A DNA stretch of 64,000 nt from an uncultured Bacteroidales bacterium (GTDB lineage Bacteria > Bacteroidota > Bacteroidia > Bacteroidales > Paludibacteraceae): contig CACZUS010000001.1 in assembly GCA_902784425.1 (NCBI GenBank), forward strand, positions 42,337 through 106,336, read 5' to 3'. Positions 1 through 64,000 of this stretch are shown here, one piece after another. The notes beneath the pieces were generated by a model, which was given only the letters and a program-made list of their open reading frames with translations, made no database searches and had not been told where the DNA came from. Both the position numbers and the translations under genes were made by a program. The first letter of the stretch is position 1; every line of letters begins with the position of its first letter.

Positions 1-64
1 GATTCTAATTTATTAAATGTTAAACTATAAAATCAGAGAGTAGTAACATGCTCTTACACAAAAA

Positions 65-727
65 ATGAAAAAGTATTTAGCAGAAATGTTTGGTACCATG
101 GTGTTGGTACTTATGGGCTGTGGTACGGCAGTTAGCCTTAGTTGTGGCACAGATACTGCAAGTGTAGTGGGTACGGCTTTTGCTTTCGGCTTGGCTGTTG
201 TTGCAATGGCTTATGCAATCGGCGGTATTAGTGGTTGCCATATTAACCCTGCAATTACCTTGGGTTGCCTTTTGACAAAACGTATCAGTGCGAAAGATGC
301 TGGAATGTATATGCTTTTCCAAGTTATTGGAGCTTTTATCGGTTCAGTCCTTCTTTTCTTGTTGACAAAGAATACAGAATTGACTGGAACAGGTGCTAAT
401 GATTTACAACCTGGCGTTTCTCCTATCGGAGGATTTTTGGCAGAGATCATATTTACATGCATCTTCGTGTTTACAGTATTAGGTACGACAGACTCTAAAA
501 AAGGCGCAGGAAACTTTGCAGGATTGGCTATCGGTCTTTGCTTGGTTTTGGTTCATTTGGCTTGCATCCGTTACACGGGAACTTCTGTAAACCCTGCACG
601 TTCTATCGCCCCTGCTATTTTTCAGGGAGGTTCTGCTGTTGCTAATATTTGGATCTTTATTTTTGGCCCATTTATTGGTGCAGCTATCGCAGCTTTCGCA
701 TGGAAAGCTATTGCTGATGATAAATAA
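65..727 (+). CDS. aqpZ: Aquaporin Z-like water channel
   Basis: Inner-membrane MIP-family channel, 220 residues, the usual length for bacterial AqpZ. Both half-helix NPA signatures are present: HINPAIT in the first half and SVNPARS in the second. The selectivity-filter residues known from E. coli AqpZ look conserved: Phe in the FAFGL segment, His in LVHLA, Thr in GTSVNPAR and the Arg just after the second NPA. That favours water over glycerol transport. About six hydrophobic segments are visible. The start follows an A-run; an ATG at 48 stops after six codons, so 65 is the clear start. The gene stands alone and is followed by a strong hairpin terminator. Confidence 0.95.
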   Translation: MKKYLAEMFGTMVLVLMGCGTAVSLSCGTDTASVVGTAFAFGLAVVAMAYAIGGISGCHINPAITLGCLLTKRISAKDAGMYMLFQVIGAFIGSVLLFLLTKNTELTGTGANDLQPGVSPIGGFLAEIIFTCIFVFTVLGTTDSKKGAGNFAGLAIGLCLVLVHLACIRYTGTSVNPARSIAPAIFQGGSAVANIWIFIFGPFIGAAIAAFAWKAIADDK

Positions 728-751
728 TAAAATAAACTCCTTTATATATGG

Positions 752-786
752 AAAAGGTGACTGGATTTTCTAGTCACCTTTTTTCG
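752..786 (+). terminator. Intrinsic terminator after aqpZ
   Basis: An 11-bp perfect stem (AAAAGGTGACT at 752-762 with its complement at 772-782), a 9-nt loop and a run of T. It ends the aquaporin transcript. Confidence 0.85.
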
Positions 787-882
787 TTCCTGTTTTGATG
801 TGTCTTCTATTGAGAATAATAGTGCTTTATCATCAATAAATTTAGATTGTCTGAAATGAGAGAACCCGTTTTGAAACGGTGA

Positions 883-1938
883 TTATTCCTCCTTTTTTCC
901 CCTTAGTCGTACAAGTAATTTCTGTATGGGATTTAATATAATAATATCAGCCAGATAACTCAAAATTATACTGCAGGTGAATGCCAATAACACGTTGATG
1001 AGGTAAAATAAGACAACGGGGAGTTCATTCCATTGCTCGGGGAAAATTCTGACAACACCTAATATGGCTATCATGTGGACAAGATATATGCCAAAGGATC
1101 GTTTGCCTAAAAAGTAGATGATCTTTTTTGCCTTCTCCGACCATGCATTTACATTGATTTCCTGAAGAAGAATGTATATCATGATACAGAAAAGTGTGAA
1201 GGATGGCATTAAGTCATGTAAATATTCCTTATAAGAGAAAAAGAGTGTTTTTAGTGTGACAATACATATTCCGATAACACCAAGTATGATTGCTATCTTT
1301 TTATCTCGTGGTGTGGTGATTATCTTATCAATGCAACCTCCGATGTAAAAGTAGATAGACCATTGAGCGAAAGGGAAAGTCCATATGTATTCAACGCCAG
1401 TAAAGTAAGGTGTGTAGGCAAAAATTGTATTATGCAATATTCCCAGTCCAACAAAAACAAGAGCCATGTTTTTGGAGAGTCCGTTAATCGCTTTTGCCAT
1501 AAATGGAGCAATGAGGATATTCCCGACAAGTACGGTGACAAACCAAAAATGTGTCTTTACATGACCGTAAAGAATGTCTGAAATGATTGTTGAAGCAAGA
1601 CCATCTATCGATACACCGTAGGTTTTGAAGTGTTTCAGTGTAGTTTGAAGAACCATATAGAAGACAATTGGTAATATAAGGTATATGGTCTTCTTGAAAT
1701 AAAAGGTTTTGTATTCTTCGTCGGTATTTAATATTTTTCGCAAAGCAAATCTTCCACTTAGGAAGAAGAACAATGCGACACCTGTTTGAGATAAAAGTAA
1801 TATGGGACTGAGATATTGATGGATGGGATTCTCCAACGGAATGATTCCAGATGTGTGGTTGCATACGATAAAGAAAATGCTGAGAACCCGAATCAATTCA
1901 TATTTGCAGTCTCTTTGTTGAGAGATGGAATTCGTCAT
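883..1938 (-). CDS. Acyltransferase family 3 membrane protein
   Basis: Multi-pass inner-membrane protein of the acyltransferase 3 (OafA/NodX-like) family, which moves acetyl or other acyl groups to sugars or other cell-envelope molecules. The N-terminus has the family pattern: a first helix LIRVLSIFFIVCNHTSG carrying the conserved His, then the second helix with FFLSGRFALRK. About ten hydrophobic segments follow, ending in a basic tail (LLVRLRGKKEE). I chose the ATG at 1938. The open frame can be extended to a TTG at 1953, but that would sit inside a probable promoter -7 box at 1951-1958. The acceptor molecule cannot be told from sequence. No neighbouring glycan genes give context. Confidence 0.85.
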   Translation of the reverse strand: MTNSISQQRDCKYELIRVLSIFFIVCNHTSGIIPLENPIHQYLSPILLLSQTGVALFFFLSGRFALRKILNTDEEYKTFYFKKTIYLILPIVFYMVLQTTLKHFKTYGVSIDGLASTIISDILYGHVKTHFWFVTVLVGNILIAPFMAKAINGLSKNMALVFVGLGILHNTIFAYTPYFTGVEYIWTFPFAQWSIYFYIGGCIDKIITTPRDKKIAIILGVIGICIVTLKTLFFSYKEYLHDLMPSFTLFCIMIYILLQEINVNAWSEKAKKIIYFLGKRSFGIYLVHMIAILGVVRIFPEQWNELPVVLFYLINVLLAFTCSIILSYLADIIILNPIQKLLVRLRGKKEE

Positions 1939-1950
1939 AATGTTTTTTTG

Positions 1951-1981
1951 CAAATCTAAAACTTTTTACATTTCATACAAT
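1951..1981 (-). promoter_or_regulatory. Possible promoter of the acyltransferase gene
   Basis: Read on the minus strand, TAGATTTG (1951-1958) fits the Bacteroidota -7 consensus TAnnTTTG, with ATTG (1978-1981, consensus TTTG) 19 nt upstream. Transcription would begin near 1945, a few bases before the ATG at 1938, so the leader would be very short. The -33 box has one mismatch. Confidence 0.4.
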
Positions 1982-1991
1982 GCAAAAGAAG

Positions 1992-2026
1992 AAAAAAAGA
2001 CCCGCAGTTGGTACTACGGATCTTTT
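1992..2026 (-). terminator. Intrinsic terminator after valS
   Basis: On the minus strand AAAAGATCCG pairs with CGGGTCTTTT (one G-U pair) around a 12-nt loop, followed by further T. It lies just beyond the valS stop codon. Confidence 0.75.
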
Positions 2027-2047
2027 ATGAAGTAGGTTAAATCTCGA

Positions 2048-4723
2048 TTATTTCAATTTTGAGATGTTCTCCTTCAAAGTGGCAATCTTGCTTTCTGCAT
2101 CAGCCTTTTTCTTTCTCTCGTTTTCAACAACTTCAGGTTTTGCATTAGCAACGAACTTTTCATTGCCCAATTTTTTGTTGACAGAAACAAGGAATCCTTC
2201 GAGGTATTTGATCTCCTCTTCCATCTTTTTGATTTCTTCTTCCACATTGACATTGTTGCCTAATGGAATAGAGATTTCAATGGTTCCAACCATAAAGGTT
2301 GCAGCAGATCCAGAAATGTTGCCTTTGTTCTCTGCAATCAGATTGATGTTGGCCAATTTTTGAATGATGGCATCGTTCTTGTCATCCCATTCACCTTTAT
2401 AATATAGGTCGAATGCCTCACGAGGAGAGATACCTTTGTTGGCACGAATGTTTCTGATACCAGCAATAATCTGTTTTGTGCTCTCCATTCTGTTGATGTT
2501 CTTCTCGCAGAAATCTTCTGCTTTAGGAAGAAGACTCACCATGATACTATCTTTTACGTCACGCTCCTTTATGTTTTGATACAACTCTTCTGTGATGAAT
2601 GGCATGAACGGATGCAAAAGTTTCAAAAGCGTTTCGAAGTAGGAGAGGGTAGCATCGTAGGTGGTTTTGTCTATCGGTTGTTGATATGCAGGTTTTACCA
2701 TCTCGAGATACCAAGAAGAGAACTCGTCCCAGAATAATTTATAGACAGCCATGAGAGCTTCGCTGATACGGTATTTGTCGAAACAGTCGTTGATCTCAAT
2801 GATTGTTTTGTTCAATTGTTGTTGGAACCATTTTACAGCTTTTTGTGCGGATGCAGGTTGTTCCATCTCTTTTACTTCCCAACCTTTTACCAAGCGGAAC
2901 GCGTTCCAAATCTTGTTGTTGAAGTTACGACCTTGCTCGCATAATGCCTCATCAAACAAGATGTCATTACCTGCAGGCGCAGATAACATCATACCCATAC
3001 GCACACCATCAGCACCAAATCTGTCGATGAGATCCAATGGGTCTGGTGAGTTACCCAATGATTTAGACATCTTTCTTCCTAGTTTGTCGCGAACGATACC
3101 AGTGAAGTATACGTTTTTGAAAGGCATGTCGCCTTCATATTCGTAACCCGCCATAATCATACGAGCCACCCAGAAGAAGATGATGTCCGGACCCGTTACC
3201 AAGTCGCTGGTTGGATAGTAGTATTTGATTTCTTCGTTGCCAGGATTGTTAATTCCGTCGAACAAAGAGATAGGCCAAAGCCATGAAGAGAACCATGTAT
3301 CCAAACAATCCTCGTCTTGACGAAGATCGTTGATGGTCAGGTTGGCGTTGCCGCTTTTCTTTTTAGCCAATTCCAATGCTTTCTCTTCCGTTTCAGCAAC
3401 TACATAACCACCTTCAGGAAGGAAGTAAGCTGGAATTCTGTGTCCCCACCACAACTGACGGCTGATGCACCAATCTTTGATGTTCTCTAACCAATTGCGG
3501 TATGTGTTTTTGTATTTAGCAGGATAGAATTTAAGTTCATCCTTCATGACAGGGTCTAAAGCTATCTTGGCAAGGTGCTCCATTTTAAGGAACCATTGCA
3601 TAGAAAGTTTAGGTTCGATAACAACGTTAGTTCTTTCTGAGTAACCCACTTTGTTAGTGTAATCTTCTGTTTTTTCCAACAAGTTGGCTGCAGCTAAGTC
3701 TTTCTCGATTTGTTTTCTAACGTCGAAACGATCTTGTCCGATATACATGCCAGCAGCTTCGCTGATGCTACCGTTGTCATTAAAGATATCGATAGTTTGC
3801 AGGTTGTATTTTTCTCCTAGCATATAGTCGTTCACGTCGTGAGCAGGAGTGACTTTCAAGCAACCAGTACCGAATTCGATATCAACATATTCATCTTCGA
3901 TAACAGGGATTACGCGGTTAACCAAAGGAACGATCACTTTTTTGCCGCTTAGCCATCTGTTCTTTGGATCTTTAGGGTTGATACACATAGCGGTATCACC
4001 CATGATAGTCTCGGGACGGGTGGTTGCAACGACTGCATATCGACCTTTCGCATCTTTGTGGATGACTTCTTGTTCAGAGCCAGTTGATCCAGACATGTCG
4101 TCATCAGCAACATAATATTTAAGGTAATACAGTTTGCTATGCTCTTCTTTATAGATAACCTCTTCGTCGGAAAGGGCGGTTAGAGCTTTAGGATCCCAGT
4201 TTACCATGCGTACGCCGCGGTAGATGAGACCTTTTTCGTAGAGGTCGCAAAATACTTTGATGACACTTTTGCTGCGTGTTTCATCCATTGTGAATCCTGT
4301 TCTGTCCCAGTCGCAGGATGCACCAAGTTTTTTCAATTGTTCGAGAATGATTCCGCCATGTTTGCGAGTCCATTCCCAAGCATGTTCCAAGAATTGTTCA
4401 CGGGTGAGGTCTGTTTTTTTGATACCTTCCTGAGCCAGTTTGTTAACCACTTTTGCTTCGGTTGCGATGGAAGCGTGGTCGGTGCCAGGCACCCAACAAG
4501 CATTTTTCCCCAGCATACGAGCTCTACGGACGAGGATGTCTTGGATGGTATTGTTTAACATGTGGCCCATGTGAAGGACGCCCGTCACATTTGGGGGAGG
4601 AATAACAATTGTATAAGGTTCACGACCATCCGGCTTTGATTTGAAGAAGCCGTTATCCAACCAATATTGATACCACTTAGATTCGACGTCAGTGGGGTTG
4701 TACTTGTTAGCTAATTCTTGCAT
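2048..4723 (-). CDS. valS: Valyl-tRNA synthetase
   Basis: Cytoplasmic class I aminoacyl-tRNA synthetase that charges tRNA-Val, 891 residues, normal for bacterial ValRS. The HIGH-type signature is HMGH at residues 51-54, preceded by the ValRS-typical PPPNVTG. The KMSKS loop ([16 protein letters not shown]) lies near residue 550. Between them is the CP1 editing domain ([13 protein letters not shown], then a VTPAHD motif), which removes Thr-tRNA-Val. The C-terminal 60 or so residues, rich in Glu and Lys ([17 protein letters not shown]), form the ValRS coiled-coil arm that contacts tRNA. The gene is transcribed away from the ribosomal locus and has its own terminator. Confidence 0.98.
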
Positions 4724-4775
4724 GAAAGTATAGTTAATTTTTATGTTTTATACCTTAATATATATAAATCGGGTG

Positions 4776-4783
4776 CAAAGGTA
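4776..4783 (-). promoter_or_regulatory. Probable valS promoter (-7 box)
   Basis: On the minus strand TACCTTTG fits TAnnTTTG exactly, about 53 nt upstream of the valS ATG. No good TTTG box is found at the expected -33 distance, so the promoter is only half supported. The 4724-4984 spacer is the divergent control region of valS and rpsL. Confidence 0.5.
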
Positions 4784-4893
4784 ATAAAAATTTGGCAAAT
4801 AAGATAGTAAAGGGAGTAATGAGAGGGGAGTAAGAATAAAAAGAAAGTGCAGAATGAGAATGAGTTAAGAAGGAGAAAAAAAATAAAAAAAAA

Positions 4894-4925
4894 TTTGTGA
4901 GAGAGAAAAATAAGTTCTAATTTTG
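4894..4925 (+). promoter_or_regulatory. Promoter of the rpsL-fusA ribosomal locus
   Basis: TTTG at 4894-4897 and TAATTTTG at 4918-4925 are separated by 20 nt, a full match to the Bacteroidota sigma-ABfr consensus. The predicted start is near 4931, giving a 5' leader of about 54 nt before rpsL. Confidence 0.8.
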
Positions 4926-4984
4926 CGCCACAATTAGTATAGTGTCTAAATTTAAAGTTAAAATATTAAAAATTAAAAAACGAA

Positions 4985-5389
4985 ATGCCTACAATTCAGC
5001 AATTAGTTAGAAAAGGAAGGACATCTCTAACAGACAAGAGTAAATCTCCAGCATTGGATTCTTGTCCACAGAGAAGAGGGGTATGTGTTCGTGTATACAC
5101 TACCACTCCAAAGAAGCCTAACTCTGCAATGCGTAAAGTTGCCAGAGTACGTTTGACGAACCAAAAAGAGGTGAATGCATATATTCCTGGAGAAGGACAT
5201 AACTTGCAAGAGCACTCAATCGTAATGGTACGTGGTGGACGTGTTAAGGACCTTCCAGGTGTACGTTATCACATTGTTCGCGGATCATTGGATACAGCAG
5301 GTGTGAATGGTCGTACACAACGTCGTTCTAAGTATGGAGCAAAAAGACCTAAACCAGGTCAAGCAGCACCAGCAAAAGGAAAGAAATAA
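4985..5389 (+). CDS. rpsL: 30S ribosomal protein S12
   Basis: Decoding-centre protein of the small subunit, 134 residues. It starts with [12 protein letters not shown] and has the conserved [15 protein letters not shown] segment and the PGVRYH loop; streptomycin-resistance positions known in other bacteria lie in these loops. The Lys at the classic resistance site (TTPKKPNSA) is wild type. It is the first gene after the promoter at 4894-4925. A structured 134-nt spacer separates it from rpsG. Confidence 0.99.
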
Positions 5390-5420
5390 GAACGAGAGTA
5401 AAAAAAATTAAGTAGAACAA

Positions 5421-5504
5421 GTTTTAGTTTTACTGGTGGCACTTCAAGGTTGAGTAAATGACTTAGCGAAGTCGTTGAAGCAACAAAGCAACCAAAACAA
5501 AAAC
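5421..5504 (+). promoter_or_regulatory. Structured rpsL-rpsG spacer, possible S7 control site
   Basis: The 134-nt gap can fold into one stacked structure. The outer arm has GTTTT (5421-5425), TTTT (5428-5431) and GGTGGC (5435-5440) pairing with GCAACC (5488-5493) and the following A-rich strand to 5504, with one G-A mismatch and a 3-nt bulge. Inside are CTTCAA (5442-5447) with TTGAAG (5475-5480) and GACTT (5460-5464) with AAGTC (5469-5473). In E. coli, S7 represses its operon by binding the rpsL-rpsG spacer; the same role here is inference from position and foldability. Confidence 0.5.
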
Positions 5505-5523
5505 GAAAAATTTTTGAGTTAAA

Positions 5524-6000
5524 ATGAGAAAAGCAAAACCAAAGAAAAGGGTCATTTTACCAGATCCTGTCTTTAATGAAGTAATGGTTACAAGATTTGT
5601 TAACCACTTAATGTACGATGGAAAAAAGACTATCGCATACGATATATTTTATACAGCTTTGGATAATGTAAAGTCAAAACTTCCTAATGAGGATAAGACT
5701 CCGCTTGAAATTTGGAAGAAGGCTTTAGAGAACATCACACCACAAGTGGAAGTTAAGTCACGCCGTGTAGGTGGTGCTACTTTCCAAGTTCCTACCGAAA
5801 TCCGCCCAGAAAGAAAAGAATCAATCTCAATGAAGAATTTGATATTGTTCTCTCGTAAGAGAAGTGGACACTCAATGGCTGAGAAATTGGCTGCTGAGAT
5901 CGCTGATGCTTTCAACAATCAAGGTGGAGCATTTAAGAAGAAAGAAGATATGCACAAAATGGCTGAAGCAAACCGTGCTTTTGCTCATTTCAGATTTTAA
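5524..6000 (+). CDS. rpsG: 30S ribosomal protein S7
   Basis: Primary 16S rRNA-binding protein that organises the 30S head, 158 residues, usual length. It begins [15 protein letters not shown], as in other Bacteroidota, and carries the conserved [11 protein letters not shown] segment and the C-terminal [13 protein letters not shown]. It lies 21 nt before fusA. The long structured spacer upstream may be its own control element. Confidence 0.99.
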
Positions 6001-6021
6001 TCCCTTTAAAGAATTATTCAA

Positions 6022-8145
6022 ATGGCTAAAGCAGATTTACATTATACAAGAAACATTGGTATCATGGCTCACATCGATGCTGGTAAGACAACTACGTCTG
6101 AGCGTATTTTGTTCTACACAGGTTTGACTCACAAGATTGGTGAGGTTCATGATGGTGCAGCTACGATGGACTGGATGGCACAGGAGCAAGAGAGAGGTAT
6201 CACTATTACTTCTGCAGCTACCACTACATATTGGAAATATAACGATAAAAAATATAAGATCAACTTGATTGATACTCCGGGACACGTTGACTTCACTGTT
6301 GAGGTTGAGCGTTCTCTTCGTATCTTGGATGGTGCTGTTGCTACATTCTGTGCAGTTGGTGGTGTTGAGCCTCAATCTGAAACAGTGTGGAGACAAGCAG
6401 ACAAGTACCACGTTCCTCGTATTTGTTACGTAAACAAGATGGACCGTTCTGGTGCTAACTTCTTTGACGTTGTAACACAGGTTAAGGAAGTTTTGGGTGC
6501 TAATCCATGTCCTATTCAAATTCCTATTGGAGCAGAAGATTCTTTCAAGGGAGTTGTTGATTTGATCAAAATGAAAGCTATTCTTTGGCATGATGAAACC
6601 ATGGGTGCAGAATATTCAATTGAGGACATTCCTGCTAATTTGGTAGATGAAGCTAAAGAGTGGAGGGACAAAATGTTGGAGTCAGTTGCTGAGTGCGACG
6701 ATGCTTTGATGGAGAAATTCTTCGATGATCCAAGTACTATTACAGAAGAGGAAATTAAAGTTGCTCTTAGAAAAGGTACTATCGCAATGAAGATTTATCC
6801 AATGATTTGTGGTTCTTCATTTAAGAACAAAGGTGTTCAAACTATGTTGGATGCAGTTTGTGCTTATTTGCCTAGCCCATTGGATACAGCAGACATCATT
6901 GGTACTGCAGTAGATGATCCTGAAAAACAAATTATTCGTCACCCAAGTGAGGACGAGCCTTTGTGTGCATTGGCATTTAAGATTGCAACAGACCCATTCG
7001 TAGGTCGTCTTTGCTACTTCCGTGTATACTCAGGTAAAATTGACGCAGGATCATATATCTTCAACACTCGTTCAGGAAAGAAAGAGCGTATCTCTCGTCT
7101 ATTCCAAATGCACTCTAACCACCAAAATCCAGTTGACGTAATCTCTGCTGGTGATATCGGTGCAGGTGTAGGATTCAAGGATATTCGTACAGGTGATACA
7201 TTGTGTGGTGAAGATGAGAAAGACCACATGGTATTGGAGTCAATCGACTTCCCAGATCCAGTGATTGGTATCGCTATCGAGCCTAAGTCTCAAGCAGATG
7301 TTGATAAATTGGGTAATGGTTTGGCTAAGTTGGCAGAAGAGGATCCAACCTTTACTGTTAGAACAGATGAGCAATCAGGTCAAACAGTTATCTCTGGTAT
7401 GGGTGAGTTGCACTTGGATATCATTATCGACCGTTTGAAACGTGAGTTCAAAGTTGAATGTAATCAAGGTCGTCCTCAAGTTAACTATAAGGAGGCTATT
7501 ACTAAGACTGTTGAGCACCGTGAGTTATATAAGAAACAATCCGGAGGTCGTGGTAAATATGCAGATATCGTTGTATCTGTTGGACCAGCAGACGAAGGAT
7601 TCGAAGGCAGCTTGCAATTCGAAGATGTTGTTAAGGGTGGTAACATTCCAAAGGAATTTATCCCATCAATTCAAAAAGGATTCCAATCAGCAATGCGCAA
7701 TGGTGTGTTAGCAGGATTCCCATTGGAGAAGATGAAAGTTGTCGTAATGGATGGTTCATATCACCCAGTAGACTCTGACCAGTTGTCATTTGAAATTTGT
7801 GCAAACTTGGCATTCAAGGCGGCATGTGCAAAGGCAAAACCAGTGTTGATGGAGCCAATTATGAAGTTGGAAGTTATCACACCAGAGGAGAACATGGGAG
7901 ATGTAATCGGAGACTTGAACAAACGTCGTGGTCAAGTTGAAGGTATGGAAACTAGCCGTTCTGGTGCACGTATTGTAAAGGCTAAAGTACCTTTGGCAGA
8001 GATGTTTGGATATGTAACAGATTTGCGTACTATCACATCAGGTCGTGCAACTTCATCAATGGAGTTCTCTCATTATGCAGAAGTTTCTTCTTCTATTGCA
8101 AAAGCAGTAGTTGCAGAGGCTAAAGGTAAAGTAGAATTATTGTAA
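6022..8145 (+). CDS. fusA: Elongation factor G
   Basis: Translocation GTPase of the ribosome, 707 residues. GTP-binding motifs are in place: G1 AHIDAGKTT near residues 15-23, G2 around the RGITITSAA switch, G3 DTPGHVD and G4 NKMD. Domains II to V follow, including the domain IV segment GGRGKYAD and a typical EF-G C-terminus with the RGQVEGME motif. In many bacteria the next gene is tuf; here the next gene is rpsJ, 24 nt downstream, so the str and S10 clusters are fused without tuf. Confidence 0.99.
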
Positions 8146-8169
8146 TTAATTTATATAAGATTCAAAGAG

Positions 8170-8472
8170 ATGAGTCAGAAAATTAGAATTAAATTAAAGT
8201 CATACGATCATAGCTTGGTTGACAAGTCAGCAGAAAAGATCGTTAAGACAGTTAAGAATACGGGTGCAGTTGTAAGTGGACCAATTCCATTACCAACACA
8301 CAAACGTATCTTTACAGTTAACCGCTCTACATTCGTAAACAAGAAATCGAGAGAGCAATTCCAACTTTCATCTTATAAGAGATTGATCGATATCTATAGC
8401 TCAACCTCTAAGACGATTGATGCGTTGATGAAGTTAGAGTTGCCAAGTGGAGTAGAAGTAGAAATTGCATAG
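8170..8472 (+). CDS. rpsJ: 30S ribosomal protein S10
   Basis: Small-subunit head protein that also pairs with NusB in antitermination in model bacteria, 100 residues. It shows the [14 protein letters not shown] opening, the [13 protein letters not shown] loop and the C-terminal PSGVEVEIA. It is the first gene of the S10 set, with no separate promoter box that I could find in the 24 nt after fusA. Confidence 0.99.
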
Positions 8473-8490
8473 TAATTAATATTTATTGAA

Positions 8491-9108
8491 ATGCCAGGAT
8501 TATTAGGAAAAAAAATCGGAATGACATCCGTTTTCAGTGCCGAGGGAAAGAATATTCCATGCACTGTTGTCGAAGTAGGTCCTTGTGTGGTTACTCAAAT
8601 TAAGACTATCGAGAAAGATGGTTATGAGGCAGTCCAAGTTGGTTTTGAAGAGAAGAAAGAAAAAAACACTTCAAAAGCAGAAATGGGACACTTCAAGAAA
8701 GCGTCAGTAGCCCCAATGAGACACTTGGCCGAGTTCAAGGGTTTTGAGACCGAGTACAAATTAGGAGATCAGATAACAGTAGATTTGTTCGCTGATTCTA
8801 AGTTTGTAGATGTAGTGGGAACCTCTAAAGGAAAAGGATTCCAAGGTGTAGTAAAACGTCACGGATTTGGAGGTGTGCAACAAAGCACACACGGTCAGCA
8901 CAACCGTTTGAGAGCACCAGGATCAGTTGGAGCATGTTCTTACCCTGCAAAAGTATTCAAAGGAATGCGTATGGCAGGTCGCTTGGGTGGAGAGTCTGTT
9001 ACAGTTCAGAATCTTCAAGTTTTAAAAGTTATTCCTGAAAATAATCTTTTGATATTGAAAGGTTCATTGCCAGGAGCTAAAGGTTCAATCGTAATTGTAA
9101 ATAAGTAA
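8491..9108 (+). CDS. rplC: 50S ribosomal protein L3
   Basis: Large-subunit protein close to the peptidyl-transferase centre, 205 residues. The signature [13 protein letters not shown] and the [13 protein letters not shown] stretch are present. The N-terminus [15 protein letters not shown] is typical of Bacteroidota. Its stop overlaps the rplD start by one base (TAATG), which points to coupled translation. Confidence 0.99.
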
Positions 9109-9737
9109 TGGAACTTAGTGTATATAATATAAAAGGCCAAGATACTGGAAGAAAGGTCTCTGTGAGCGATAGCATCTTTGGTATTGAACCAAATGAACAT
9201 GTAATGTACTTAGATGTAAAGCAATACTTGGCAAACAAACGTCAAGGTACGCACAAATCTAAGGAGAGAAGTGAGTTGTCTGGTAGTACCAGAAAGTTAG
9301 GACGCCAAAAAGGAGGAGGAGGAGCACGTCGTGGTGATATCAACTCTCCAGTATTGGTTGGTGGTGCACGTGTATTTGGTCCTGTACCACGTGATTATAG
9401 CTTCAAGTTGAACAAAAAGACAAAGCAATTAGCACGTAAGTCGGCTTTGTCAGCAAAGGTCAAAGACAATGCAATCATCGTTATTGAGAACGTGTCATTT
9501 GATGCACCAAAAACGAAAGATTTTGTGTCAATGATGAAAGATTTCAACATTGCAGATAAGAAATCACTTTTAATTTTGTCAGAACCAAATAAAAACGTAT
9601 ATTTGTCCGCTCGAAATATTCAGAACGCTGGAGTTGTTTTGTCCTCAGACTTAAACACTTACAGAATTTTGGACGCTTCATGTTTGTTATTAACAGAGGG
9701 CGCATTGGCGAATATTGAGAATAATTTAAAAGATTAG
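9108..9737 (+). CDS. rplD: 50S ribosomal protein L4
   Basis: Large-subunit protein whose extended loop lines the exit tunnel, 209 residues. The tunnel loop is recognisable ([16 protein letters not shown], then [11 protein letters not shown]). In E. coli L4 is the repressor of its own operon; nothing in this sequence shows the same control. It overlaps rplC by one base. Confidence 0.99.
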
Positions 9738-9741
9738 GAGG
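9736..9741 (+). promoter_or_regulatory. Strong Shine-Dalgarno of rplW
   Basis: AGGAGG lies 8 nt before the rplW ATG and overlaps the end of rplD. Most genes in this window have only AT-rich leaders, so a perfect anti-16S match is unusual here. It fixes the rplW start. Confidence 0.7.
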
Positions 9742-9749
9742 TTGAAAGG

Positions 9750-10040
9750 ATGGGAATCATAATTAAACCGATAATAACCGAGAAAGCAACAAACCTTGGC
9801 GAGAAGTATTCTCGCTATGGTTTTCGTGTTTCCCCAAAGGCTAACAAATTAGAGATAAAGAAGGCCATTGAGGAAATGTATAACGTACAGGTTGTTTCTG
9901 TAAACACAATGCAAGTTGAAGGAAAGGCAAAATGTCGTTATACAAAGACTGGTATCCTAAAGGGAAATGCACCTTCATACAAGAAGGCATATGTGACCTT
10001 GAAGGAAGGTGAAGTAATAGATTTTTATAGCAATATTTAA
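9750..10040 (+). CDS. rplW: 50S ribosomal protein L23
   Basis: Protein at the tunnel exit, docking site for trigger factor and SRP, 96 residues. It begins [12 protein letters not shown], the family signature, and has the [17 protein letters not shown] segment. The start is fixed by an AGGAGG site 8 nt upstream. It is 5 nt before rplB. Confidence 0.99.
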
Positions 10041-10045
10041 TAAAA

Positions 10046-10870
10046 ATGGCTGTTCGTAAATTTATGCCCACAACACCAGGGCAAAGACACAAAGTTATTG
10101 GAACATTTGAGACAATTACCTCAAGTGTGCCAGAGAAATCTCTTGTAAGAGGAATGACAAAGACTGGTGGACGTAATAACACAGGTAAGATGACCATGCG
10201 TTATATCGGAGGCGGTCACAAGAGAAAGTACAGAGTAATTGACTTCAAAAGAGACAAAGATGGTGTTCCAGCAGTAGTAAAAACGATCGAGTATGATCCA
10301 AACAGATCAGCTCGTATTGCATTGTTATTTTACGCTGATGGAGAGAAACGTTACATTCTTGCACCTAACGGATTGCAGGTAGGACAGGAGTTGATGTCAG
10401 GAAATGAGGCATCTCCTGAAGTAGGTAATGCATTACCACTGCAAAACATTCCATTAGGAACTGTAATTCACAATTTGGAATTGCGTCCGGGCCAAGGAGC
10501 TGCTTTGGTTCGTTCAGCAGGAACATTTGCGCAATTAACTTCGAGAGAAGGAAAGTATGCAATTGTAAAATTACCTTCTGGTGAAACTAGAATGATTCTT
10601 TGTACTTGTAAGGCAACAATTGGTACAGTAGGAAACTCTGATCATGCGTTGGAGCGTTCAGGAAAAGCAGGACGTTCACGTTGGTTAGGTCGTCGTCCTA
10701 GAAACCGTGCTGTAGTAATGAACCCAGTAGATCACCCAATGGGTGGTGGTGAAGGACGTCAGTCTGGAGGTCATCCAAGATCAAGAAAGGGTCTTTTGGC
10801 TAAGGGTTACAAGACAAGAGCACCAAAGAATACTTCTAATAAGTATATAGTTGAAAGAAGGAAAAAGTAA
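10046..10870 (+). CDS. rplB: 50S ribosomal protein L2
   Basis: Large-subunit protein needed for subunit joining and peptidyl transfer, 274 residues. The catalytic-region loop with the conserved His is present ([13 protein letters not shown]), as are the [16 protein letters not shown] region and the basic C-terminus. Confidence 0.99.
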
Positions 10871-10887
10871 TTTAAAAGGTAATTTTT

Positions 10888-11157
10888 ATGAGTCGTTCAT
10901 TAAAAAAAGGTCCATTTATAAGTGTAAAACTGGAGAAGAAGGTTTTGGCCATGAATGAGAGCGGAAAGAAGTCTGTTATAAAGACATGGTCACGCGCTTC
11001 AATGATTTCCCCAGACTTTGTGGGTCATACTATTGCAGTTCATAACGGAAATAAATTTATTCCTGTGTACGTTACCGAAAATATGGTAGGTCATAAACTT
11101 GGAGAATTTTCGTTGACTCGTACATTTAGAGGACACGGTGGAAACAAGAAAAAATAA
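10888..11157 (+). CDS. rpsS: 30S ribosomal protein S19
   Basis: Small-subunit head protein, 89 residues. It begins [11 protein letters not shown] and contains [22 protein letters not shown] and the [15 protein letters not shown] motif. It sits between rplB and rplV in the normal S10 order. Confidence 0.99.
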
Positions 11158-11191
11158 ACCGTGAAAAGAAAATTAAAAAAAAGTAAATAAA

Positions 11192-11602
11192 ATGGGTGTA
11201 AGAAAGAAAAACTCGGCAACAGCATTAAAAGAAGCTCGTCAGTCGCTTTACTTCGCTAGATTAAACGATGTTCCTACATCACCACGCAAGATGCGTCTTG
11301 TCGCAGATATGATTAGAGGAATGGAAGCTTTCAAAGCACTTGGTGTTTTGAAGTATTCCAAGAAGGATGCTTCTAACCGCTTAGAGAAATTACTTCGTTC
11401 TGCTATTTCCAATTGGGAACAGAAAAATGAGAAGAAAGCTGATAGCGGGGAGTTGTATATTAGCAAAATTTTCGTAGACGAAGGAAAAACATTAAAGAGA
11501 CTTCGTCCAGCTCCACAAGGTAGAGGTTACAGAATTCGTAAACGCTCTAACCATGTGACTATATTTGTAGATTCTATTAATTCAAATGCTAACCAAAATT
11601 AA
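11192..11602 (+). CDS. rplV: 50S ribosomal protein L22
   Basis: Tunnel-lining large-subunit protein, 136 residues, longer than E. coli L22 (110) by an N-terminal extension common in Bacteroidota ([17 protein letters not shown]). The beta-hairpin that reaches the tunnel is recognisable ([22 protein letters not shown]). Confidence 0.98.
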
Positions 11603-11609
11603 TTGTTAG

Positions 11610-12338
11610 ATGGGACAGAAAGTAAATCCAATTAGTAACCGTTTAGGAATCATCAAAGGATGGGATTCCAATTGGTTCGGAGGAAAAAATTATGGCGATA
11701 CTATCTTGGAAGATGCTAAGATTAGAAAGTATCTGAATGCCCGTCTTGCAAAGGCTAGCGTTTCAAAAATAGTTATCGAACGTACCTTGAAATTAGTTAC
11801 CATTACCGTATGTACTGCTCGTCCAGGAATTATCATCGGTAAAGGTGGACAAGAGGTAGAGAAATTAAAAGAAGAGTTGAAAGGTGTAACTGATAAAGAT
11901 GTACAAATCAACATCTTTGAGGTTAAGAAACCTGACTTAGACGCAATGATCGTAGCAAATAACATTGCTCGTCAGATAGAGGGAAAGATTGCATACCGTC
12001 GTGCAACCAAAATGGCTATCGCCTCTACTATGCGTATGGGTGCTGAGGGTATTAAGGTTCAAGTGTCTGGTCGTTTGAATGGTGCAGAAATGGCACGTTC
12101 AGAGATGTATAAAGAGGGAAGAACTCCACTTCATACATTCAGAGCAGATATTGACTACGCTCAGGCTGAAGCTTTGACTAAGGTTGGTTTAATTGGTATT
12201 AAAGTTTGGATTTGCCGTGGAGAAGTTTACGGTAAGAAAGATTTGGCACCTAATTTTGCTGCTACTAAAGAAGTAAACAGAGGCGGAAACGCACCTGCAG
12301 CAGGAAAACAACAAGGCTTCAAGAGAAAAAGAAAATAA
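11610..12338 (+). CDS. rpsC: 30S ribosomal protein S3
   Basis: Small-subunit protein at the mRNA entry, 242 residues. It has the KH-domain GxxG loop ([13 protein letters not shown]) and the [13 protein letters not shown] motif. The C-terminus is Lys and Arg rich. Confidence 0.99.
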
Positions 12339-12363
12339 TTCTGTTAATTTGATTTAAGGAAAG

Positions 12364-12798
12364 ATGTTACAACCTAAGAAAACAAAATTCAGAAGACAAC
12401 AGAAAGGTCGTATGAAAGGTAACGCTCAACGCGGAAACCAATTAGCCTTTGGATCTTTCGGTATTAAAGTCTTGGAGTCAAAGTGGATTACAGGTCGCCA
12501 AATCGAGGCAGCTCGTGTTGCAGTAACACGTTATATGCAAAGACAAGGACAAATATGGATTAGAATATTTCCTGATAAACCTATCACTAAGAAACCAGCA
12601 GAGGTTCGTATGGGTAAAGGAAAAGGTAACCCAGAAGGATTTGTTGCACCAGTTACTCCAGGAAGAGTGGTAATAGAAGTAGAAGGTGTACCTTTTGAAG
12701 TAGCAAAAGAAGCATTGCGCTTGGCTGCTCAGAAGTTGCCAGTAACTACTAAGTTTATTGTTAGACGAGATTTTGATGCTCAAAACCAAAACGCGTGA
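12364..12798 (+). CDS. rplP: 50S ribosomal protein L16
   Basis: Large-subunit protein near the A-site tRNA, 144 residues. It begins [19 protein letters not shown] and has [22 protein letters not shown], the family core. Six bases separate it from rpmC. Confidence 0.99.
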
Positions 12799-12804
12799 TA
12801 GATT

Positions 12805-12996
12805 ATGAAAATGGCAGAAATTAAAGAGTTAACAACTCAAGAGTTAAAAGAAAGACTCGTATCAGAGGAGGAAGCTTTGGTTCGTTTAAAATTAAACCAC
12901 GCAGTTTCTCCATTGGAGAACCCTTCTCAAATTAAAGCTATTCGTAAGAATATTGCTCGTATAAACACAGAGTTGAGTCTGAGAGATAATAAATAA
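12805..12996 (+). CDS. rpmC: 50S ribosomal protein L29
   Basis: Small helical large-subunit protein at the tunnel exit, 63 residues. It has the IKELTTQELKERL start and the QIKAIRKNIARI core. A second ATG two codons downstream (12811) is possible; relatives often start MKxAEI, so I kept the first. Confidence 0.97.
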   Translation: MKMAEIKELTTQELKERLVSEEEALVRLKLNHAVSPLENPSQIKAIRKNIARINTELSLRDNK

Positions 12997-13015
12997 TTAA
13001 TTGAGCTTGATCAAA

Positions 13016-13267
13016 ATGAGAAACTTAAGAAAAGAAAGACAAGGTGTTGTTTCTAGTAACAAAATGGATAAAACCATTACCGTTACAATTAAATATAAGG
13101 AAATGCACCCTATTTATCAAAAGTTCGTCAACAAGACGAAAAAATATCACGCTCACGACGAGAAAAACGAGTGCAATGTTGGTGATACTGTAAGAATTAT
13201 GGAAACTCGCCCATTGAGCAAAACTAAGAGATGGAGATTAGTAGAAATCATCGAAAGAGCTAAGTAA
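13016..13267 (+). CDS. rpsQ: 30S ribosomal protein S17
   Basis: Early-binding 16S rRNA protein, 83 residues from this start. The open frame extends to a TTG at 13001, but the ATG at 13016 gives the conserved opening [20 protein letters not shown], so I chose it. The [19 protein letters not shown] motif is typical. Confidence 0.98.
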
Positions 13268-13268
13268 T

Positions 13269-13634
13269 ATGATACAACAAGAGTCAAGATTAGTCGTAGC
13301 TGATAACAGTGGAGCAAGAGAGGCGTTATGTATTCGCGTTCTTGGTGGTACTGGTAAACGTTATGCTACTGTAGGGGATATTATCGTGGTAGCGGTAAAG
13401 AATGTAATCCCTTCAAGTGATATGAAAAAAGGTACGGTTTCTAAGGCAGTTGTTGTTAGAACCAATAAGGAGATTAGACGTCAAGACGGTTCTTATATTC
13501 GCTTTGATGATAATGCATGTGTTCTTTTGAATGGTGCAGGTGAAATGAGAGCGAGCCGTATATTTGGTCCAGTTGCTAGAGAGCTCCGTGCTACTAACAT
13601 GAAAATTGTTTCATTAGCACCCGAAGTGCTTTAA
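13269..13634 (+). CDS. rplN: 50S ribosomal protein L14
   Basis: Large-subunit protein at the subunit interface, 121 residues, the standard length. It begins [19 protein letters not shown] and contains the [13 protein letters not shown] segment and the C-terminal [10 protein letters not shown]. One base separates it from rpsQ. Confidence 0.99.
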
Positions 13635-13651
13635 TTTCTAATTTTACAAAG

Positions 13652-13972
13652 ATGAGTAAATTAAATATTAAGAAGGGCGATATGGTTTTCGTGAATTCAG
13701 GTGCTGATAAAGGCAAAACTGGTCACGTATTAAAAGTGCTCGTAAAAGAGGAACGTGTTATCGTTGAAGGTATCAACATCGTTTCTAAGAGCACTAAGCC
13801 AAGCGCAAAGAACCCTCAAGGTGGTATTGTTAAACAAGAGGCACCTATCCATATTTCAAATGTGAATTTGATCGATCCAAAGACGAATAAGCCTACTCGT
13901 ATTGGACGTCGTAAAAATGAAGATGGGAAAACGGTTCGCTATTCTAAAAAATCAGGGGAGGTAATAGAGTAA
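13652..13972 (+). CDS. rplX: 50S ribosomal protein L24
   Basis: Assembly-initiating large-subunit protein, 106 residues, with the KOW motif near the N-terminus ([18 protein letters not shown]). One base separates its stop from the rplE start. Confidence 0.99.
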
Positions 13973-13973
13973 T

Positions 13974-14525
13974 ATGAATACAGCTAGTTTAAAGAAAGAG
14001 TACGCTGAGCGTATTGTTCCTTCCTTGATGAAGGAGTTCAACTACAAATCTGTAATGCAAGTTCCAGTTCTTGAGAAGATCGTTATCAACGAGGGATTGG
14101 GCCAAGCAGTGGCAGATAAGAAGATCATCGAAGTTGCAATCAACGAGTTGACTGCTATTACAGGTCAAAAGGCAGTTCCAACTTTATCTAAGAAAGATAT
14201 TTCTAACTTCAAGGTTCGTAAGAAAATGCCTATCGGTGTTCGTGTAACTTTGAGAAGAGAGAAAATGTATGAATTCTTAGAGAGATTGATTCGTGTTTCT
14301 CTTCCTCGTATCCGTGACTTTAAAGGAATAGAGTCTAAGTTCGATGGTATGGGTAACTATACACTAGGTATCGAAGAGCAAATCATCTTCCCTGAAATAA
14401 ATATTGATTCTATACAGAAAATGTTAGGAATGAATATTACCTTTGTAACTTCAGCAAAGACAGACGAAGAAGGATATGCTTTGTTGAGAGAATTTGGATT
14501 ACCTTTTAAAAACATTAAAAGATAA
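13974..14525 (+). CDS. rplE: 50S ribosomal protein L5
   Basis: Binds 5S rRNA in the central protuberance, 183 residues. It has the [14 protein letters not shown] motif and the [22 protein letters not shown]-terminal signature. Four bases separate it from rpsN. Confidence 0.99.
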
Positions 14526-14529
14526 GATC

Positions 14530-14799
14530 ATGGCAAAAGAATCAATGAAAGCCCGTGAGGTTAAAAGGGCTAAACTTTGCGCCAAGTATGCAGAAAAGAG
14601 AGCAAAATTGAAAGCTGAGGGTAACTACGAGGCTTTGCAAACTCTTCCAAAGAACGCATCTCCTGTACGTAAACACAATCGTTGCAAGTTGACAGGAAGA
14701 CCTAAGGGTTATATGCGTCAATTCGGCATCTCTCGTATTCAATTTAGAGAGATGGCTTCTGCTGGTTTGATTCCTGGTGTAAAGAAAGCAAGCTGGTAA
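14530..14799 (+). CDS. rpsN: 30S ribosomal protein S14, zinc-free form
   Basis: Small-subunit head protein, 89 residues. The open frame runs back to 14494, inside rplE, but the ATG at 14530 gives the conserved [14 protein letters not shown] start. The zinc-binding Cys pairs of the short S14 type are absent, so this is the longer C-minus form, which folds without zinc. It keeps the [19 protein letters not shown] core. Confidence 0.98.
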
Positions 14800-14854
14800 A
14801 AAATTAGTGTTAAATATTGTCAGGTTTACCTGATCAATTTAATTTATTTTTATT

Positions 14855-15253
14855 ATGACAGATCCAATAGCAGATTATCTGACGAGAATGAGGAACGCAA
14901 TTCAAGCAAAACACAGAGTGCTTGAAGTTCCTGCTTCAAATTTGAAGAAAGAAATCACTAAGATATTGCTCGACAAGGGCTATATCTTGAATTACAAATT
15001 CGAGGGCGAGGGTACTACGAAAGGTTCAATTAAGATTGCCTTGAAGTACGATCCAGTCAACAAAGTAAACGCTATCAAGGGCTTGAAGAGAATATCTTCA
15101 CCTGGTATGCGTAAATATGTTGGTTACAAGGATATGCCTAAAGTTTTGAATGGTTTGGGAATAGCCATCGTATCTACATCAAAGGGCGTTATGACCGATA
15201 AGGAAGCTCGTGATTTGAAGATCGGTGGTGAAGTTTTATGTTACATCTATTAA
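14855..15253 (+). CDS. rpsH: 30S ribosomal protein S8
   Basis: Central 16S rRNA-binding protein, 132 residues. It begins [15 protein letters not shown] and ends in the [19 protein letters not shown] motif. The 55-nt spacer before it holds a small inverted repeat (TCAGG at 14820-14824 with CCTGA at 14829-14833); S8 is the spc-operon repressor in E. coli, but I see no strong evidence for a site here. Confidence 0.99.
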
Positions 15254-15256
15254 TTT

Positions 15257-15262
15257 AGGAGG
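15257..15262 (+). promoter_or_regulatory. Strong Shine-Dalgarno of rplF
   Basis: AGGAGG lies 8 nt before the rplF ATG, the same sequence and spacing as at rplW. The other genes of this locus have AT-rich leaders without it. Confidence 0.7.
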
Positions 15263-15270
15263 AGTTGTAA

Positions 15271-15825
15271 ATGTCAAGAATAGGAAAATTACCAATTAGT
15301 ATTCCTTCAGGAGTTACAGTTTCTGTAAAGGATGATGTTGTAACAGTAAAAGGTCCTAAGGGTGAATTATCACAAGCAATCAACCCTAACATTAAGATTG
15401 ATGTAAAAGATGGTGCGATATCATTCACTCGTCCATCTGATGAACCTGAAATGCGTTCAATGCATGGCTTGTATCGTGCTCTAGTGAATAATATGATCGT
15501 TGGAGTATCTCAAGGTTATAAAAAGGAATTAGAGTTGGTCGGAGTTGGATACCGTGTATCTAACCAAGGTCAAGTTATAGAATTTGCTTTAGGATATACT
15601 CATAATATCTTCTTGCAGTTGCCAAAAGAGATTAAGATTGAAACGAAGAGTGAAAGAAATCAAAATCCTTTGGTAATACTTGAAAGTTGTGATAAACAAT
15701 TATTAGGTCAGGTTTGTGCAAAGATTCGTTCTTTCCGTAAGCCAGAACCTTATAAGGGTAAAGGTGTTAAGTTCGTTGGCGAGCAGATTCGTCGTAAGGC
15801 TGGTAAGTCAGCTGGTGCTAAGTAA
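15271..15825 (+). CDS. rplF: 50S ribosomal protein L6
   Basis: Large-subunit protein next to the sarcin-ricin loop, 184 residues. It begins MSRIGKLPISIPSGV and ends with the family signature PEPYKGKGVKFVGEQIRRKAG. The start is supported by a perfect AGGAGG. Confidence 0.99.
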   Translation: MSRIGKLPISIPSGVTVSVKDDVVTVKGPKGELSQAINPNIKIDVKDGAISFTRPSDEPEMRSMHGLYRALVNNMIVGVSQGYKKELELVGVGYRVSNQGQVIEFALGYTHNIFLQLPKEIKIETKSERNQNPLVILESCDKQLLGQVCAKIRSFRKPEPYKGKGVKFVGEQIRRKAGKSAGAK

Positions 15826-15846
15826 TTTAATTAAAAGAAAATTATT

Positions 15847-16242
15847 ATGACTTCAAAAATAGAAAGAAGATTAAAAATCAAAAGGGGTATCCGAGCAAAG
15901 ATCTCTGGTTCTGCTGAGCGTCCTCGTATGACTGTTTTCAGAAGCAATAAGCAGATTTATGTTCAGTTGATCAATGATGAGGCAAAGAGTGTTGTCAACA
16001 AAGACAAAGAAGGAAAGGAATTTACTTCTTTGGTTGGAGCAACAATCGTTTCTGCATCTTCAATCGGTATTACTGACAAAGTTTCTAAAAAAGAAATCGC
16101 TGCTAAAGTTGGTGAAGATATTGCAAAAAAAGCAATTGCAGCAGGAATAAAAGAAGTGGTATTCGATCGTAATGGTTACTTATACCATGGTAGAGTAAAA
16201 GAATTAGCTGACGCTGCTCGTAAGGGTGGACTTAAATTTTAA
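15847..16242 (+). CDS. rplR: 50S ribosomal protein L18
   Basis: 5S rRNA-binding protein, 131 residues, somewhat longer than E. coli L18 (117) because of an insert around residues 45-75. Core motifs are [20 protein letters not shown] and the C-terminal [20 protein letters not shown]. Its stop overlaps a possible upstream ATG for rpsE. Confidence 0.98.
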
Positions 16243-16247
16243 TGGTT

Positions 16248-16766
16248 ATGGCAGAAAATAATAATAAAGTTAAATCGACTAACGATTTGGAATTAAAGGA
16301 TAGATTGGTTGCCATTAATCGTGTAACTAAGGTAACTAAAGGTGGTCGTACGTTTAGTTTCGCAGCTATCGTTGTTGTAGGTAATGAAGATGGAGTTGTT
16401 GGTTTCGGACTTGGTAAGGCTGGTGAAGTAACAGCAGCTATTGCTAAAGGCGTAGAAGCAGCAAAGAAAAATTTGGTGAAGGTTCCTGTATTGAAAGGAA
16501 CTATCCCTCATGAGCAAGAGGCTAAGTTTGGCGGTGCTCAAGTTTTGTTGAGACCTGCATCTCATGGTACCGGAGTGAAAGCTGGAGGTGCTATGCGTGC
16601 TGTACTTGAAAGTGTTGGAGTAACAGACGTGTTGGCAAAATCTAAGGGTTCTTCAAATCCTCACAACTTGGTAAAGGCTACTATCTTGGCTTTGTCTGAG
16701 TTGCGTGATGCTTATACGGTTGCACAAAATCGTGGTGTTTCAGTGGAAAAAGTGTTTAAAGGTTAA
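16248..16766 (+). CDS. rpsE: 30S ribosomal protein S5
   Basis: Small-subunit protein involved in decoding fidelity and mRNA entry, 172 residues from this ATG. An ATG at 16242, overlapping the rplR stop, would add two residues. The ATG at 16248 gives [13 protein letters not shown], matching the usual MA opening in relatives. The double-stranded RNA-binding fold motif [20 protein letters not shown] is clear. Confidence 0.98.
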
Positions 16767-16777
16767 TTTTGGAAACT

Positions 16778-16954
16778 ATGGCAAAAATTAAAATTAAACA
16801 AGTAAGAAGTAAAATTGGTTGCCCTAAGCAGCAAAAAGCTACTTTGGCAGCATTGGGACTCAAGAAAATCAACTCAGTTGTTGAGCACGATGACACCCCA
16901 GTCATTTTAGGCATGGTAGAAGCTGTAAAACATCTTGTGGTAGTTGAAAAGTAA
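16778..16954 (+). CDS. rpmD: 50S ribosomal protein L30
   Basis: Small large-subunit protein, 58 residues, usual length. The open frame extends to a TTG at 16769, but the ATG at 16778 gives MAKIKIKQVRSKIGCPKQQK, the normal opening. It has the LGLKKINSVVEHDDTP core. Confidence 0.97.
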   Translation: MAKIKIKQVRSKIGCPKQQKATLAALGLKKINSVVEHDDTPVILGMVEAVKHLVVVEK

Positions 16955-16982
16955 TTATTTAATCGTATAAATATTTAAAGAA

Positions 16983-17435
16983 ATGGATTTAAGTAATTTA
17001 AAACCTGCAGCAGGTTCCGTTAAAACAAGAAAGAGAATCGGTCGTGGACCAGGATCTGGATTGGGAGGAACTTCTACTCGTGGTCATAAAGGTGCAAAAT
17101 CTCGTTCTGGTTATTCTAAGAAGATCGGATTCGAGGGTGGTCAAATGCCATTGCAACGTCGTTTGCCTAAATATGGTTTCAAAAATATCAATCATGTAGA
17201 ATATAAAGCAATTAATATTTCTACTCTTCAAGCCTTGGCTGATAGCAATAAAATTGACACAATCGATATTAATACATTGATTGAGGCTGGATTTGCTTCA
17301 AAGAAGAGCTTGATTAAGATTTTGGGTTCGGGTAATTTGACTTCTAAATTAACTGTTTCTGCACATGCATTTTCAGAGTCAGCTAAGTCTGCTATTGAAG
17401 CTGCTGGTGGTTCAGTTGTAATTCTTGAAAAATGA
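16983..17435 (+). CDS. rplO: 50S ribosomal protein L15
   Basis: Late-assembly large-subunit protein, 150 residues. It begins MDLSNLKPAAGSVKTRKRIGRG, followed by the Gly-rich GSGLGGTSTRGHKGAKSRSG. The last four bases overlap the secY start (ATGA), suggesting translational coupling. Confidence 0.99.
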   Translation: MDLSNLKPAAGSVKTRKRIGRGPGSGLGGTSTRGHKGAKSRSGYSKKIGFEGGQMPLQRRLPKYGFKNINHVEYKAINISTLQALADSNKIDTIDINTLIEAGFASKKSLIKILGSGNLTSKLTVSAHAFSESAKSAIEAAGGSVVILEK

Positions 17436-18787
17436 AAAAACTGATTGAAACAATTAAAAACATTTGCGGAATCGAGGACTTAAGAAATCGTATTCTGATT
17501 ACATTTTTATTTGTTTTGATATATCGCTTTGGTTCATTTGTTGTCCTTCCTGGTATTAATCCCAAGGCATTGACAGAATTGAGCAAGCAAACAAGTTCTG
17601 GATTGATGGCCCTCTTGGATATGTTTTCAGGAGGAGCCTTCTCCAACGCTTCTATCTTTGCTCTAGGAATTATGCCGTATATTTCGGCTTCCATTGTTAT
17701 GCAGTTGTTGACAATAGCAGTTCCTTCATTCCAGAAGAAACAAAAGGAAGGAGAAAGTGGTCGTAAGAAGATCCAACAATACACGAGATATCTCACCGTA
17801 TTTATCTTGTTATTGCAGGGACCTTCTTATTTGGTTAACCTTTCTATACAAATGCAACAAGTAGGTGCCGCATTGCCTAGTGGTGTGTGGTTCAGACTCT
17901 ATTCCACAATCATCTTATGTGCTGGTAGTATGTTTGTGATGTGGTTAGGCGAGCGTATCACGGATAAGGGTGTAGGAAATGGTATCTCATTCATCATTTT
18001 GGTGGGTATTATTGCTCGTTTCCCAAGTGCTATTTCTCAGGAGTTCGCTTCTTGTTATAGCTCTCAAGGTGGTGGTGGTTTGGTAAAATTCTTACTTGAA
18101 ATCATTGCACTTTTTGTAGTTGCTGCTGCTGCGATACTTTTGGTTCAGGGTATCCGAAAAGTAAAAGTATTTTATGCAAAGAACATGGAAGGTGGCAGAT
18201 CTGCAAGTCCTGTTGGAGTACGTAATTACATCCCATTGAAGGTTAATGCTGCTGGTGTGATGCCAATCATCTTTGGTCAGGCAATCATGTTCATTCCGTT
18301 GGCTGTTATGCCATGGGTGATGTCAGAACAGAATTCTACAAACTTCTTGTTGAACATGTTGCGTAATACAAATGGATTCTGGTATAATTTCATCTTTGCA
18401 GTGTTAATCATTTTGTTTACGTATTTGTATACGGCAATTACGATTAACCCAACGACAATGGCAGATGATTTGAAGCGTATGAATGGTTATATACCAGATG
18501 TTAAACCAGGTAAACCAACTGCAGAGTATATTGACTCAATCATGTCAAAAATCACATTGCCAGGTTCTATATTCCTAGCATTGATTGCTATTTTGCCTGC
18601 ATTCATCAGTAAGTTAGGTGTAACAGAGCAATTCTCACATTTCTTCGGAGGTACTTCTTTGTTGATTATCGTGGGAGTAGTTTTGGATACATTACAACAA
18701 GTGGAGAGCCATTTGTTGATGCATCACTATGATGGTTTGATGGAGTCTGGTCATATTCAAGGACGTTCTGGTTTGTCCGCTTATTGA
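17432..18787 (+). CDS. secY: Preprotein translocase subunit SecY
   Basis: Central channel of the Sec translocon in the inner membrane, 451 residues, with about ten hydrophobic helices. Visible family features are the helix-2 plug region (GGAFSNASIFALGIMPYISASIVMQL), YIPLKVNAAGVMPIIFGQA, and the cytoplasmic loop PGKPTAEYIDSIMSKITLPG. Its place after rplO is the normal spc order. In many bacteria adk follows; here map follows directly. Confidence 0.99.
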   Translation: MKKLIETIKNICGIEDLRNRILITFLFVLIYRFGSFVVLPGINPKALTELSKQTSSGLMALLDMFSGGAFSNASIFALGIMPYISASIVMQLLTIAVPSFQKKQKEGESGRKKIQQYTRYLTVFILLLQGPSYLVNLSIQMQQVGAALPSGVWFRLYSTIILCAGSMFVMWLGERITDKGVGNGISFIILVGIIARFPSAISQEFASCYSSQGGGGLVKFLLEIIALFVVAAAAILLVQGIRKVKVFYAKNMEGGRSASPVGVRNYIPLKVNAAGVMPIIFGQAIMFIPLAVMPWVMSEQNSTNFLLNMLRNTNGFWYNFIFAVLIILFTYLYTAITINPTTMADDLKRMNGYIPDVKPGKPTAEYIDSIMSKITLPGSIFLALIAILPAFISKLGVTEQFSHFFGGTSLLIIVGVVLDTLQQVESHLLMHHYDGLMESGHIQGRSGLSAY

Positions 18788-18795
18788 TATTTGCG

Positions 18796-19578
18796 ATGAT
18801 ATATCTTAAAACAGACGAAGAGATTGAGTTGTTGCGCATCAGTAATTTAATTGTTGCGCGTACGTTGGCAGAAGTGGGAAAAGCCATTAAGCCAGGTGTT
18901 ACAACATTAGCTCTTGATAAGTTGGCGGAAGAGTTCATTCGTTCTAATGATGCAGTCCCAAGTTTTTTGGGTTATGGAGGATTCCCTAATTCAATATGTA
19001 CATCCGTTAATGATCAGATAGTACACGGTATCCCTTCCAACTATGAATTGAAAGAGGGAGATGTCGTTTCAGTCGATTGCGGAGCATATAAGAATGGATT
19101 TCATGGAGATTCTTGCTATACTTTTTGTGTGGGTGAGGTATCTCCTGAGATTCTTTCCCTGCTTAAAACCACAAAAGAAGCGCTATACAAAGGTATAGAA
19201 GCAGCAAAAGTTGGTGGAAGATTAGGCGATATAGGAAGTGCGGTACAAACGCATTGTGAATCCAAAGGATATTCCGTGGTTCGCGAATTTGTAGGTCATG
19301 GCGTAGGTCATGATATGCATGAAGAACCGATGGTTCCAAATTATGGAAGACGTGGAAATGGTCCGATGTTAAAAGACGGAATGGTCATAGCCATAGAGCC
19401 CATGATTAATTTAGGAAAAAAGAGTTGTTATTTAGAATCAGATGGATGGACGGCTGTCACCTCAGATCATAAGTATTCAGCACATTTTGAACATACGATT
19501 GCAATTCGTAAGGGCGGTGCAGATATCTTATCGTCGTTTGAGTATGTCGAGCAAGTCTTAGGAAATAAAGCGATATAG
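18796..19578 (+). CDS. map: Methionine aminopeptidase type I
   Basis: Removes the N-terminal Met from new proteins in the cytoplasm, 260 residues from this ATG. The open frame extends upstream to a TTG at 18784 that overlaps the secY stop; the ATG at 18796 gives MIYLKTDEEIELLR, matching relatives. The five metal ligands can be placed: two Asp in VDCGAYKNGFHGDSC, His in GHGVGHDMHEEP, Glu in AIEPM and Glu in FEHTIAI. It is three bases from infA. Confidence 0.98.
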   Translation: MIYLKTDEEIELLRISNLIVARTLAEVGKAIKPGVTTLALDKLAEEFIRSNDAVPSFLGYGGFPNSICTSVNDQIVHGIPSNYELKEGDVVSVDCGAYKNGFHGDSCYTFCVGEVSPEILSLLKTTKEALYKGIEAAKVGGRLGDIGSAVQTHCESKGYSVVREFVGHGVGHDMHEEPMVPNYGRRGNGPMLKDGMVIAIEPMINLGKKSCYLESDGWTAVTSDHKYSAHFEHTIAIRKGGADILSSFEYVEQVLGNKAI

Positions 19579-19581
19579 TAT

Positions 19582-19800
19582 ATGGCTAAACAAGCAGCAA
19601 TAGAGCAAGACGGAACAATAGTAGAAGCATTGTCGAATGCTATGTTTCGCGTTGAATTAGAAAATGGACATGAGATAACTGCTCATATTTCTGGGAAAAT
19701 GCGTATGCATTATATAAAAATTCTTCCAGGAGATAAAGTAAGAGTCGAGATGTCTCCGTATGACTTGTCAAAAGGTCGTATTGCATTCAGATACAAATAA
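19582..19800 (+). CDS. infA: Translation initiation factor IF-1
   Basis: Binds the ribosomal A site during initiation, 72 residues, the standard length. Single OB fold: [38 protein letters not shown] and [15 protein letters not shown] are all typical. Confidence 0.99.
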
Positions 19801-19812
19801 TTAAGTACAGAT

Positions 19813-19929
19813 ATGAAAGTAAGAGCATCTTTAAAAAAACGTACCCCAGAGTGTAAAATAGTAAGAAGAAAGGGACGTTTGTATGTAATTAATAAGAAAA
19901 ATCCTAAGTATAAGCAACGTCAAGGATAA
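19813..19929 (+). CDS. rpmJ: 50S ribosomal protein L36, zinc-free form
   Basis: The smallest large-subunit protein, 38 residues. It begins [17 protein letters not shown] and ends with the conserved KQRQG. In zinc-binding L36, three Cys and one His hold the metal. Here, aligned by eye to E. coli RpmJ, positions 11, 27 and 33 are Thr, Asn and Tyr and only Cys14 remains, so it should not bind zinc. It lies 12 nt after infA and 37 nt before rpsM. Confidence 0.97.
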
Positions 19930-19939
19930 AAATTTTTAT

Positions 19940-19947
19940 TATCTTTG
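19940..19947 (+). promoter_or_regulatory. Possible internal promoter before rpsM
   Basis: TATCTTTG fits the TAnnTTTG -7 consensus and lies 20 nt before the rpsM ATG. No TTTG box is found at -33. It could give the alpha gene set (rpsM to rplQ) an extra transcript. Confidence 0.4.
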
Positions 19948-19966
19948 CAAAAATTTTAGTTTATAT

Positions 19967-20347
19967 ATGGCTATAAGAATTGTCGGAGTAGATTTGCCTC
20001 AGAATAAGAGAGGAGAAATCGGTTTAACCTATATTTATGGTATAGGTCGCAGTAGTGCAAATAAGATTCTTTCAAAAGCTGGTGTTGACAAAGACATCAA
20101 GGTAAAGGATTGGACAGATGATCAAGCATCTAAAATTCGTGAGATTATAGGTGCAGAGTTCAAAGTCGAAGGAGATCTTCGTTCAGAAGTACAATTGAAC
20201 ATCAAGAGATTGATGGACGTTGGATGCTACAGAGGTATTCGTCATCGTATTGGATTACCTTTGCGTGGACAAAGTACGAAAAACAATGCACGTACTCGTA
20301 AGGGTAAGAAGAAGACTGTTGCAAACAAGAAGAAAGCAACTAAGTAA
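19967..20347 (+). CDS. rpsM: 30S ribosomal protein S13
   Basis: Small-subunit head protein contacting P-site tRNA and the 50S subunit, 126 residues. It begins [27 protein letters not shown] and has the tRNA-contacting [28 protein letters not shown] tail, written here in two overlapping parts in the family signature. First gene of the alpha set. Confidence 0.99.
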
Positions 20348-20379
20348 AAGTTAGCTAACGCTATTAATTAATAAAAGAT

Positions 20380-20769
20380 ATGGCAAAAAAAGCAGTAGCA
20401 ACCAAAAAAAAGGTAGTAAAAGTTGACGCAATTGGACAATTGCATGTACATTCATCTTTTAACAATATCATAGTTTCATTAGCAAACTCTGAGGGTCAGA
20501 TTATTTCATGGTCATCAGCTGGTAAGATGGGATTCCGTGGTTCAAAGAAGAACACTCCATATGCAGCACAGATGGCAGCTCAGGATTGTGCTAAAGCAGC
20601 CTATGATTTAGGTTTAAGGAAAGTTAAGGCATACGTAAAAGGTCCAGGTAATGGCCGTGAGTCTGCAATTCGTACCATCCATGGTGCAGGAATTGAGGTG
20701 ATGGAAATTATCGACGTAACACCACTACCACATAATGGTTGTCGACCACCTAAAAAACGTAGAGTATAA
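20380..20769 (+). CDS. rpsK: 30S ribosomal protein S11
   Basis: Platform protein near the mRNA exit, 129 residues. It has [20 protein letters not shown] and ends in [18 protein letters not shown], the family signature. The 113-nt spacer after it is the longest in the alpha set. Confidence 0.99.
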
Positions 20770-20882
20770 TTTTATATTTATTACAAACAGCTTTCGAATC
20801 TCGCATTGTGAATGATTGCAATTTAATCCTCTCTGCAATCGCGGCTGCACGGTTCAAGGTTTGGAATTAATAATTAAAAAAA
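20770..20882 (+). promoter_or_regulatory. Long rpsK-rpsD spacer with a hairpin, possible S4 leader
   Basis: GATTGCA (20814-20820) pairs with TGCAATC (20834-20840) around a 13-nt loop, inside a spacer that is more GC-rich than the neighbouring gaps. S4 often controls its own gene or operon in other bacteria. A role here is inference; I see no terminator T-run, so a translational mechanism would be more likely. Confidence 0.35.
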
Positions 20883-21488
20883 ATGGCTAGATACACAGGT
20901 CCAAAAACTAAGATTGCGCGTCGTTTTGGAGAACCAATTTTCGGTCCAGATAAGATTTTGGCAAAAAGAAATTTTCCTCCCGGACAACATGGCGTAAATA
21001 GAAGAAAGAAGTCTTCTGAGTACGGTATTCAGTTGAACGAGAAGCAAAAGGCTAAATATACTTATGGCGTTTTAGAAAGACAATTCCGTAATTTGTTCGA
21101 GAAAGCTTCTGCAACAAAGGGTATTACCGGTGAGGTATTATTACAATTATTGGAGACTCGTCTTGATAATGTAGTTTATCGTTTAGGTATAGCTCCTACA
21201 AGAGCAGCAGCTCGTCAGTTAGTATCACACTGCCACATCGTTGTTGATGGTGAGGTGGTTAATATTCCTTCATACTCTGTTAAACCAGGTCAAGTAGTAG
21301 GTGTTCGTGAGAGATCTAAATCTCTTGAGGTTATCGAAAATTCTTTGACAGGTTTCAATCATAGCAAATATGCATGGTTAGAGTGGGATGGATCTTCATT
21401 GTCTGGTAAATTCTTGCATCTTCCAGAAAGAGCTGATATTCCAGAGAATATTAAAGAACAATTGATCGTCGAACTTTACTCTAAATAA
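20883..21488 (+). CDS. rpsD: 30S ribosomal protein S4
   Basis: Primary 16S rRNA-binding protein, 201 residues. It begins [21 protein letters not shown] and contains the S4 RNA-binding motif ([26 protein letters not shown]). The N-terminal part has no zinc-binding Cys cluster. It precedes rpoA by 10 nt. Confidence 0.99.
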
Positions 21489-21498
21489 TAACTGATCC

Positions 21499-22488
21499 AT
21501 GGCAATTTTAGCATTTCAAAAACCTGATAAAGTAATAATGTTGGAAGCGGACAACTTCTACGGAAAGTTTGAGTTCCGTCCGCTAGAACCCGGTTATGGT
21601 ATTACTGTTGGTAATGCTTTAAGGCGTATATTGCTCTCTTCTTTGGAAGGTTTTGCAATAACTTCCATTAAGATAGATGGTGTGGATCATGAGTTCTCTG
21701 TTATTCCTGGAGTTATTGAGGATGTTACTAACGTGATTCTTAATCTAAAACAAGTACGTTTTAAGCAGAAAGTTGAAGAATTTGATAGCGAAAAAGTAAC
21801 TATTAATGTTTCTGGTACCGAATTTAAAGCAGGTGATATTGCTAAACATTTGTCCGGTTTCGATGTCCTCAATCCTGATTTTGTAATCTGTCGCTTGGAT
21901 AAAAGCGCAAGCTTTAATATCGAAATTAATATCGGTAAAGGTCGCGGTTACGTTCCAGCTGACGAAAACAAAATTCCTGGCTCTGAGATTGGCGTTCTTG
22001 CTATAGACTCTATCTATACACCTATTCGTAACGTTAAATATGCAGTTGAGAATTATCGTGTGGAGCAAAAAACTGACTACGAAAAGTTGGTGATTGAAAT
22101 CTCTACTGATGGTTCTATCCACCCTAAAGATGCTTTGAAAGAAGCTGCTAAAATTCTTATTTATCACTTTATGTTGTTCTCTGATGAAAAGATTACTCTT
22201 GATTCTGCAGACGAAAGTGCTAATGAGGAATTTGACGAGGAGGTTCTTCATATGCGTCAGTTGCTTAAAACTAAATTGGTCGACATGGACCTCTCCGTTC
22301 GTGCGCTTAACTGCTTGAAAGCTGCTGATGTTGAAACTTTAGGTGAATTAGTCGTATTTAATAAGAGCGATTTGCTTAAGTTTAGAAACTTCGGTAAGAA
22401 GTCATTGACAGAGTTAGACCAATTGTTGGATACCTTGAATCTTTCATTTGGTATGGATATCTCAAAGTATAAATTAGATAAAGATTAA
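21499..22488 (+). CDS. rpoA: RNA polymerase alpha subunit
   Basis: Assembly platform and promoter-contacting subunit of RNA polymerase, 329 residues. The N-terminal dimerisation domain is clear ([19 protein letters not shown]). The C-terminal domain, from about residue 250, has the helix-hairpin-helix segment [19 protein letters not shown] and the [13 protein letters not shown] motif. Confidence 0.99.
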
Positions 22489-22493
22489 TTAAA

Positions 22494-22979
22494 ATGAGAC
22501 ATAATAAAAAATTCAACCATCTTGGAAGACAAAAAGCTCACAGAGATGCGTTGCTTGCTAACTTGGCTATCTCTTTGATTATGCATAAGAGAATCAATAC
22601 AACTACTGCTAAGGCTAAAGCCCTAAGAAAGTATGTTGAGCCATTATTGACAAAGGCAAAGGACGATTCTACTAACTCTCGTCGTGTTGTGTTTAGCTAC
22701 TTGCAAAACAAACAAGCTGTTACTGAATTGTTCCGCGAAATTGCTCAAAAAATCGCTGATCGTCCAGGTGGTTACACTCGTATTATCAAAACTGGTTTCC
22801 GTTTGGATGACGCTGCTGAAATGTGCTTCATCGAACTTGTTGACTACAATGACAACATGTCGAAGACTAAAACAGCTAAGAAGAGCACTAAAACTCGTCG
22901 TTCTTCTAAAAAGAAGGTTGATGAGGCTGCTGCTCCAGCTGCTGAACTTGAAGCTCCAGCTCAAGAATCTGCTGAATAA
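22494..22979 (+). CDS. rplQ: 50S ribosomal protein L17 with C-terminal extension
   Basis: Large-subunit protein at the tunnel exit, 161 residues. The core ([20 protein letters not shown] to FIELVDYND) spans about 120 residues. The last 40 are a low-complexity tail rich in Lys, Ser, Ala and Glu ([20 protein letters not shown]). Last gene of the ribosomal locus, followed by a terminator. Confidence 0.98.
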
Positions 22980-22997
22980 TTCTATTCGCATATTTTT

Positions 22998-23028
22998 AAA
23001 AAGCCACACTTTTACGTGTGGCTTTTTT
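22998..23028 (+). terminator. Terminator of the ribosomal locus
   Basis: AAGCCACAC (23001-23009) pairs with GTGTGGCTT (23016-23024), extended by A-T pairs on both sides, with a 6-nt loop and a T-run. It lies 18 nt after the rplQ stop. Confidence 0.92.
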
Positions 23029-23057
23029 GTTGCCTTAAAAGTTTATTTGTAGTTTTG
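23026..23057 (+). promoter_or_regulatory. pyrH promoter
   Basis: TTTG (23026-23029) and TAGTTTTG (23050-23057) are 20 nt apart, a full consensus match. The -33 box is made from the last bases of the rplQ terminator T-run. The predicted start near 23063 leaves a leader of about 58 nt. Confidence 0.75.
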
Positions 23058-23120
23058 CATTACTCCATTCCTTTTGATGGGGTATTTTTTGTGTTATAAA
23101 GCAATTTATTTTTTCCTACA

Positions 23121-23828
23121 ATGAAATATAATCGTATTCTATTAAAACTTAGTGGTGAATCGTTGATGGGCGCTCAAGGTTATGGCATCGACGAAAACAG
23201 ATTGTCTGATTATGCTTCTCAGTTGAAAGAAATAGCTGAGATGGGTGTTCAAATTGGTATCGTTATCGGTGGCGGTAATATCTTCCGTGGCTTGACTGGC
23301 GCAAAAAAAGGTTTCGACCGCGTCAAAGGTGATCAAATGGGTATGCTCGCTACTGTTATTAACGCTTTGGCCCTTAATTCTGCTCTCTCTGCCATTAACG
23401 TGAAGTGTAAGGTGTTGACTGCTATTCGCATGGAACCTATTGGTGAATTCTATACTAAGGATAGAGCGATTGATCTGTTAAATGCTGGTTATATCACCAT
23501 TTTTGCTGCTGGTACAAGTTGCCCTTATTTTACAACTGACACGGGCTCTTCTCTTCGTGGCTTGGAAATTGAAGCTGACGCTATGTTTAAAGGTACTCGC
23601 GTGGATGGTATCTATACGGCTGATCCTGAAAAAGATCCGACTGCCACTAAATACGACGACATCTCTTATGATGAAATCCTTAATAAGAACCTGAAAGTTA
23701 TGGATCTCTCCGCTACTGTAATGTGCAGAGATAATAATTTACCAATCGTTGTCTTTAATATGGACAAAGTGGGTAACTTGAAAAAGGTGATTATGGGCGA
23801 AAACATTGGTACTTATGTGCATCCATAA
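23121..23828 (+). CDS. pyrH: UMP kinase
   Basis: Cytoplasmic uridylate kinase of the amino-acid kinase family, converts UMP to UDP with ATP, 235 residues. Visible motifs are LLKLSGESLMG at the N-terminus, the phosphate loop GGGNIFRG (residues 52-59), and KGTRVDGIYTADPEKDP. It has its own promoter and is followed by a palindromic repeat. In other genomes pyrH is often next to tsf or frr; neither is here. Confidence 0.98.
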   Translation: MKYNRILLKLSGESLMGAQGYGIDENRLSDYASQLKEIAEMGVQIGIVIGGGNIFRGLTGAKKGFDRVKGDQMGMLATVINALALNSALSAINVKCKVLTAIRMEPIGEFYTKDRAIDLLNAGYITIFAAGTSCPYFTTDTGSSLRGLEIEADAMFKGTRVDGIYTADPEKDPTATKYDDISYDEILNKNLKVMDLSATVMCRDNNLPIVVFNMDKVGNLKKVIMGENIGTYVHP

Positions 23829-23840
23829 ACTGATTCGGTC

Positions 23841-23874
23841 ATAGTAGAGACGCAATGCATTGCGTCTTTACTAT
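23841..23874. repeat. GTAGAGACGC palindromic repeat, copy 1
   Basis: A 34-nt inverted repeat, all 17 positions paired (one as G-U). Its centre is GCAATGCATTGC and its arms carry GTAGAGACGC and the complement. Shared GTAGAGACGC arms occur at 28467 and 63056. It lies 12 nt after the pyrH stop and could also act as a weak terminator, though no T-run follows. Confidence 0.8.
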
Positions 23875-23943
23875 ATGGAAATCGAATGAAAATTCAAAAA
23901 TTCCACGAAATGAATTTATAGAACCTCCTTAAATGTTAGATTT

Positions 23944-24555
23944 ATGCTAGGAAGAGAAAAATGCAAATACCTTCGAGAAATCCGTAGAAGAATAGCTGCG
24001 GAGAATGATATCGAATTGATAACGAAAGAATGTACATTTAAAGGAGAATGTAAAGGTACGTGTCCGAAATGTGAAGCTGAGGTTTTATACTTAGAACGGG
24101 AGATTGATAAGAAAAAGAAGTTGGGTGAGATTGTTACAATTGCTGGACTTTCAATTGCTAGTTTCGTAAGTAATACCCTTCTTGCTTCTTGTACTGAAAA
24201 AACGGGTGATGTGGTTAGTGATGATTATGGCGTTTATGGACAGAATGTTAAAATAAGGGTGAAAGCTGAAAGAGAGACTCTTCACAAAAATATTGTTGAA
24301 TATTTAAACAGAGAGGGTAGGATTATCTCGGATGAGCGATCTAATAAAATGTATAGATTCTGTTTTACGGTGACAAAAGATGGTGAAATTCAGAATATTA
24401 TATTCTATGATGATGATACGCCTTGTAAGGATTTTATCATCTCATTACTCCAAAGTATACCGCAAGAGGAGTTGAATACGTTACAAGAAGATTGGTCGTT
24501 TGTTGTATGCTATGTTGTGAAGTGGGGAAATATAGAGTTTAGCCTTGGTCGTTAG
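23944..24555 (+). CDS. Cys-rich N-terminal domain membrane protein, possible TonB-like tail
   Basis: Function unknown, 203 residues. The N-terminus (MLGREKCKYLREIRRRIAAE) followed by Cys30-x5-Cys36-x3-Cys40-x2-Cys43 is a domain I recall from several Bacteroidales proteins, some annotated as TonB-type energy transducers. A charged segment and one hydrophobic helix (about residues 61-82) ending in LLASC follow, which would anchor it in the inner membrane. The rest (about 100-203) includes YRFCFTVTKDGEIQNI, which looks like the beta core of a TonB C-terminal domain, but is too divergent for me to call. The four spaced Cys could bind a metal or a cluster. It precedes a beta-barrel gene by 23 nt, so the two may be co-transcribed. 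Confidence 0.7.
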   Translation: MLGREKCKYLREIRRRIAAENDIELITKECTFKGECKGTCPKCEAEVLYLEREIDKKKKLGEIVTIAGLSIASFVSNTLLASCTEKTGDVVSDDYGVYGQNVKIRVKAERETLHKNIVEYLNREGRIISDERSNKMYRFCFTVTKDGEIQNIIFYDDDTPCKDFIISLLQSIPQEELNTLQEDWSFVVCYVVKWGNIEFSLGR

Positions 24556-24578
24556 TAAATCCACGAAATAAGACAAGC

Positions 24579-25238
24579 ATGAAAAAGATTATACTATTAC
24601 TTGTTTCATTGTGCACGATAAACTTATATGCACAGGATGAGGAGGCAGAGACGGTTAAATCTGCTTACTATTCTAATGGGTTTAAAATGCGAATCGATAG
24701 AATCACATTCGGATTTAATACGATATACGATTGGGATAAAAAAGATCGATTTCTAAATTTCACGAATGGTCTTTCTCTGAACTTTGGATACCAATGTAAC
24801 AAACATCTCTATTATGGAATAGGAACCGAAATCAGAGCGAAACTTGATTTTTGGTTTACTACTCTTTCTTTGCCTATTTATGCAGATGTCCAGTTAAGTG
24901 TCTCTGATAAAAGAGTATCTCCCTATTTCGGTCTGAAGTTTGGTGGATGTGTTAGTTTGAGAGGTGATTGTAATGCTTATTATAATCTCTACCAACGAGA
25001 GGATGGAAAGTGGTTTCATGAGGATTTTAGTAATAAAGACGAACAAAAAGGATTATATATTCATCCCGAAATAGGTGTTAGATTTCGAATCGTCGGGATC
25101 GGTATAGGTATGCAATTTGTTGAAAGTGTAAGAGAATCAATAATTTACAATAGTCAATTTCAAACTGTAGAAAAGGAAAGACACAAAAGTTTTGATGTGG
25201 GTGGTAATTTGATATTGTCTTTCCGTATTGGTCTGTAA
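24579..25238 (+). CDS. Predicted outer-membrane beta-barrel protein
   Basis: 219 residues with a signal peptide (MKKIILLLVSLCTINLYAQ, cleaved before DEE). The mature part alternates polar and aromatic residues, typical of small 8-strand-type barrels of Bacteroidota, and ends in a barrel-like strand (GGNLILSFRIGL). Motifs such as GYQCNKHLYYGIGTEIRAK and VSPYFGLKFGG fit the porin-like outer-membrane family. No specific function can be assigned. It is probably co-transcribed with the Cys-rich gene upstream. Confidence 0.75.
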   Translation: MKKIILLLVSLCTINLYAQDEEAETVKSAYYSNGFKMRIDRITFGFNTIYDWDKKDRFLNFTNGLSLNFGYQCNKHLYYGIGTEIRAKLDFWFTTLSLPIYADVQLSVSDKRVSPYFGLKFGGCVSLRGDCNAYYNLYQREDGKWFHEDFSNKDEQKGLYIHPEIGVRFRIVGIGIGMQFVESVRESIIYNSQFQTVEKERHKSFDVGGNLILSFRIGL

Positions 25239-25254
25239 ATTTATTTTCTTAGAA

Positions 25255-25286
25255 TTTGGTGAATTAATAAAAAGCACATATATTTG
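25255..25286 (+). promoter_or_regulatory. Promoter of the leu operon
   Basis: TTTG (25255-25258) and TATATTTG (25279-25286) are 20 nt apart, a full consensus match. The predicted start near 25292 leaves a leader of about 200 nt before leuA. That leader begins with a small hairpin (AAAGAGG at 25295-25301 with CCTCTTT at 25312-25318). Confidence 0.8.
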
Positions 25287-25338
25287 TCCCCGAAAAAGAG
25301 GTGCATAATTTCCTCTTTCCAAAAAAGAAAAAAACAGA

Positions 25339-25401
25339 ATGAATTTTATAATTAACATTAACATTATTTTCATTATTCTCTTGCGTAGCTTGAGGAAGTG
25401 A
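25339..25401 (+). CDS. Ile/Leu leader peptide of the leu operon
   Basis: A 20-codon open frame reading MNFIININIIFIILLRSLRK. Seven of 20 residues are Ile and three are Leu, with the Ile codons mostly ATT and Leu-Leu adjacent (CTC TTG). Its end overlaps the first arm of an antiterminator hairpin, the geometry of a ribosome-controlled attenuator. The peptide itself is not expected to have a function; ribosome stalling on it when charged tRNA-Ile or tRNA-Leu is scarce is the signal. No Shine-Dalgarno is seen, as is common here. The composition, place and overlap together make chance unlikely. Confidence 0.8.
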   Translation: MNFIININIIFIILLRSLRK

Positions 25402-25468
25402 GAATGTGTGTGTTATATTTAAAGATATTGAGCCTTTCTCACTTCCCGTGAGAAAGGCTTTTTTTTTA
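25394..25468 (+). promoter_or_regulatory. Attenuator of the leu operon (antiterminator and terminator)
   Basis: The terminator is a perfect 12-bp stem, AGCCTTTCTCAC (25431-25442) with GTGAGAAAGGCT (25448-25459), 5-nt loop and a run of T to 25468. The competing antiterminator is GGAAGTGAGAA (25394-25404) with TTCTCACTTCC (25436-25446), 11 perfect pairs that use the left arm and loop of the terminator. The leader stop codon (25399-25401) lies inside the antiterminator arm. A ribosome that finishes the leader hides that arm, so the terminator forms. A ribosome stalled on the Ile/Leu codons leaves it free, so leuA is transcribed. Confidence 0.88.
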
Positions 25469-25492
25469 CGGTGTTTTTAAATTTATACATAT

Positions 25493-26995
25493 ATGAGCGA
25501 TAGATTATTTATTTTTGACACAACACTTCGAGATGGAGAGCAAGTTCCTGGTTGCCAGTTGAATACAATTGAAAAGATTCAAGTGGCAAAACAATTGGAA
25601 TTGTTAGGTGTTGACGTTATTGAAGCAGGATTTCCTATTTCTAGTCCTGGTGATTTCAATTCGGTAATAGAAATATCTAAAGCAGTAACATGGCCTACGA
25701 TTTGTGCTTTAACCAGAGCAGTGGAAAAGGACATCGATGTGGCTGTAGATGCTTTAAAGTTTGCAAAACACAAGCGAATACATACGGGTATTGGAACATC
25801 TGATTTGCACATTAAGTATAAATTTAATTCCACACCAGAAGAGATAATTGAAAGAGCTGTTTCGGCGGTGAAATATGCTAAGAAATTTGTTGAGGATGTT
25901 GAGTTTTATGCGGAAGATGCGGGCAGAACAGACAATGAATATTTAGCTCGTGTGACAGAAGCCGTTATCAAGGCTGGTGCTACAGTGGTTAATATCCCTG
26001 ATACCACGGGATTCCGTATTCCTTTTGAGTATGGAGAGAAGATAAAGTATATTATGGAACATGTGGATGCTTTATCTGCAGGGAAGGCAATCTTATCTAC
26101 TCATTGCCATAATGATTTAGGAATGGCAACGGCCAATACTGTTGCGGGTGTCTTAAATGGTGCCCGTCAGGTGGAGGTGACTATCAATGGAGTGGGAGAG
26201 AGAGCTGGAAACACTTCATTGGAAGAAATTGCCATGATTTTTAAAACTCATCCAGATTTAAATATTGAGACTAATATTAACACGACCAAGATTTATCAGA
26301 CGAGTCGAATGGTTTCCAGCCTAATGAATATGCCTGTTCAGCCGAACAAGGCAATCGTCGGTAAGAATGCCTTCGCTCATTCGTCTGGAATTCATCAGGA
26401 TGGTGTTTTGAAAAATGCGGAAACGTATGAAATTATGGATCCTAAGGATGTCGGAATTGATGATAATGCAATTGTTCTGACGGCAAGAAGCGGTCGCGCT
26501 GCATTAAAGCATCGCCTACATGTGTTAGGTGTTGATGTTGATGGAGAGAAGCTCGATTCACTGTACGAGGAGTTCTTAAAATTAGCGGATAAGAAGAAAG
26601 AGTTGAATGATGATGATATCCTTATGCTTGCTGGTGTGGAAAGAACAAGAGACCATCACATCAAATTAGACTTCTTACAGGTTACAAGTGGTTTAGGTGT
26701 TCGTCCGGTTGCTAGCATCGGACTGGACATTGCAGGAGAAAAATTTGTCGCTGCATCATCTGGAAATGGTCCGGTGGATGCTGCAATCAAGGCTCTGAAA
26801 GTGATTATAAAAAGAAATATGCTACTCAAGGAATTTACGATACAAGCCATTAATAAGGGAAGTGATGATATCGGAAAAGTTCACATGCAGGTTGAACATG
26901 ATGGTGCTGTTTACTATGGATTTGGTGCAAACACTGATATCGTAACGGCTTCTGTAGAGGCGTATATTGATTGTATAAATAAATTTAGAAAGTAG
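25493..26995 (+). CDS. leuA: 2-Isopropylmalate synthase
   Basis: First committed step of leucine synthesis: 2-ketoisovalerate plus acetyl-CoA to 2-isopropylmalate, 500 residues. The catalytic signature [13 protein letters not shown] is at residues 8-20, and the metal-binding HCHND with the [14 protein letters not shown] motif follows in the DRE-TIM barrel. The C-terminal part from about residue 390 ([20 protein letters not shown]) is the LeuA regulatory domain, which binds leucine in known enzymes. First structural gene after the attenuator; 23 nt before leuC. Confidence 0.97.
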
Positions 26996-27018
26996 TCATT
27001 TCACTAAGATTCATATTT

Positions 27019-28413
27019 ATGGGAAAAACATTATTTGATAAAATATGGGATGCTCATGTCGTGTCTCAGATTGAGGATGGACCTACCGTCCTGTATATAG
27101 ATCGCCTTTACGGTCACGAGGTGACCACTCCTCAGGCTTTTGACACACTTAGAGATAAGGGTATAAAGGCTTTCCGTCCGGAACGTATCGTGGCAATGCC
27201 TGACCATAACACTCCGTCAGATCAGCAGGATGAAATTCATGATCCTGTGGGGAAAAAACAGGTGGAGACATTAAAGGCGAATTGCCAGGAATTTAATATT
27301 AAACACTTCCCTATGGGGTCGAAAGACAATGGAATTATCCATGTTGTTGGTCCTGAAAAGGCTCTTTCTCTTCCTGGAATGACTATTGTGTGTGGCGATT
27401 CTCATACCTCTACTCATGGCGCTGTTGGTGCGATTGCAATGGGTATCGGAACAAGTGAGGTGGCTCAGGTCTTGGCTTCTCAGTGTATCCTTCAGTCTAA
27501 ACCTAAGACGATGCGTATAAACATTGAGGGTACGTTGAATCCGGGTGTGACGGCTAAGGACGTTGCATTATATATCATGGCTAAAATGACCACTTCTGGG
27601 GCAACGGGTTATGCTGTTGAATATGCAGGTAGTACAATTCGTAATATGTCGATGGAAGGTCGTCTGACCCTTTCCAACTTGTCAATCGAAATGGGTTCTC
27701 GTGCAGGATTGATTGCCCCTGATGAAACTACATTCGCCTACTTGAAAGGTAGAGAATTTGCGCCTAAAGGTGCAGAATGGGATAAAGCGGTGGAACAATG
27801 GAGAAAATTGAAGAGTGACGACGATGCGGTATTTGACAAAGAGGTTACTTATCGTGCGGAAGATATTGAACCTCGTATCACTTATGGTACGAATCCAGGT
27901 GCAGGTATCGCTATTAATGAGTCAATACCTACTTTGAATGAGATTCCATCTTCTGAAAAGACTCAGTTTATAAACATGTTGGAATATATGCAGTTGAAAG
28001 AGGGACAAAAGTTAGAAGGTGTTCCTGTCGATTATGTCTTTTTAGGTGCTTGTACCAATGGAAGAATCGAGGATTTCCGTGCATTTGCATCGATCGTTAA
28101 GGGAAGGAAGAAGTCCCCTAATGTAGTCGCTTGGTTGGTGCCAGGCTCATGGTTGGTTCGTCAGCAAGTCATAGATGAAGGTATTGATGTTGTTCTGAAA
28201 GAGGCTGGCTTTGAACTGAGATTACCATCTTGTTCATCTTGTTTGGCTATGAATCCTGATAAAGTGCCTGCTGGTAAGTTGGCTATTTCCACAAGCAACC
28301 GTAATTTCGTCGGTCGTCAAGGTCCGGGCGCACGTACTGTTTTAGCATCACCTTTGGTGGTTGCCGCAAGTGCAGTTACAGGAAAAATCACGGATCCAAG
28401 AAAGTTAATATAA
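27019..28413 (+). CDS. leuC: 3-Isopropylmalate dehydratase large subunit
   Basis: Aconitase-family isomerase subunit, with LeuD converts 2- to 3-isopropylmalate (and citramalate to 3-methylmalate in organisms with the citramalate route), 464 residues. The 4Fe-4S ligands are visible: Cys345 in [10 protein letters not shown] and Cys405 and Cys408 in CSSCLAMN. Other family motifs are [14 protein letters not shown] and [20 protein letters not shown] 138-nt gap with a palindromic repeat separates it from leuD. Confidence 0.98.
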
Positions 28414-28469
28414 ATTGTGGAGTAATAAATTTTTCGATGTTTTTGATATTTTTCGGTAAGGTCACCGTA

Positions 28470-28491
28470 GAGACGCATGGCCATGCGTCTC
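28470..28491. repeat. GTAGAGACGC palindromic repeat, copy 2
   Basis: A perfect 22-nt palindrome made of GAGACGCATGG and its complement, preceded by CGTA like the other copies. It sits in the leuC-leuD gap inside the operon, so it will be present in the mRNA as a hairpin with no loop. No T-run follows, so termination is unlikely. Confidence 0.8.
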
Positions 28492-28551
28492 AACAAATTA
28501 AAAAAAAGCACGAAAAGAATCTATATCTCCCACATCTAATAAAGTATCATT

Positions 28552-29178
28552 ATGAGTAAACAAAAATTTGATATAATACAGTCAACATGTATTCCTATTG
28601 GAATCGATAATTGCAACACGGATCTGATTATCCCTGCTCGTTATTTAGCGAGTACGACGCGCGATCCTAAATTCTTCGGAGATGCTTTCATGCGTGATCT
28701 TCGTTATGATGAAAACGGGAATGTTAAGCCAGATTTCGTGATGAACCATCCTGATTTTTCGGAGACTCCACATAAGGGCGTCCATGAGATTATCGTAGGT
28801 GGACAGAACTGGGGCTCCGGTTCGAGTCGTGAACATGCCGCTTGGGCTATCGCAGGTTATGGCGTACGGGTTGTGATTTCCAGTAGTTTTGCTGATATCC
28901 ATAGAAACAACCTTCTGAATTGTTTTGTGCTCCCTGTCGTTGTCAGTCGGGAGTTTCAACAGGAACTCTTCCGATGCATAGAGGAAAATCCTAAGATGCA
29001 AGTCAGAGTTGACGTGCCCAATCAAACAGTAACCAATTTGGCTACGGGTCATAGTGAACATTTTGAAATAAATAGTTACAAGAAATATTGTCTGATGAAC
29101 GCTTTGGATGATATCGATTTCTTGCTCGAAAATAAAGAGAAGATAGAGGAATGGGAACAGAAAAGGGAAAATATGTAA
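28552..29178 (+). CDS. leuD: 3-Isopropylmalate dehydratase small subunit
   Basis: Swivel-domain partner of LeuC, 208 residues, normal length. Motifs are CNTDLIIPARYL near the N-terminus, GGQNWGSGSSREHAAWA (the substrate-binding loop) and SSFADIHRNNLLNCFVLP. Its last 28 bases overlap the start of the citramalate synthase gene, indicating coupled translation. Confidence 0.98.
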   Translation: MSKQKFDIIQSTCIPIGIDNCNTDLIIPARYLASTTRDPKFFGDAFMRDLRYDENGNVKPDFVMNHPDFSETPHKGVHEIIVGGQNWGSGSSREHAAWAIAGYGVRVVISSSFADIHRNNLLNCFVLPVVVSREFQQELFRCIEENPKMQVRVDVPNQTVTNLATGHSEHFEINSYKKYCLMNALDDIDFLLENKEKIEEWEQKRENM

Positions 29179-30722
29179 CAATAATGGACACGACACTCCG
29201 TGATGGGGAACAAACCAACGGAGTGAGTTTCGTGCCACATGAGAAGTTGATATTGGCGCGCACCCTCCTTTTGGACGCTAATGTAGATCGAATAGAGGTG
29301 GCATCAGCTCGCGTGAGTGATGGAGAAAAAGAGGCTGTCTCAATGATTTGCAATTGGGCAAAGGGTGTGAATTGTCTTCATCGAATTGAAGTCTTGGGTT
29401 TTGTCGATGAAACTTCAAGTATTGATTGGATAAAGGAGACGGGATGCCAGTGTGTCAATTTGCTTGTGAAAGGATCACTCAGACATTGCTCTGAGCAATT
29501 GAAAAAAAGTCCGGAAGAGCATCTTCATGATGTTTTGGACACTCTTTCATACGCGCAAAAACAGGGTATGCGAGTTAACCTCTATTTGGAGGATTGGAGT
29601 GGTGGCATAAAGGATAGTGCGGAATATGTATTCTTTTTGATGGATCATCTTAAAGATCAGAAGATAGAACATTTTATGCTTCCTGACACGTTGGGTATAT
29701 TGACGCCAGATCAGACCTATCGTTGTGTGAAGTTGATGACCGATCGTTATCCTAATCTCTCGTTCGACTTCCATGCGCATAATGATTATGATTTTGCTGT
29801 GGCAAATGCGATGGCAGCGATACAGGCGGGTGCTAATGGTTTGCATACAACCATCAATGGGTTGGGCGAACGGGCAGGTAATGCTCCTTTGGCAAGTGTT
29901 CAAGCTGCACTGAAAGATCATTATCATGTTCAAACTGGCATTAATGAGTCCAAATTAATGGAGATATGTCATTTGGTTGAGTCGTATAGCTGCATCGCAA
30001 TACCACCGAATAGACCTGTCGTGGGAGAAAGTGTCTTTACGCAGGTAGCGGGCGTGCATGCGGATGGCGATAACAAATCGGGATTGTATTGTAACGGTTT
30101 GCTTCCTGAACGTTTTGGCAGAAAACGCGAATATGCGTTGGGTAAAAATAGCGGGAAAGCCAATATCCTTAAGAACCTTGAGGAGTTGGGCCTCGCCCTT
30201 ACACCTGAACAAACCAAGGCTGTCACAAAACGAATCATCGAGTTGGGGGATAAAAAGGAACTCGTTACGCAAGAAGATCTCCCTTATATAGTGGCCGATG
30301 TGGTTAAACATTCTGCCCCTGATGATCATGTGAAGTTGGATAGCTATATGGTGAGCACCAGTTATGGACTAAAGCCGTTGGCCAGTGTTCGTCTTGAGAT
30401 TGATGGAAAATCTTATGAAGAGACTGCAACGGGTGACGGACAATATGATGCGTTCGTTCGTGCGGTAAGACATATCTATCGAGATAAATTACAACGTAAA
30501 TTCCCTTGGTTGACAAACTATGCTGTAAGCATTCCACCCGGCGGTCGTACCGATGCCTTGGTGCAAACCAGTATCTCATGGACATTCGATGGGAAAAGTT
30601 ATCGAACGAGAGGTTTGGATGCTGACCAGATGGAAGCAGCTATCAAGGCAACCTTTAAAATGTTGAATCTGATAGAGGACTTGTACACACAAGCGCCTGA
30701 GAGAACGAAAGAAAATAAATAA
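29151..30722 (+). CDS. cimA: Citramalate synthase / LeuA-family enzyme
   Basis: 523-residue DRE-TIM enzyme of the isopropylmalate synthase superfamily. The signature [14 protein letters not shown] is at residues 11-24, with FHAHNDYDFAVANA and NGLGERAGNAPLAS further on. The opening with [15 protein letters not shown], the length and the place in a leu operon that already has leuA fit the citramalate synthase class, which condenses pyruvate and acetyl-CoA to citramalate. LeuCD and LeuB then carry it to 2-ketobutyrate, a precursor of isoleucine. The C-terminal third is a LeuA-type regulatory domain (YMVSTSYGLKPLASVRLEI). A second isopropylmalate synthase is the alternative; substrate cannot be proven from sequence. 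The start overlaps leuD by 28 nt. Confidence 0.85.
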   Translation: MGTEKGKYVTIMDTTLRDGEQTNGVSFVPHEKLILARTLLLDANVDRIEVASARVSDGEKEAVSMICNWAKGVNCLHRIEVLGFVDETSSIDWIKETGCQCVNLLVKGSLRHCSEQLKKSPEEHLHDVLDTLSYAQKQGMRVNLYLEDWSGGIKDSAEYVFFLMDHLKDQKIEHFMLPDTLGILTPDQTYRCVKLMTDRYPNLSFDFHAHNDYDFAVANAMAAIQAGANGLHTTINGLGERAGNAPLASVQAALKDHYHVQTGINESKLMEICHLVESYSCIAIPPNRPVVGESVFTQVAGVHADGDNKSGLYCNGLLPERFGRKREYALGKNSGKANILKNLEELGLALTPEQTKAVTKRIIELGDKKELVTQEDLPYIVADVVKHSAPDDHVKLDSYMVSTSYGLKPLASVRLEIDGKSYEETATGDGQYDAFVRAVRHIYRDKLQRKFPWLTNYAVSIPPGGRTDALVQTSISWTFDGKSYRTRGLDADQMEAAIKATFKMLNLIEDLYTQAPERTKENK

Positions 30723-30741
30723 CCGTTAATTTTTTATTAAT

Positions 30742-31803
30742 ATGAAATTAAAAATTGCTGTATTACCAGGAGATGGTATAGGACCAGAAATCTCTGAGCA
30801 AGGAGTCAATGTAATGACTGCCGTATGTAATAAGTTTGGACACGAAGTGAGTTATACTCATGCTATATGTGGAGCCGATGCAATAGATAAAGTAGGGGAT
30901 CCATTCCCAGAAGAGACCTTTAAGATTTGTATGGAGGCAGATGCAGTACTCTTTTCTGCCGTAGGTGATCCTAAGTTTGATAATAATCCTGCAGCCAAGG
31001 TGCGTCCCGAACAAGGATTGTTGGCAATGCGTAAGAAATTAGGATTGTTTGCTAATATTCGTCCGATACAGACTTTTGATTGTTTGATTCATAAAAGTCC
31101 GCTGAAAGATGAGTTGGTGAAAGGTGCTGATTTCATCTGTATCCGTGAATTGACGGGTGGTATGTATTTTGGAGAGAAGAAAGAGGGAAGTGATTTTGCA
31201 TACGATACGAATGCGTATAGCAGAGAAGAGGTAGAGCGAATTTTGAAGGAGGCATATAAATATGCACGTCAGCGCAGAAAACATTTGACAGTTGTGGATA
31301 AGGCTAATGTGTTGGCATCTTCTCGTCTGTGGCGTAAGGTGGCACAAGAGATAGCACTCCAATATCCAGATGTGACGACTGATTACATGTATGTTGACAA
31401 TGCAGCAATGCGCATGATTCAGGAACCAACATTCTTTGATGTGATGGTGACGGAGAACACTTTCGGTGATATCCTTACAGATGAGGGTTCTTGTATTACA
31501 GGTTCGATGGGCTTGCTTCCTTCCGCATCGACAGGAGAACACACACCAGTGTTTGAACCGATTCATGGATCATGGCCGCAAGCAAAGGGTTTGAATATTG
31601 CCAATCCGTTGGCTCAGATTCTTTCGGTCGCTATGTTGTTCGAATACTTTAATTTAAAGGAGGAAGGTAAATTGATTCGAGAGGCTGTTGATGCTTCCTT
31701 AGATGCTAATGTCCGTACACCAGAAATCCAGGTTGAAGGAGGTGCTAAGTATGGCACAAAAGAAGTGGGACAGTGGATTGTGGATTATATTGATAAGAAA
31801 TAA
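30742..31803 (+). CDS. leuB: 3-Isopropylmalate dehydrogenase
   Basis: NAD-dependent oxidative decarboxylase, third enzyme of leucine synthesis, 353 residues. It opens with [14 protein letters not shown] and has [13 protein letters not shown], the catalytic region with VDNAAMRMI, and [25 protein letters not shown] near the substrate site. Last gene of the operon; a hairpin terminator follows after 35 nt. Confidence 0.98.
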
Positions 31804-31838
31804 ATGTGACGAATAGAGAAGATTGAAAAGGTACTCAT

Positions 31839-31875
31839 AAGGACATACTCAACAAGAGCGTGTCCTTTTGTTTTA
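31839..31875 (+). terminator. Terminator of the leu operon
   Basis: AAGGACA (31839-31845) pairs with TGTCCTT (31861-31867), with a further CTC-GAG pairing inside the loop, then a T-rich tail. Confidence 0.8.
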
Positions 31876-31891
31876 TGATAGCAGCAATGTT

Positions 31892-32222
31892 TTAAGGCTC
31901 TGTCTGTGTCTCTGTCACCACAACGATGGCAAGGTAGTTTCCATTAGGGTAGTGGTGGTAAAACGTTTTGTCGATTAAGTTTTCCTTTCTGTCGTAGTGG
32001 TATCTTATATAGATATTTCCATTTGAATCATATTGATATGTGTATCTGTAATCCAATCTTTGGTTGGCTATTTGATTCCAATGCGTTTGTACTATCCGCA
32101 GTTGAAATTATTTTCTCCATAATTTTTGTTATGTCAACAGCTGATTGACCTAATACTGTTGCAGAAGTTGTCAGCAAACAAAGTAAGCCGATAAACGTGT
32201 ATGTGTGTTTGCGTGTTGCCAT
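31892..32222 (-). pseudogene. Small secreted YD-type protein, frameshifted
   Basis: An ATG at 32222 opens a clear signal peptide (MATRKHTYTFIGLLCLLTTS, ending ATVLGQ) and about 30 more residues. That frame stops at 32028, but the next frame continues without a break to a stop at 31892 and encodes YRYTYQYDSNGNIYIRYHYD and KTFYHHYPNGNYLAIVVV, a YD-repeat-like pattern. The whole stretch is 331 nt, one more than a multiple of three, so a single surplus base somewhere near 32050-32110 would explain it. In the sequence as given the gene is broken and its signal peptide is read as the tail of the upstream open frame. Either decay or a sequencing error is possible. Confidence 0.6.
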
Positions 32223-33248
32223 GACTATCGTTTGATGATTAGTTGTTGACCTATTCGCAGATCTTTTCTCATTGTTGTTTTCATTGTCAACTTCTTGTGT
32301 TTCATCTTTGTTGACACTCTTATCCTGATCAGAAGACTCTTTTTTCACGTCAGTAGTGTCAGAAGGTGCAGGCGTAATCTCGTTCTTTCCATCTTTTGAA
32401 TGATTGTCGATTGCGTCTTTCTCTTCGTTAGACTGAGGAGAATCGGTGTCTGAATTGATGAGAAGTTTCTGTCCAATCTTCAAATTGTTGTTTTTCAATT
32501 TGTTCCATTTGATGATGTCATCCACTTTACATCCATATTGTTTGGAGATGCGATAGAGATTGTCTCCTTTTTGAACAATATGAACAATGTTCGATTCTCC
32601 TTTTTCATTTGTCTCTTTGTCTGTGACGACCTCATCTTTCTCTGTTTTCTTCTGAAGCGTGTCGGCCGACGGAGTGCTTTTGTCATCGCGTTTAGGTGTT
32701 GGCTCGACATCTTTCTTGTCGGTCTCCTCTTTTGGATCTGGTATGAATTCATCGGAAGACTCTTCTTCGCCGATAATTCTCCGATAGCCTATAAATCGTT
32801 TGTTGTAATAGTCGAGTCCGGGATAAAGGTCGATGGTAACCCCTTTTTGAACAGAAGCATGAATGAAATAAACCGTGTCGCTATTCCCTTTGTGATCGAC
32901 GACGATTCCAACGTGTCCGACGCTTTTGCTTTTAGCGTTACTTCCCTTGAAAAAGATCAGATCACCTTTCTTGGTTCTTCCTTTTTTTATTTTATCTCCT
33001 TGTGTGTACTGAGAGGAGGAAGAACTGCTAAGAGAGTAGCCAAAGTGACTGTATACATAGCTGGTGAATCCAGAGCAATCGAAAGTCTTCGGACCTTTGC
33101 TAGCGTATTTATATTTGCATCCAATGTATTTCTTTGAGTAGTTGACAAGGGAATCTCTGAGTAAGTTATCTGTGCGAGATCTTCCCCATGTGTTGATGGT
33201 TAAGAAACAAAAAAGTGAGATAAAAAATAAACTTTTGGTATTCTTCAT
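32028..33248 (-). CDS. NlpC/P60 endopeptidase with LysM, C-terminus altered by frameshift
   Basis: Predicted secreted cell-wall endopeptidase, 406 residues as it stands. It has a signal peptide (about residues 1-22), an NlpC/P60 domain with the catalytic Cys in TFDCSGFTSYVY and His in SVGHVGIVVD, a charged Lys/Glu/Asp-rich linker, and a LysM peptidoglycan-binding module (VQKGDNLYRISKQYGCKVDD to LKIGQKLLIN). The last 64 residues are really the signal peptide and start of another gene. Removing one base from the four-T run at 32264-32267 would instead give a LysM-like end, KDLRIGQQLIIKR, and a stop at 32225, two bases before the next ATG. I think that is the original end. Promoter box at 33301. 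Confidence 0.82.
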   Translation of the reverse strand: MKNTKSLFFISLFCFLTINTWGRSRTDNLLRDSLVNYSKKYIGCKYKYASKGPKTFDCSGFTSYVYSHFGYSLSSSSSSQYTQGDKIKKGRTKKGDLIFFKGSNAKSKSVGHVGIVVDHKGNSDTVYFIHASVQKGVTIDLYPGLDYYNKRFIGYRRIIGEEESSDEFIPDPKEETDKKDVEPTPKRDDKSTPSADTLQKKTEKDEVVTDKETNEKGESNIVHIVQKGDNLYRISKQYGCKVDDIIKWNKLKNNNLKIGQKLLINSDTDSPQSNEEKDAIDNHSKDGKNEITPAPSDTTDVKKESSDQDKSVNKDETQEVDNENNNEKRSANRSTTNHQTIVMATRKHTYTFIGLLCLLTTSATVLGQSAVDITKIMEKIISTADSTNALESNSQPKIGLQIHISI

Positions 33249-33300
33249 TTCAATTTTATTTCGGGGGATTTTAGAAGTCCCCTTGATTAACAGAACGTTG

Positions 33301-33308
33301 CAAAGGTA
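33301..33308 (-). promoter_or_regulatory. Probable promoter of the NlpC/P60 gene (-7 box)
   Basis: On the minus strand TACCTTTG fits TAnnTTTG, about 53 nt before the ATG. No clear -33 TTTG. The leader would contain a small hairpin (GGGGA with TCCCC around 33254-33282). Confidence 0.5.
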
Positions 33309-33444
33309 GCCATTAAAATTGGAATTATAAATTTTATGGTTGACTTTATGAAATAACCCGTTGGAATTTTGAAAAAAGCAAATAAATAATTATGTTTGCT
33401 TAAAGGAAGTTCCGAGTGGAAGTTCCCGAAAAAAAAAGTAGAGT

Positions 33445-33487
33445 AGGGAATGATATAAATCATGCATCGATAATCGATGGTATCCCT
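33445..33487. promoter_or_regulatory. Palindrome upstream of the PD-(D/E)XK-like gene
   Basis: CATCGAT (33465-33471) and ATCGATG (33473-33479) form a near-perfect 15-nt palindrome, flanked by AGGGA (33445-33449) and TCCCT (33483-33487). It ends 28 nt before the ATG at 33507. It could be an operator or a leader hairpin; no T-run follows. Confidence 0.4.
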
Positions 33488-33506
33488 TTCATAAATAAAT
33501 TGAGGT

Positions 33507-34331
33507 ATGGTGGAGTTGAGTCATAATCAAGAGAAGAAGGATAAGAAGGAGTGGGCCATTATCAATATGTTCCGTTCCAGTTATCCCTATTTCCCGATAG
33601 GTGAGTTGGAAAAATCCGAATCACCCGATTTTTTATTGCATTCAGGAGGGAAACTGATTGGCATTGAACTGACGGAGTTGAAGTATGAAAGGGAAGATAA
33701 GCTATTCAATTTACGTGCGCATGAAGATTTCCTCACCTACATGATGGAGGATGCACAGCGTATAGTGGAGGAGAAGTGTGATTATAAGTTGATGGTGGAG
33801 GTGTTGTTCTCTGATGATATTAGTCCGACGGTATTGATGGTGAATGAAGAGGCCCGTTTATTGGTACGTCAAGGTTTGGCAGAGTCGATAGCGAATGTCG
33901 TTTCTGAGAATATACCAGAATCCACAGGAACAAAATACAAAGTGGATAGGACCTCTAAATATGGACATCAGAAGTTGCATCCAAAGATTCAGTGTATCAC
34001 CATCCTGAATGTGACGGGCAGATGGTATGAAGGATTATGGTATGCAGCCATAGCTACAAAGGTGAAGCCCCTCTCAATCTCCAGTGTGTCGCAACGATTG
34101 GTGGCAAAGAATTGCAAACTGCGGAAATATAATACATCCTGTGATGAGCAATGGTTGGTGATTATACAAAATAGTTTCTTGATGTCAAGTTCGTATAATT
34201 CGTCGACCGCAGCAGAGGCACTTGCGCATCATTATAAAAGTAATTTCGATAAAGTGTTCGTCTTTGAGCGAAGTGAGGGGTTGGTGACGCGCTTGGATAT
34301 TGAAAAGTATGAGGATAAAAAGAAAAAGTGA
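33507..34331 (+). CDS. Unknown protein with PD-(D/E)XK-like N-terminus
   Basis: 274 residues, cytoplasmic by composition, function unknown. The N-terminal part has SPDFLLHSGGKLIGIELTEL, with Pro40-Asp41, Glu54 and Thr56. This spacing resembles the core of PD-(D/E)XK nucleases, in which Asp, Glu and often a Lys bind metal and substrate, but the usual Lys is a Thr here. The middle has a conserved-looking HQKLHPKIQCITILNVTG; the C-terminus is Lys rich. It is a lone gene between unrelated genes, with a palindrome just upstream. It may be a defence-type or repair nuclease, or an inactive relative; I cannot settle this from sequence. Confidence 0.6.
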   Translation: MVELSHNQEKKDKKEWAIINMFRSSYPYFPIGELEKSESPDFLLHSGGKLIGIELTELKYEREDKLFNLRAHEDFLTYMMEDAQRIVEEKCDYKLMVEVLFSDDISPTVLMVNEEARLLVRQGLAESIANVVSENIPESTGTKYKVDRTSKYGHQKLHPKIQCITILNVTGRWYEGLWYAAIATKVKPLSISSVSQRLVAKNCKLRKYNTSCDEQWLVIIQNSFLMSSSYNSSTAAEALAHHYKSNFDKVFVFERSEGLVTRLDIEKYEDKKKK

Positions 34332-34360
34332 TTTGATGTTAAAAAATATTAATATCTTTG
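34332..34360 (+). promoter_or_regulatory. Promoter of the PCMD lipoprotein gene
   Basis: TTTG (34332-34335) and TATCTTTG (34353-34360) are 17 nt apart, slightly short of the usual 19-21. The -33 box overlaps the stop region of the upstream gene. The predicted start near 34367 leaves a very short leader before the ATG at 34375. Confidence 0.55.
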
Positions 34361-34374
34361 TGCCGTAAATTAGA

Positions 34375-35526
34375 ATGCAAATGAACATAAAAAACATTTT
34401 GTTAGCATTTCCTGTAATGGCCTTCACAATGGTTGGGTGTATACAGGATGAACCGTTGGAATCGGAGGCAGACATCCTACAATGCAAGTTGTCTGGCGAC
34501 AAAGAGTATCTTATTACAAAAGCCGACACGTTGATGGAGGTGACTAGTATAATGAATAACATCACAATATTTGTAAAGCAGGGTTGTGATCTAACGAAAA
34601 GAGCTCCTGAGTTTGTTTTGACGAAGGGTGCTACCATCTCACCTAAGAGTGGTTCGGTACAAGATTTTTCAGACAATAAAGAGGTGATTTATACAGTAAC
34701 TTCAGAGAGTGGAGAGTGGAAGCGTACATATCACGTGACCTATCGTTGTGCAGTGTCGTTGCCTACCCATTTCAGCTTTGAAAATTATATGTTGAATGAG
34801 TCTAACAAATACCACATCATATATGAGGTTGTGGAGGGCGTAGATATTATGTCGTGGTGGAATACGGGAAATCCAGGATTCTGCTTAGCATCAAGTGTGG
34901 GTCCAGAGGGATATCCGACAGTTGTTGTGGAGGATGGATATAAAGGAAGAGCGATAAAAATGACGACCCGTTTTGCTGGAAGTTTTGGAAAGGCGGCAGG
35001 AATGCCAATTGCACCAGGAAATCTATTTTTAGGAACATTTAATGTACAACAAGCGTTGAAGTCACCTTTGTCGGCAACGCGTTTTGGCGTGCCATTCTTA
35101 CAAGAGCCAGATTCCATTGTGGGTTGGTATAAATACAAACCAGGTCCGAAGATGACAGATGGTAAGTATCGTGAAATAGAGGGAACGGATGATTTTAACA
35201 TCTATGCTATTTTGTATGAAAATACGGATAAAGATGGAAATGCCGTGATGTTGGATGGAACCAATTCGTTGAATAGTGAGCATTTGGTTTTGTTAGCACA
35301 AATGCCAGCATCGGATCGAAAAAATACAGATGAGTGGCTCCGATTCTCCTTCCCATTCAAGGCAATGAATGGCAAGAAGGTGGATAAAGATCGCTTGCAG
35401 AAGTATGGCTATAATTTCGGAATCGTCTTCTCCTCCAGTTTGAAGGGTGATGATTTCACGGGAGCCGTTGGCAGTGAATTGTATGTGGATGAGGTGGAGA
35501 TTGTGTGTAAGGAAACAGCTAACTAA
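34375..35526 (+). CDS. PCMD-domain surface lipoprotein
   Basis: 383 residues. The N-terminus ends in a lipobox (FTMVGC, Cys22), followed by IQDEP. An acidic pair right after the lipid-bearing Cys is the kind of signal that sends lipoproteins to the cell surface in Bacteroidota. From about residue 130 the sequence matches the putative carbohydrate metabolism domain (PCMD, PF13201): FSFENYM, GFCLASSVGPEGYPTVVVED, and a C-terminal FGIVFSSSLKGDDFTGAVGSELYVDEVEI. This domain is common in surface proteins of gut and oral Bacteroidales, but its ligand is unknown. The next gene, 15 nt downstream, encodes an outer-membrane barrel, so the two likely form a unit. Confidence 0.85.
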   Translation: MQMNIKNILLAFPVMAFTMVGCIQDEPLESEADILQCKLSGDKEYLITKADTLMEVTSIMNNITIFVKQGCDLTKRAPEFVLTKGATISPKSGSVQDFSDNKEVIYTVTSESGEWKRTYHVTYRCAVSLPTHFSFENYMLNESNKYHIIYEVVEGVDIMSWWNTGNPGFCLASSVGPEGYPTVVVEDGYKGRAIKMTTRFAGSFGKAAGMPIAPGNLFLGTFNVQQALKSPLSATRFGVPFLQEPDSIVGWYKYKPGPKMTDGKYREIEGTDDFNIYAILYENTDKDGNAVMLDGTNSLNSEHLVLLAQMPASDRKNTDEWLRFSFPFKAMNGKKVDKDRLQKYGYNFGIVFSSSLKGDDFTGAVGSELYVDEVEIVCKETAN

Positions 35527-35541
35527 AAGGGAGAACGAAAG

Positions 35542-36345
35542 ATGAGAAATAAGATTATTACATTATTGTTGCTGTTAGGATGTATGATGAATGCTTTCTC
35601 ACAAACTGAGGTGGGAGAGAGTGTTGAAAATAACGTTCAGAATGATACTGCACGTGTGAAGAAAGTTCGTCCTCTTCCATATTTTGAGTTTCGCTTAGGA
35701 TTTGAGGTGGGTGGAACCGTTCCTTTCCCGTTACCTGCGCAGATGCGGAAAATTAATGGATTTGCACCTTTGGGAAATTTCTCCGTTCAGGCCTTGTCTA
35801 ATATGCCATTCAACAAAAGATGGGAGATGTTGTTAGGACTTCGTTTTGAACGTAAGGGAATGACGTCCAAGGCTACCGTAAAGGATTACAACATGTCTAT
35901 ACAGGATGATGAAGGTGGAACCATCATGGGAAGATGGACAGGTGATGTTACCATGTCAGCCGACCAGTGGATGTTGACGCTTCCTGTTGCAGCCACTTTG
36001 AATTTGACGGAAAAGGGTAGAATTCGGTTAGGTTGTTATTTTGGATATGTCTTCAAAGGATTGTTCTATGGAGAAGTGCAAAATGGCTATTTGAGAGAAG
36101 GAGATCCAACGGGTGCGAAGATAGAAGTAGGAGAAGAACCACAATCGTTTGAGTTTAATGAAGATATGCGTCGTTTCCAGTGGGGATTGACCTTGGGAGG
36201 AGAGTGGAACTTGGGTAAACGCTTCTCTGTCTTTGCCGATTTAGATTGGGGAATGAATGACATATTCGTACCGACGTTTGAGACCATCTCATTTGATATG
36301 TATCCGATTTTTGGAACGGTGGGTGTGGGTTATTCGTTTAAGTAA
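35542..36345 (+). CDS. Predicted outer-membrane beta-barrel protein
   Basis: 267 residues with a signal peptide (MRNKIITLLLLLGCMMNAFS, then QTEV). The mature part shows alternating strands with aromatic ends (FEFRLGFEVGG, RWEMLLGLRFERKG, WGLTLGGEWNLGKRFSVFAD) and ends FGTVGVGYSFK, a typical barrel C-terminus. It follows the PCMD lipoprotein by 15 nt and may help anchor or export it. Specific function unknown. Confidence 0.75.
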   Translation: MRNKIITLLLLLGCMMNAFSQTEVGESVENNVQNDTARVKKVRPLPYFEFRLGFEVGGTVPFPLPAQMRKINGFAPLGNFSVQALSNMPFNKRWEMLLGLRFERKGMTSKATVKDYNMSIQDDEGGTIMGRWTGDVTMSADQWMLTLPVAATLNLTEKGRIRLGCYFGYVFKGLFYGEVQNGYLREGDPTGAKIEVGEEPQSFEFNEDMRRFQWGLTLGGEWNLGKRFSVFADLDWGMNDIFVPTFETISFDMYPIFGTVGVGYSFK

Positions 36346-36397
36346 CACAAACTTAGGAATAGATAGGTGTAATCTTTCTCATTTCTTATTTTTTTTA

Positions 36398-36405
36398 TAT
36401 TTTTG
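36398..36405 (+). promoter_or_regulatory. Probable porT promoter (-7 box)
   Basis: TATTTTTG fits TAnnTTTG and lies 65 nt before the porT start. The -33 region has TTTC rather than TTTG. Confidence 0.4.
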
Positions 36406-36470
36406 CATCGCTTTTAAAAATAAAAGGAGCTATATTCCGTTTGTTCTATAGGTTTTTATAATATTGAGTT

Positions 36471-37196
36471 TTGAAAAAAGTTGTTTTTAGCATATTTTTG
36501 CTTGTCATGTCCTTATCGGCTTATTCAGCTAATACGGGACGTATGAATAATTTGATAAATGCCGATAATCGTCTGTATCATTTTGGTTTCATTTTAGGAT
36601 TAAACATGATGGACTTTAATCCGACCAATGCTGCGGTACCGTATAAGGAGTCGGCAGATGCGGCAGAAGAGATTTGGTTTGTAGAAGATGTGAGAATGAC
36701 GCCAGGATTTTCCGTGGGAATTATTTCAGACTTGCGTATTTTCAGTTGGTTGAACCTACGTTTCTGTCCACAATTGTATTTTAATGAAAGAACTTTGCAA
36801 TTTAGAGATTCAGAAGGAAGTGATTTGACTAGTAGTAGTGTTTCTGTACAGTCTAATATGATGCAGTTCCCATTGGATTTGAAATTCAGAGGGCAACGAA
36901 AACATAACTATCGTCCCTATTTGTTGGCAGGAGCTGCTATGACGTTGGATATGGGTCGTGATGCAGAAGCTACAATTATGTTGAAACAAGTAGATTATGG
37001 AGTGGAGTTCGGAATAGGATGTGATTTCTATTTGCCTTATTTCAAGTTGGCTCCAGAATTTAAAGTCTATTTAGGCTTGGGTGATGTGTTGGAGCGAGAC
37101 AGGCCGGAGATCGCAAATTATAAAGATTTGAAGTATACGAATACATTATCTAAATTGACGTCAAGATTGTTTATCTTGTCATTTAATTTTGAATAA
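36471..37196 (+). CDS. porT: T9SS component PorT
   Basis: Outer-membrane protein required for type IX secretion, 241 residues, close to the 244 of Porphyromonas gingivalis PorT as I recall it. The start is a TTG giving the signal peptide MKKVVFSIFLLVMSLSAYSA; no ATG is available before Met24. The barrel has FHFGFILGLNMMDFNP-like opening (YHFGFILGLNMMDF), PGFSVGIISDLRIFSWLNLR, FPLDLKFRGQR, and the C-terminal TSRLFILSFNFE. The window also encodes three predicted T9SS cargo proteins and a PorP/SprF protein, so the assignment fits the setting. A terminator follows. Confidence 0.9.
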   Translation: MKKVVFSIFLLVMSLSAYSANTGRMNNLINADNRLYHFGFILGLNMMDFNPTNAAVPYKESADAAEEIWFVEDVRMTPGFSVGIISDLRIFSWLNLRFCPQLYFNERTLQFRDSEGSDLTSSSVSVQSNMMQFPLDLKFRGQRKHNYRPYLLAGAAMTLDMGRDAEATIMLKQVDYGVEFGIGCDFYLPYFKLAPEFKVYLGLGDVLERDRPEIANYKDLKYTNTLSKLTSRLFILSFNFE

Positions 37197-37245
37197 TAAA
37201 GACATCCTAATTGAACGTTTTCAGATCAATTAGTTACGATACGAG

Positions 37246-37287
37246 ATAGATTCGAAGAACTTATGTTTTTCGAATCTATTTTTTTTG
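37246..37287 (+). terminator. Terminator after porT
   Basis: ATAGATTCGAA (37246-37256) pairs perfectly with TTCGAATCTAT (37269-37279), 12-nt loop, followed by a run of eight T. Confidence 0.88.
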
Positions 37288-37332
37288 TTTTAAGATGGAC
37301 TTTATAAATTCATTTCGAGTGATTTTGGTTTT

Positions 37333-37355
37333 GTAGAAATGAGTCGTGCCACGTC
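37333..37355. repeat. Decayed copy of the GTAGAGACGC repeat
   Basis: GTAGA and the 11-mer CGTGCCACGTC match the copy at 63056-63078 with the same internal spacing, but the left arm is mutated (AAATGAGT), so the inverted repeat is lost. Confidence 0.5.
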
Positions 37356-37559
37356 CGTTGAGGTGGGGTAGTTTAAGAAGTTCGGAAAAGAGAGGGATAG
37401 ACAGACCAGAGTCGCCGTTTGGAAAGAAATCTTTTTAATAAATTTTTCTGTTTCAATAATTTGTCGTAAATTACGCTGCGAATTATATTCGATTTTGTGT
37501 TTAATATAATAAATTGATACATAAGGCTTTACATTTTGTTATTTGTGTAAAAATGAAGT

Positions 37560-40500
37560 ATGAAAACGAAAAAAATTAATAAAACGGATAAGTATATGGG
37601 GTATAATGGAAAACACGTGTGTCGGTCTTTGGTAGGATTGGCACTAGTAATGATGTTCAGCATCGGAGATGCGCTGGCGCAGTGTATCGTAGGAGGAACG
37701 GACTTCAAAACCAGTAAAACATTGTGTAATCCTGTTCTATCCAACGATTCGGATGGATGGTTCAATAGCAAGGTAGATAAGTTGCTTAAGGAAGAAACCG
37801 CAGGTTGTGATTACTATGAGGTGATTGGTAATGCGATCCAGACGGGTATGCCTTCGAACACGATTACAACTAGATCAACGCTCTTTACAACTAAGGGTTG
37901 GGCGGATTTGATAAAGCAGAATGGATATTTAACTACGAATCCAGGCGGATTTACAGCTATTACTGCGAATCCAAAGTTGATAGATCCGATATTGTCAGAA
38001 GGAAACGGAACCAATATGTTGGTGAATGCGGGAACTTCTCATGATCGTGGCTATTTTATGGCTTATTCAGTAGATGGATTAAAGCCAGGATCAAATGTCA
38101 CGTTGACAATGGATGTTTATTATCTGATTGATGAGGCTTCCATGAAAGCATCGTTGGCAGCTTCTGGAAAAACTGAAATTTCCATATTTGGTGGTAGCGT
38201 TCAATACAGAGCAAGTGGTTCTCAAATGCCATCTGCAGGATTGAAATGGTCTACTTCATTGGATGCCAATGATTCTCCAAACACTACAACATCGACGACG
38301 ATTGCCGCAAAGAGTGGCGCACAGAAGGTGACAATGACGGGTAAGGCAGATGCTAATGGTAGAGTTATTTTTTATGTAAGTAGAACCAATCCTAATGCAT
38401 TGCCAATAGGTATTGATAATATTAGAATTACGGGTGATATACAGCCAGTTATTACAAGTGCTAAAATGATGCCAGTATGTCCTGAAAACCCTGTGATGCT
38501 TTATTTGAAACATACATATCCAGAAGGGACAACCTATTCATGGTCTGTGCAGGGTGGAACAGAGACAAGTTCTACTCAATCTTTTTCAGTTACTCCGAAA
38601 GAGGCAAATAAAACTTATACAGCAAAATGTTCGGTTACACCTCCAGGATGTAGCGCAGCATCTGCTTCATTTACAATAGAGACTAAAGAGTGTTGTACAA
38701 TGAAAGATGCATCAGGAAATGATCTTCCTATGGCAGAAACCAATATCTTCTATGATGATTTTGGTACTTTCCCAGACAATAAGACTTACGAATATCGTGA
38801 TGCTAAGGGTGTTGTTCATACAGTGCCTGTAGATGGTGGTTTGTGGACGGATGTGACTCGTCCATTCTCTACTAAATTCCAACCAGGTAGTGATATTAAA
38901 GGTGCTACATATTCTGGTAATGGAGATATTACTTCTTGTATTACGAATGTGAATCCTTATACTCCTGGTATCAACGGTGATGCTTCTGGTTCAGGACGTG
39001 GTGGTATGCTTATCTTCGATGTGGATAAAGCATTCGGAAAAGGTTCTGGATTGGCTAATACGGTGATTTATGAACGTGAAATATGTGGATTGTGTAAAGG
39101 TAAGGAGATCACGTTTAGTGCATCATTCGGTGCTGTGAATAATAATCCTGCAGGTGTGGGAGAAATGGCCATTGTGCTTCGTAAAGGTTCTGCCACTGGA
39201 GAGGATTTGTTGAAAGGTGCTGGTAAGTCAGGTATGTTGTATGGAAACGAAGGTTGGCGTACGGTAGAACAGAAATTTACAGTGCCAGACAATTCGTTTA
39301 GTTGTGTTGTGCTTCAGGTTGTAAATATTACAGATAGTTATAGCACGAGTCAAGGTGACTTTGCTATTGATGATATTGTCTTTTCTGTATGTACACCTCC
39401 AGATGTTGCAGTGGATGCAGTGTTGAGTGGTCATGCAAAGGATTTGCTAGATCTTTGTGTGGATGATATATTAACATTGGAGGCTGAAATCTCAGATGTA
39501 GCAAAACAATTTTATGGTTCGAATATTGGTTATTTGTTCCAATATGCTTACGAAGACCCTACTGTGGTTGATGACGATAAAATTACATGGTATGATTTGA
39601 GTAGCATACAGTCTAGTGGCGAATTTGTGATTAAGGATCCTGCTACACATCCTGCTTTTGAAAAAATACAGGCTGGAGATGTGTTGAATGTCTATTTCCG
39701 CGTGGTGATAGGTGACGGTAGTTATTTGTCAAACGAAAGAGATGAATGGGAACACATGAGTGCCTTGTCTCCTTGTCGTGCAATTTCAATTTCTTCAATT
39801 CCGATTGTCGCTGGATTGAATTGTGCTGCATGTTCTCATCCTGATGAGAAACGTACTTTCACGTCTGACAAGGGTCGATTGAGTGGTAAGACTTTGAGAC
39901 TCTGTAAGGAGGATGGTGAAGCAACAGTTGGTTTGAAGGAGCCTATTCATGGAATTGATAAAGACGATAAAGATTATTATAATTATGAGGTGTCATGGTA
40001 CAAAGATGAAGTCAAAGCTTCTAATTTGTTAGGAACAAAAACATGTAGCGAGACGGCTCAAACGGCACCTGAGTTAAAAGTAGACTGGTCGAAGGTAGAG
40101 GAAACAGGTACAAAATATATCATCTCTATTCATGATTATTATGACCCTGCCATGACTTCTACACCATGCGACATAACAGATACCATCATCGTTTACGCAG
40201 ACCCTGTTCCGACAGATAAACTGAACGATCCAGATCCATTCTGTGAGGGCACATTGGCTGCAGAACCTGATAAGTCTGTTGCTGGTTACAAACTACTATG
40301 GTACCAGGATGCTGATACCTTGACTCCGATGGCTGCTGCTCCTTCTGTTGCTTCTACATTGGCTGCAGATTCACCATCTACAAGCTACTACGTCTTGGTG
40401 AATACAACAACGGGTTGCCGTGGCGATGCAAATCCTTACAAAATCACAGTTAACCCAATACCAGAGGAAACGTTAGCACCTATTTCTGATTTCTGTCAGG

Positions 40501-43500
40501 GTGACGATGCTGCGATCCTTCCTTCTTCCGCATCATACACGGTGAACTGGTACAAAGACGCAAACGCTAGTACGCCTGCGGAGACGAACTTACCGTCACT
40601 GGATGGAAGTACAACGCCATACACCTATTATTATACTTTGACGGATATGAGTCTTACTCCTAATTGTACGAGTGACCCTGTTGAATATAAATTTACGGTG
40701 AAACCTTCTGCTATGGTGACCGTGACGGTTACGCCTGCATGTGACGTAACTACGATCACGACCCAAACTACCCCAGCTACTGCAACAGTAAACTGGACAA
40801 TCGATGGTACAACAACCGTTTCTGATGCATCGTCTATCACGGTAGACAATAGTACATATAAAGCTGGATCATACGAGGCAATCGCCTCTGCAGATGGCTA
40901 CTGTGACAGTAAACCAGACACGAAAACAGTAACGTTCAATTCAACCCCTGATCCAATCAATGCCTCAATCAGCGAGTACCTGAAAGCTGACGGTACACCT
41001 GATTATACATTGATAGATGCTAAGGTGGCTTCTCTTAAGGCTGCTGATCCAAACGTGAAAGTTTATTGGTCGGGCGTGATCGGTTCCACTCAGGAGGATC
41101 AATCTTCATCGATGACAGCGCCTACAAGTGGATACTCTACAACAAGAGCTAACCCAACTCCAGATTTATCATCAACAGATGATGAATTCTTCTACTATTG
41201 GATTTATCAGGAATTGGAAAACTCAGAGGTTACATGTCCGAGTGAAACGACAATCGTCGTTGTCCCTATCTTGGGTGCTCCTGCTCCAATTGTTCACGAT
41301 ACTATCTATTGCTTGAACAGTCCGAATGTAGCAGCATTAAGCGAAAATGTAAAGATCAATCAGGCAAAACCTGATGTTACATACGAGTTGGTATGGAAGG
41401 ATGGTGTGGATGAAACCACCGTTCCTCCTGTAAATACAGTCGGTAAATTCACTTACGAAGTGGCACAGCGTGATAAGGCTAATCCAAATAACATTAGTGC
41501 ATATCGAAAGATCACAATCGACGTTCGTGGCGTAAAAGTGCCAGATGTATCAGCAAATAAACTTGCCTACTGTGCGGAAGAACCTGCACAAACTCTGACT
41601 GTAACGAAGGTGGAGGATAATGCAAACAACTATTACGCAACTGGCTTCGAATGGTTCTTGGACGGAGCAAAGGAGGCAACCACTCCAACACCGAATACAA
41701 GTGTGTCAACAACTACGAATTATCATTACGGAGTACGTCAAACCTATACCATACCTACTTCTGGTGAGATTTGCTACGGCGATACGGCTACTTTTGATGT
41801 GAAGGTTACCTTCGTACCTCAGTTGCAAACATCTCAGGTAACATACTTGAAAGCAGATGCGAACGGTGCGGGTACGTTTGATAAGAATGTGAAGGAACGA
41901 GACGCTTCTGCATATACGGGTGAGGAGGCTGGAGCTACAATCAACTGGTACGCAAGTGATGGTACTACTTGCGGAACACCTTTGAGTGGCACACCAACTC
42001 CTACGGTAGATCCTTCTGTGCAGCCAGGTAAAGATCAAACAGTATATTATTGTGTGTCTCAAACAGTTGATAATTGTGAAGGAAAAACAAATATTCTAAA
42101 AGTGGTTATCAGTGATTCTCCAAATCCAATAGTTTCACCGGTTTCCTATTGCGAAGGTGAGACAACCAGCCCATTGACTGCTCAAATCAATGAGTTGACT
42201 AATCCAGCTTCTGCATATCAATTGATTTGGTATGATGAGAATCATTCTAAGATAACTGATGGTCCTACGGGTCCAACTCCAACCGCAACAATGCGTGCAG
42301 GAGAGGTTCTGACGAGCACGTATAAATATTACGTTACTCAGAAATTGACAAATACGGGTGCTGAGAGTACAGAGAGTGAAATCGTGGTGACAGTCTATGC
42401 AAATCCTGTATTATCCATTGCTAATCCACCAACTGTATGTGAAACGAACGTTGATTTGGCACCTGCAGTGACATTGACCAATACGGTGGCTGGACAAAAC
42501 TACATAAAGGAGTACTTCTCCGATGCAGCTGGTTCAAATGCTTTGAGTGGTTCGGCAGTGACAGAGTCTGGCACTTATTATGTGAGATATTCATACAATG
42601 CTAATGTGACATCAGGCGTGACTTGTGTGTCTACAATCGATCCAATCACTGTGGTTATCGATACACTGAATGTTGTTACACCAGATGTTGTTCCAACGTG
42701 TCCTGCAATGACAGCTACACTTTCTTCTACAGTATTGACAAATGCTTCGAACGTCAGCTACGCATGGGCGGGCGACGGCGAAACAGGAACGACTAGTGAG
42801 AAGTTTACTACGCATGCCTTCCCAGGTAACTATGGTGACGAGTATGCATACACGTTGACCGTGACTGCTGGAACTTGCGTTGAAACAAAAAATATAACGG
42901 TCAAATTGGGTGAGGGTCCATTGAACGGTACCTTGACATTGTCCGACCCAACGAAGACATCAAATGCAACGGTTGTTTATACAGATGGTATGACTACGGA
43001 TCCGTTCTACTATTGTGGTGGAATGGTGACCATCACCCCTAACTACGAAGGAGATGGTGATTATAAGTTGACATCGCCATCGGGCTCTAGTGTAACGGGA
43101 AGCGTCTTCCCAGTTTCTGGAGCAGGTCAGTATAGACTCGATTTCACTAATGGTTGTCCTACCAAATTGTTCTTCAACCTAGTTAATGCAGAGATCAGTT
43201 TGACGAACCAGACTCCAGAGTTGACGATGTGTGAGAATGAGAAGTTCACCTCTACGGTGAGCGTTTCTCCAGCTGGACTAGACTACACATTGGTATGGAA
43301 GAAGGATGATGTGGAAATTACGGGAGAGACATCTGATACATACACTATCATGTCGACAGTGCCATCAAACAGCGGAACTTACACCGTTGAGGCTAACCGT
43401 TACGGCTGTCCTGCTAAGACGGTTGTTGGTGACTTGAAAGTGAAACCATACATCAAGGTAGAGGAGAATACAACTCCATATGTTGTGCCAAGAGGTAATT

Positions 43501-44987
43501 CACAATTCTTGACAATCAAATTCATAGAGCCATCAGATGGAAGTATCTTGAAAGATGTTAAATGGATTGATAACGCAGATACAGTAGCAAATGCAGTTAG
43601 CTATGTAGTAACTGACGTTCAGAAAGATCACAAATACAAGATTATGATGAGTGATCCTAATTATTGTGAAGCTGAGACGGAGATGAACGTATGGGTGGAT
43701 GCAGTGATACAAATGGCAACGTCGTTGGCTGATGTACAGTGCTACAACATGAAATATGAATTAAAGATAGATACCGCAGGTACTGGTCCATTCAGACAAA
43801 CTGGCGTTTCTCATGATGTGACTGTGAAACGTACGATGAATGGTTCTACTACTGATATGACAGATCAATTGAAGTTAGTAAACGGTGTGTTGGTATTGGA
43901 GGTTACTGCCATAGAGAACGCTAGCTATGCAATCAACTTCACTTACGGAACGCAGGTGATTGACTCATTGGAAGAGGCAGAGGTGATTCCTGCTATCAGT
44001 GTCACCCTTCCTGCAACTCGGACAATTTGTGAGGGCGAAGAGATCGATTTGGAGGTGACGAATGTACAGCCTGCAGGAACGACTGTCACATGGGATTCTG
44101 ACAACACCATCTTGACCAGTAATCAAGGCGAGATCATCACGGTTAGACCGAAGTTCGTTGCAGGTACGGGTCATCAATCGGTATACTCATATTATCTAGA
44201 GGCTTACAATGAAGCATGCGATAATAAGGAGACATACACGGTGACAGTCAATGTGGACGAACCATTGACGGGTACGATTGAGGGTGATTCTCCAATCTGT
44301 GAGACGAAGAGTTCTACTATCTCGGCTGCATCTTATGACGCAAGCACTTATGTTTGGACGATGGGTGGCAGCACAGAGGTCGCTACCACGGCAACAACTA
44401 CGGTGACTCCGTTGGAGACCACTACATACTTGGTAGACATGACGCGTGGTACTTGTACGGCACAGGATCAGTTCACCGTAGTAGTGACTACTAATCCTAA
44501 GATTTTATCAATGGATTCCGTAGGTATTCGTGATCGTCAAGTGATTACGGATCAAGAAAGAGGTACAGGTGTCTTCACTTACTGGTTGGATGAGAATAAA
44601 ACAACATCAACGACGTCGGACATCATCAAGAACTTGACGTTTGGAAGTCACGTGATTAGTGTCATAGATGACAATGGATGTACATCTTCGTACCGCTTCT
44701 CGTTGGATCCACCAGAAGTCATTATTCCAGAATTCTTTACACCAAATGGAGATGGAATTCACGACACATGGATTGTTGGCAAATTGGCAGAGGTTTATCC
44801 AAATGCTATTGTGAACATTTATGATAGATTTGGAAGATTGGTGGCTCAGTTCTTGGGTGATGATAGTGACGGATGGGATGGAACCTATAATGGCGAAGTC
44901 TTACCATCTACCGATTATTGGTATATGATTGATATCGCAGAGATAGAAAGACAATTTACAGGTCACTTTACGTTGATTAGACGATAA
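37560..44987 (+). CDS. Giant T9SS type B surface adhesin
   Basis: 2475 residues, predicted to be exported by Sec and then T9SS. N-terminus: a long charged n-region and a hydrophobic core (SLVGLALVMMFSIGDALAQ). Residues about 25-380 are unknown, with a jelly-roll-like look; about 390-620 a second such module starting NIFYDDFGTFPDN. From about 880 to 1550 are at least five repeated Ig-like modules, each with a Cys near the start (PDPFCEGTL, ISDFCQGDD, DTIYCLNSP, NKLAYCAEE, PVSYCEGET). More Ig-like domains follow to about 2370. The C-terminal 85 residues (EFFTPNGDGIHDTWIV, DGWDGTYNGE, GHFTLIRR) are the CHU_C / gliding-motility-associated type B sorting domain. Likely role: attachment or structural surface layer; the ligand is unknown. 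Base use appears to change within the gene (see findings). Confidence 0.88.
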   Translation: MKTKKINKTDKYMGYNGKHVCRSLVGLALVMMFSIGDALAQCIVGGTDFKTSKTLCNPVLSNDSDGWFNSKVDKLLKEETAGCDYYEVIGNAIQTGMPSNTITTRSTLFTTKGWADLIKQNGYLTTNPGGFTAITANPKLIDPILSEGNGTNMLVNAGTSHDRGYFMAYSVDGLKPGSNVTLTMDVYYLIDEASMKASLAASGKTEISIFGGSVQYRASGSQMPSAGLKWSTSLDANDSPNTTTSTTIAAKSGAQKVTMTGKADANGRVIFYVSRTNPNALPIGIDNIRITGDIQPVITSAKMMPVCPENPVMLYLKHTYPEGTTYSWSVQGGTETSSTQSFSVTPKEANKTYTAKCSVTPPGCSAASASFTIETKECCTMKDASGNDLPMAETNIFYDDFGTFPDNKTYEYRDAKGVVHTVPVDGGLWTDVTRPFSTKFQPGSDIKGATYSGNGDITSCITNVNPYTPGINGDASGSGRGGMLIFDVDKAFGKGSGLANTVIYEREICGLCKGKEITFSASFGAVNNNPAGVGEMAIVLRKGSATGEDLLKGAGKSGMLYGNEGWRTVEQKFTVPDNSFSCVVLQVVNITDSYSTSQGDFAIDDIVFSVCTPPDVAVDAVLSGHAKDLLDLCVDDILTLEAEISDVAKQFYGSNIGYLFQYAYEDPTVVDDDKITWYDLSSIQSSGEFVIKDPATHPAFEKIQAGDVLNVYFRVVIGDGSYLSNERDEWEHMSALSPCRAISISSIPIVAGLNCAACSHPDEKRTFTSDKGRLSGKTLRLCKEDGEATVGLKEPIHGIDKDDKDYYNYEVSWYKDEVKASNLLGTKTCSETAQTAPELKVDWSKVEETGTKYIISIHDYYDPAMTSTPCDITDTIIVYADPVPTDKLNDPDPFCEGTLAAEPDKSVAGYKLLWYQDADTLTPMAAAPSVASTLAADSPSTSYYVLVNTTTGCRGDANPYKITVNPIPEETLAPISDFCQGDDAAILPSSASYTVNWYKDANASTPAETNLPSLDGSTTPYTYYYTLTDMSLTPNCTSDPVEYKFTVKPSAMVTVTVTPACDVTTITTQTTPATATVNWTIDGTTTVSDASSITVDNSTYKAGSYEAIASADGYCDSKPDTKTVTFNSTPDPINASISEYLKADGTPDYTLIDAKVASLKAADPNVKVYWSGVIGSTQEDQSSSMTAPTSGYSTTRANPTPDLSSTDDEFFYYWIYQELENSEVTCPSETTIVVVPILGAPAPIVHDTIYCLNSPNVAALSENVKINQAKPDVTYELVWKDGVDETTVPPVNTVGKFTYEVAQRDKANPNNISAYRKITIDVRGVKVPDVSANKLAYCAEEPAQTLTVTKVEDNANNYYATGFEWFLDGAKEATTPTPNTSVSTTTNYHYGVRQTYTIPTSGEICYGDTATFDVKVTFVPQLQTSQVTYLKADANGAGTFDKNVKERDASAYTGEEAGATINWYASDGTTCGTPLSGTPTPTVDPSVQPGKDQTVYYCVSQTVDNCEGKTNILKVVISDSPNPIVSPVSYCEGETTSPLTAQINELTNPASAYQLIWYDENHSKITDGPTGPTPTATMRAGEVLTSTYKYYVTQKLTNTGAESTESEIVVTVYANPVLSIANPPTVCETNVDLAPAVTLTNTVAGQNYIKEYFSDAAGSNALSGSAVTESGTYYVRYSYNANVTSGVTCVSTIDPITVVIDTLNVVTPDVVPTCPAMTATLSSTVLTNASNVSYAWAGDGETGTTSEKFTTHAFPGNYGDEYAYTLTVTAGTCVETKNITVKLGEGPLNGTLTLSDPTKTSNATVVYTDGMTTDPFYYCGGMVTITPNYEGDGDYKLTSPSGSSVTGSVFPVSGAGQYRLDFTNGCPTKLFFNLVNAEISLTNQTPELTMCENEKFTSTVSVSPAGLDYTLVWKKDDVEITGETSDTYTIMSTVPSNSGTYTVEANRYGCPAKTVVGDLKVKPYIKVEENTTPYVVPRGNSQFLTIKFIEPSDGSILKDVKWIDNADTVANAVSYVVTDVQKDHKYKIMMSDPNYCEAETEMNVWVDAVIQMATSLADVQCYNMKYELKIDTAGTGPFRQTGVSHDVTVKRTMNGSTTDMTDQLKLVNGVLVLEVTAIENASYAINFTYGTQVIDSLEEAEVIPAISVTLPATRTICEGEEIDLEVTNVQPAGTTVTWDSDNTILTSNQGEIITVRPKFVAGTGHQSVYSYYLEAYNEACDNKETYTVTVNVDEPLTGTIEGDSPICETKSSTISAASYDASTYVWTMGGSTEVATTATTTVTPLETTTYLVDMTRGTCTAQDQFTVVVTTNPKILSMDSVGIRDRQVITDQERGTGVFTYWLDENKTTSTTSDIIKNLTFGSHVISVIDDNGCTSSYRFSLDPPEVIIPEFFTPNGDGIHDTWIVGKLAEVYPNAIVNIYDRFGRLVAQFLGDDSDGWDGTYNGEVLPSTDYWYMIDIAEIERQFTGHFTLIRR

Positions 44988-45007
44988 AATACAGACAATA
45001 AAAATGG

Positions 45008-45036
45008 AAAAGTGAGGCGCAATCGTCTCACTTTTT
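45008..45036 (+). terminator. Terminator after the giant adhesin gene
   Basis: AAAAGTGAGGCG (45008-45019) pairs with CGTCTCACTTTT (45024-45035), one G-U pair, 4-nt loop, then T. Confidence 0.88.
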
Positions 45037-45091
45037 CTTGAATAAGCGATAGGTAATTATCGAATCCACTTTAAATAAAAAAGGTTTACTT

Positions 45092-47704
45092 ATGAAGCGT
45101 ATATTTTTCTCACTTTTTATGTCTCTTCATTTGATGGGAGCCTATGCTGTACTTAGTGAACAGAGTTTGGAGCAGACAATATCTGTTTTACGTGCAGAGT
45201 TGGAATATTACAAACAAGAACAAGATTCGACGATTAAAAGCACAGAAGATATACGCGAGCGTCAGCATAACAATGTTGTTAAGATTATGAAGGAGAGCGA
45301 ACAAGTGTCGTTGATGCTCTATTCACAAAAACAAGACCACACGTTCGACCTTGCATACGCCTGTCACGAAGCCACTTCCATGTATGAAGAATTTTCTTCG
45401 CATCAGGTTCCGTATAATAAGATTTTGACAAATTTTCAGAATGAAATAAATCGATATAGCAATCTGATAGACGTTTTAGAACTTTTGCCACCAAGATTGA
45501 AAAGGGTGGTAAGTCCGGAGTTGTTAGACTCCATTCGTAGTCAGGTTCGTGTTCGTATGGATGAAGATGGAGAGTTGGATTCTTTGTCGTTTGACGAGTT
45601 TATCCGTCAAAGCCTTGCCAATATGGACACTACAAAAATGAGTCGGAAGGGAAGCCCTTTTAAACTTAGTGGTGCTGCACAAGTAGATAGAGACTCTTGT
45701 ATTGCGATAGCTAAAGAGATAAAGGCAACTCTGATAGATATGTATAATAGTGTGTCTGAAGAGAGTGAACACTATACCTATTTATCACAACGTCTTAAAA
45801 AGCTAAATGATTATGCGTTAGAGCGTTATAGTGATATAAAACAATTGATATTCAAGAATGGAGGGGAAAACTATTTTTTTATTTTAAAAAATTTCCCTCG
45901 ATATTGGAAAACCGCTCAAAGAGATATTCGGGGAAAATATTATCAACCCAAGGATAAAAAGGTTCGTTCAGAGTGGCGAGGTCCAATAGTGCTTGCCTTA
46001 TCATTGTTTATTATCTTCTATGTTATAGTTGCCATGGCACTTAGCAACTTGATCATCCGTTTTTGTTTGCCAGAGAAGTTTAAAGGCCATAGTTTCCAGC
46101 AAAAGAAATTCTACTATATCATGGGGGCGGCCGTAATTTTATTTGCGATAGTCGTTTTGGTGATGAGAGGAGTGATGACGCACCACTTCTTTTTGATGGC
46201 CAGTTCCTTGTTGATTGAATATGCATCATTAGTAGGAGCCGTTCTGCTCTCTCTCTTGATACGTGTGAAGGGAAATCAGATCAAAAGTAGTTTCTCGGTA
46301 TATCTTCCTATTTTGTTGATGGGTTTTGTTATTATCATTTTCCGAATTGTCTTTATTAGCAATAGTGTTGTGAATGTGATATTCCCTCCTGTGTTGCTTA
46401 TTATTACTATTTGGCAATGGATTGTGATACATAAACATAGAGGAAACATCCAATTTAGTGACATCGCCTATTCGTATGTTTCTTTGCTTGTCATTCTTGT
46501 GTCATGTATTGCAAGTTGGATGGGTTACACCTTATTAGCCGTTCAGATTTTTATTTGGTGGTTATTCCAATTGACAGCTATTCAGGCGATAACATGTATT
46601 AGAGATTTGTTGAAACGTTATGAGTTCAGATTTTTGACCACTCGTATAATGAAGAAGAAGGGTGTGTCGGATATGGGACAAGCTGCTCGTAAGGCAGTCT
46701 CTTTGATGAATCCAACGAAAAAAGAGAAAGGAAATAGTTTTGAAATCACATGGTTTTATGATTTGGCGCGTATCTCTTTGATTCCTATTGCCGTTGTCTT
46801 GTCTCTCTATTTATGTGTTTATTTCTCTGCAGGTATATTTGATTTGACAGAATCCGTCGAGACCGTCTTTACAGTTAATTTCATCAATGTCGAGGGCGTT
46901 TGCCAGTTGTCGGTTCAGAAACTTATGATTGTGGCGATACTCTTCTTCTCATTCCGTTTCTTGGATTTTATTGCTAAATCGATCTACAAGAAGTATCGGA
47001 TGAAATATGTATCAGACAACAGAGATGCAAATATAACGTTGGCAAATAATGTAATATCAATCGTGATATGGGGTGTGTTTGTTATCTTTGTGTTGGTAAT
47101 GTTACGCATTCCGAAATCAGGAATCTCTATTGTCACAGCTGGTTTGGCAACAGGTCTTGGATTTGCAATGAAGGACGTATTGGAAAACTTCATTTACGGA
47201 CTCTCTTTGATGACAGGACGTGTTCGTGTTGGAGATTACATAGAGTGTGATGGCGTTCGAGGCAGAGTCGATTCTATCACCTATCAAAGTACTCAGATTA
47301 TAACATTGGATGGATGTGTGATTGCGTTTCTAAATACCTCGTTGTTTAATAAGAATTTCAAGAATCTGACACGTAACCATGGGTATGAATTCACTAAATT
47401 GAGTGTGGGCGTTGCATATGGTACAGATATTGAAAACGTACGAAATTTGTTGAAGGAATCACTAACAGCCCTATATGAATACCAGGTCAATGGACTTCCT
47501 TCTGTAGATAAAGCAAAAGGTATAGGTGTTTTCTTAAATGAGTTTGGAAATAGTTCGGTCGAATTGTATGTCACTATCTGGGCTTCTGTGGAAGATAAAT
47601 TCCGCATAACAGGTGTGGCAAAGGAGATTATTTACGAAACATTGAAAAAGAATAGTATCGAAATTCCATTCCCACAAAGAACTGTTCATATTGTACAGGG
47701 TTAG
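45092..47704 (+). CDS. MscS-family mechanosensitive channel with large N-terminal region
   Basis: 870 residues, inner membrane. A signal peptide (MKRIFFSLFMSLHLMGAYA) is followed by about 250 residues of helical, probably coiled-coil periplasmic domain, like that of the MscK/YnaI-type large members. From about residue 295 several hydrophobic helices follow. The MscS core is clear: pore helix ISIVTAGLATGLGFAMKDVL with the GLxxGLGFA pattern at about 675-695, then the beta domain GRVRVGDYIECDGVRGRVDSI and the C-terminal alpha/beta domain. It releases solutes on osmotic downshock. It has its own leader and no obvious partners. Confidence 0.93.
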   Translation: MKRIFFSLFMSLHLMGAYAVLSEQSLEQTISVLRAELEYYKQEQDSTIKSTEDIRERQHNNVVKIMKESEQVSLMLYSQKQDHTFDLAYACHEATSMYEEFSSHQVPYNKILTNFQNEINRYSNLIDVLELLPPRLKRVVSPELLDSIRSQVRVRMDEDGELDSLSFDEFIRQSLANMDTTKMSRKGSPFKLSGAAQVDRDSCIAIAKEIKATLIDMYNSVSEESEHYTYLSQRLKKLNDYALERYSDIKQLIFKNGGENYFFILKNFPRYWKTAQRDIRGKYYQPKDKKVRSEWRGPIVLALSLFIIFYVIVAMALSNLIIRFCLPEKFKGHSFQQKKFYYIMGAAVILFAIVVLVMRGVMTHHFFLMASSLLIEYASLVGAVLLSLLIRVKGNQIKSSFSVYLPILLMGFVIIIFRIVFISNSVVNVIFPPVLLIITIWQWIVIHKHRGNIQFSDIAYSYVSLLVILVSCIASWMGYTLLAVQIFIWWLFQLTAIQAITCIRDLLKRYEFRFLTTRIMKKKGVSDMGQAARKAVSLMNPTKKEKGNSFEITWFYDLARISLIPIAVVLSLYLCVYFSAGIFDLTESVETVFTVNFINVEGVCQLSVQKLMIVAILFFSFRFLDFIAKSIYKKYRMKYVSDNRDANITLANNVISIVIWGVFVIFVLVMLRIPKSGISIVTAGLATGLGFAMKDVLENFIYGLSLMTGRVRVGDYIECDGVRGRVDSITYQSTQIITLDGCVIAFLNTSLFNKNFKNLTRNHGYEFTKLSVGVAYGTDIENVRNLLKESLTALYEYQVNGLPSVDKAKGIGVFLNEFGNSSVELYVTIWASVEDKFRITGVAKEIIYETLKKNSIEIPFPQRTVHIVQG

Positions 47705-48143
47705 ACGATTTTTTGAATGATAGGTTGATTCTGTCATAAAATATAGGAGTCGTTGTAAATCATTGAGAAACAAATTGTAGGGGTTTCCAAATGAGTGAGA
47801 CACGTGCAATTTGTTCTATTTATTGAAAAGGTTTTTTAATAATAATTTTGTTTTTTTTTGTTAAAACTTTATATTCGTGGTTTAAATACGACTATTTAGA
47901 ATAAAAAGGTGAGTTCTATAGATTCATCATATAGAGAATAATTAGTAAAATGGTGGGTGAATGAAAATTATTTTCGGTACCACGAAATTAATTTAGAGTA
48001 TCCACTAAAAATAAAAAACGAAGGACTAACTGATTAAATGCTATTCGAAGGGTAAAAAGAATGGTGTTATGAATGAAATGTTTGGAGAACAAAGATCTTT
48101 ATTAGTCACGTTGGATGTTCGTTTTTACAAGAAAAGATAACTT
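47705..48143. other. Intergenic region before the YD/GLUG/OmpA operon
   Basis: 439 nt, very AT rich. A possible promoter is TAATTTTG at 47843-47850 with ATTG at 47822-47825 (17 nt spacing, one mismatch at -33). Around 48003 the sequence TCCACTAAAAATAAAAAA resembles TCCACTTTAAATAAAAAA upstream of the MscS gene. I see no terminator for the MscS gene and no open frame with coding character. Confidence 0.4.
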
Positions 48144-50333
48144 ATGGATACGTCAAATTATGGATGGAATGGATCCTCTTATATTCGATGGAATGATATG
48201 AAACAGCGAAACAAAAAGAAAATTGGATTGATTGCGATAGCGATTGTGGCATTGTTGGCATTTGTCTATTGGGCATTTTTTTATCATAAGGTAGCCTATT
48301 ACGAGGAGGTTGTTTTTCGTTATGAGTGGCCAGAGGGTATTAATAAACTTTCGAAATCAGAAGCCAAAAAGCGTCATATCTCCTATATGTTAGAGAAGGA
48401 CGGTGCATTAAGTTCACATTGGACGAGGGTTTCAGCTGTTGATGGCAAATTGGAGATGAATAAGTTTAACACTTTCAACACTTTCAATAAGGTCTTTTTA
48501 TATCCAAGTTTTTCCATAGGTGACAGTCATGCATCTCGTCTAGCTGCTCGCTTGAATGAAGTTTGTAGTTGGGAGTTCGTCTCGGATGAGAACAATGAGC
48601 AGATCATTCAACAGAAGGCATACGATGACAAAGGAACGTTGGTTTATAATTTTTCCTATTCAGGACATTTAGACAACACCTATAATGCGGTTTATACAAG
48701 TCCGGGAGGAATTCCGATCCGGGCATCTCAACAAGGTGCGATAATTGTTAGAATAACATTGGACAAAAATGGTTACCGCTCATTGGTGGAGTTCTTCGAT
48801 GCATGGGGTAATCGCAGTAAAGATAGAAACAAAGTCTATGCGTATCGTTATGAATACGACGAAGATGGATTGTTGAAACGTAAAGGTTCGGTGAATGAGG
48901 CGGGCGATTATGTCTATGATGCACAATGCGTATCATCTGTTGAAAATCAGTATGAAAAGGGAAGATTGATACGTCGTACTTATTTAAATCCAGATGGAAC
49001 ACCGACAAAGAATATGAAGGGATACTCTTCAGAAAAACTCTCATACGATAAGTTGGGAAGAGTCTCTTCCGTTGAATATTTTGATGAAAGCGGAGAACCT
49101 GTATCAATATTAGATTTTGACGATCTCTGCCATCGTGTTGAGTATGAGTATGACGAAAATGGTAATCTCGTTAAGTACCTTTGCAAGGATGAATCAGGAA
49201 CTATTGTAGGTGAAAGAGGCTATGGTATTTGTTCGGAAGGATATGTATGTGAGTGTGACATGGATAGTGCCATGTATGTCAAACCTGTGTATAATGAACA
49301 GAATCGTCTGATTGCCCTATGGGGGTATCGAGATGATAGTATCGTTGCAGACAAAAAAGGTGTGGCAGGCGTGATGTATGAATATGATGATCGTGATAAT
49401 TTGGTGAAAAAATCATATCATGGAAAAGACAAACAACCTGTTCCAATTGATGGATCAGTCTATTCGATCACTTATGAATATGATGATTTCAACAACTGCA
49501 CGAAGATTTCTTTTAAAGATAGTGCTGGAGTTAATGTGAAAAACATACTGCAGATAAATTATTCATATGATCCGTATGGTAATGTGACATCCATTGAATG
49601 CTATTCCAGTGATGGTAAAAAACCAGTTAATGGAACTGGTGGATGGCATCGTTGTGAATATACTTATGACAAAAACAAGTTTAAGGAAGAGACTGTATAC
49701 TATGATGTCTCTGGATACATAATCTATGCGCCAAAAAAGAAATATGCGATAGAACATTTGAAGAACGATATTTATGGTCGTCCTGTCTGTCGTTACTATT
49801 TGGATGATAATAAAAATCCAATGACGGTGGATGGTGTTAGTTGGGATTCTCTCATCTATGAAGGACCTAAATTAGTGAAGGAGATTGCATACGATATGAA
49901 ATCCAAACCTCTCTATTCAATAGAATATAAGTATGATTCGTATCAGCGATTGATAGAGGAGTCGTTCCTCGATAATAATGGTAATCTTTGCGTGAAAAAC
50001 GGATATGCAAAGAAACAAACTGAGTATCAGAGAGGTGGTAAGTCTGTCACATCCTACATGGATGCAACAGGAAAGGTTTTGCGTACGGATTCCGTATCAT
50101 CTGAAATGGACGTGTTTAGAAAACAAACACAAGATAATCAGGTGAAGTATAGATGTGTTAAAACTCATGATTGGAAATATGAAGGATACATGAAGAATGG
50201 TGAACCTTATGGTGAAGGACGTTTTACAGTGTACCCTACAGGACATTTCATGGAAGGAACCTTTAACGGATGGTCTACAATGATTAATTCTTGGAATTGT
50301 AATGAGATGTATTGGAATGAAAGACATGATTAA
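48144..50333 (+). CDS. Membrane-anchored YD-repeat protein with MORN-like C-terminus
   Basis: 729 residues, function unknown. There is one transmembrane helix near the N-terminus (about residues 27-47, IGLIAIAIVALLAFVYWAFF), so most of it should lie in the periplasm. From about residue 230 it has many short YD-type repeats (YRYEYDEDGLLKRKG, VEYEYDENGNLVKY, YEYDDFNNCTKISF, YSYDPYGNVTSIE, YKYDSYQRLIEES), the pattern of RHS-type beta cages. Near the end is a MORN-like unit (YEGYMKNGEPYGEGRFT). The next gene begins within its last codons, so it is translated as the first member of a three-gene unit. The small frameshifted gene at 31.9 kb has a similar YD motif. Confidence 0.7.
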   Translation: MDTSNYGWNGSSYIRWNDMKQRNKKKIGLIAIAIVALLAFVYWAFFYHKVAYYEEVVFRYEWPEGINKLSKSEAKKRHISYMLEKDGALSSHWTRVSAVDGKLEMNKFNTFNTFNKVFLYPSFSIGDSHASRLAARLNEVCSWEFVSDENNEQIIQQKAYDDKGTLVYNFSYSGHLDNTYNAVYTSPGGIPIRASQQGAIIVRITLDKNGYRSLVEFFDAWGNRSKDRNKVYAYRYEYDEDGLLKRKGSVNEAGDYVYDAQCVSSVENQYEKGRLIRRTYLNPDGTPTKNMKGYSSEKLSYDKLGRVSSVEYFDESGEPVSILDFDDLCHRVEYEYDENGNLVKYLCKDESGTIVGERGYGICSEGYVCECDMDSAMYVKPVYNEQNRLIALWGYRDDSIVADKKGVAGVMYEYDDRDNLVKKSYHGKDKQPVPIDGSVYSITYEYDDFNNCTKISFKDSAGVNVKNILQINYSYDPYGNVTSIECYSSDGKKPVNGTGGWHRCEYTYDKNKFKEETVYYDVSGYIIYAPKKKYAIEHLKNDIYGRPVCRYYLDDNKNPMTVDGVSWDSLIYEGPKLVKEIAYDMKSKPLYSIEYKYDSYQRLIEESFLDNNGNLCVKNGYAKKQTEYQRGGKSVTSYMDATGKVLRTDSVSSEMDVFRKQTQDNQVKYRCVKTHDWKYEGYMKNGEPYGEGRFTVYPTGHFMEGTFNGWSTMINSWNCNEMYWNERHD

Positions 50334-53300
50334 ATATATTATTTGTGGCATTTCTCTACTGTTTAGTGTCTCCGCAGTGGCAGATAGTTGGACGGATGTG
50401 ATTGTTTCAAAGCCGGACTCTTATATAGAGAGGAATGATACGATCTTCTTGAATGACAATCGTGCCGTGGCATGGATTGCTTCAGTGAGCAATGGATTGA
50501 ATGGTGCCAAGAAATCCACGTTTGCAGGGAAGACGCTCTTTTTGGTTAGAGATGTGAATATGTCAGAGCATAGCTTTCCAAGTTTCATATCTACATTGGA
50601 AGGTGTGTTTGATGGAAATGAGAAAAATATCACCAGTTTGGTCGATTCCAGCTGTACTTTTTGTAAAGTAAATAAAGGAGTCCTTAAAAACCTGAAAAGA
50701 AAGGATGGTGTGATTGGTCAAGTGGTGGAACGTTATAAAAACAAATCTTTTTCCTCGTTTGTTGTGGACAATTATGGAACAGTGCGGAATTGTAGTGCAA
50801 CATTCTCTGAAATGTCATACATCTCGTCTTCGGAAATTTCCGTAGGATGTATTGTGGCAAATAATTATGGCGAGGTAGATGGTTGTCGAATTGGAGGAAA
50901 ATGGATTGTTTCTGGAAATGTGCTGAACAATAGTTATTATGGAGGTATCGTTTCCTATAACTATGGAACAGTCAAAAATTGTGTTAATAAAGCTACCATC
51001 GATGGTTATTGCCAAAGTATGGGTGGTATAGTAGCCATGAATTATGGTGATGTGTATAATTGCGCCTGTACAGGTATCGTAAGAGGAGGTTCACTTTGCA
51101 GTGGAGGTCTTGTCGGTACGATGGAGACAGAAGATTCAAAGGTGAAGAACAGTTATTGTATTGCCTCTGTGGATGGCAATGGATTAGTGGGCTTGATGAA
51201 AGAGGGATCTGTAGAGAATTGTTATTCCGCATCCTCGCATATCGCTTTTGGTGAGGGCAGTATTATTTCAGATAATTCATATGTTTATGCATGTTTGGAT
51301 AGTGTGTCAACTTTATCTATGGTTGACTATGGATTCCGAGGAAGAGGTAGGAAGTGTGCGCTTGTAGACATGGTTTATGACACGTATGATTTCCCAATGG
51401 CATTGAATGCATGGGTGAAATCACAGTCTTCCGATGAGTTGGCCTCTTGGATAGCTGATACTGAGAATGAAAATAAGGGCTATCCGAAATTGCTTATTAC
51501 AATGGATGACGAGGAAACCCAACATTCCAAGCCTACAGTGAAGTGGGTCGATGTTGTAAAGGAACGTCCAAGAAGCTATGTTCAAGATGGAAATACAATT
51601 TTATTGTTAGACAATAAAGCATTAGCTTGGATGATTTCTGTTACAAATGGGTTGAATGGTGCACAACAGAGTTCATTAAAGGACAAAGAGGTGCTCTTGA
51701 TGGCAGATGTGGATATGGGAGAATACAAATGGACCCCGATGAAAAATTTCCAAGGAACATTTGACGGAAAGGAAAAGACGATAAAAGGTTTGTTTATGGA
51801 AGACACTTCTGCACACATGGGCCTTGTCGTGAATAATAACGGAATCATTAAGAACCTAAAAATAAAAGACTCCTACTTCTACGTTTATGCGTTGCAAAAC
51901 GTCCAAGCTGGTATGATGGCGTCTGTGAATAATGGTGAAATCTCCAATTCTAGTTGTGGAGGAGCCATCTATGTGGATGGTAATTCGGAAGATTGCACAT
52001 CGTTATGCTTGGGAGGAATTGTTGGACTTAACAAAGGTACCATCAGTGGATGTAAAACGGATGGAGTTGTCTATCTGGATTATTGGAATTACAGAGAGAA
52101 TAAGAGTGCGGAAACATATGTAGGAGGTGTAGCCGGAGATAATTATGGTTTGGTAGATGCTTGCTTGAATGAAGCGGAGGTGGATGGCTTCTGCTCAGCG
52201 GCGGGAGGAATTATTGGTTGCATGAATTCTAATAAGGGCAAGGTGATAAATTGTGCCAATAGAGGATATGTGACAATGATAGATGCACCTGCATCAGCCT
52301 ACGGAGGAGGTATAATCGGTTATTTGAAAGAGGCTGGTGTCTTAGCCAATTCGTATAACACAGCTTATGTGGATGTGATGAGTCTCGTTGGATATCAATC
52401 GGCAGGAAGAGTGTTTAATTGTTATAAGACATGTAGTCATCCTACCATGTCGGACGATGGTTTGCCAACCTACGGATTCGTATACTCATGTGGAGATAGT
52501 ACTTCCGTACAAGGATTAGAGAATGCCTTCTTTACAGGTTCGGGCGCTAATTGCCAATTGGAAAAACCCGTATATGAAACAACAGATTTTGTTGAGGCTT
52601 TGAATGGATGGGTGGATGGTCAGAATAACCCATCTTATCTGAAGTGGGCCGTGGATAAAAAAGGGGAGAATGGAGGATATCCTATTTTGAGATATTCGGT
52701 AAAAAAAGATACAACCTTCTATGTTTGTCCGAATTTTGATTACTACGGAAACATATTCACCTCTGCCGACGATTCAACAAAGAAACAGTTGGTGTGGAAT
52801 GATACGTTGTATGAAAATGTTAGAATAATATTGAATACCAAATTTGATGATTTGAAAATCAATAGGAAAGATTCATTCTACGTGGGTGAAGTGTTGACGA
52901 TGACACTTACTCCTCCTTGCCCAAATTCGGTGTGGAAATTGGATGACGGAACCATTCGTTATGGAACCACGGTAGCATTCCCTATAGACATCTCATACAA
53001 AGAAGGACATTCGGTAAAGGTGTCCATTACAAGAGAAGGATGTTCTCATCAGATGCTTGATACTTTGATAGCTGCCCAGACAGGATATGATACAGTATTG
53101 TATGTGTGTCCGAATGTCGAATACGAAGGAAATACTTTCACGCCAGAAGATGATGGTACGATTCAGACATTGAATTGGAAAGACTCTTTTGTGATTGTGG
53201 CAAAAATTGTTGTAAAGGCTGATTTCCGTAAGATTCGTTATGATGCACCTGAATTTTTCTGTGCAAACGAAACACTTAAGGTGGAGTTGACGGGTGCCAC

Positions 53301-53955
53301 TCACTATTTGTGGATTATCAATTCAGACACGCTAAAGGAGGACGGAGTGATTTACAGAGAACCTTCTTATTGGAAGTTTATACCATCAGAAACAGATGGA
53401 TTTGTATTGGAAGTGGTGGCTACTTTGAATGGTTGTGACCATAAGATAGTAGATACGTTACTTCCAAAACACTCTGAAATTATTGAGATGGTGGGTTGGG
53501 GCGATGTCTTGGCTATCGCTAATCCAGATTCAGAATATGAGTCCTATCAATGGTATTATAACGGACAAAGACAAGAGTATGAAACGAATCAATATTTGTA
53601 TTGTCCAGATGGTTTGAAACCAGGAGCTTACTCAGCCAAAGCTTATAGAGAGGATGGCTCATTTGAAACATTCTGTCCGTTGTTCATAAAGAGCGCGGTG
53701 ACAAGAAGTTCGTCAAGATCAATTGCGGTTGTTCCTAATCCAATACCATTGAATGGAGAGATTCATGTGGATTTGCATAATATCGATGCAGATATGATAA
53801 AGACGATAAGTGTTTCTGATAATTTTGGTAAAGTATTACTACAGACGGATGATATAAAGAAATTAGATGTTTCTTCTCTGCAACAAGGATGGTATATACT
53901 TTATATACAATTGTACGATGATGATATTCTTGGCACTAAATTTTCTATAAAATGA
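50326..53955 (+). CDS. GLUG-repeat T9SS type A cargo protein
   Basis: 1209 residues from this ATG. The frame is open back to 50302, and an ATG at 50317 is also possible; 50326 gives MIKYIICGISLLFSVSAVAD, the best signal peptide. Two homologous halves of about 400 residues follow: each begins W(T/V)DV with DNxAxAWxxSVxNGLNGA, then GxFDGxEKxI, GLUG-like turns (GGIVAMNYGDVYNC, GGIVGLNKGTISGC, GGVAGDNYGLVDAC) and ends ENxGYP. Two shorter repeats with YVCPN-x-YxGNxFT follow at about 800-1050. The C-terminal 80 residues (AVVPNPIPLNGEIHVDL, SSLQQGWYILYIQL, GTKFSIK) are a type A T9SS sorting domain. It overlaps its neighbours at both ends (8 nt and 4 nt). Role unknown, probably surface adhesion or binding. 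Confidence 0.85.
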   Translation: MIKYIICGISLLFSVSAVADSWTDVIVSKPDSYIERNDTIFLNDNRAVAWIASVSNGLNGAKKSTFAGKTLFLVRDVNMSEHSFPSFISTLEGVFDGNEKNITSLVDSSCTFCKVNKGVLKNLKRKDGVIGQVVERYKNKSFSSFVVDNYGTVRNCSATFSEMSYISSSEISVGCIVANNYGEVDGCRIGGKWIVSGNVLNNSYYGGIVSYNYGTVKNCVNKATIDGYCQSMGGIVAMNYGDVYNCACTGIVRGGSLCSGGLVGTMETEDSKVKNSYCIASVDGNGLVGLMKEGSVENCYSASSHIAFGEGSIISDNSYVYACLDSVSTLSMVDYGFRGRGRKCALVDMVYDTYDFPMALNAWVKSQSSDELASWIADTENENKGYPKLLITMDDEETQHSKPTVKWVDVVKERPRSYVQDGNTILLLDNKALAWMISVTNGLNGAQQSSLKDKEVLLMADVDMGEYKWTPMKNFQGTFDGKEKTIKGLFMEDTSAHMGLVVNNNGIIKNLKIKDSYFYVYALQNVQAGMMASVNNGEISNSSCGGAIYVDGNSEDCTSLCLGGIVGLNKGTISGCKTDGVVYLDYWNYRENKSAETYVGGVAGDNYGLVDACLNEAEVDGFCSAAGGIIGCMNSNKGKVINCANRGYVTMIDAPASAYGGGIIGYLKEAGVLANSYNTAYVDVMSLVGYQSAGRVFNCYKTCSHPTMSDDGLPTYGFVYSCGDSTSVQGLENAFFTGSGANCQLEKPVYETTDFVEALNGWVDGQNNPSYLKWAVDKKGENGGYPILRYSVKKDTTFYVCPNFDYYGNIFTSADDSTKKQLVWNDTLYENVRIILNTKFDDLKINRKDSFYVGEVLTMTLTPPCPNSVWKLDDGTIRYGTTVAFPIDISYKEGHSVKVSITREGCSHQMLDTLIAAQTGYDTVLYVCPNVEYEGNTFTPEDDGTIQTLNWKDSFVIVAKIVVKADFRKIRYDAPEFFCANETLKVELTGATHYLWIINSDTLKEDGVIYREPSYWKFIPSETDGFVLEVVATLNGCDHKIVDTLLPKHSEIIEMVGWGDVLAIANPDSEYESYQWYYNGQRQEYETNQYLYCPDGLKPGAYSAKAYREDGSFETFCPLFIKSAVTRSSSRSIAVVPNPIPLNGEIHVDLHNIDADMIKTISVSDNFGKVLLQTDDIKKLDVSSLQQGWYILYIQLYDDDILGTKFSIK

Positions 53956-55532
53956 AGAAGATTATTTACATAGTATGTTCGGTTGTCATCTTCTTCTTGA
54001 ATATGTCACAACTCAATGCGCAAATAGATGGTTCCCACTTAATGTTCGACATGGGTGGTGGCGTTCATACCATGCTATATAACCCTAATTGGGGAGAGAG
54101 TAAGATAGGAATGGGTGGTAAAATAGGACTGAATTACGGCTATTATTTCCATAAAAATTTTGGAGCTGGAATAGGTGCCTATTGCAATCTTTATACTTCA
54201 AGATATAAATTGCCTGATTATGATTTGGCTGATGGGAAAAAACAGACAGATGAATCGAATTATAATTACACCTATATTCTTTATGTTAAGGATCATCTCA
54301 ATGAGACACAGCGAGTGGCCTCTATTTCTGTGCCTATTTCGTTTAGAACACAGTTCCAATTAGGATGGTATTGGGATATGAGAGTCAATGTGGGTGCAGC
54401 GGTGGAGATTCCTATACTGAATAAGTATTATGCGGAAGGAAACTTAACAACTACAGCTTATTACGAGGAATTGAATGTCTTATTCCATGACATGCCGAAT
54501 CATGGATTCAAAAAGGATAGGTATAATGTAAATGGAGAGTTCATTTGCAAAAAAGTTGGATTGTCACCTTTTGCAGAAATTGGTTTTTCTCGTATGATGG
54601 ATAACCATTGGCGTTTCTATTTAGGTGTATATGCTTCATTGAGTGCAACCAATTTCATTGCGCATAATGAGAATGATGTCTTTTATGATTCCACATCGGA
54701 TAGATATCCTCAGAATAGTTTTTCTTCTGATTTGAGTGATAAGATGCGTTTATTCAAGGCAGGTGCTACATTAGGTTTTGTCTATCAGTTTAAATCAGAT
54801 GATAGAGGAAAATTGGTGCAGGCTGCTCAGTATGATTTGGACACTCTTATCACACCAGAGCCTGAAATGGTGGAGGAGGAAGAGGCTCCAAAAGTTGTGG
54901 TGGTTCCTATCGATACTACTTGTGAGGATGTTATTGATATCAACTACAAATGGCTTGCAGACTCTACTGCCAAGGCCGATGGTTTGAATATGTGGACTCC
55001 TTCATCGAATAGTAGTAGGAAGAGTCAGCCATCAAGTGTGAAGAGTACGCCAACATCTAAGAAAACAACCTCTTCTGTTAATCGTACTAAACCTGTGGCA
55101 ACTAAGCAGGAAACACATGTGGCACAGAAACAGGCCCAAACAAATGTAGAACCAGAACCAACGGTAACTCAGGAGGAGAAATCAAATCTTCAGATTGAGT
55201 CTGACATACCAGCCCAAAAGATTGGTACGGTCACTGTTCGTACGAAACGAATCAAGGCTCGTTGCTCAAATGGTTTCTTTGTTGCATTAGAGTTTAAAGA
55301 TCCAGGCGACGGAGAACTGACGCCTGCTATGCTGAATGATTTGCAGATGGTGGCGAAGAATCTGAACAGTAATCCTAAATTAAAGGTGACACTGACAGAT
55401 GAGAGTCCTTATTCAGGTAAAAGTAAGTATGTCATTCAAAGGAATATGCTTTACTTCTCTAAAATTAAAAAACAATTGGTTTCGTATGGCGTTCGTCCAG
55501 ACCAAGTGGTTTATGGAGGCGTAGTAAAGTAG
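53952..55532 (+). CDS. Outer-membrane barrel with OmpA-like C-terminus
   Basis: 526 residues. The signal peptide (IVCSVVIFFLNMSQLNAQ) is followed by a beta-barrel region to about residue 285 (GGKIGLNYGYYFHKNFGAGIG, FAEIGFSRMMDNHWRFYLGVY, GATLGFVYQFKSDD). A Pro/Ser/Thr/Lys-rich linker follows (about 350-420). The last 100 residues (VALEFKDPGDGELTPAML, LQMVAKNLNSNPKLKVTL, RNMLYFSKIKKQLVSYGV) look like a degenerate OmpA domain, which binds peptidoglycan in other proteins; some key residues seem to differ, so binding is uncertain. Its ATG overlaps the stop of the GLUG gene (ATGA). It may anchor the surface protein made by its partner. A terminator follows. Confidence 0.75.
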   Translation: MKKIIYIVCSVVIFFLNMSQLNAQIDGSHLMFDMGGGVHTMLYNPNWGESKIGMGGKIGLNYGYYFHKNFGAGIGAYCNLYTSRYKLPDYDLADGKKQTDESNYNYTYILYVKDHLNETQRVASISVPISFRTQFQLGWYWDMRVNVGAAVEIPILNKYYAEGNLTTTAYYEELNVLFHDMPNHGFKKDRYNVNGEFICKKVGLSPFAEIGFSRMMDNHWRFYLGVYASLSATNFIAHNENDVFYDSTSDRYPQNSFSSDLSDKMRLFKAGATLGFVYQFKSDDRGKLVQAAQYDLDTLITPEPEMVEEEEAPKVVVVPIDTTCEDVIDINYKWLADSTAKADGLNMWTPSSNSSRKSQPSSVKSTPTSKKTTSSVNRTKPVATKQETHVAQKQAQTNVEPEPTVTQEEKSNLQIESDIPAQKIGTVTVRTKRIKARCSNGFFVALEFKDPGDGELTPAMLNDLQMVAKNLNSNPKLKVTLTDESPYSGKSKYVIQRNMLYFSKIKKQLVSYGVRPDQVVYGGVVK

Positions 55533-55556
55533 TAAAAATAGGATAAGGGGTAAAAG

Positions 55557-55605
55557 AAAAGAGGCTGACTCAGAAAAAAATGTAATCTGAGCAGCCTCTT
55601 TTTCG
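55557..55605 (+). terminator. Terminator of the YD/GLUG/OmpA operon
   Basis: AAAAGAGGCTG (55557-55567) and CTCAGA (55569-55574) pair with TCTGAG (55586-55591) and CAGCCTCTTTT (55592-55602), with one bulged A and an 11-nt loop, then T. Confidence 0.9.
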
Positions 55606-55810
55606 TTGTAAAAAAATGGTCGTTCGTTGAATTTCGAACTTTTTTTTTCACATTTATTATGAAATGAAAAATAAAAATATCATCTTTGTAGATGATGAGT
55701 AATAGGGAAAATTAAAAAGTATGAGGTTGTAAATTATTCATTACTTTTTATTTTAGACAAGGTGATAGAGATTTTACATCGTGAATTTTTTAGTGAAAGC
55801 AGATATATTT

Positions 55811-58800
55811 ATGTCCTTAAATCTAATTATTGGTTCAACCAACAAGCGTAAATATTGGATGGCAATGTTGGTGCCGTTCATTATGATGGTAAGTGCCTAT
55901 TCGCAGATAGATAGATCGAACATAGACACTCCGAATCTTAGTTTTGAAAATGGAAACTTCGATGGATGGGAGTGTTACACGGGTGGATTCTATTTTGATA
56001 CGACAGATAGCACATATAAGTTCGATACATGGACTCCAGCACGTGCAGAAATGGGTGCGGAAAACAGAAGACATTTTAGTATAAAGAACAATGCGCAGGA
56101 TGTGCCTGATGACAACATGCGTTGTTATCTGACATCTACCAATCCGGAAGGAAAGATGACTGCTCGAATAGGCTCTATGGAGGCTGCCGAGAATCAAGGT
56201 GTGAAAAATGCAATGGCAGAGAGAATGGTGTATAAGTTTGTCGTAACAGAAAACACTACACTGTTGACTTATCGTTATGCTGTTGTTATGCACTGTCCTG
56301 ACTTGGTGGGCGCAGCTGCATCTCGTACGGAACATACTGGAGATCAGTATCCTACATTCCAAATGAATGTAAGTCTGTACAATCCGTCTACGGGTGTTAG
56401 TTCCCTTTTGCAGTGCGGAAACTTCAAAGTGAACGCATCAGGAACGAATAAGGTGGCATTGAAATTGGCTGCAGACGAGGGACAATGTCCTTCTTCTCCA
56501 TTGCACAGAAATGGCGACCTCTATGAGTTTGCGTATGTTCCATGGACATACGGAAACTTTGACTTGTCAAATCACATTGGTGAGGAGGTAACCATCGAGA
56601 TTATCAACCGTGATTGCTTGAGTTCCAAAACAAGCACTATGGGTGGTGAAACGATATCTGGTGGTAAGCACCGTTCGTATGGTTATTTCTGGGCTGAAAC
56701 CAGAAAATTGGAGTTGACGGTGAAAAACTGTATCAACGAAGATGCAGTGTTCTACGCTCCAAAAGGATTTAGCAAGTATGAATGGAAAAGTAAAAATAAT
56801 GTTAATATAAGTGTTGACCCGAATGATCCTTCCATTGCTACGATAGCTAATGATTTGAAAGTTCCTGGAGATGAGATTCAATGTACAATTTATAATTCGG
56901 ATGATTGTAAATCCGAGGTGAAACTATCAGCCATATTAGAGGAGATGAGTGCATCCTTGGATTTCGATTTTGAGAATGATTGTGAGGGCCTTGTCCACTT
57001 TAAAAATATAAAAGACGATATAGTGGGTGACGAGGTCTCTGGTTATTATTGGGACTTCGGTAATGGAAAGACATCGGCATTAAGAGAACCGGATGCCATG
57101 TATATGGATCCTAAGGATTATAACGTGTCATTGACGGTGCAGACGGTTTTGGGATGTACTGCATCTATAGAGAAAATCGTTGATGTGCGCTATTTCCCTA
57201 AATTGAACATTTCATCTGAAAGTAGTGTGTGTCGTGGAGATACCATTAATTTGATTGCTATCGGTGCATCCAATAAGAGTAGATATAAATGGGATACTGG
57301 CGATACGACGATGCAAATTAGAAAGAGAATAGATGCATCGCAAGTCTTCGTGGTGGAAGTGATTGATGAGTTCTTGTGCTCTTACAAGGCGAATTTCCGT
57401 GTGTCCGTAAAGGAGAGTCCGATGTTGTTGATCAAGGGTGATGATGAGGTCTGCTTGGGTGATACGGCAACATTGACGGCCATTGAATATGGTAACACAA
57501 CAGGTGAGACGGTCTCCTTTATTTGGGATATTGGTACCACTGATGCGCAAATGAGGGCTCGTCCGTTGCAAGATAATACAGTCTATACCGTTACTGCATC
57601 GTATAGCAATGGTTGCTATTCAGAAATGTCTAAGACAATACGCGTAAATCCGCTTCCTGAGGTGAATATTACTGGTGATGGTTTGATTTGTCAAAATGAT
57701 CCAGCCAACCTACAGGCGAATGTTTTATCTTCCAATGGTAGTGTGACATATGTGTGGAAAGACTTGTTCAATGGTCCTTCAAGAACAGTTTATCCTGATG
57801 CGACAACTGAATACTCGGTTACTTGTGTGGATGAGAAAAACTGTATATCAAGACCTGCAGAGTTTACTGTAAAGGTGAAGGATTTGCCAGATGTTAAAAT
57901 CACGGGTGATTCTGCCATCTGTGAAGGAAAGAGTACGACTCTGACTGTAACGGGTGTAGGTTCGAATGTGACTTGGTATGATGGAACGTCTGGACAAACA
58001 ACCATTGTGCGTACCCCTACGCAGGATACAATCTACTGGGTGGAAGGTGTCTCTAACAACTGTAAGGGTCGTGCGGAATTTAAAGTAAAATTGTTGAATG
58101 TTCCTACCGTTTGGATAGAAGGTAATACAACCATCTGTCAGGGTGATACCACACGATTGTATGCAAGAGGTGCTGATTCCTATAGCTGGAATACTTCGGA
58201 TAATACGGACTCTATCGATGTTCACCCTTATTCCATGTCTGATTATTTTGTGACGGGAACGACTACCAACGGTGGTTGTGTGGGTACGGCTTCTATTAAG
58301 GTGACGGTTAATGAACCTCCGAAAATTACTATTACGGGAGATAGAGAAGTGTGTGATGGTGATGATGCACAAGTCTCAGTTTCTGGTGCGTCTGAATATT
58401 TCTGGAGTAATAATGCTTATGGACCGAAGATCACTCTTAAAATCACAAAAGATGATACATTGACGGTTCGTTGTGTCGATGATAATTTGTGTGAATCAAC
58501 GGCAAAATGGACAATTAAAATGAAAGAACTCCCAGTCCTTTCTTATACGGGAGAAACGGCCGTTTGCTCCGGTCAGATTGTGACGATCACAGCATCTGGT
58601 GCCAATACGTATGAATGGCAGGATGGTACGGGAACCTCTGTCTTTAGTAGAGTGCTCGAGAATGATATGGAGTTGAAAGTAAAAGGTGTTATCAATGGAT
58701 GTTCATCTTCTATGATAATTCCTGTAAGTATATTGCCTGTTCCATCCTTGTGGGTATCGGGTAGTGGTGTGACGGGCGTCTGTGCTGGCGATTCTGCTTC

Positions 58801-60400
58801 TTTGATTGGACATGGCGCAGATTATTATCAATGGAGTAACGGACAAAAAACGGATACCATCACGATTTACCCAACGAACTCTACTGAATATTCATTGTAT
58901 GGATACACAGATAAGGGATGTGAGGTGATGATACCTGTTCCTGTAAAGGTGAATCCGAATCCTATGGTATATACCAAGGGTGATTTGAAAGCATGTCAAG
59001 GATCATTAGCTACTATCGAGGCCTTCGATGGTAATGCGGAAACAGCAGGTTTCTCTTGGAGTAGTGGAAATGTTGGTTCTGTTATCACACCGATGATTAT
59101 GTCTGATACATCGTTTACTGTTACGGCAGAAAACAAGTATGGATGTAAGGCTACGGCAGTTCATGAGATTGCTTTGACAGAATTGCCTGAATTGACGTAT
59201 GCAGGACGTACGACTGTATGTCTTGGTGAGTCTACTACGATTCAGGGAGGTGGTGCTCTTTCTTATAGTTGGAGTGATGGAGTGAATGAATATACAGGTT
59301 CCTCTATCAATGTGACACCAAAGACGAATATGATGCTTCGTATGACGGGAAGTAATGTAAGTAACTGTCCTGCTTCAATTGATATTCAAATTGTTGTTCA
59401 GTCTTTGCCTTCTATTTATATCTCTGGTGATTCAGCTGTCTGCTTGGGCGATGAGTTCTCTCTGTTTGCATCAGGCGCAGACACGTATAAATGGAATACG
59501 GGTGATGAGACTTCATCTATCACGTATACTACGAGTTCTTCTGCAGAATATACTGTATATGGAACAAATGCGCAAGGTTGTACTTCGAAAGCAAGCAAAG
59601 TGGTTCAAGTACGTCCTTCTCCTACGGTTACGATTGAGAAGGGACCACAATCTGGTTGTCCTGGTTTACCAGATACTGTGCATTTGTATGCAAGAGGTGC
59701 TGATGTTTATAGATGGACAAGTGAACCATATAGCGCAAGTGTTGCATTGAATGGATTGACGGCCAATTTGGCGGCAACGATCGATGGACCAACACAGATG
59801 ATTGTAGAAGGTACGGATGTGTTTGGTTGTAAAGGTACTGCTAAAGTGGATGTTGATTTGATACCTCGTCGCGAAATAGAATTCTCGGTATCACCGGATT
59901 TCGTGGAAGAGGGTAGTTCGAATGTACGATTCAACGGAGTCTTCCCTAAAACCTCTAAATGGTATTGGGAAACAGGTGATAATATGAAGGAGGAAAAGGG
60001 TGTTAATACATCTCACTTCTATGATCCGAATGCGGCAGACTCGTTTATCGTAAAGGTACGTGCCATAGATGAATTTGGATGTGAATATACAGGAAAGTCT
60101 ACTGTATATACATGGCTGGATTTCTGGGCTGCCGAAGGTTTTACTCCTAATGGAGATGAGTTGAATGACCGATTTAAATTCTATGGCGGAGAGTTTATAG
60201 ATGAGTTCTCGTTTATCATTTTCAATCGATTGGGAGAGATTGTTTTCGAAGGACAAAGCATTAATGATGAATGGGATGGAACTTATGATGGTAAACCATG
60301 TCCATGGGGAGTGTATGGTTGGTATTGTAAGTATAAGAGTGGATATAAAGGTATCAACAAGGAGGGAGAAAGACGAGGTTCGGTCTCTCTAATTAGATAA
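55811..60400 (+). CDS. T9SS type B adhesin with 12 Ig-like repeats (SprB-like)
   Basis: 1529 residues from the ATG at 55811; a GTG at 55781 would add ten residues before the signal peptide core (MAMLVPFIMMVSAYSQ). Residues to about 380 are unknown, with LSFENGNFDGWECYTGG early, as in many T9SS cargo proteins. A PKD domain (SGYYWDFGNGKTS) lies near 410. Twelve modules of 70-90 residues then run from about 465 to 1350, each opening like ITGDxxVCxGDxxxL and containing YxWxxG. A second PKD-like unit follows, then the CHU_C type B sorting domain (EGFTPNGDELNDRFKF, DEWDGTYDGKPC) ending VSLIR. The next gene encodes its likely PorP/SprF partner 12 nt on. Role probably adhesion or surface movement; ligand unknown. 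Confidence 0.88.
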   Translation: MSLNLIIGSTNKRKYWMAMLVPFIMMVSAYSQIDRSNIDTPNLSFENGNFDGWECYTGGFYFDTTDSTYKFDTWTPARAEMGAENRRHFSIKNNAQDVPDDNMRCYLTSTNPEGKMTARIGSMEAAENQGVKNAMAERMVYKFVVTENTTLLTYRYAVVMHCPDLVGAAASRTEHTGDQYPTFQMNVSLYNPSTGVSSLLQCGNFKVNASGTNKVALKLAADEGQCPSSPLHRNGDLYEFAYVPWTYGNFDLSNHIGEEVTIEIINRDCLSSKTSTMGGETISGGKHRSYGYFWAETRKLELTVKNCINEDAVFYAPKGFSKYEWKSKNNVNISVDPNDPSIATIANDLKVPGDEIQCTIYNSDDCKSEVKLSAILEEMSASLDFDFENDCEGLVHFKNIKDDIVGDEVSGYYWDFGNGKTSALREPDAMYMDPKDYNVSLTVQTVLGCTASIEKIVDVRYFPKLNISSESSVCRGDTINLIAIGASNKSRYKWDTGDTTMQIRKRIDASQVFVVEVIDEFLCSYKANFRVSVKESPMLLIKGDDEVCLGDTATLTAIEYGNTTGETVSFIWDIGTTDAQMRARPLQDNTVYTVTASYSNGCYSEMSKTIRVNPLPEVNITGDGLICQNDPANLQANVLSSNGSVTYVWKDLFNGPSRTVYPDATTEYSVTCVDEKNCISRPAEFTVKVKDLPDVKITGDSAICEGKSTTLTVTGVGSNVTWYDGTSGQTTIVRTPTQDTIYWVEGVSNNCKGRAEFKVKLLNVPTVWIEGNTTICQGDTTRLYARGADSYSWNTSDNTDSIDVHPYSMSDYFVTGTTTNGGCVGTASIKVTVNEPPKITITGDREVCDGDDAQVSVSGASEYFWSNNAYGPKITLKITKDDTLTVRCVDDNLCESTAKWTIKMKELPVLSYTGETAVCSGQIVTITASGANTYEWQDGTGTSVFSRVLENDMELKVKGVINGCSSSMIIPVSILPVPSLWVSGSGVTGVCAGDSASLIGHGADYYQWSNGQKTDTITIYPTNSTEYSLYGYTDKGCEVMIPVPVKVNPNPMVYTKGDLKACQGSLATIEAFDGNAETAGFSWSSGNVGSVITPMIMSDTSFTVTAENKYGCKATAVHEIALTELPELTYAGRTTVCLGESTTIQGGGALSYSWSDGVNEYTGSSINVTPKTNMMLRMTGSNVSNCPASIDIQIVVQSLPSIYISGDSAVCLGDEFSLFASGADTYKWNTGDETSSITYTTSSSAEYTVYGTNAQGCTSKASKVVQVRPSPTVTIEKGPQSGCPGLPDTVHLYARGADVYRWTSEPYSASVALNGLTANLAATIDGPTQMIVEGTDVFGCKGTAKVDVDLIPRREIEFSVSPDFVEEGSSNVRFNGVFPKTSKWYWETGDNMKEEKGVNTSHFYDPNAADSFIVKVRAIDEFGCEYTGKSTVYTWLDFWAAEGFTPNGDELNDRFKFYGGEFIDEFSFIIFNRLGEIVFEGQSINDEWDGTYDGKPCPWGVYGWYCKYKSGYKGINKEGERRGSVSLIR

Positions 60401-60412
60401 AGTTGAAGAGTG

Positions 60413-61390
60413 ATGAGAAAAATTGTATTGTTTTTGTCGGCATTTTGCCTTTTTGTAGCTGCCCATGCTCAGGATTATACTCTGGTGAGTCATAACCTGA
60501 CACCGTTTAGCCTTAACCCCTCTTTGGCGGGTAATGCGTACGATATTCGTTTTGGTCTCAGTTACAGACAACAATGGTTGGCATTGGGAAATAACTATCA
60601 TACAGTCAGAGCATCTTATGATCAGAGTTTCCATAGAAGAATATGTTCCGTAGGTTTTGCCTATGCTTTTGATAATATGTCGAAAGGAGTATATACGGTG
60701 AACGAGTTTTCGCCTACTTATGCTCATACGCTAAAAATAAAAGACGAACAATATATTCGTTTGGGATTACAGGGTTCTTTGTATCTTAATCACCTTTCCT
60801 GGGATAAAATTAAATATGGAGATCAGTATGATATGAATACTCGACGTCCAACATTATCCACCTTGGAAGAGTTTGATGAAGATACACGTGCTCATTTTGA
60901 TTTCTCCGTCGGACTCTCTTATGTATTGGAAAATCGTTTGACTGTGGGTGCTGCTGTGTACCATATCACTGAACCTAACAACGGTTTCATGGAACTGAAG
61001 GATAATGTTTTACATAGAAAGTATGTCGGACATATCAGTTTCGTTCAAGATTTGCAATACAGCAATGGATTGTGGGGTAGAGAAAGCCTTTCTGGTAAAT
61101 ATCTCTTCTTGAACGGTTCGTATCAGAGACAGGCCGATTATCAGATGTTAAACGTCGGTATAGGTTTTTCATGGGAACCTCTAATGTTTGGTGTCTCCGA
61201 CAAAAACAATTTGGATGGAGTGAATGTGGTTGGATTGATGGCAGGTGGTCATTATAAGGGAATACAGTTCTACTATGTATTTGATCTGTACACCTCCTCA
61301 AAGAAGAATGGATCATGGTCTCATGAGTTTAACTTCATCTACATTATCAAACACGTTGAGAAATATCCTTGTCCTGCTGTTTATTGGTAA
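60413..61390 (+). CDS. PorP/SprF family T9SS membrane protein
   Basis: Outer-membrane protein of the PorP/SprF family (TIGR03519), 325 residues. Signal peptide MRKIVLFLSAFCLFVAAHAQ. The family opening is clear (DYTLVSHNLTPFSLNPSLAG), then RFGLSYRQQWLAL and VRASYDQSFHR, and a barrel up to the C-terminal EFNFIYIIKHVEKYPCPAVYW. Family members are encoded next to large type B cargo genes and help present the cargo; in Flavobacterium SprF pairs with SprB. The gene directly follows such a cargo gene, so the pair is a SprB/SprF-like unit. The open frame begins at a GTG at 60410; the ATG at 60413 is the likely start. Confidence 0.93.
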   Translation: MRKIVLFLSAFCLFVAAHAQDYTLVSHNLTPFSLNPSLAGNAYDIRFGLSYRQQWLALGNNYHTVRASYDQSFHRRICSVGFAYAFDNMSKGVYTVNEFSPTYAHTLKIKDEQYIRLGLQGSLYLNHLSWDKIKYGDQYDMNTRRPTLSTLEEFDEDTRAHFDFSVGLSYVLENRLTVGAAVYHITEPNNGFMELKDNVLHRKYVGHISFVQDLQYSNGLWGRESLSGKYLFLNGSYQRQADYQMLNVGIGFSWEPLMFGVSDKNNLDGVNVVGLMAGGHYKGIQFYYVFDLYTSSKKNGSWSHEFNFIYIIKHVEKYPCPAVYW

Positions 61391-61437
61391 TTCTCATTCA
61401 ATCGCGCTTTGATAGCATCGACTGATAAGGTCAGCAA

Positions 61438-61485
61438 AAAGGCTTATACATTTTTTCGCTAATGCGCTACAATGTATAAGCCTTT
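61438..61485. terminator. Bidirectional terminator between porP-like gene and pfkA
   Basis: AAAGGCTTATACATT (61438-61452) pairs perfectly with its complement (61471-61485), an 18-nt loop between. A-runs on the left and T on the right let it end transcripts from both converging genes. Confidence 0.88.
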
Positions 61486-61514
61486 GTTATTGTTTTGCTT
61501 TTCTATCTGAAGAT

Positions 61515-62837
61515 TTATTCCTTTGCTTTCATCTCCATTGGTTGTCCGGTTGCTTCTACAACACTCCACCAGAATTCGCTTTCGAGATTAACCTTCTTAC
61601 GTTGCGAGGTGGCAGTTGTGATTGGCAACAGTGTAAATGAGTTATTCCAGTTACCTACCACGAAATCCGTACGTCCCGCCATAGCAGCGTGTACCGCATT
61701 CTGGGTTAATTGTTCACAGAACTTGCTGTCATTGGCATTTGCTGGAATACTACGGATGATATAGCTAGGATCAAAATATTTGACACTAATAGGAATGTTT
61801 TTCTTGGTGAAGAAATCGATGATTTGATTCTTCATAAAGATACCGATATCCTCATGCAACACATTGCCCGATGCATCTACCTTTCGTTCTCCTGTCATGA
61901 ATTGTTGACCAGCACCTTCAGCTACTACGACAACAGCATGCTTCTTGCTCATCAAACGTCTTTCCAAACAGTTCAAGAATCCAGTCTGACTATCATTCTC
62001 CAGATCAAAATTCATTTCTGGAATTAGGCAGAAGTTTACATCAGGAACCGCTAATGCTACATTGGCAGCGATAAAGCCAGAATCACGTCCCATCAACTTG
62101 ATTAAAGCCACACCATTCTGAGCACCTTTAGCTTCATAATGAGCATTCAAGATGATGTTTTGTGCAGAGGTGAATGCAGATTCAAATCCGAAAGACTTAT
62201 CAATATAACTAATATCGTTGTCAATTGTCTTTGGAACACAAGCGATGCTGATTTTCAAATTTCTACGTTCAATCTCCTTATAGATGTCGTGAGCTCCTCG
62301 AAGGGTACCATCGCCACCCACGCAGAATAGAATGTTGATATTGTTCTTTTCCAAAGTGTCTACAATCACTTCACTTGGCTGGTTGCCACGAGAAGAGGCC
62401 AACATTGATCCTCCATCTTTATGAATATCATCCACCAAGTCGGGATCTAAATTTATAAAAGGCATCTGATTGACTGGATTTAAACCAGCAAAACCATATT
62501 GTACACCAACGATGTTCTTTACACCGTAACGATTCCACAAGTGACATACCAATCCGCGTATTACGTTGTTGAGACCCGGACAAAGTCCTCCGCATGTTAC
62601 AATCGCAACTTTTGTTTTGGCAGGCTCGAAATAGATGTATTCTTTAGGCCCAGGTTTCTCAAACGATCTTAATTCAGCACCATTCTTTATTGCCGTCATT
62701 ACTTCCTGCAACGAAGAAGAATAGAGTACGCGTTCTCCGTCCTCTACGAAATCATAAATACCATCTCCCTTTACTGTTGATAGTTTCAAAGGAGATTTAA
62801 TTTTACACTCTCCTAAGTTTTTTACTATAAAATCCAT
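61515..62837 (-). CDS. pfkA: 6-Phosphofructokinase
   Basis: Phosphorylates fructose 6-phosphate to the 1,6-bisphosphate in glycolysis, 440 residues. This is longer than E. coli PfkA (320) because of an N-terminal extension of about 70 residues and is typical of the plant, trypanosome and spirochaete-like clade. Motifs are TCGGLCPGLNNVIRG (residues 81-95), GGDGTLRGAH (174-183), the substrate loop PKTIDND (202-208) and MGRDSGFIA. In known enzymes Gly at the fourth place of GGDG goes with ATP and Lys in PKTIDND is common in PPi enzymes; the mixture here matches ATP-using trypanosomatid enzymes, so ATP is the better guess. It has its own promoter. Confidence 0.95.
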   Translation of the reverse strand: MDFIVKNLGECKIKSPLKLSTVKGDGIYDFVEDGERVLYSSSLQEVMTAIKNGAELRSFEKPGPKEYIYFEPAKTKVAIVTCGGLCPGLNNVIRGLVCHLWNRYGVKNIVGVQYGFAGLNPVNQMPFINLDPDLVDDIHKDGGSMLASSRGNQPSEVIVDTLEKNNINILFCVGGDGTLRGAHDIYKEIERRNLKISIACVPKTIDNDISYIDKSFGFESAFTSAQNIILNAHYEAKGAQNGVALIKLMGRDSGFIAANVALAVPDVNFCLIPEMNFDLENDSQTGFLNCLERRLMSKKHAVVVVAEGAGQQFMTGERKVDASGNVLHEDIGIFMKNQIIDFFTKKNIPISVKYFDPSYIIRSIPANANDSKFCEQLTQNAVHAAMAGRTDFVVGNWNNSFTLLPITTATSQRKKVNLESEFWWSVVEATGQPMEMKAKE

Positions 62838-62889
62838 ATTCTAATCTAATTTTCCTCGTCTATTTATAGAATTCACCTATAATCAAATG

Positions 62890-62921
62890 CAAAGTTAAAT
62901 TCCTTGCTCGACATGAGCAAA
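62890..62921 (-). promoter_or_regulatory. pfkA promoter
   Basis: On the minus strand TTTG (62918-62921) and TAACTTTG (62890-62897) are 20 nt apart, a full match. The leader would be about 47 nt. Confidence 0.78.
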
Positions 62922-63058
62922 TGATAGTTTCCTTAATTTAATGATGTGTTCTATAAAATCACTGTTTTAAAACAAATTGTATGAATTATGGGATGATGAA
63001 ATTCCTGCAGGTTCCTGGTTTCTTCAGTTTTCTTGCAATTTGTTAAACTGGCGTCGTA

Positions 63059-63080
63059 GAGACGCGGCGTGCCACGTCTC
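63059..63080. repeat. GTAGAGACGC palindromic repeat, copy 3
   Basis: GAGACGCGGC and GCCACGTCTC form a 22-nt inverted repeat with one C-A mismatch and a 2-nt centre, preceded by CGTA as at 28466. It lies in the pfkA-hydrolase gap. Confidence 0.75.
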
Positions 63081-63134
63081 CACAAAAATGGGAACCAAAA
63101 TAAATTCAAAACAGTGAATTTTGGATTTGTTTTT

Positions 63135-63142
63135 TAATTTTG
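63135..63142 (+). promoter_or_regulatory. Probable promoter of the hydrolase gene (-7 box)
   Basis: TAATTTTG fits TAnnTTTG. No TTTG at the right distance upstream. The predicted start near 63148 lies after 63121, so it argues against the longer open frame for the gene. Confidence 0.5.
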
Positions 63143-63159
63143 TATTTAGGAACAAGATA

Positions 63160-63852
63160 ATGATTAGAATGGCAGATATATTACATTATTACATAGAACA
63201 GGGAACAGGGTTTCCTTTGATCCTTCTTCATGGTAACGGTGAAGACCATACTTATTTCGTCAATCAGATTTCTGCATTTGCACAAAACTATCATGTTTAT
63301 GCGGTGGATACCCGCGGACATGGGAAGACTCCCAGGGGAGACGCTCCATTCACTATTCGACAGTTTGCAGATGACTTATCTGCATTTATGGATAGACTAC
63401 ATATTGAGAAGGCTAATATCTTAGGATTTTCTGATGGTGCTAATATTGCAATGATATTTGCCCTTAAGTATTCCTCCAAAGTGAATAAACTTATTTTAAA
63501 TGGGGGTAATCTTGATGCTGGAGGTATTAAACGAACGGTTCAGTTGCCGATAGAGCTGGGATATAGAGTGGCTCGTATCTTTGCGAATAAGAGTCCTGAG
63601 GCAAAAGCTCATGCAGAGATGTTAGGTCTGATGGTCAATGACCCTGCTATTGCTGTTGAGGAATTAGCAAAAATAAATGTCCCTACGCTTGTTATCGCAG
63701 GGACAAATGATATGGTAAAGGAAACACATACGCGTCTTATTGCTGATCACATAAAAAACGCAAAGTTGTGTTTGATTCATGGGAACCATTTTATTGCGAA
63801 CAAGAAACCGAATGAGTTTAATGTTGCAGTACTAACATTCCTTCAGACATAG
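63160..63852 (+). CDS. Alpha/beta hydrolase
   Basis: Alpha/beta-hydrolase-fold enzyme, 230 residues from the ATG at 63160. The longer frame from a TTG at 63121 would place coding sequence in the promoter. The oxyanion-hole motif is LILLHGNGED, the nucleophile elbow is GFSDGANIA, with Ser in the usual Gly-x-Ser-x-Gly replaced by the GFSDG variant, and the acid/His part of the triad is IAGTNDMV with HGNHFI near the C-terminus. Esterase-like; the substrate is unknown. It stands alone. Confidence 0.88.
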   Translation: MIRMADILHYYIEQGTGFPLILLHGNGEDHTYFVNQISAFAQNYHVYAVDTRGHGKTPRGDAPFTIRQFADDLSAFMDRLHIEKANILGFSDGANIAMIFALKYSSKVNKLILNGGNLDAGGIKRTVQLPIELGYRVARIFANKSPEAKAHAEMLGLMVNDPAIAVEELAKINVPTLVIAGTNDMVKETHTRLIADHIKNAKLCLIHGNHFIANKKPNEFNVAVLTFLQT

Positions 63853-63901
63853 ACGGACGAAGAATGTTTCGTTATTGATGTTGAGATTCGGAGTTGTTTT
63901 A

Positions 63902-64000
63902 TATTTTTGTATGCGAGGACATGACAAATAATTATTACTCTCTCAACTCAACTTTAATGAAATTTAATAGATATGACACATTGGTATAAATATTTCATCT
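63902..64000 (+). CDS. Possible start of a further gene, cut by the window end
   Basis: A -7-like box TATTTTTG (63902-63909) is followed at 63973 by an ATG that opens MTHWYKYFI and runs off the end. Nine codons are too few for any identification. An alternative ATG at 63920 stops after 22 codons. Confidence 0.25.

Follow-up and report, generated by a model that had tools for sequence, protein, structure and literature searches.

Ribosome-mediated attenuation is a textbook mechanism in Enterobacteria. For Bacteroidetes/Chlorobi, Vitreschak et al. are said to have proposed candidate attenuators of branched-chain and other amino acid genes in 2004, in which case the class was predicted then, and the Bacteroid-trp RNA (RF01692) is presumably a trp attenuator. 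In the excerpted text of a 2010 paper, no leader-peptide system was known outside Proteobacteria and Actinobacteria besides the one described there (PMC2965389). Excerpts on Flavobacterium psychrophilum report strong clues for leader-peptide attenuation ahead of amino acid operons and include pheA and hisG in a set of conserved structured 5' elements (PMC9723704), those on B. thetaiotaomicron report short open reading frames (ORFs) reminiscent of leader peptides in long 5' UTRs (PMC7366714), and two RNA regulogs are listed for Bacteroidaceae (PMC3766115). Control of branched-chain synthesis by a leader peptide or upstream ORF is described, again in excerpts, for the Corynebacterium ilvBNC leader (PMC10272879, PMC11857589). 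A reading of the present locus from its letters only (hereafter the sequence-only reading) had called such attenuators much less described in Bacteroidota, which is a fair statement, as the excerpts of PMC9723704 and PMC7366714 mention leader-peptide attenuation in general terms.

The window analysed here, that is the whole stretch of 64,000 nt (contig CACZUS010000001.1 of assembly GCA_902784425.1, positions 42,337–106,336, forward strand), comes from an uncultured Bacteroidales bacterium of the Paludibacteraceae and contains an operon, leuACD-cimA-leuB, which is very probably controlled by a classical ribosome-mediated transcription attenuator. The parts of this attenuator and the selection on them come from the sequence and its comparison with relatives, and from these we infer ribosome stalling, termination and a response to amino acids.

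Anatomy of the leuA leader

The operon, which lies on the forward strand as do all features below, comprises leuA (2-isopropylmalate synthase, 25493–26995; NF002086 and TIGR00973), leuC (27019–28413; TIGR00170), leuD (28552–29178; TIGR00171), cimA (29151–30722) and leuB (30742–31803; TIGR00169), and an attenuator-like leader stands before this cognate set of biosynthetic genes. All assignments are above profile cut-offs except cimA, a probable citramalate synthase whose best match is NF042433, the CimA of Leptospira (626.7 bits, E 2.7e-188, under the cut-off of 950), and which scores 174.6 bits against TIGR00977 (under the cut-off of 450). The leuD and cimA frames share 28 nt, an overlap which suggests coupled translation. 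Elsewhere in the window, the S4-Bacteroidia ribosomal protein leader RF03139 matches at 20814–20847 (48.7 bits), shortly before a frame at 20883–21488 that looks like rpsD, as recognised by sequence.

The sequence-only reading had proposed for this leader a promoter, a 20-codon frame rich in Ile and Leu, and an 11-bp antiterminator and a 12-bp terminator that exclude each other, with the leader stop codon inside the antiterminator arm, and this anatomy is confirmed. The Bacteroidota-type promoter (25255–25286) consists of TTTG at 25255–25258, which we take to be the upstream box, and, after 20 nt, TATATTTG at 25279–25286. The -7 box of flavobacterial promoters is given as TAnnTTTG in the excerpted description (PMC9723704), and in all 53 relatives described below TAnnTTTG occurs no more than 120 nt before the leader ATG (5.6 expected from letter shuffles), the two-box form being kept in 35 of 53 (0.22 expected). 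A 7-bp hairpin at 25295–25318 lies close to the predicted start of the leader RNA, ahead of the leader ORF. The latter, MNFIININIIFIILLRSLRK, runs from the ATG at 25339 to the TGA at 25399–25401 and contains seven Ile and three Leu among its 20 codons; no Shine-Dalgarno sequence was seen before it.

The antiterminator (2:3) pairs 25394–25404, within which the leader TGA sits, with 25436–25446 in 11 Watson-Crick pairs (-15.3 kcal/mol as an isolated helix). Its 3' strand overlaps the 5' strand of an intrinsic terminator (3:4) at 25430–25467, in which the conserved motif CCTTTCTCAC occupies 25433–25442. The terminator helix has 12 bp (25431–25442 with 25448–25459), or 13 with the G-U pair 25430/25460, an energy of -20.9 kcal/mol as an isolated helix, and a run of nine T at 25459–25467. 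The two helices compete for 25436–25442 and are thus mutually exclusive. The sequence-only reading had missed a further element, a 1:2 hairpin in which the leader codons themselves pair with the antiterminator strand (-20.5 kcal/mol): strand 1 at 25353–25384, covering Ile codons 7, 9, 10, 12 and 13 and Leu codons 14 and 15, pairs with strand 2 at 25388–25415, which encloses all of 25394–25404. With this anti-antiterminator there are three mutually exclusive states rather than two.

The region 25290–25480 folds with a z-score of -5.4, none of 200 shuffles being equally stable. In 3000 dinucleotide shuffles of 25239–25492, judged by criteria chosen with the sequence already known (a leader of at least nine Ile+Leu, a stem of at least 9 bp with a T run and an antiterminator of at least 10 bp, in the right order), a leader arose in eight, a terminator in nine and the joint arrangement, which the real region passes, in none.

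Conservation among Paludibacteraceae

LeuA was found in 99 of 150 sampled family genomes and 80 loci were taken from the genome collection; leuA upstreams of at most 450 nt were read at 173 family loci, namely 110 first loci (two of them duplicates, and some with upstreams ending at a contig edge) plus 63 from the 69 remaining family genomes. An exact copy of CCTTTCTCAC followed by a T run occurred in 71 of the 173 upstreams compared to none expected, a copy with up to two mismatches in 105 compared to 1.6 in shuffles and, in a loose test permitting three mismatches, in 115 compared to 26.4. The motif with its T run was missing from 58 upstreams, some of them truncated by contig ends, and 111 loci combined the strand-3 motif with a leader of at least six Ile+Leu. 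Within the window's own genome the strand-3 sequence is found in five places, one of which is the leuA attenuator; the other four, around which only ORF maps were viewed, were taken for chance occurrences because a reversed-pattern control gave nine.

From 91 leaders less than 93% alike, 53 were hand-picked by eye for alignment (A1), the 38 omitted being divergent, doubtful or with a frame that extends beyond strand 2 (e.g. L036, L041). The comparison of relatives that the sequence-only reading had called for bore it out, in that both stems persist through compensatory changes and the Ile/Leu-bearing leader frame is conserved across these 53 family leaders. The terminator is paired in 88.7% of alignment cells, with two-sided changes in nine of its 12 pairs and in 41 cells, compared to 10.7 in shuffles, which ignore relatedness, and nine in the best slid version. 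The antiterminator is paired in 85.2% of cells compared to at most 55.6% in slid versions, with two-sided changes in 27 cells against 11.6 in shuffles (none of 500 as high, relatedness again being ignored). Two other counts for the antiterminator on this alignment did not exceed shuffles, namely pairs changed on both sides (five, compared to 4.3) and further pair types (18). The complementary triples vary together: L138, L148 and L163 combine a TAA stop in place of TGA with CTTAC or CTTGC in place of CTCAC in strand 3, preserving the pairing; L009 has the same GTAAG/CTTAC change, but its TAG stop lies further upstream.

The 1:2 hairpin is more stable than in shuffles of the coding part (z < -1 in 46 of 53 leaders, mean z -2.27) and than in synonymous codon shuffles with the peptide fixed (z < 0 in 52 and z < -1 in 36 of 53, mean -1.79). 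These energies were used because columns of the MAFFT alignment A1 show no clear covariation for this helix (73.3% paired), AU repeats permitting slides of two columns that still give 70.3 and 64.6%. RNAalifold on the same alignment yields the terminator only, since one structure must be chosen.

Comparison of similar leaders in 61 pairs gave 173, 200 and 335 changes at codon positions 1, 2 and 3. Of the Ile or Leu codons that differed, 113 were synonymous, 32 were swapped between Ile and Leu and 54 were lost; over all differing codons, non-synonymous differences outnumbered synonymous ones (302 to 189), which counts against an attenuator. Judged by the comparison as a whole, the leader frame and the antiterminator are under selection. 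In a subgroup (L036, L041, L048, L051, L063 and L110) the leader frame passes through strand 2 to a stop further downstream, and the step involving the stop codon may differ there. Automatic leader calls for L142, L150 and L151 were rejected as upstream ORFs rather than true leaders, and we regard as doubtful the picks at L017, L023, L105, L111, L156 and L174 in the family, at L218, L223, L226 and L229 in the order, and at L294 in the ilvD/leuA codon comparison.

Leader codons and operon gene content

The leader has more Ile than Leu codons, which the sequence-only reading had tied to the presence of citramalate synthase in the operon. In 97 of the 99 family genomes cimA could be considered: it lies on the same strand 13–5792 bp downstream of leuA in 76, on another contig in 13 and far away in three, and five were without a match. 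Among the genomes with cimA in the operon and a called leader (n = 58), 57 leaders contain at least two Ile, the exception being the doubtful leader L174. The same holds in the order sample described below, in which 30 of the 36 passing leaders belong to operons with cimA, each of the 30 containing two or more Ile.

Conversely, all eight leaders of genus g33 have zero or one Ile and five or six Leu, and cimA is away from leuA in six of these eight genomes, the contigs of G104 and G129 being too short to tell; no Ile leader was found directly before the separately placed cimA in this genus. Genome G174, with leuACDB without cimA, has a leader of no Ile and six Leu, while G311 and G206, with leuA alone, have zero and two Ile compared to nine and eight Leu. 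Two further contigs (G160, G203) were too short to place cimA. The link between Ile codons and citramalate synthase is therefore supported, with 0–2 Ile in three lineages that have no cimA among the leu genes and one clear exception, G153 (L310), which has leuACDB without cimA and a leader of five Ile and three Leu; these are counts of genomes, not of independent losses on a tree.

Leaders across Bacteroidales and before other operons

LeuA was found in 74 of 198 genomes of an order sample, and 60 of the 68 full-length loci outside the family were taken. A terminator was found in 40 of the 60 upstreams and none was given in the other 20, while all criteria (terminator, leader of at least six Ile+Leu, antiterminator of -11 kcal/mol or better) were passed by 36. 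The same pipeline on dinucleotide shuffles gave a terminator in 6.15 of 60 and the full arrangement in 0.15 of 60. Some of the remaining upstreams carry GCCATTCTCA in strand 3. Many related bacteria thus appear to keep the leuA switch, usually with codons matching the products of their genes.

A covariance model (R1) built from alignment A1 and run over 31 genomes gave matches in 24; besides leuA leaders, it matched ahead of an IlvD gene in eight genomes (L269, L271, L272 and L274–L278; two of the eight genes were scored by profile and the rest recognised from their N-terminal sequence). With 30 loci from 37 genomes with a match, 22 of 29 ilvD upstreams yielded a leader call, 17 of them distinct. 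These contain 69 Val in 384 residues compared to 12 in 1113 for the 53 leuA leaders, and none of the 17 has fewer than two Val; the ilvD leaders were picked by a score on Ile+Leu+Val, and leuA leaders under that same score have at least two Val in three of 53. No convincing ilvD leader was seen in the close relatives G103 and G054. PF00920 is missing from the assembly of the window's own genome yet present in all 15 other genomes of the genus that were searched; as ilvC is also present (contig C42), a true lack of ilvD was rejected, and its absence is probably an assembly gap. In another genome (G157, L315) a single cluster comprises leuACDB, then ilvD and one more frame, with no convincing leader.

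Thirteen weak R1 matches had no locus assigned, four of them being opposite-strand echoes of listed matches and nine being fetched for inspection. Their E-values, from 1.9e-4 to 0.03, point to likeness of design and not to common descent. Three (L320, L321, L324) lie before prephenate dehydratase (pheA) and have Phe/Tyr-rich leaders, such as MRNFNYTFFFFFYFYFKSRSGIVLS and MRKFLFTYTNFYYFWFFKQKRGLYV; the enzyme scores slightly under its curated cut-off, and that of L321 is unscored with a gene start nearly identical to L320. Another (L322, in G103) lies before hisG-hisD-hisC with the leader MLNTHHHNHHHYQR, six of whose 14 residues are His. The contigs of L325 (Phe/Tyr-rich leader) and L326 (Leu/Val-rich leader) end ahead of any gene. 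No leader is clear at L327, which precedes glutamate synthase, and L273, L323 and L328 look like false matches. The window's own genome has a pheA homologue (72% identical), preceded on contig C27 (L329) by the leader MIIISIHNGYFFYFFYHFIS, with five Phe and three Tyr, and by a hairpin that a T run follows; this is probably a second attenuator of the genome, so that several such switches, the leuA one among them, seem to exist. A search of this genome with the G103 hisG leader as DNA query gave no match, an uninformative outcome for a query that lacked a positive control.

Taken together, the sequences make it likely that leader-peptide attenuation is a general control of amino acid operons in Bacteroidales, with an order-wide unnamed family at leuA and ilvD and kindred leaders at hisG and pheA, and with codons tuned to the products: Ile and Leu for leu operons that include cimA, mostly Leu for those that do not, Ile, Leu and Val at ilvD, His at hisG, and Phe/Tyr at pheA.

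Proposed mechanism and alternative explanations

With charged tRNA-Ile and tRNA-Leu in ample supply, the ribosome would reach the leader stop and mask strand 2, so that the terminator forms; were the leader left untranslated, 1:2 would form and sequester strand 2, again with termination as the outcome. Under a shortage of Ile (or Leu), the ribosome would stall on codons 5–15 and mask strand 1, strand 2 would pair with strand 3, and the polymerase would proceed into the operon. Given a ribosome footprint of about 12–15 nt downstream of the A site, which we assume for the stall positions, a stall on Ile codons 5–13 would mask strand 1 and leave strand 2 free; a ribosome at Leu 15 would extend into strand 2, and at Leu 18 or the stop codon it would mask that strand. 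Since the Ile codons would be best placed for full release of strand 2, the signal is probably mainly Ile, then Leu.

A simpler account would make the hairpin the terminator of the upstream gene and the small ORF a product of chance in AT-rich DNA; a same-strand gene does end at 25238, 100 nt ahead of the leader, and Ile codons are AT-rich. However, among the 111 loci searched this gene was found only in the window itself (L001) and at L004/L032, which are one contig present twice, and a gene so seldom found with the leader argues that the hairpin is not simply its terminator. The attenuator is retained where that gene is not found, a promoter stands between them (in its two-box form in most aligned relatives), the arrangement is not produced by shuffling at the locus and hardly so across the order, and the selection on the leader frame and antiterminator speaks against a chance ORF, making this the least probable of the three alternatives, to which we give almost no credence. 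Less improbable, if still very unlikely, is a switch run by a metabolite, tRNA or protein acting on the RNA (a riboswitch, T-box or RNA-binding protein) and not by a translating ribosome. The strand-3 motif is as strongly conserved as a binding site would be, given its exact copies, with a T run, at 71 of 173 loci; yet strand 3 is already constrained by pairing with two partners, and conserved complementary triples have been noted for attenuators in the excerpted text of PMC1262725. The leader codons, moreover, follow the products of the operon, which an aptamer would not need. No Rfam 15 family matches the leader at gathering score, and the 14 sub-threshold matches up to E 10 in 25230–25520 include no T-box (RF00230), Leu_leader (RF00512) or Bacteroid-trp (RF01692), the best being a minus-strand Neisseria sRNA (31.7 bits compared to a cut-off of 51), with Phe_leader at 17.2 bits compared to 55.

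The leader might instead act on translation or mRNA stability, for example through reinitiation at leuA, rather than on termination. This would be compatible with the sequence, and flavobacterial mRNAs are described, in the excerpted text, as lacking Shine-Dalgarno sequences (PMC9723704), which makes initiation unusual. The terminator and its T run are nevertheless well conserved and the leader stop lies 91 nt ahead of leuA, so that we place this account between the other two, as highly improbable. If attenuation by a translating ribosome is the true mechanism, it would imply tight coupling of ribosome and RNA polymerase in a phylum whose translation is described as starting without Shine-Dalgarno sequences. 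Transcription-translation coupling in Bacteroidota could be tested directly on these leaders, because such attenuation depends on a ribosome that follows the polymerase closely. The way in which leader codons change with the genes of the operon would likewise provide a natural experiment on the evolutionary retuning of sensors. More generally, the leu, ilv, his and phe leaders are concrete, testable candidate regulatory RNAs for a large Bacteroidota order in which amino acid control is barely described in the papers covered here.

Comparison with known systems

While the mechanism is already textbook, the leuA leader itself lies outside the Rfam 15 families, and a literature search limited to listings and excerpts brought up no recognised description of attenuation at leuA or ilvD in Bacteroidota. 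The leu and ilvGMEDA attenuators of E. coli and Salmonella share with this leader the end-product codons in the leader ORF, a stop near strand 2, three exclusive hairpins and the same pathway, and the enterobacterial ilv leader likewise adds valine, as does that of Bacteroidales. Unlike leu of E. coli and Salmonella, the leader here has Ile plus Leu codons and the operon includes cimA, no Shine-Dalgarno sequence was seen, the promoter is of the Bacteroidota type and there is no match to RF00512.

Bacteroid-trp RF01692 is also a cis-regulatory RNA of Bacteroidetes, according to an excerpt of PMC2864571; its covariance model finds no match at gathering score, either in the window or at the 10 related loci searched. 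The Corynebacterium ilvBNC leader belongs to a different phylum and stands before different genes, and is likened to the Bacteroidales leuA leader by description, not by sequence. For F. psychrophilum, of the same phylum, the same type of mechanism has been proposed; leuA and ilvD leaders are not named in the excerpts of this work or of that on B. thetaiotaomicron (PMC9723704, PMC7366714), while the pheA and hisG elements named for F. psychrophilum have counterparts among the leaders found here.
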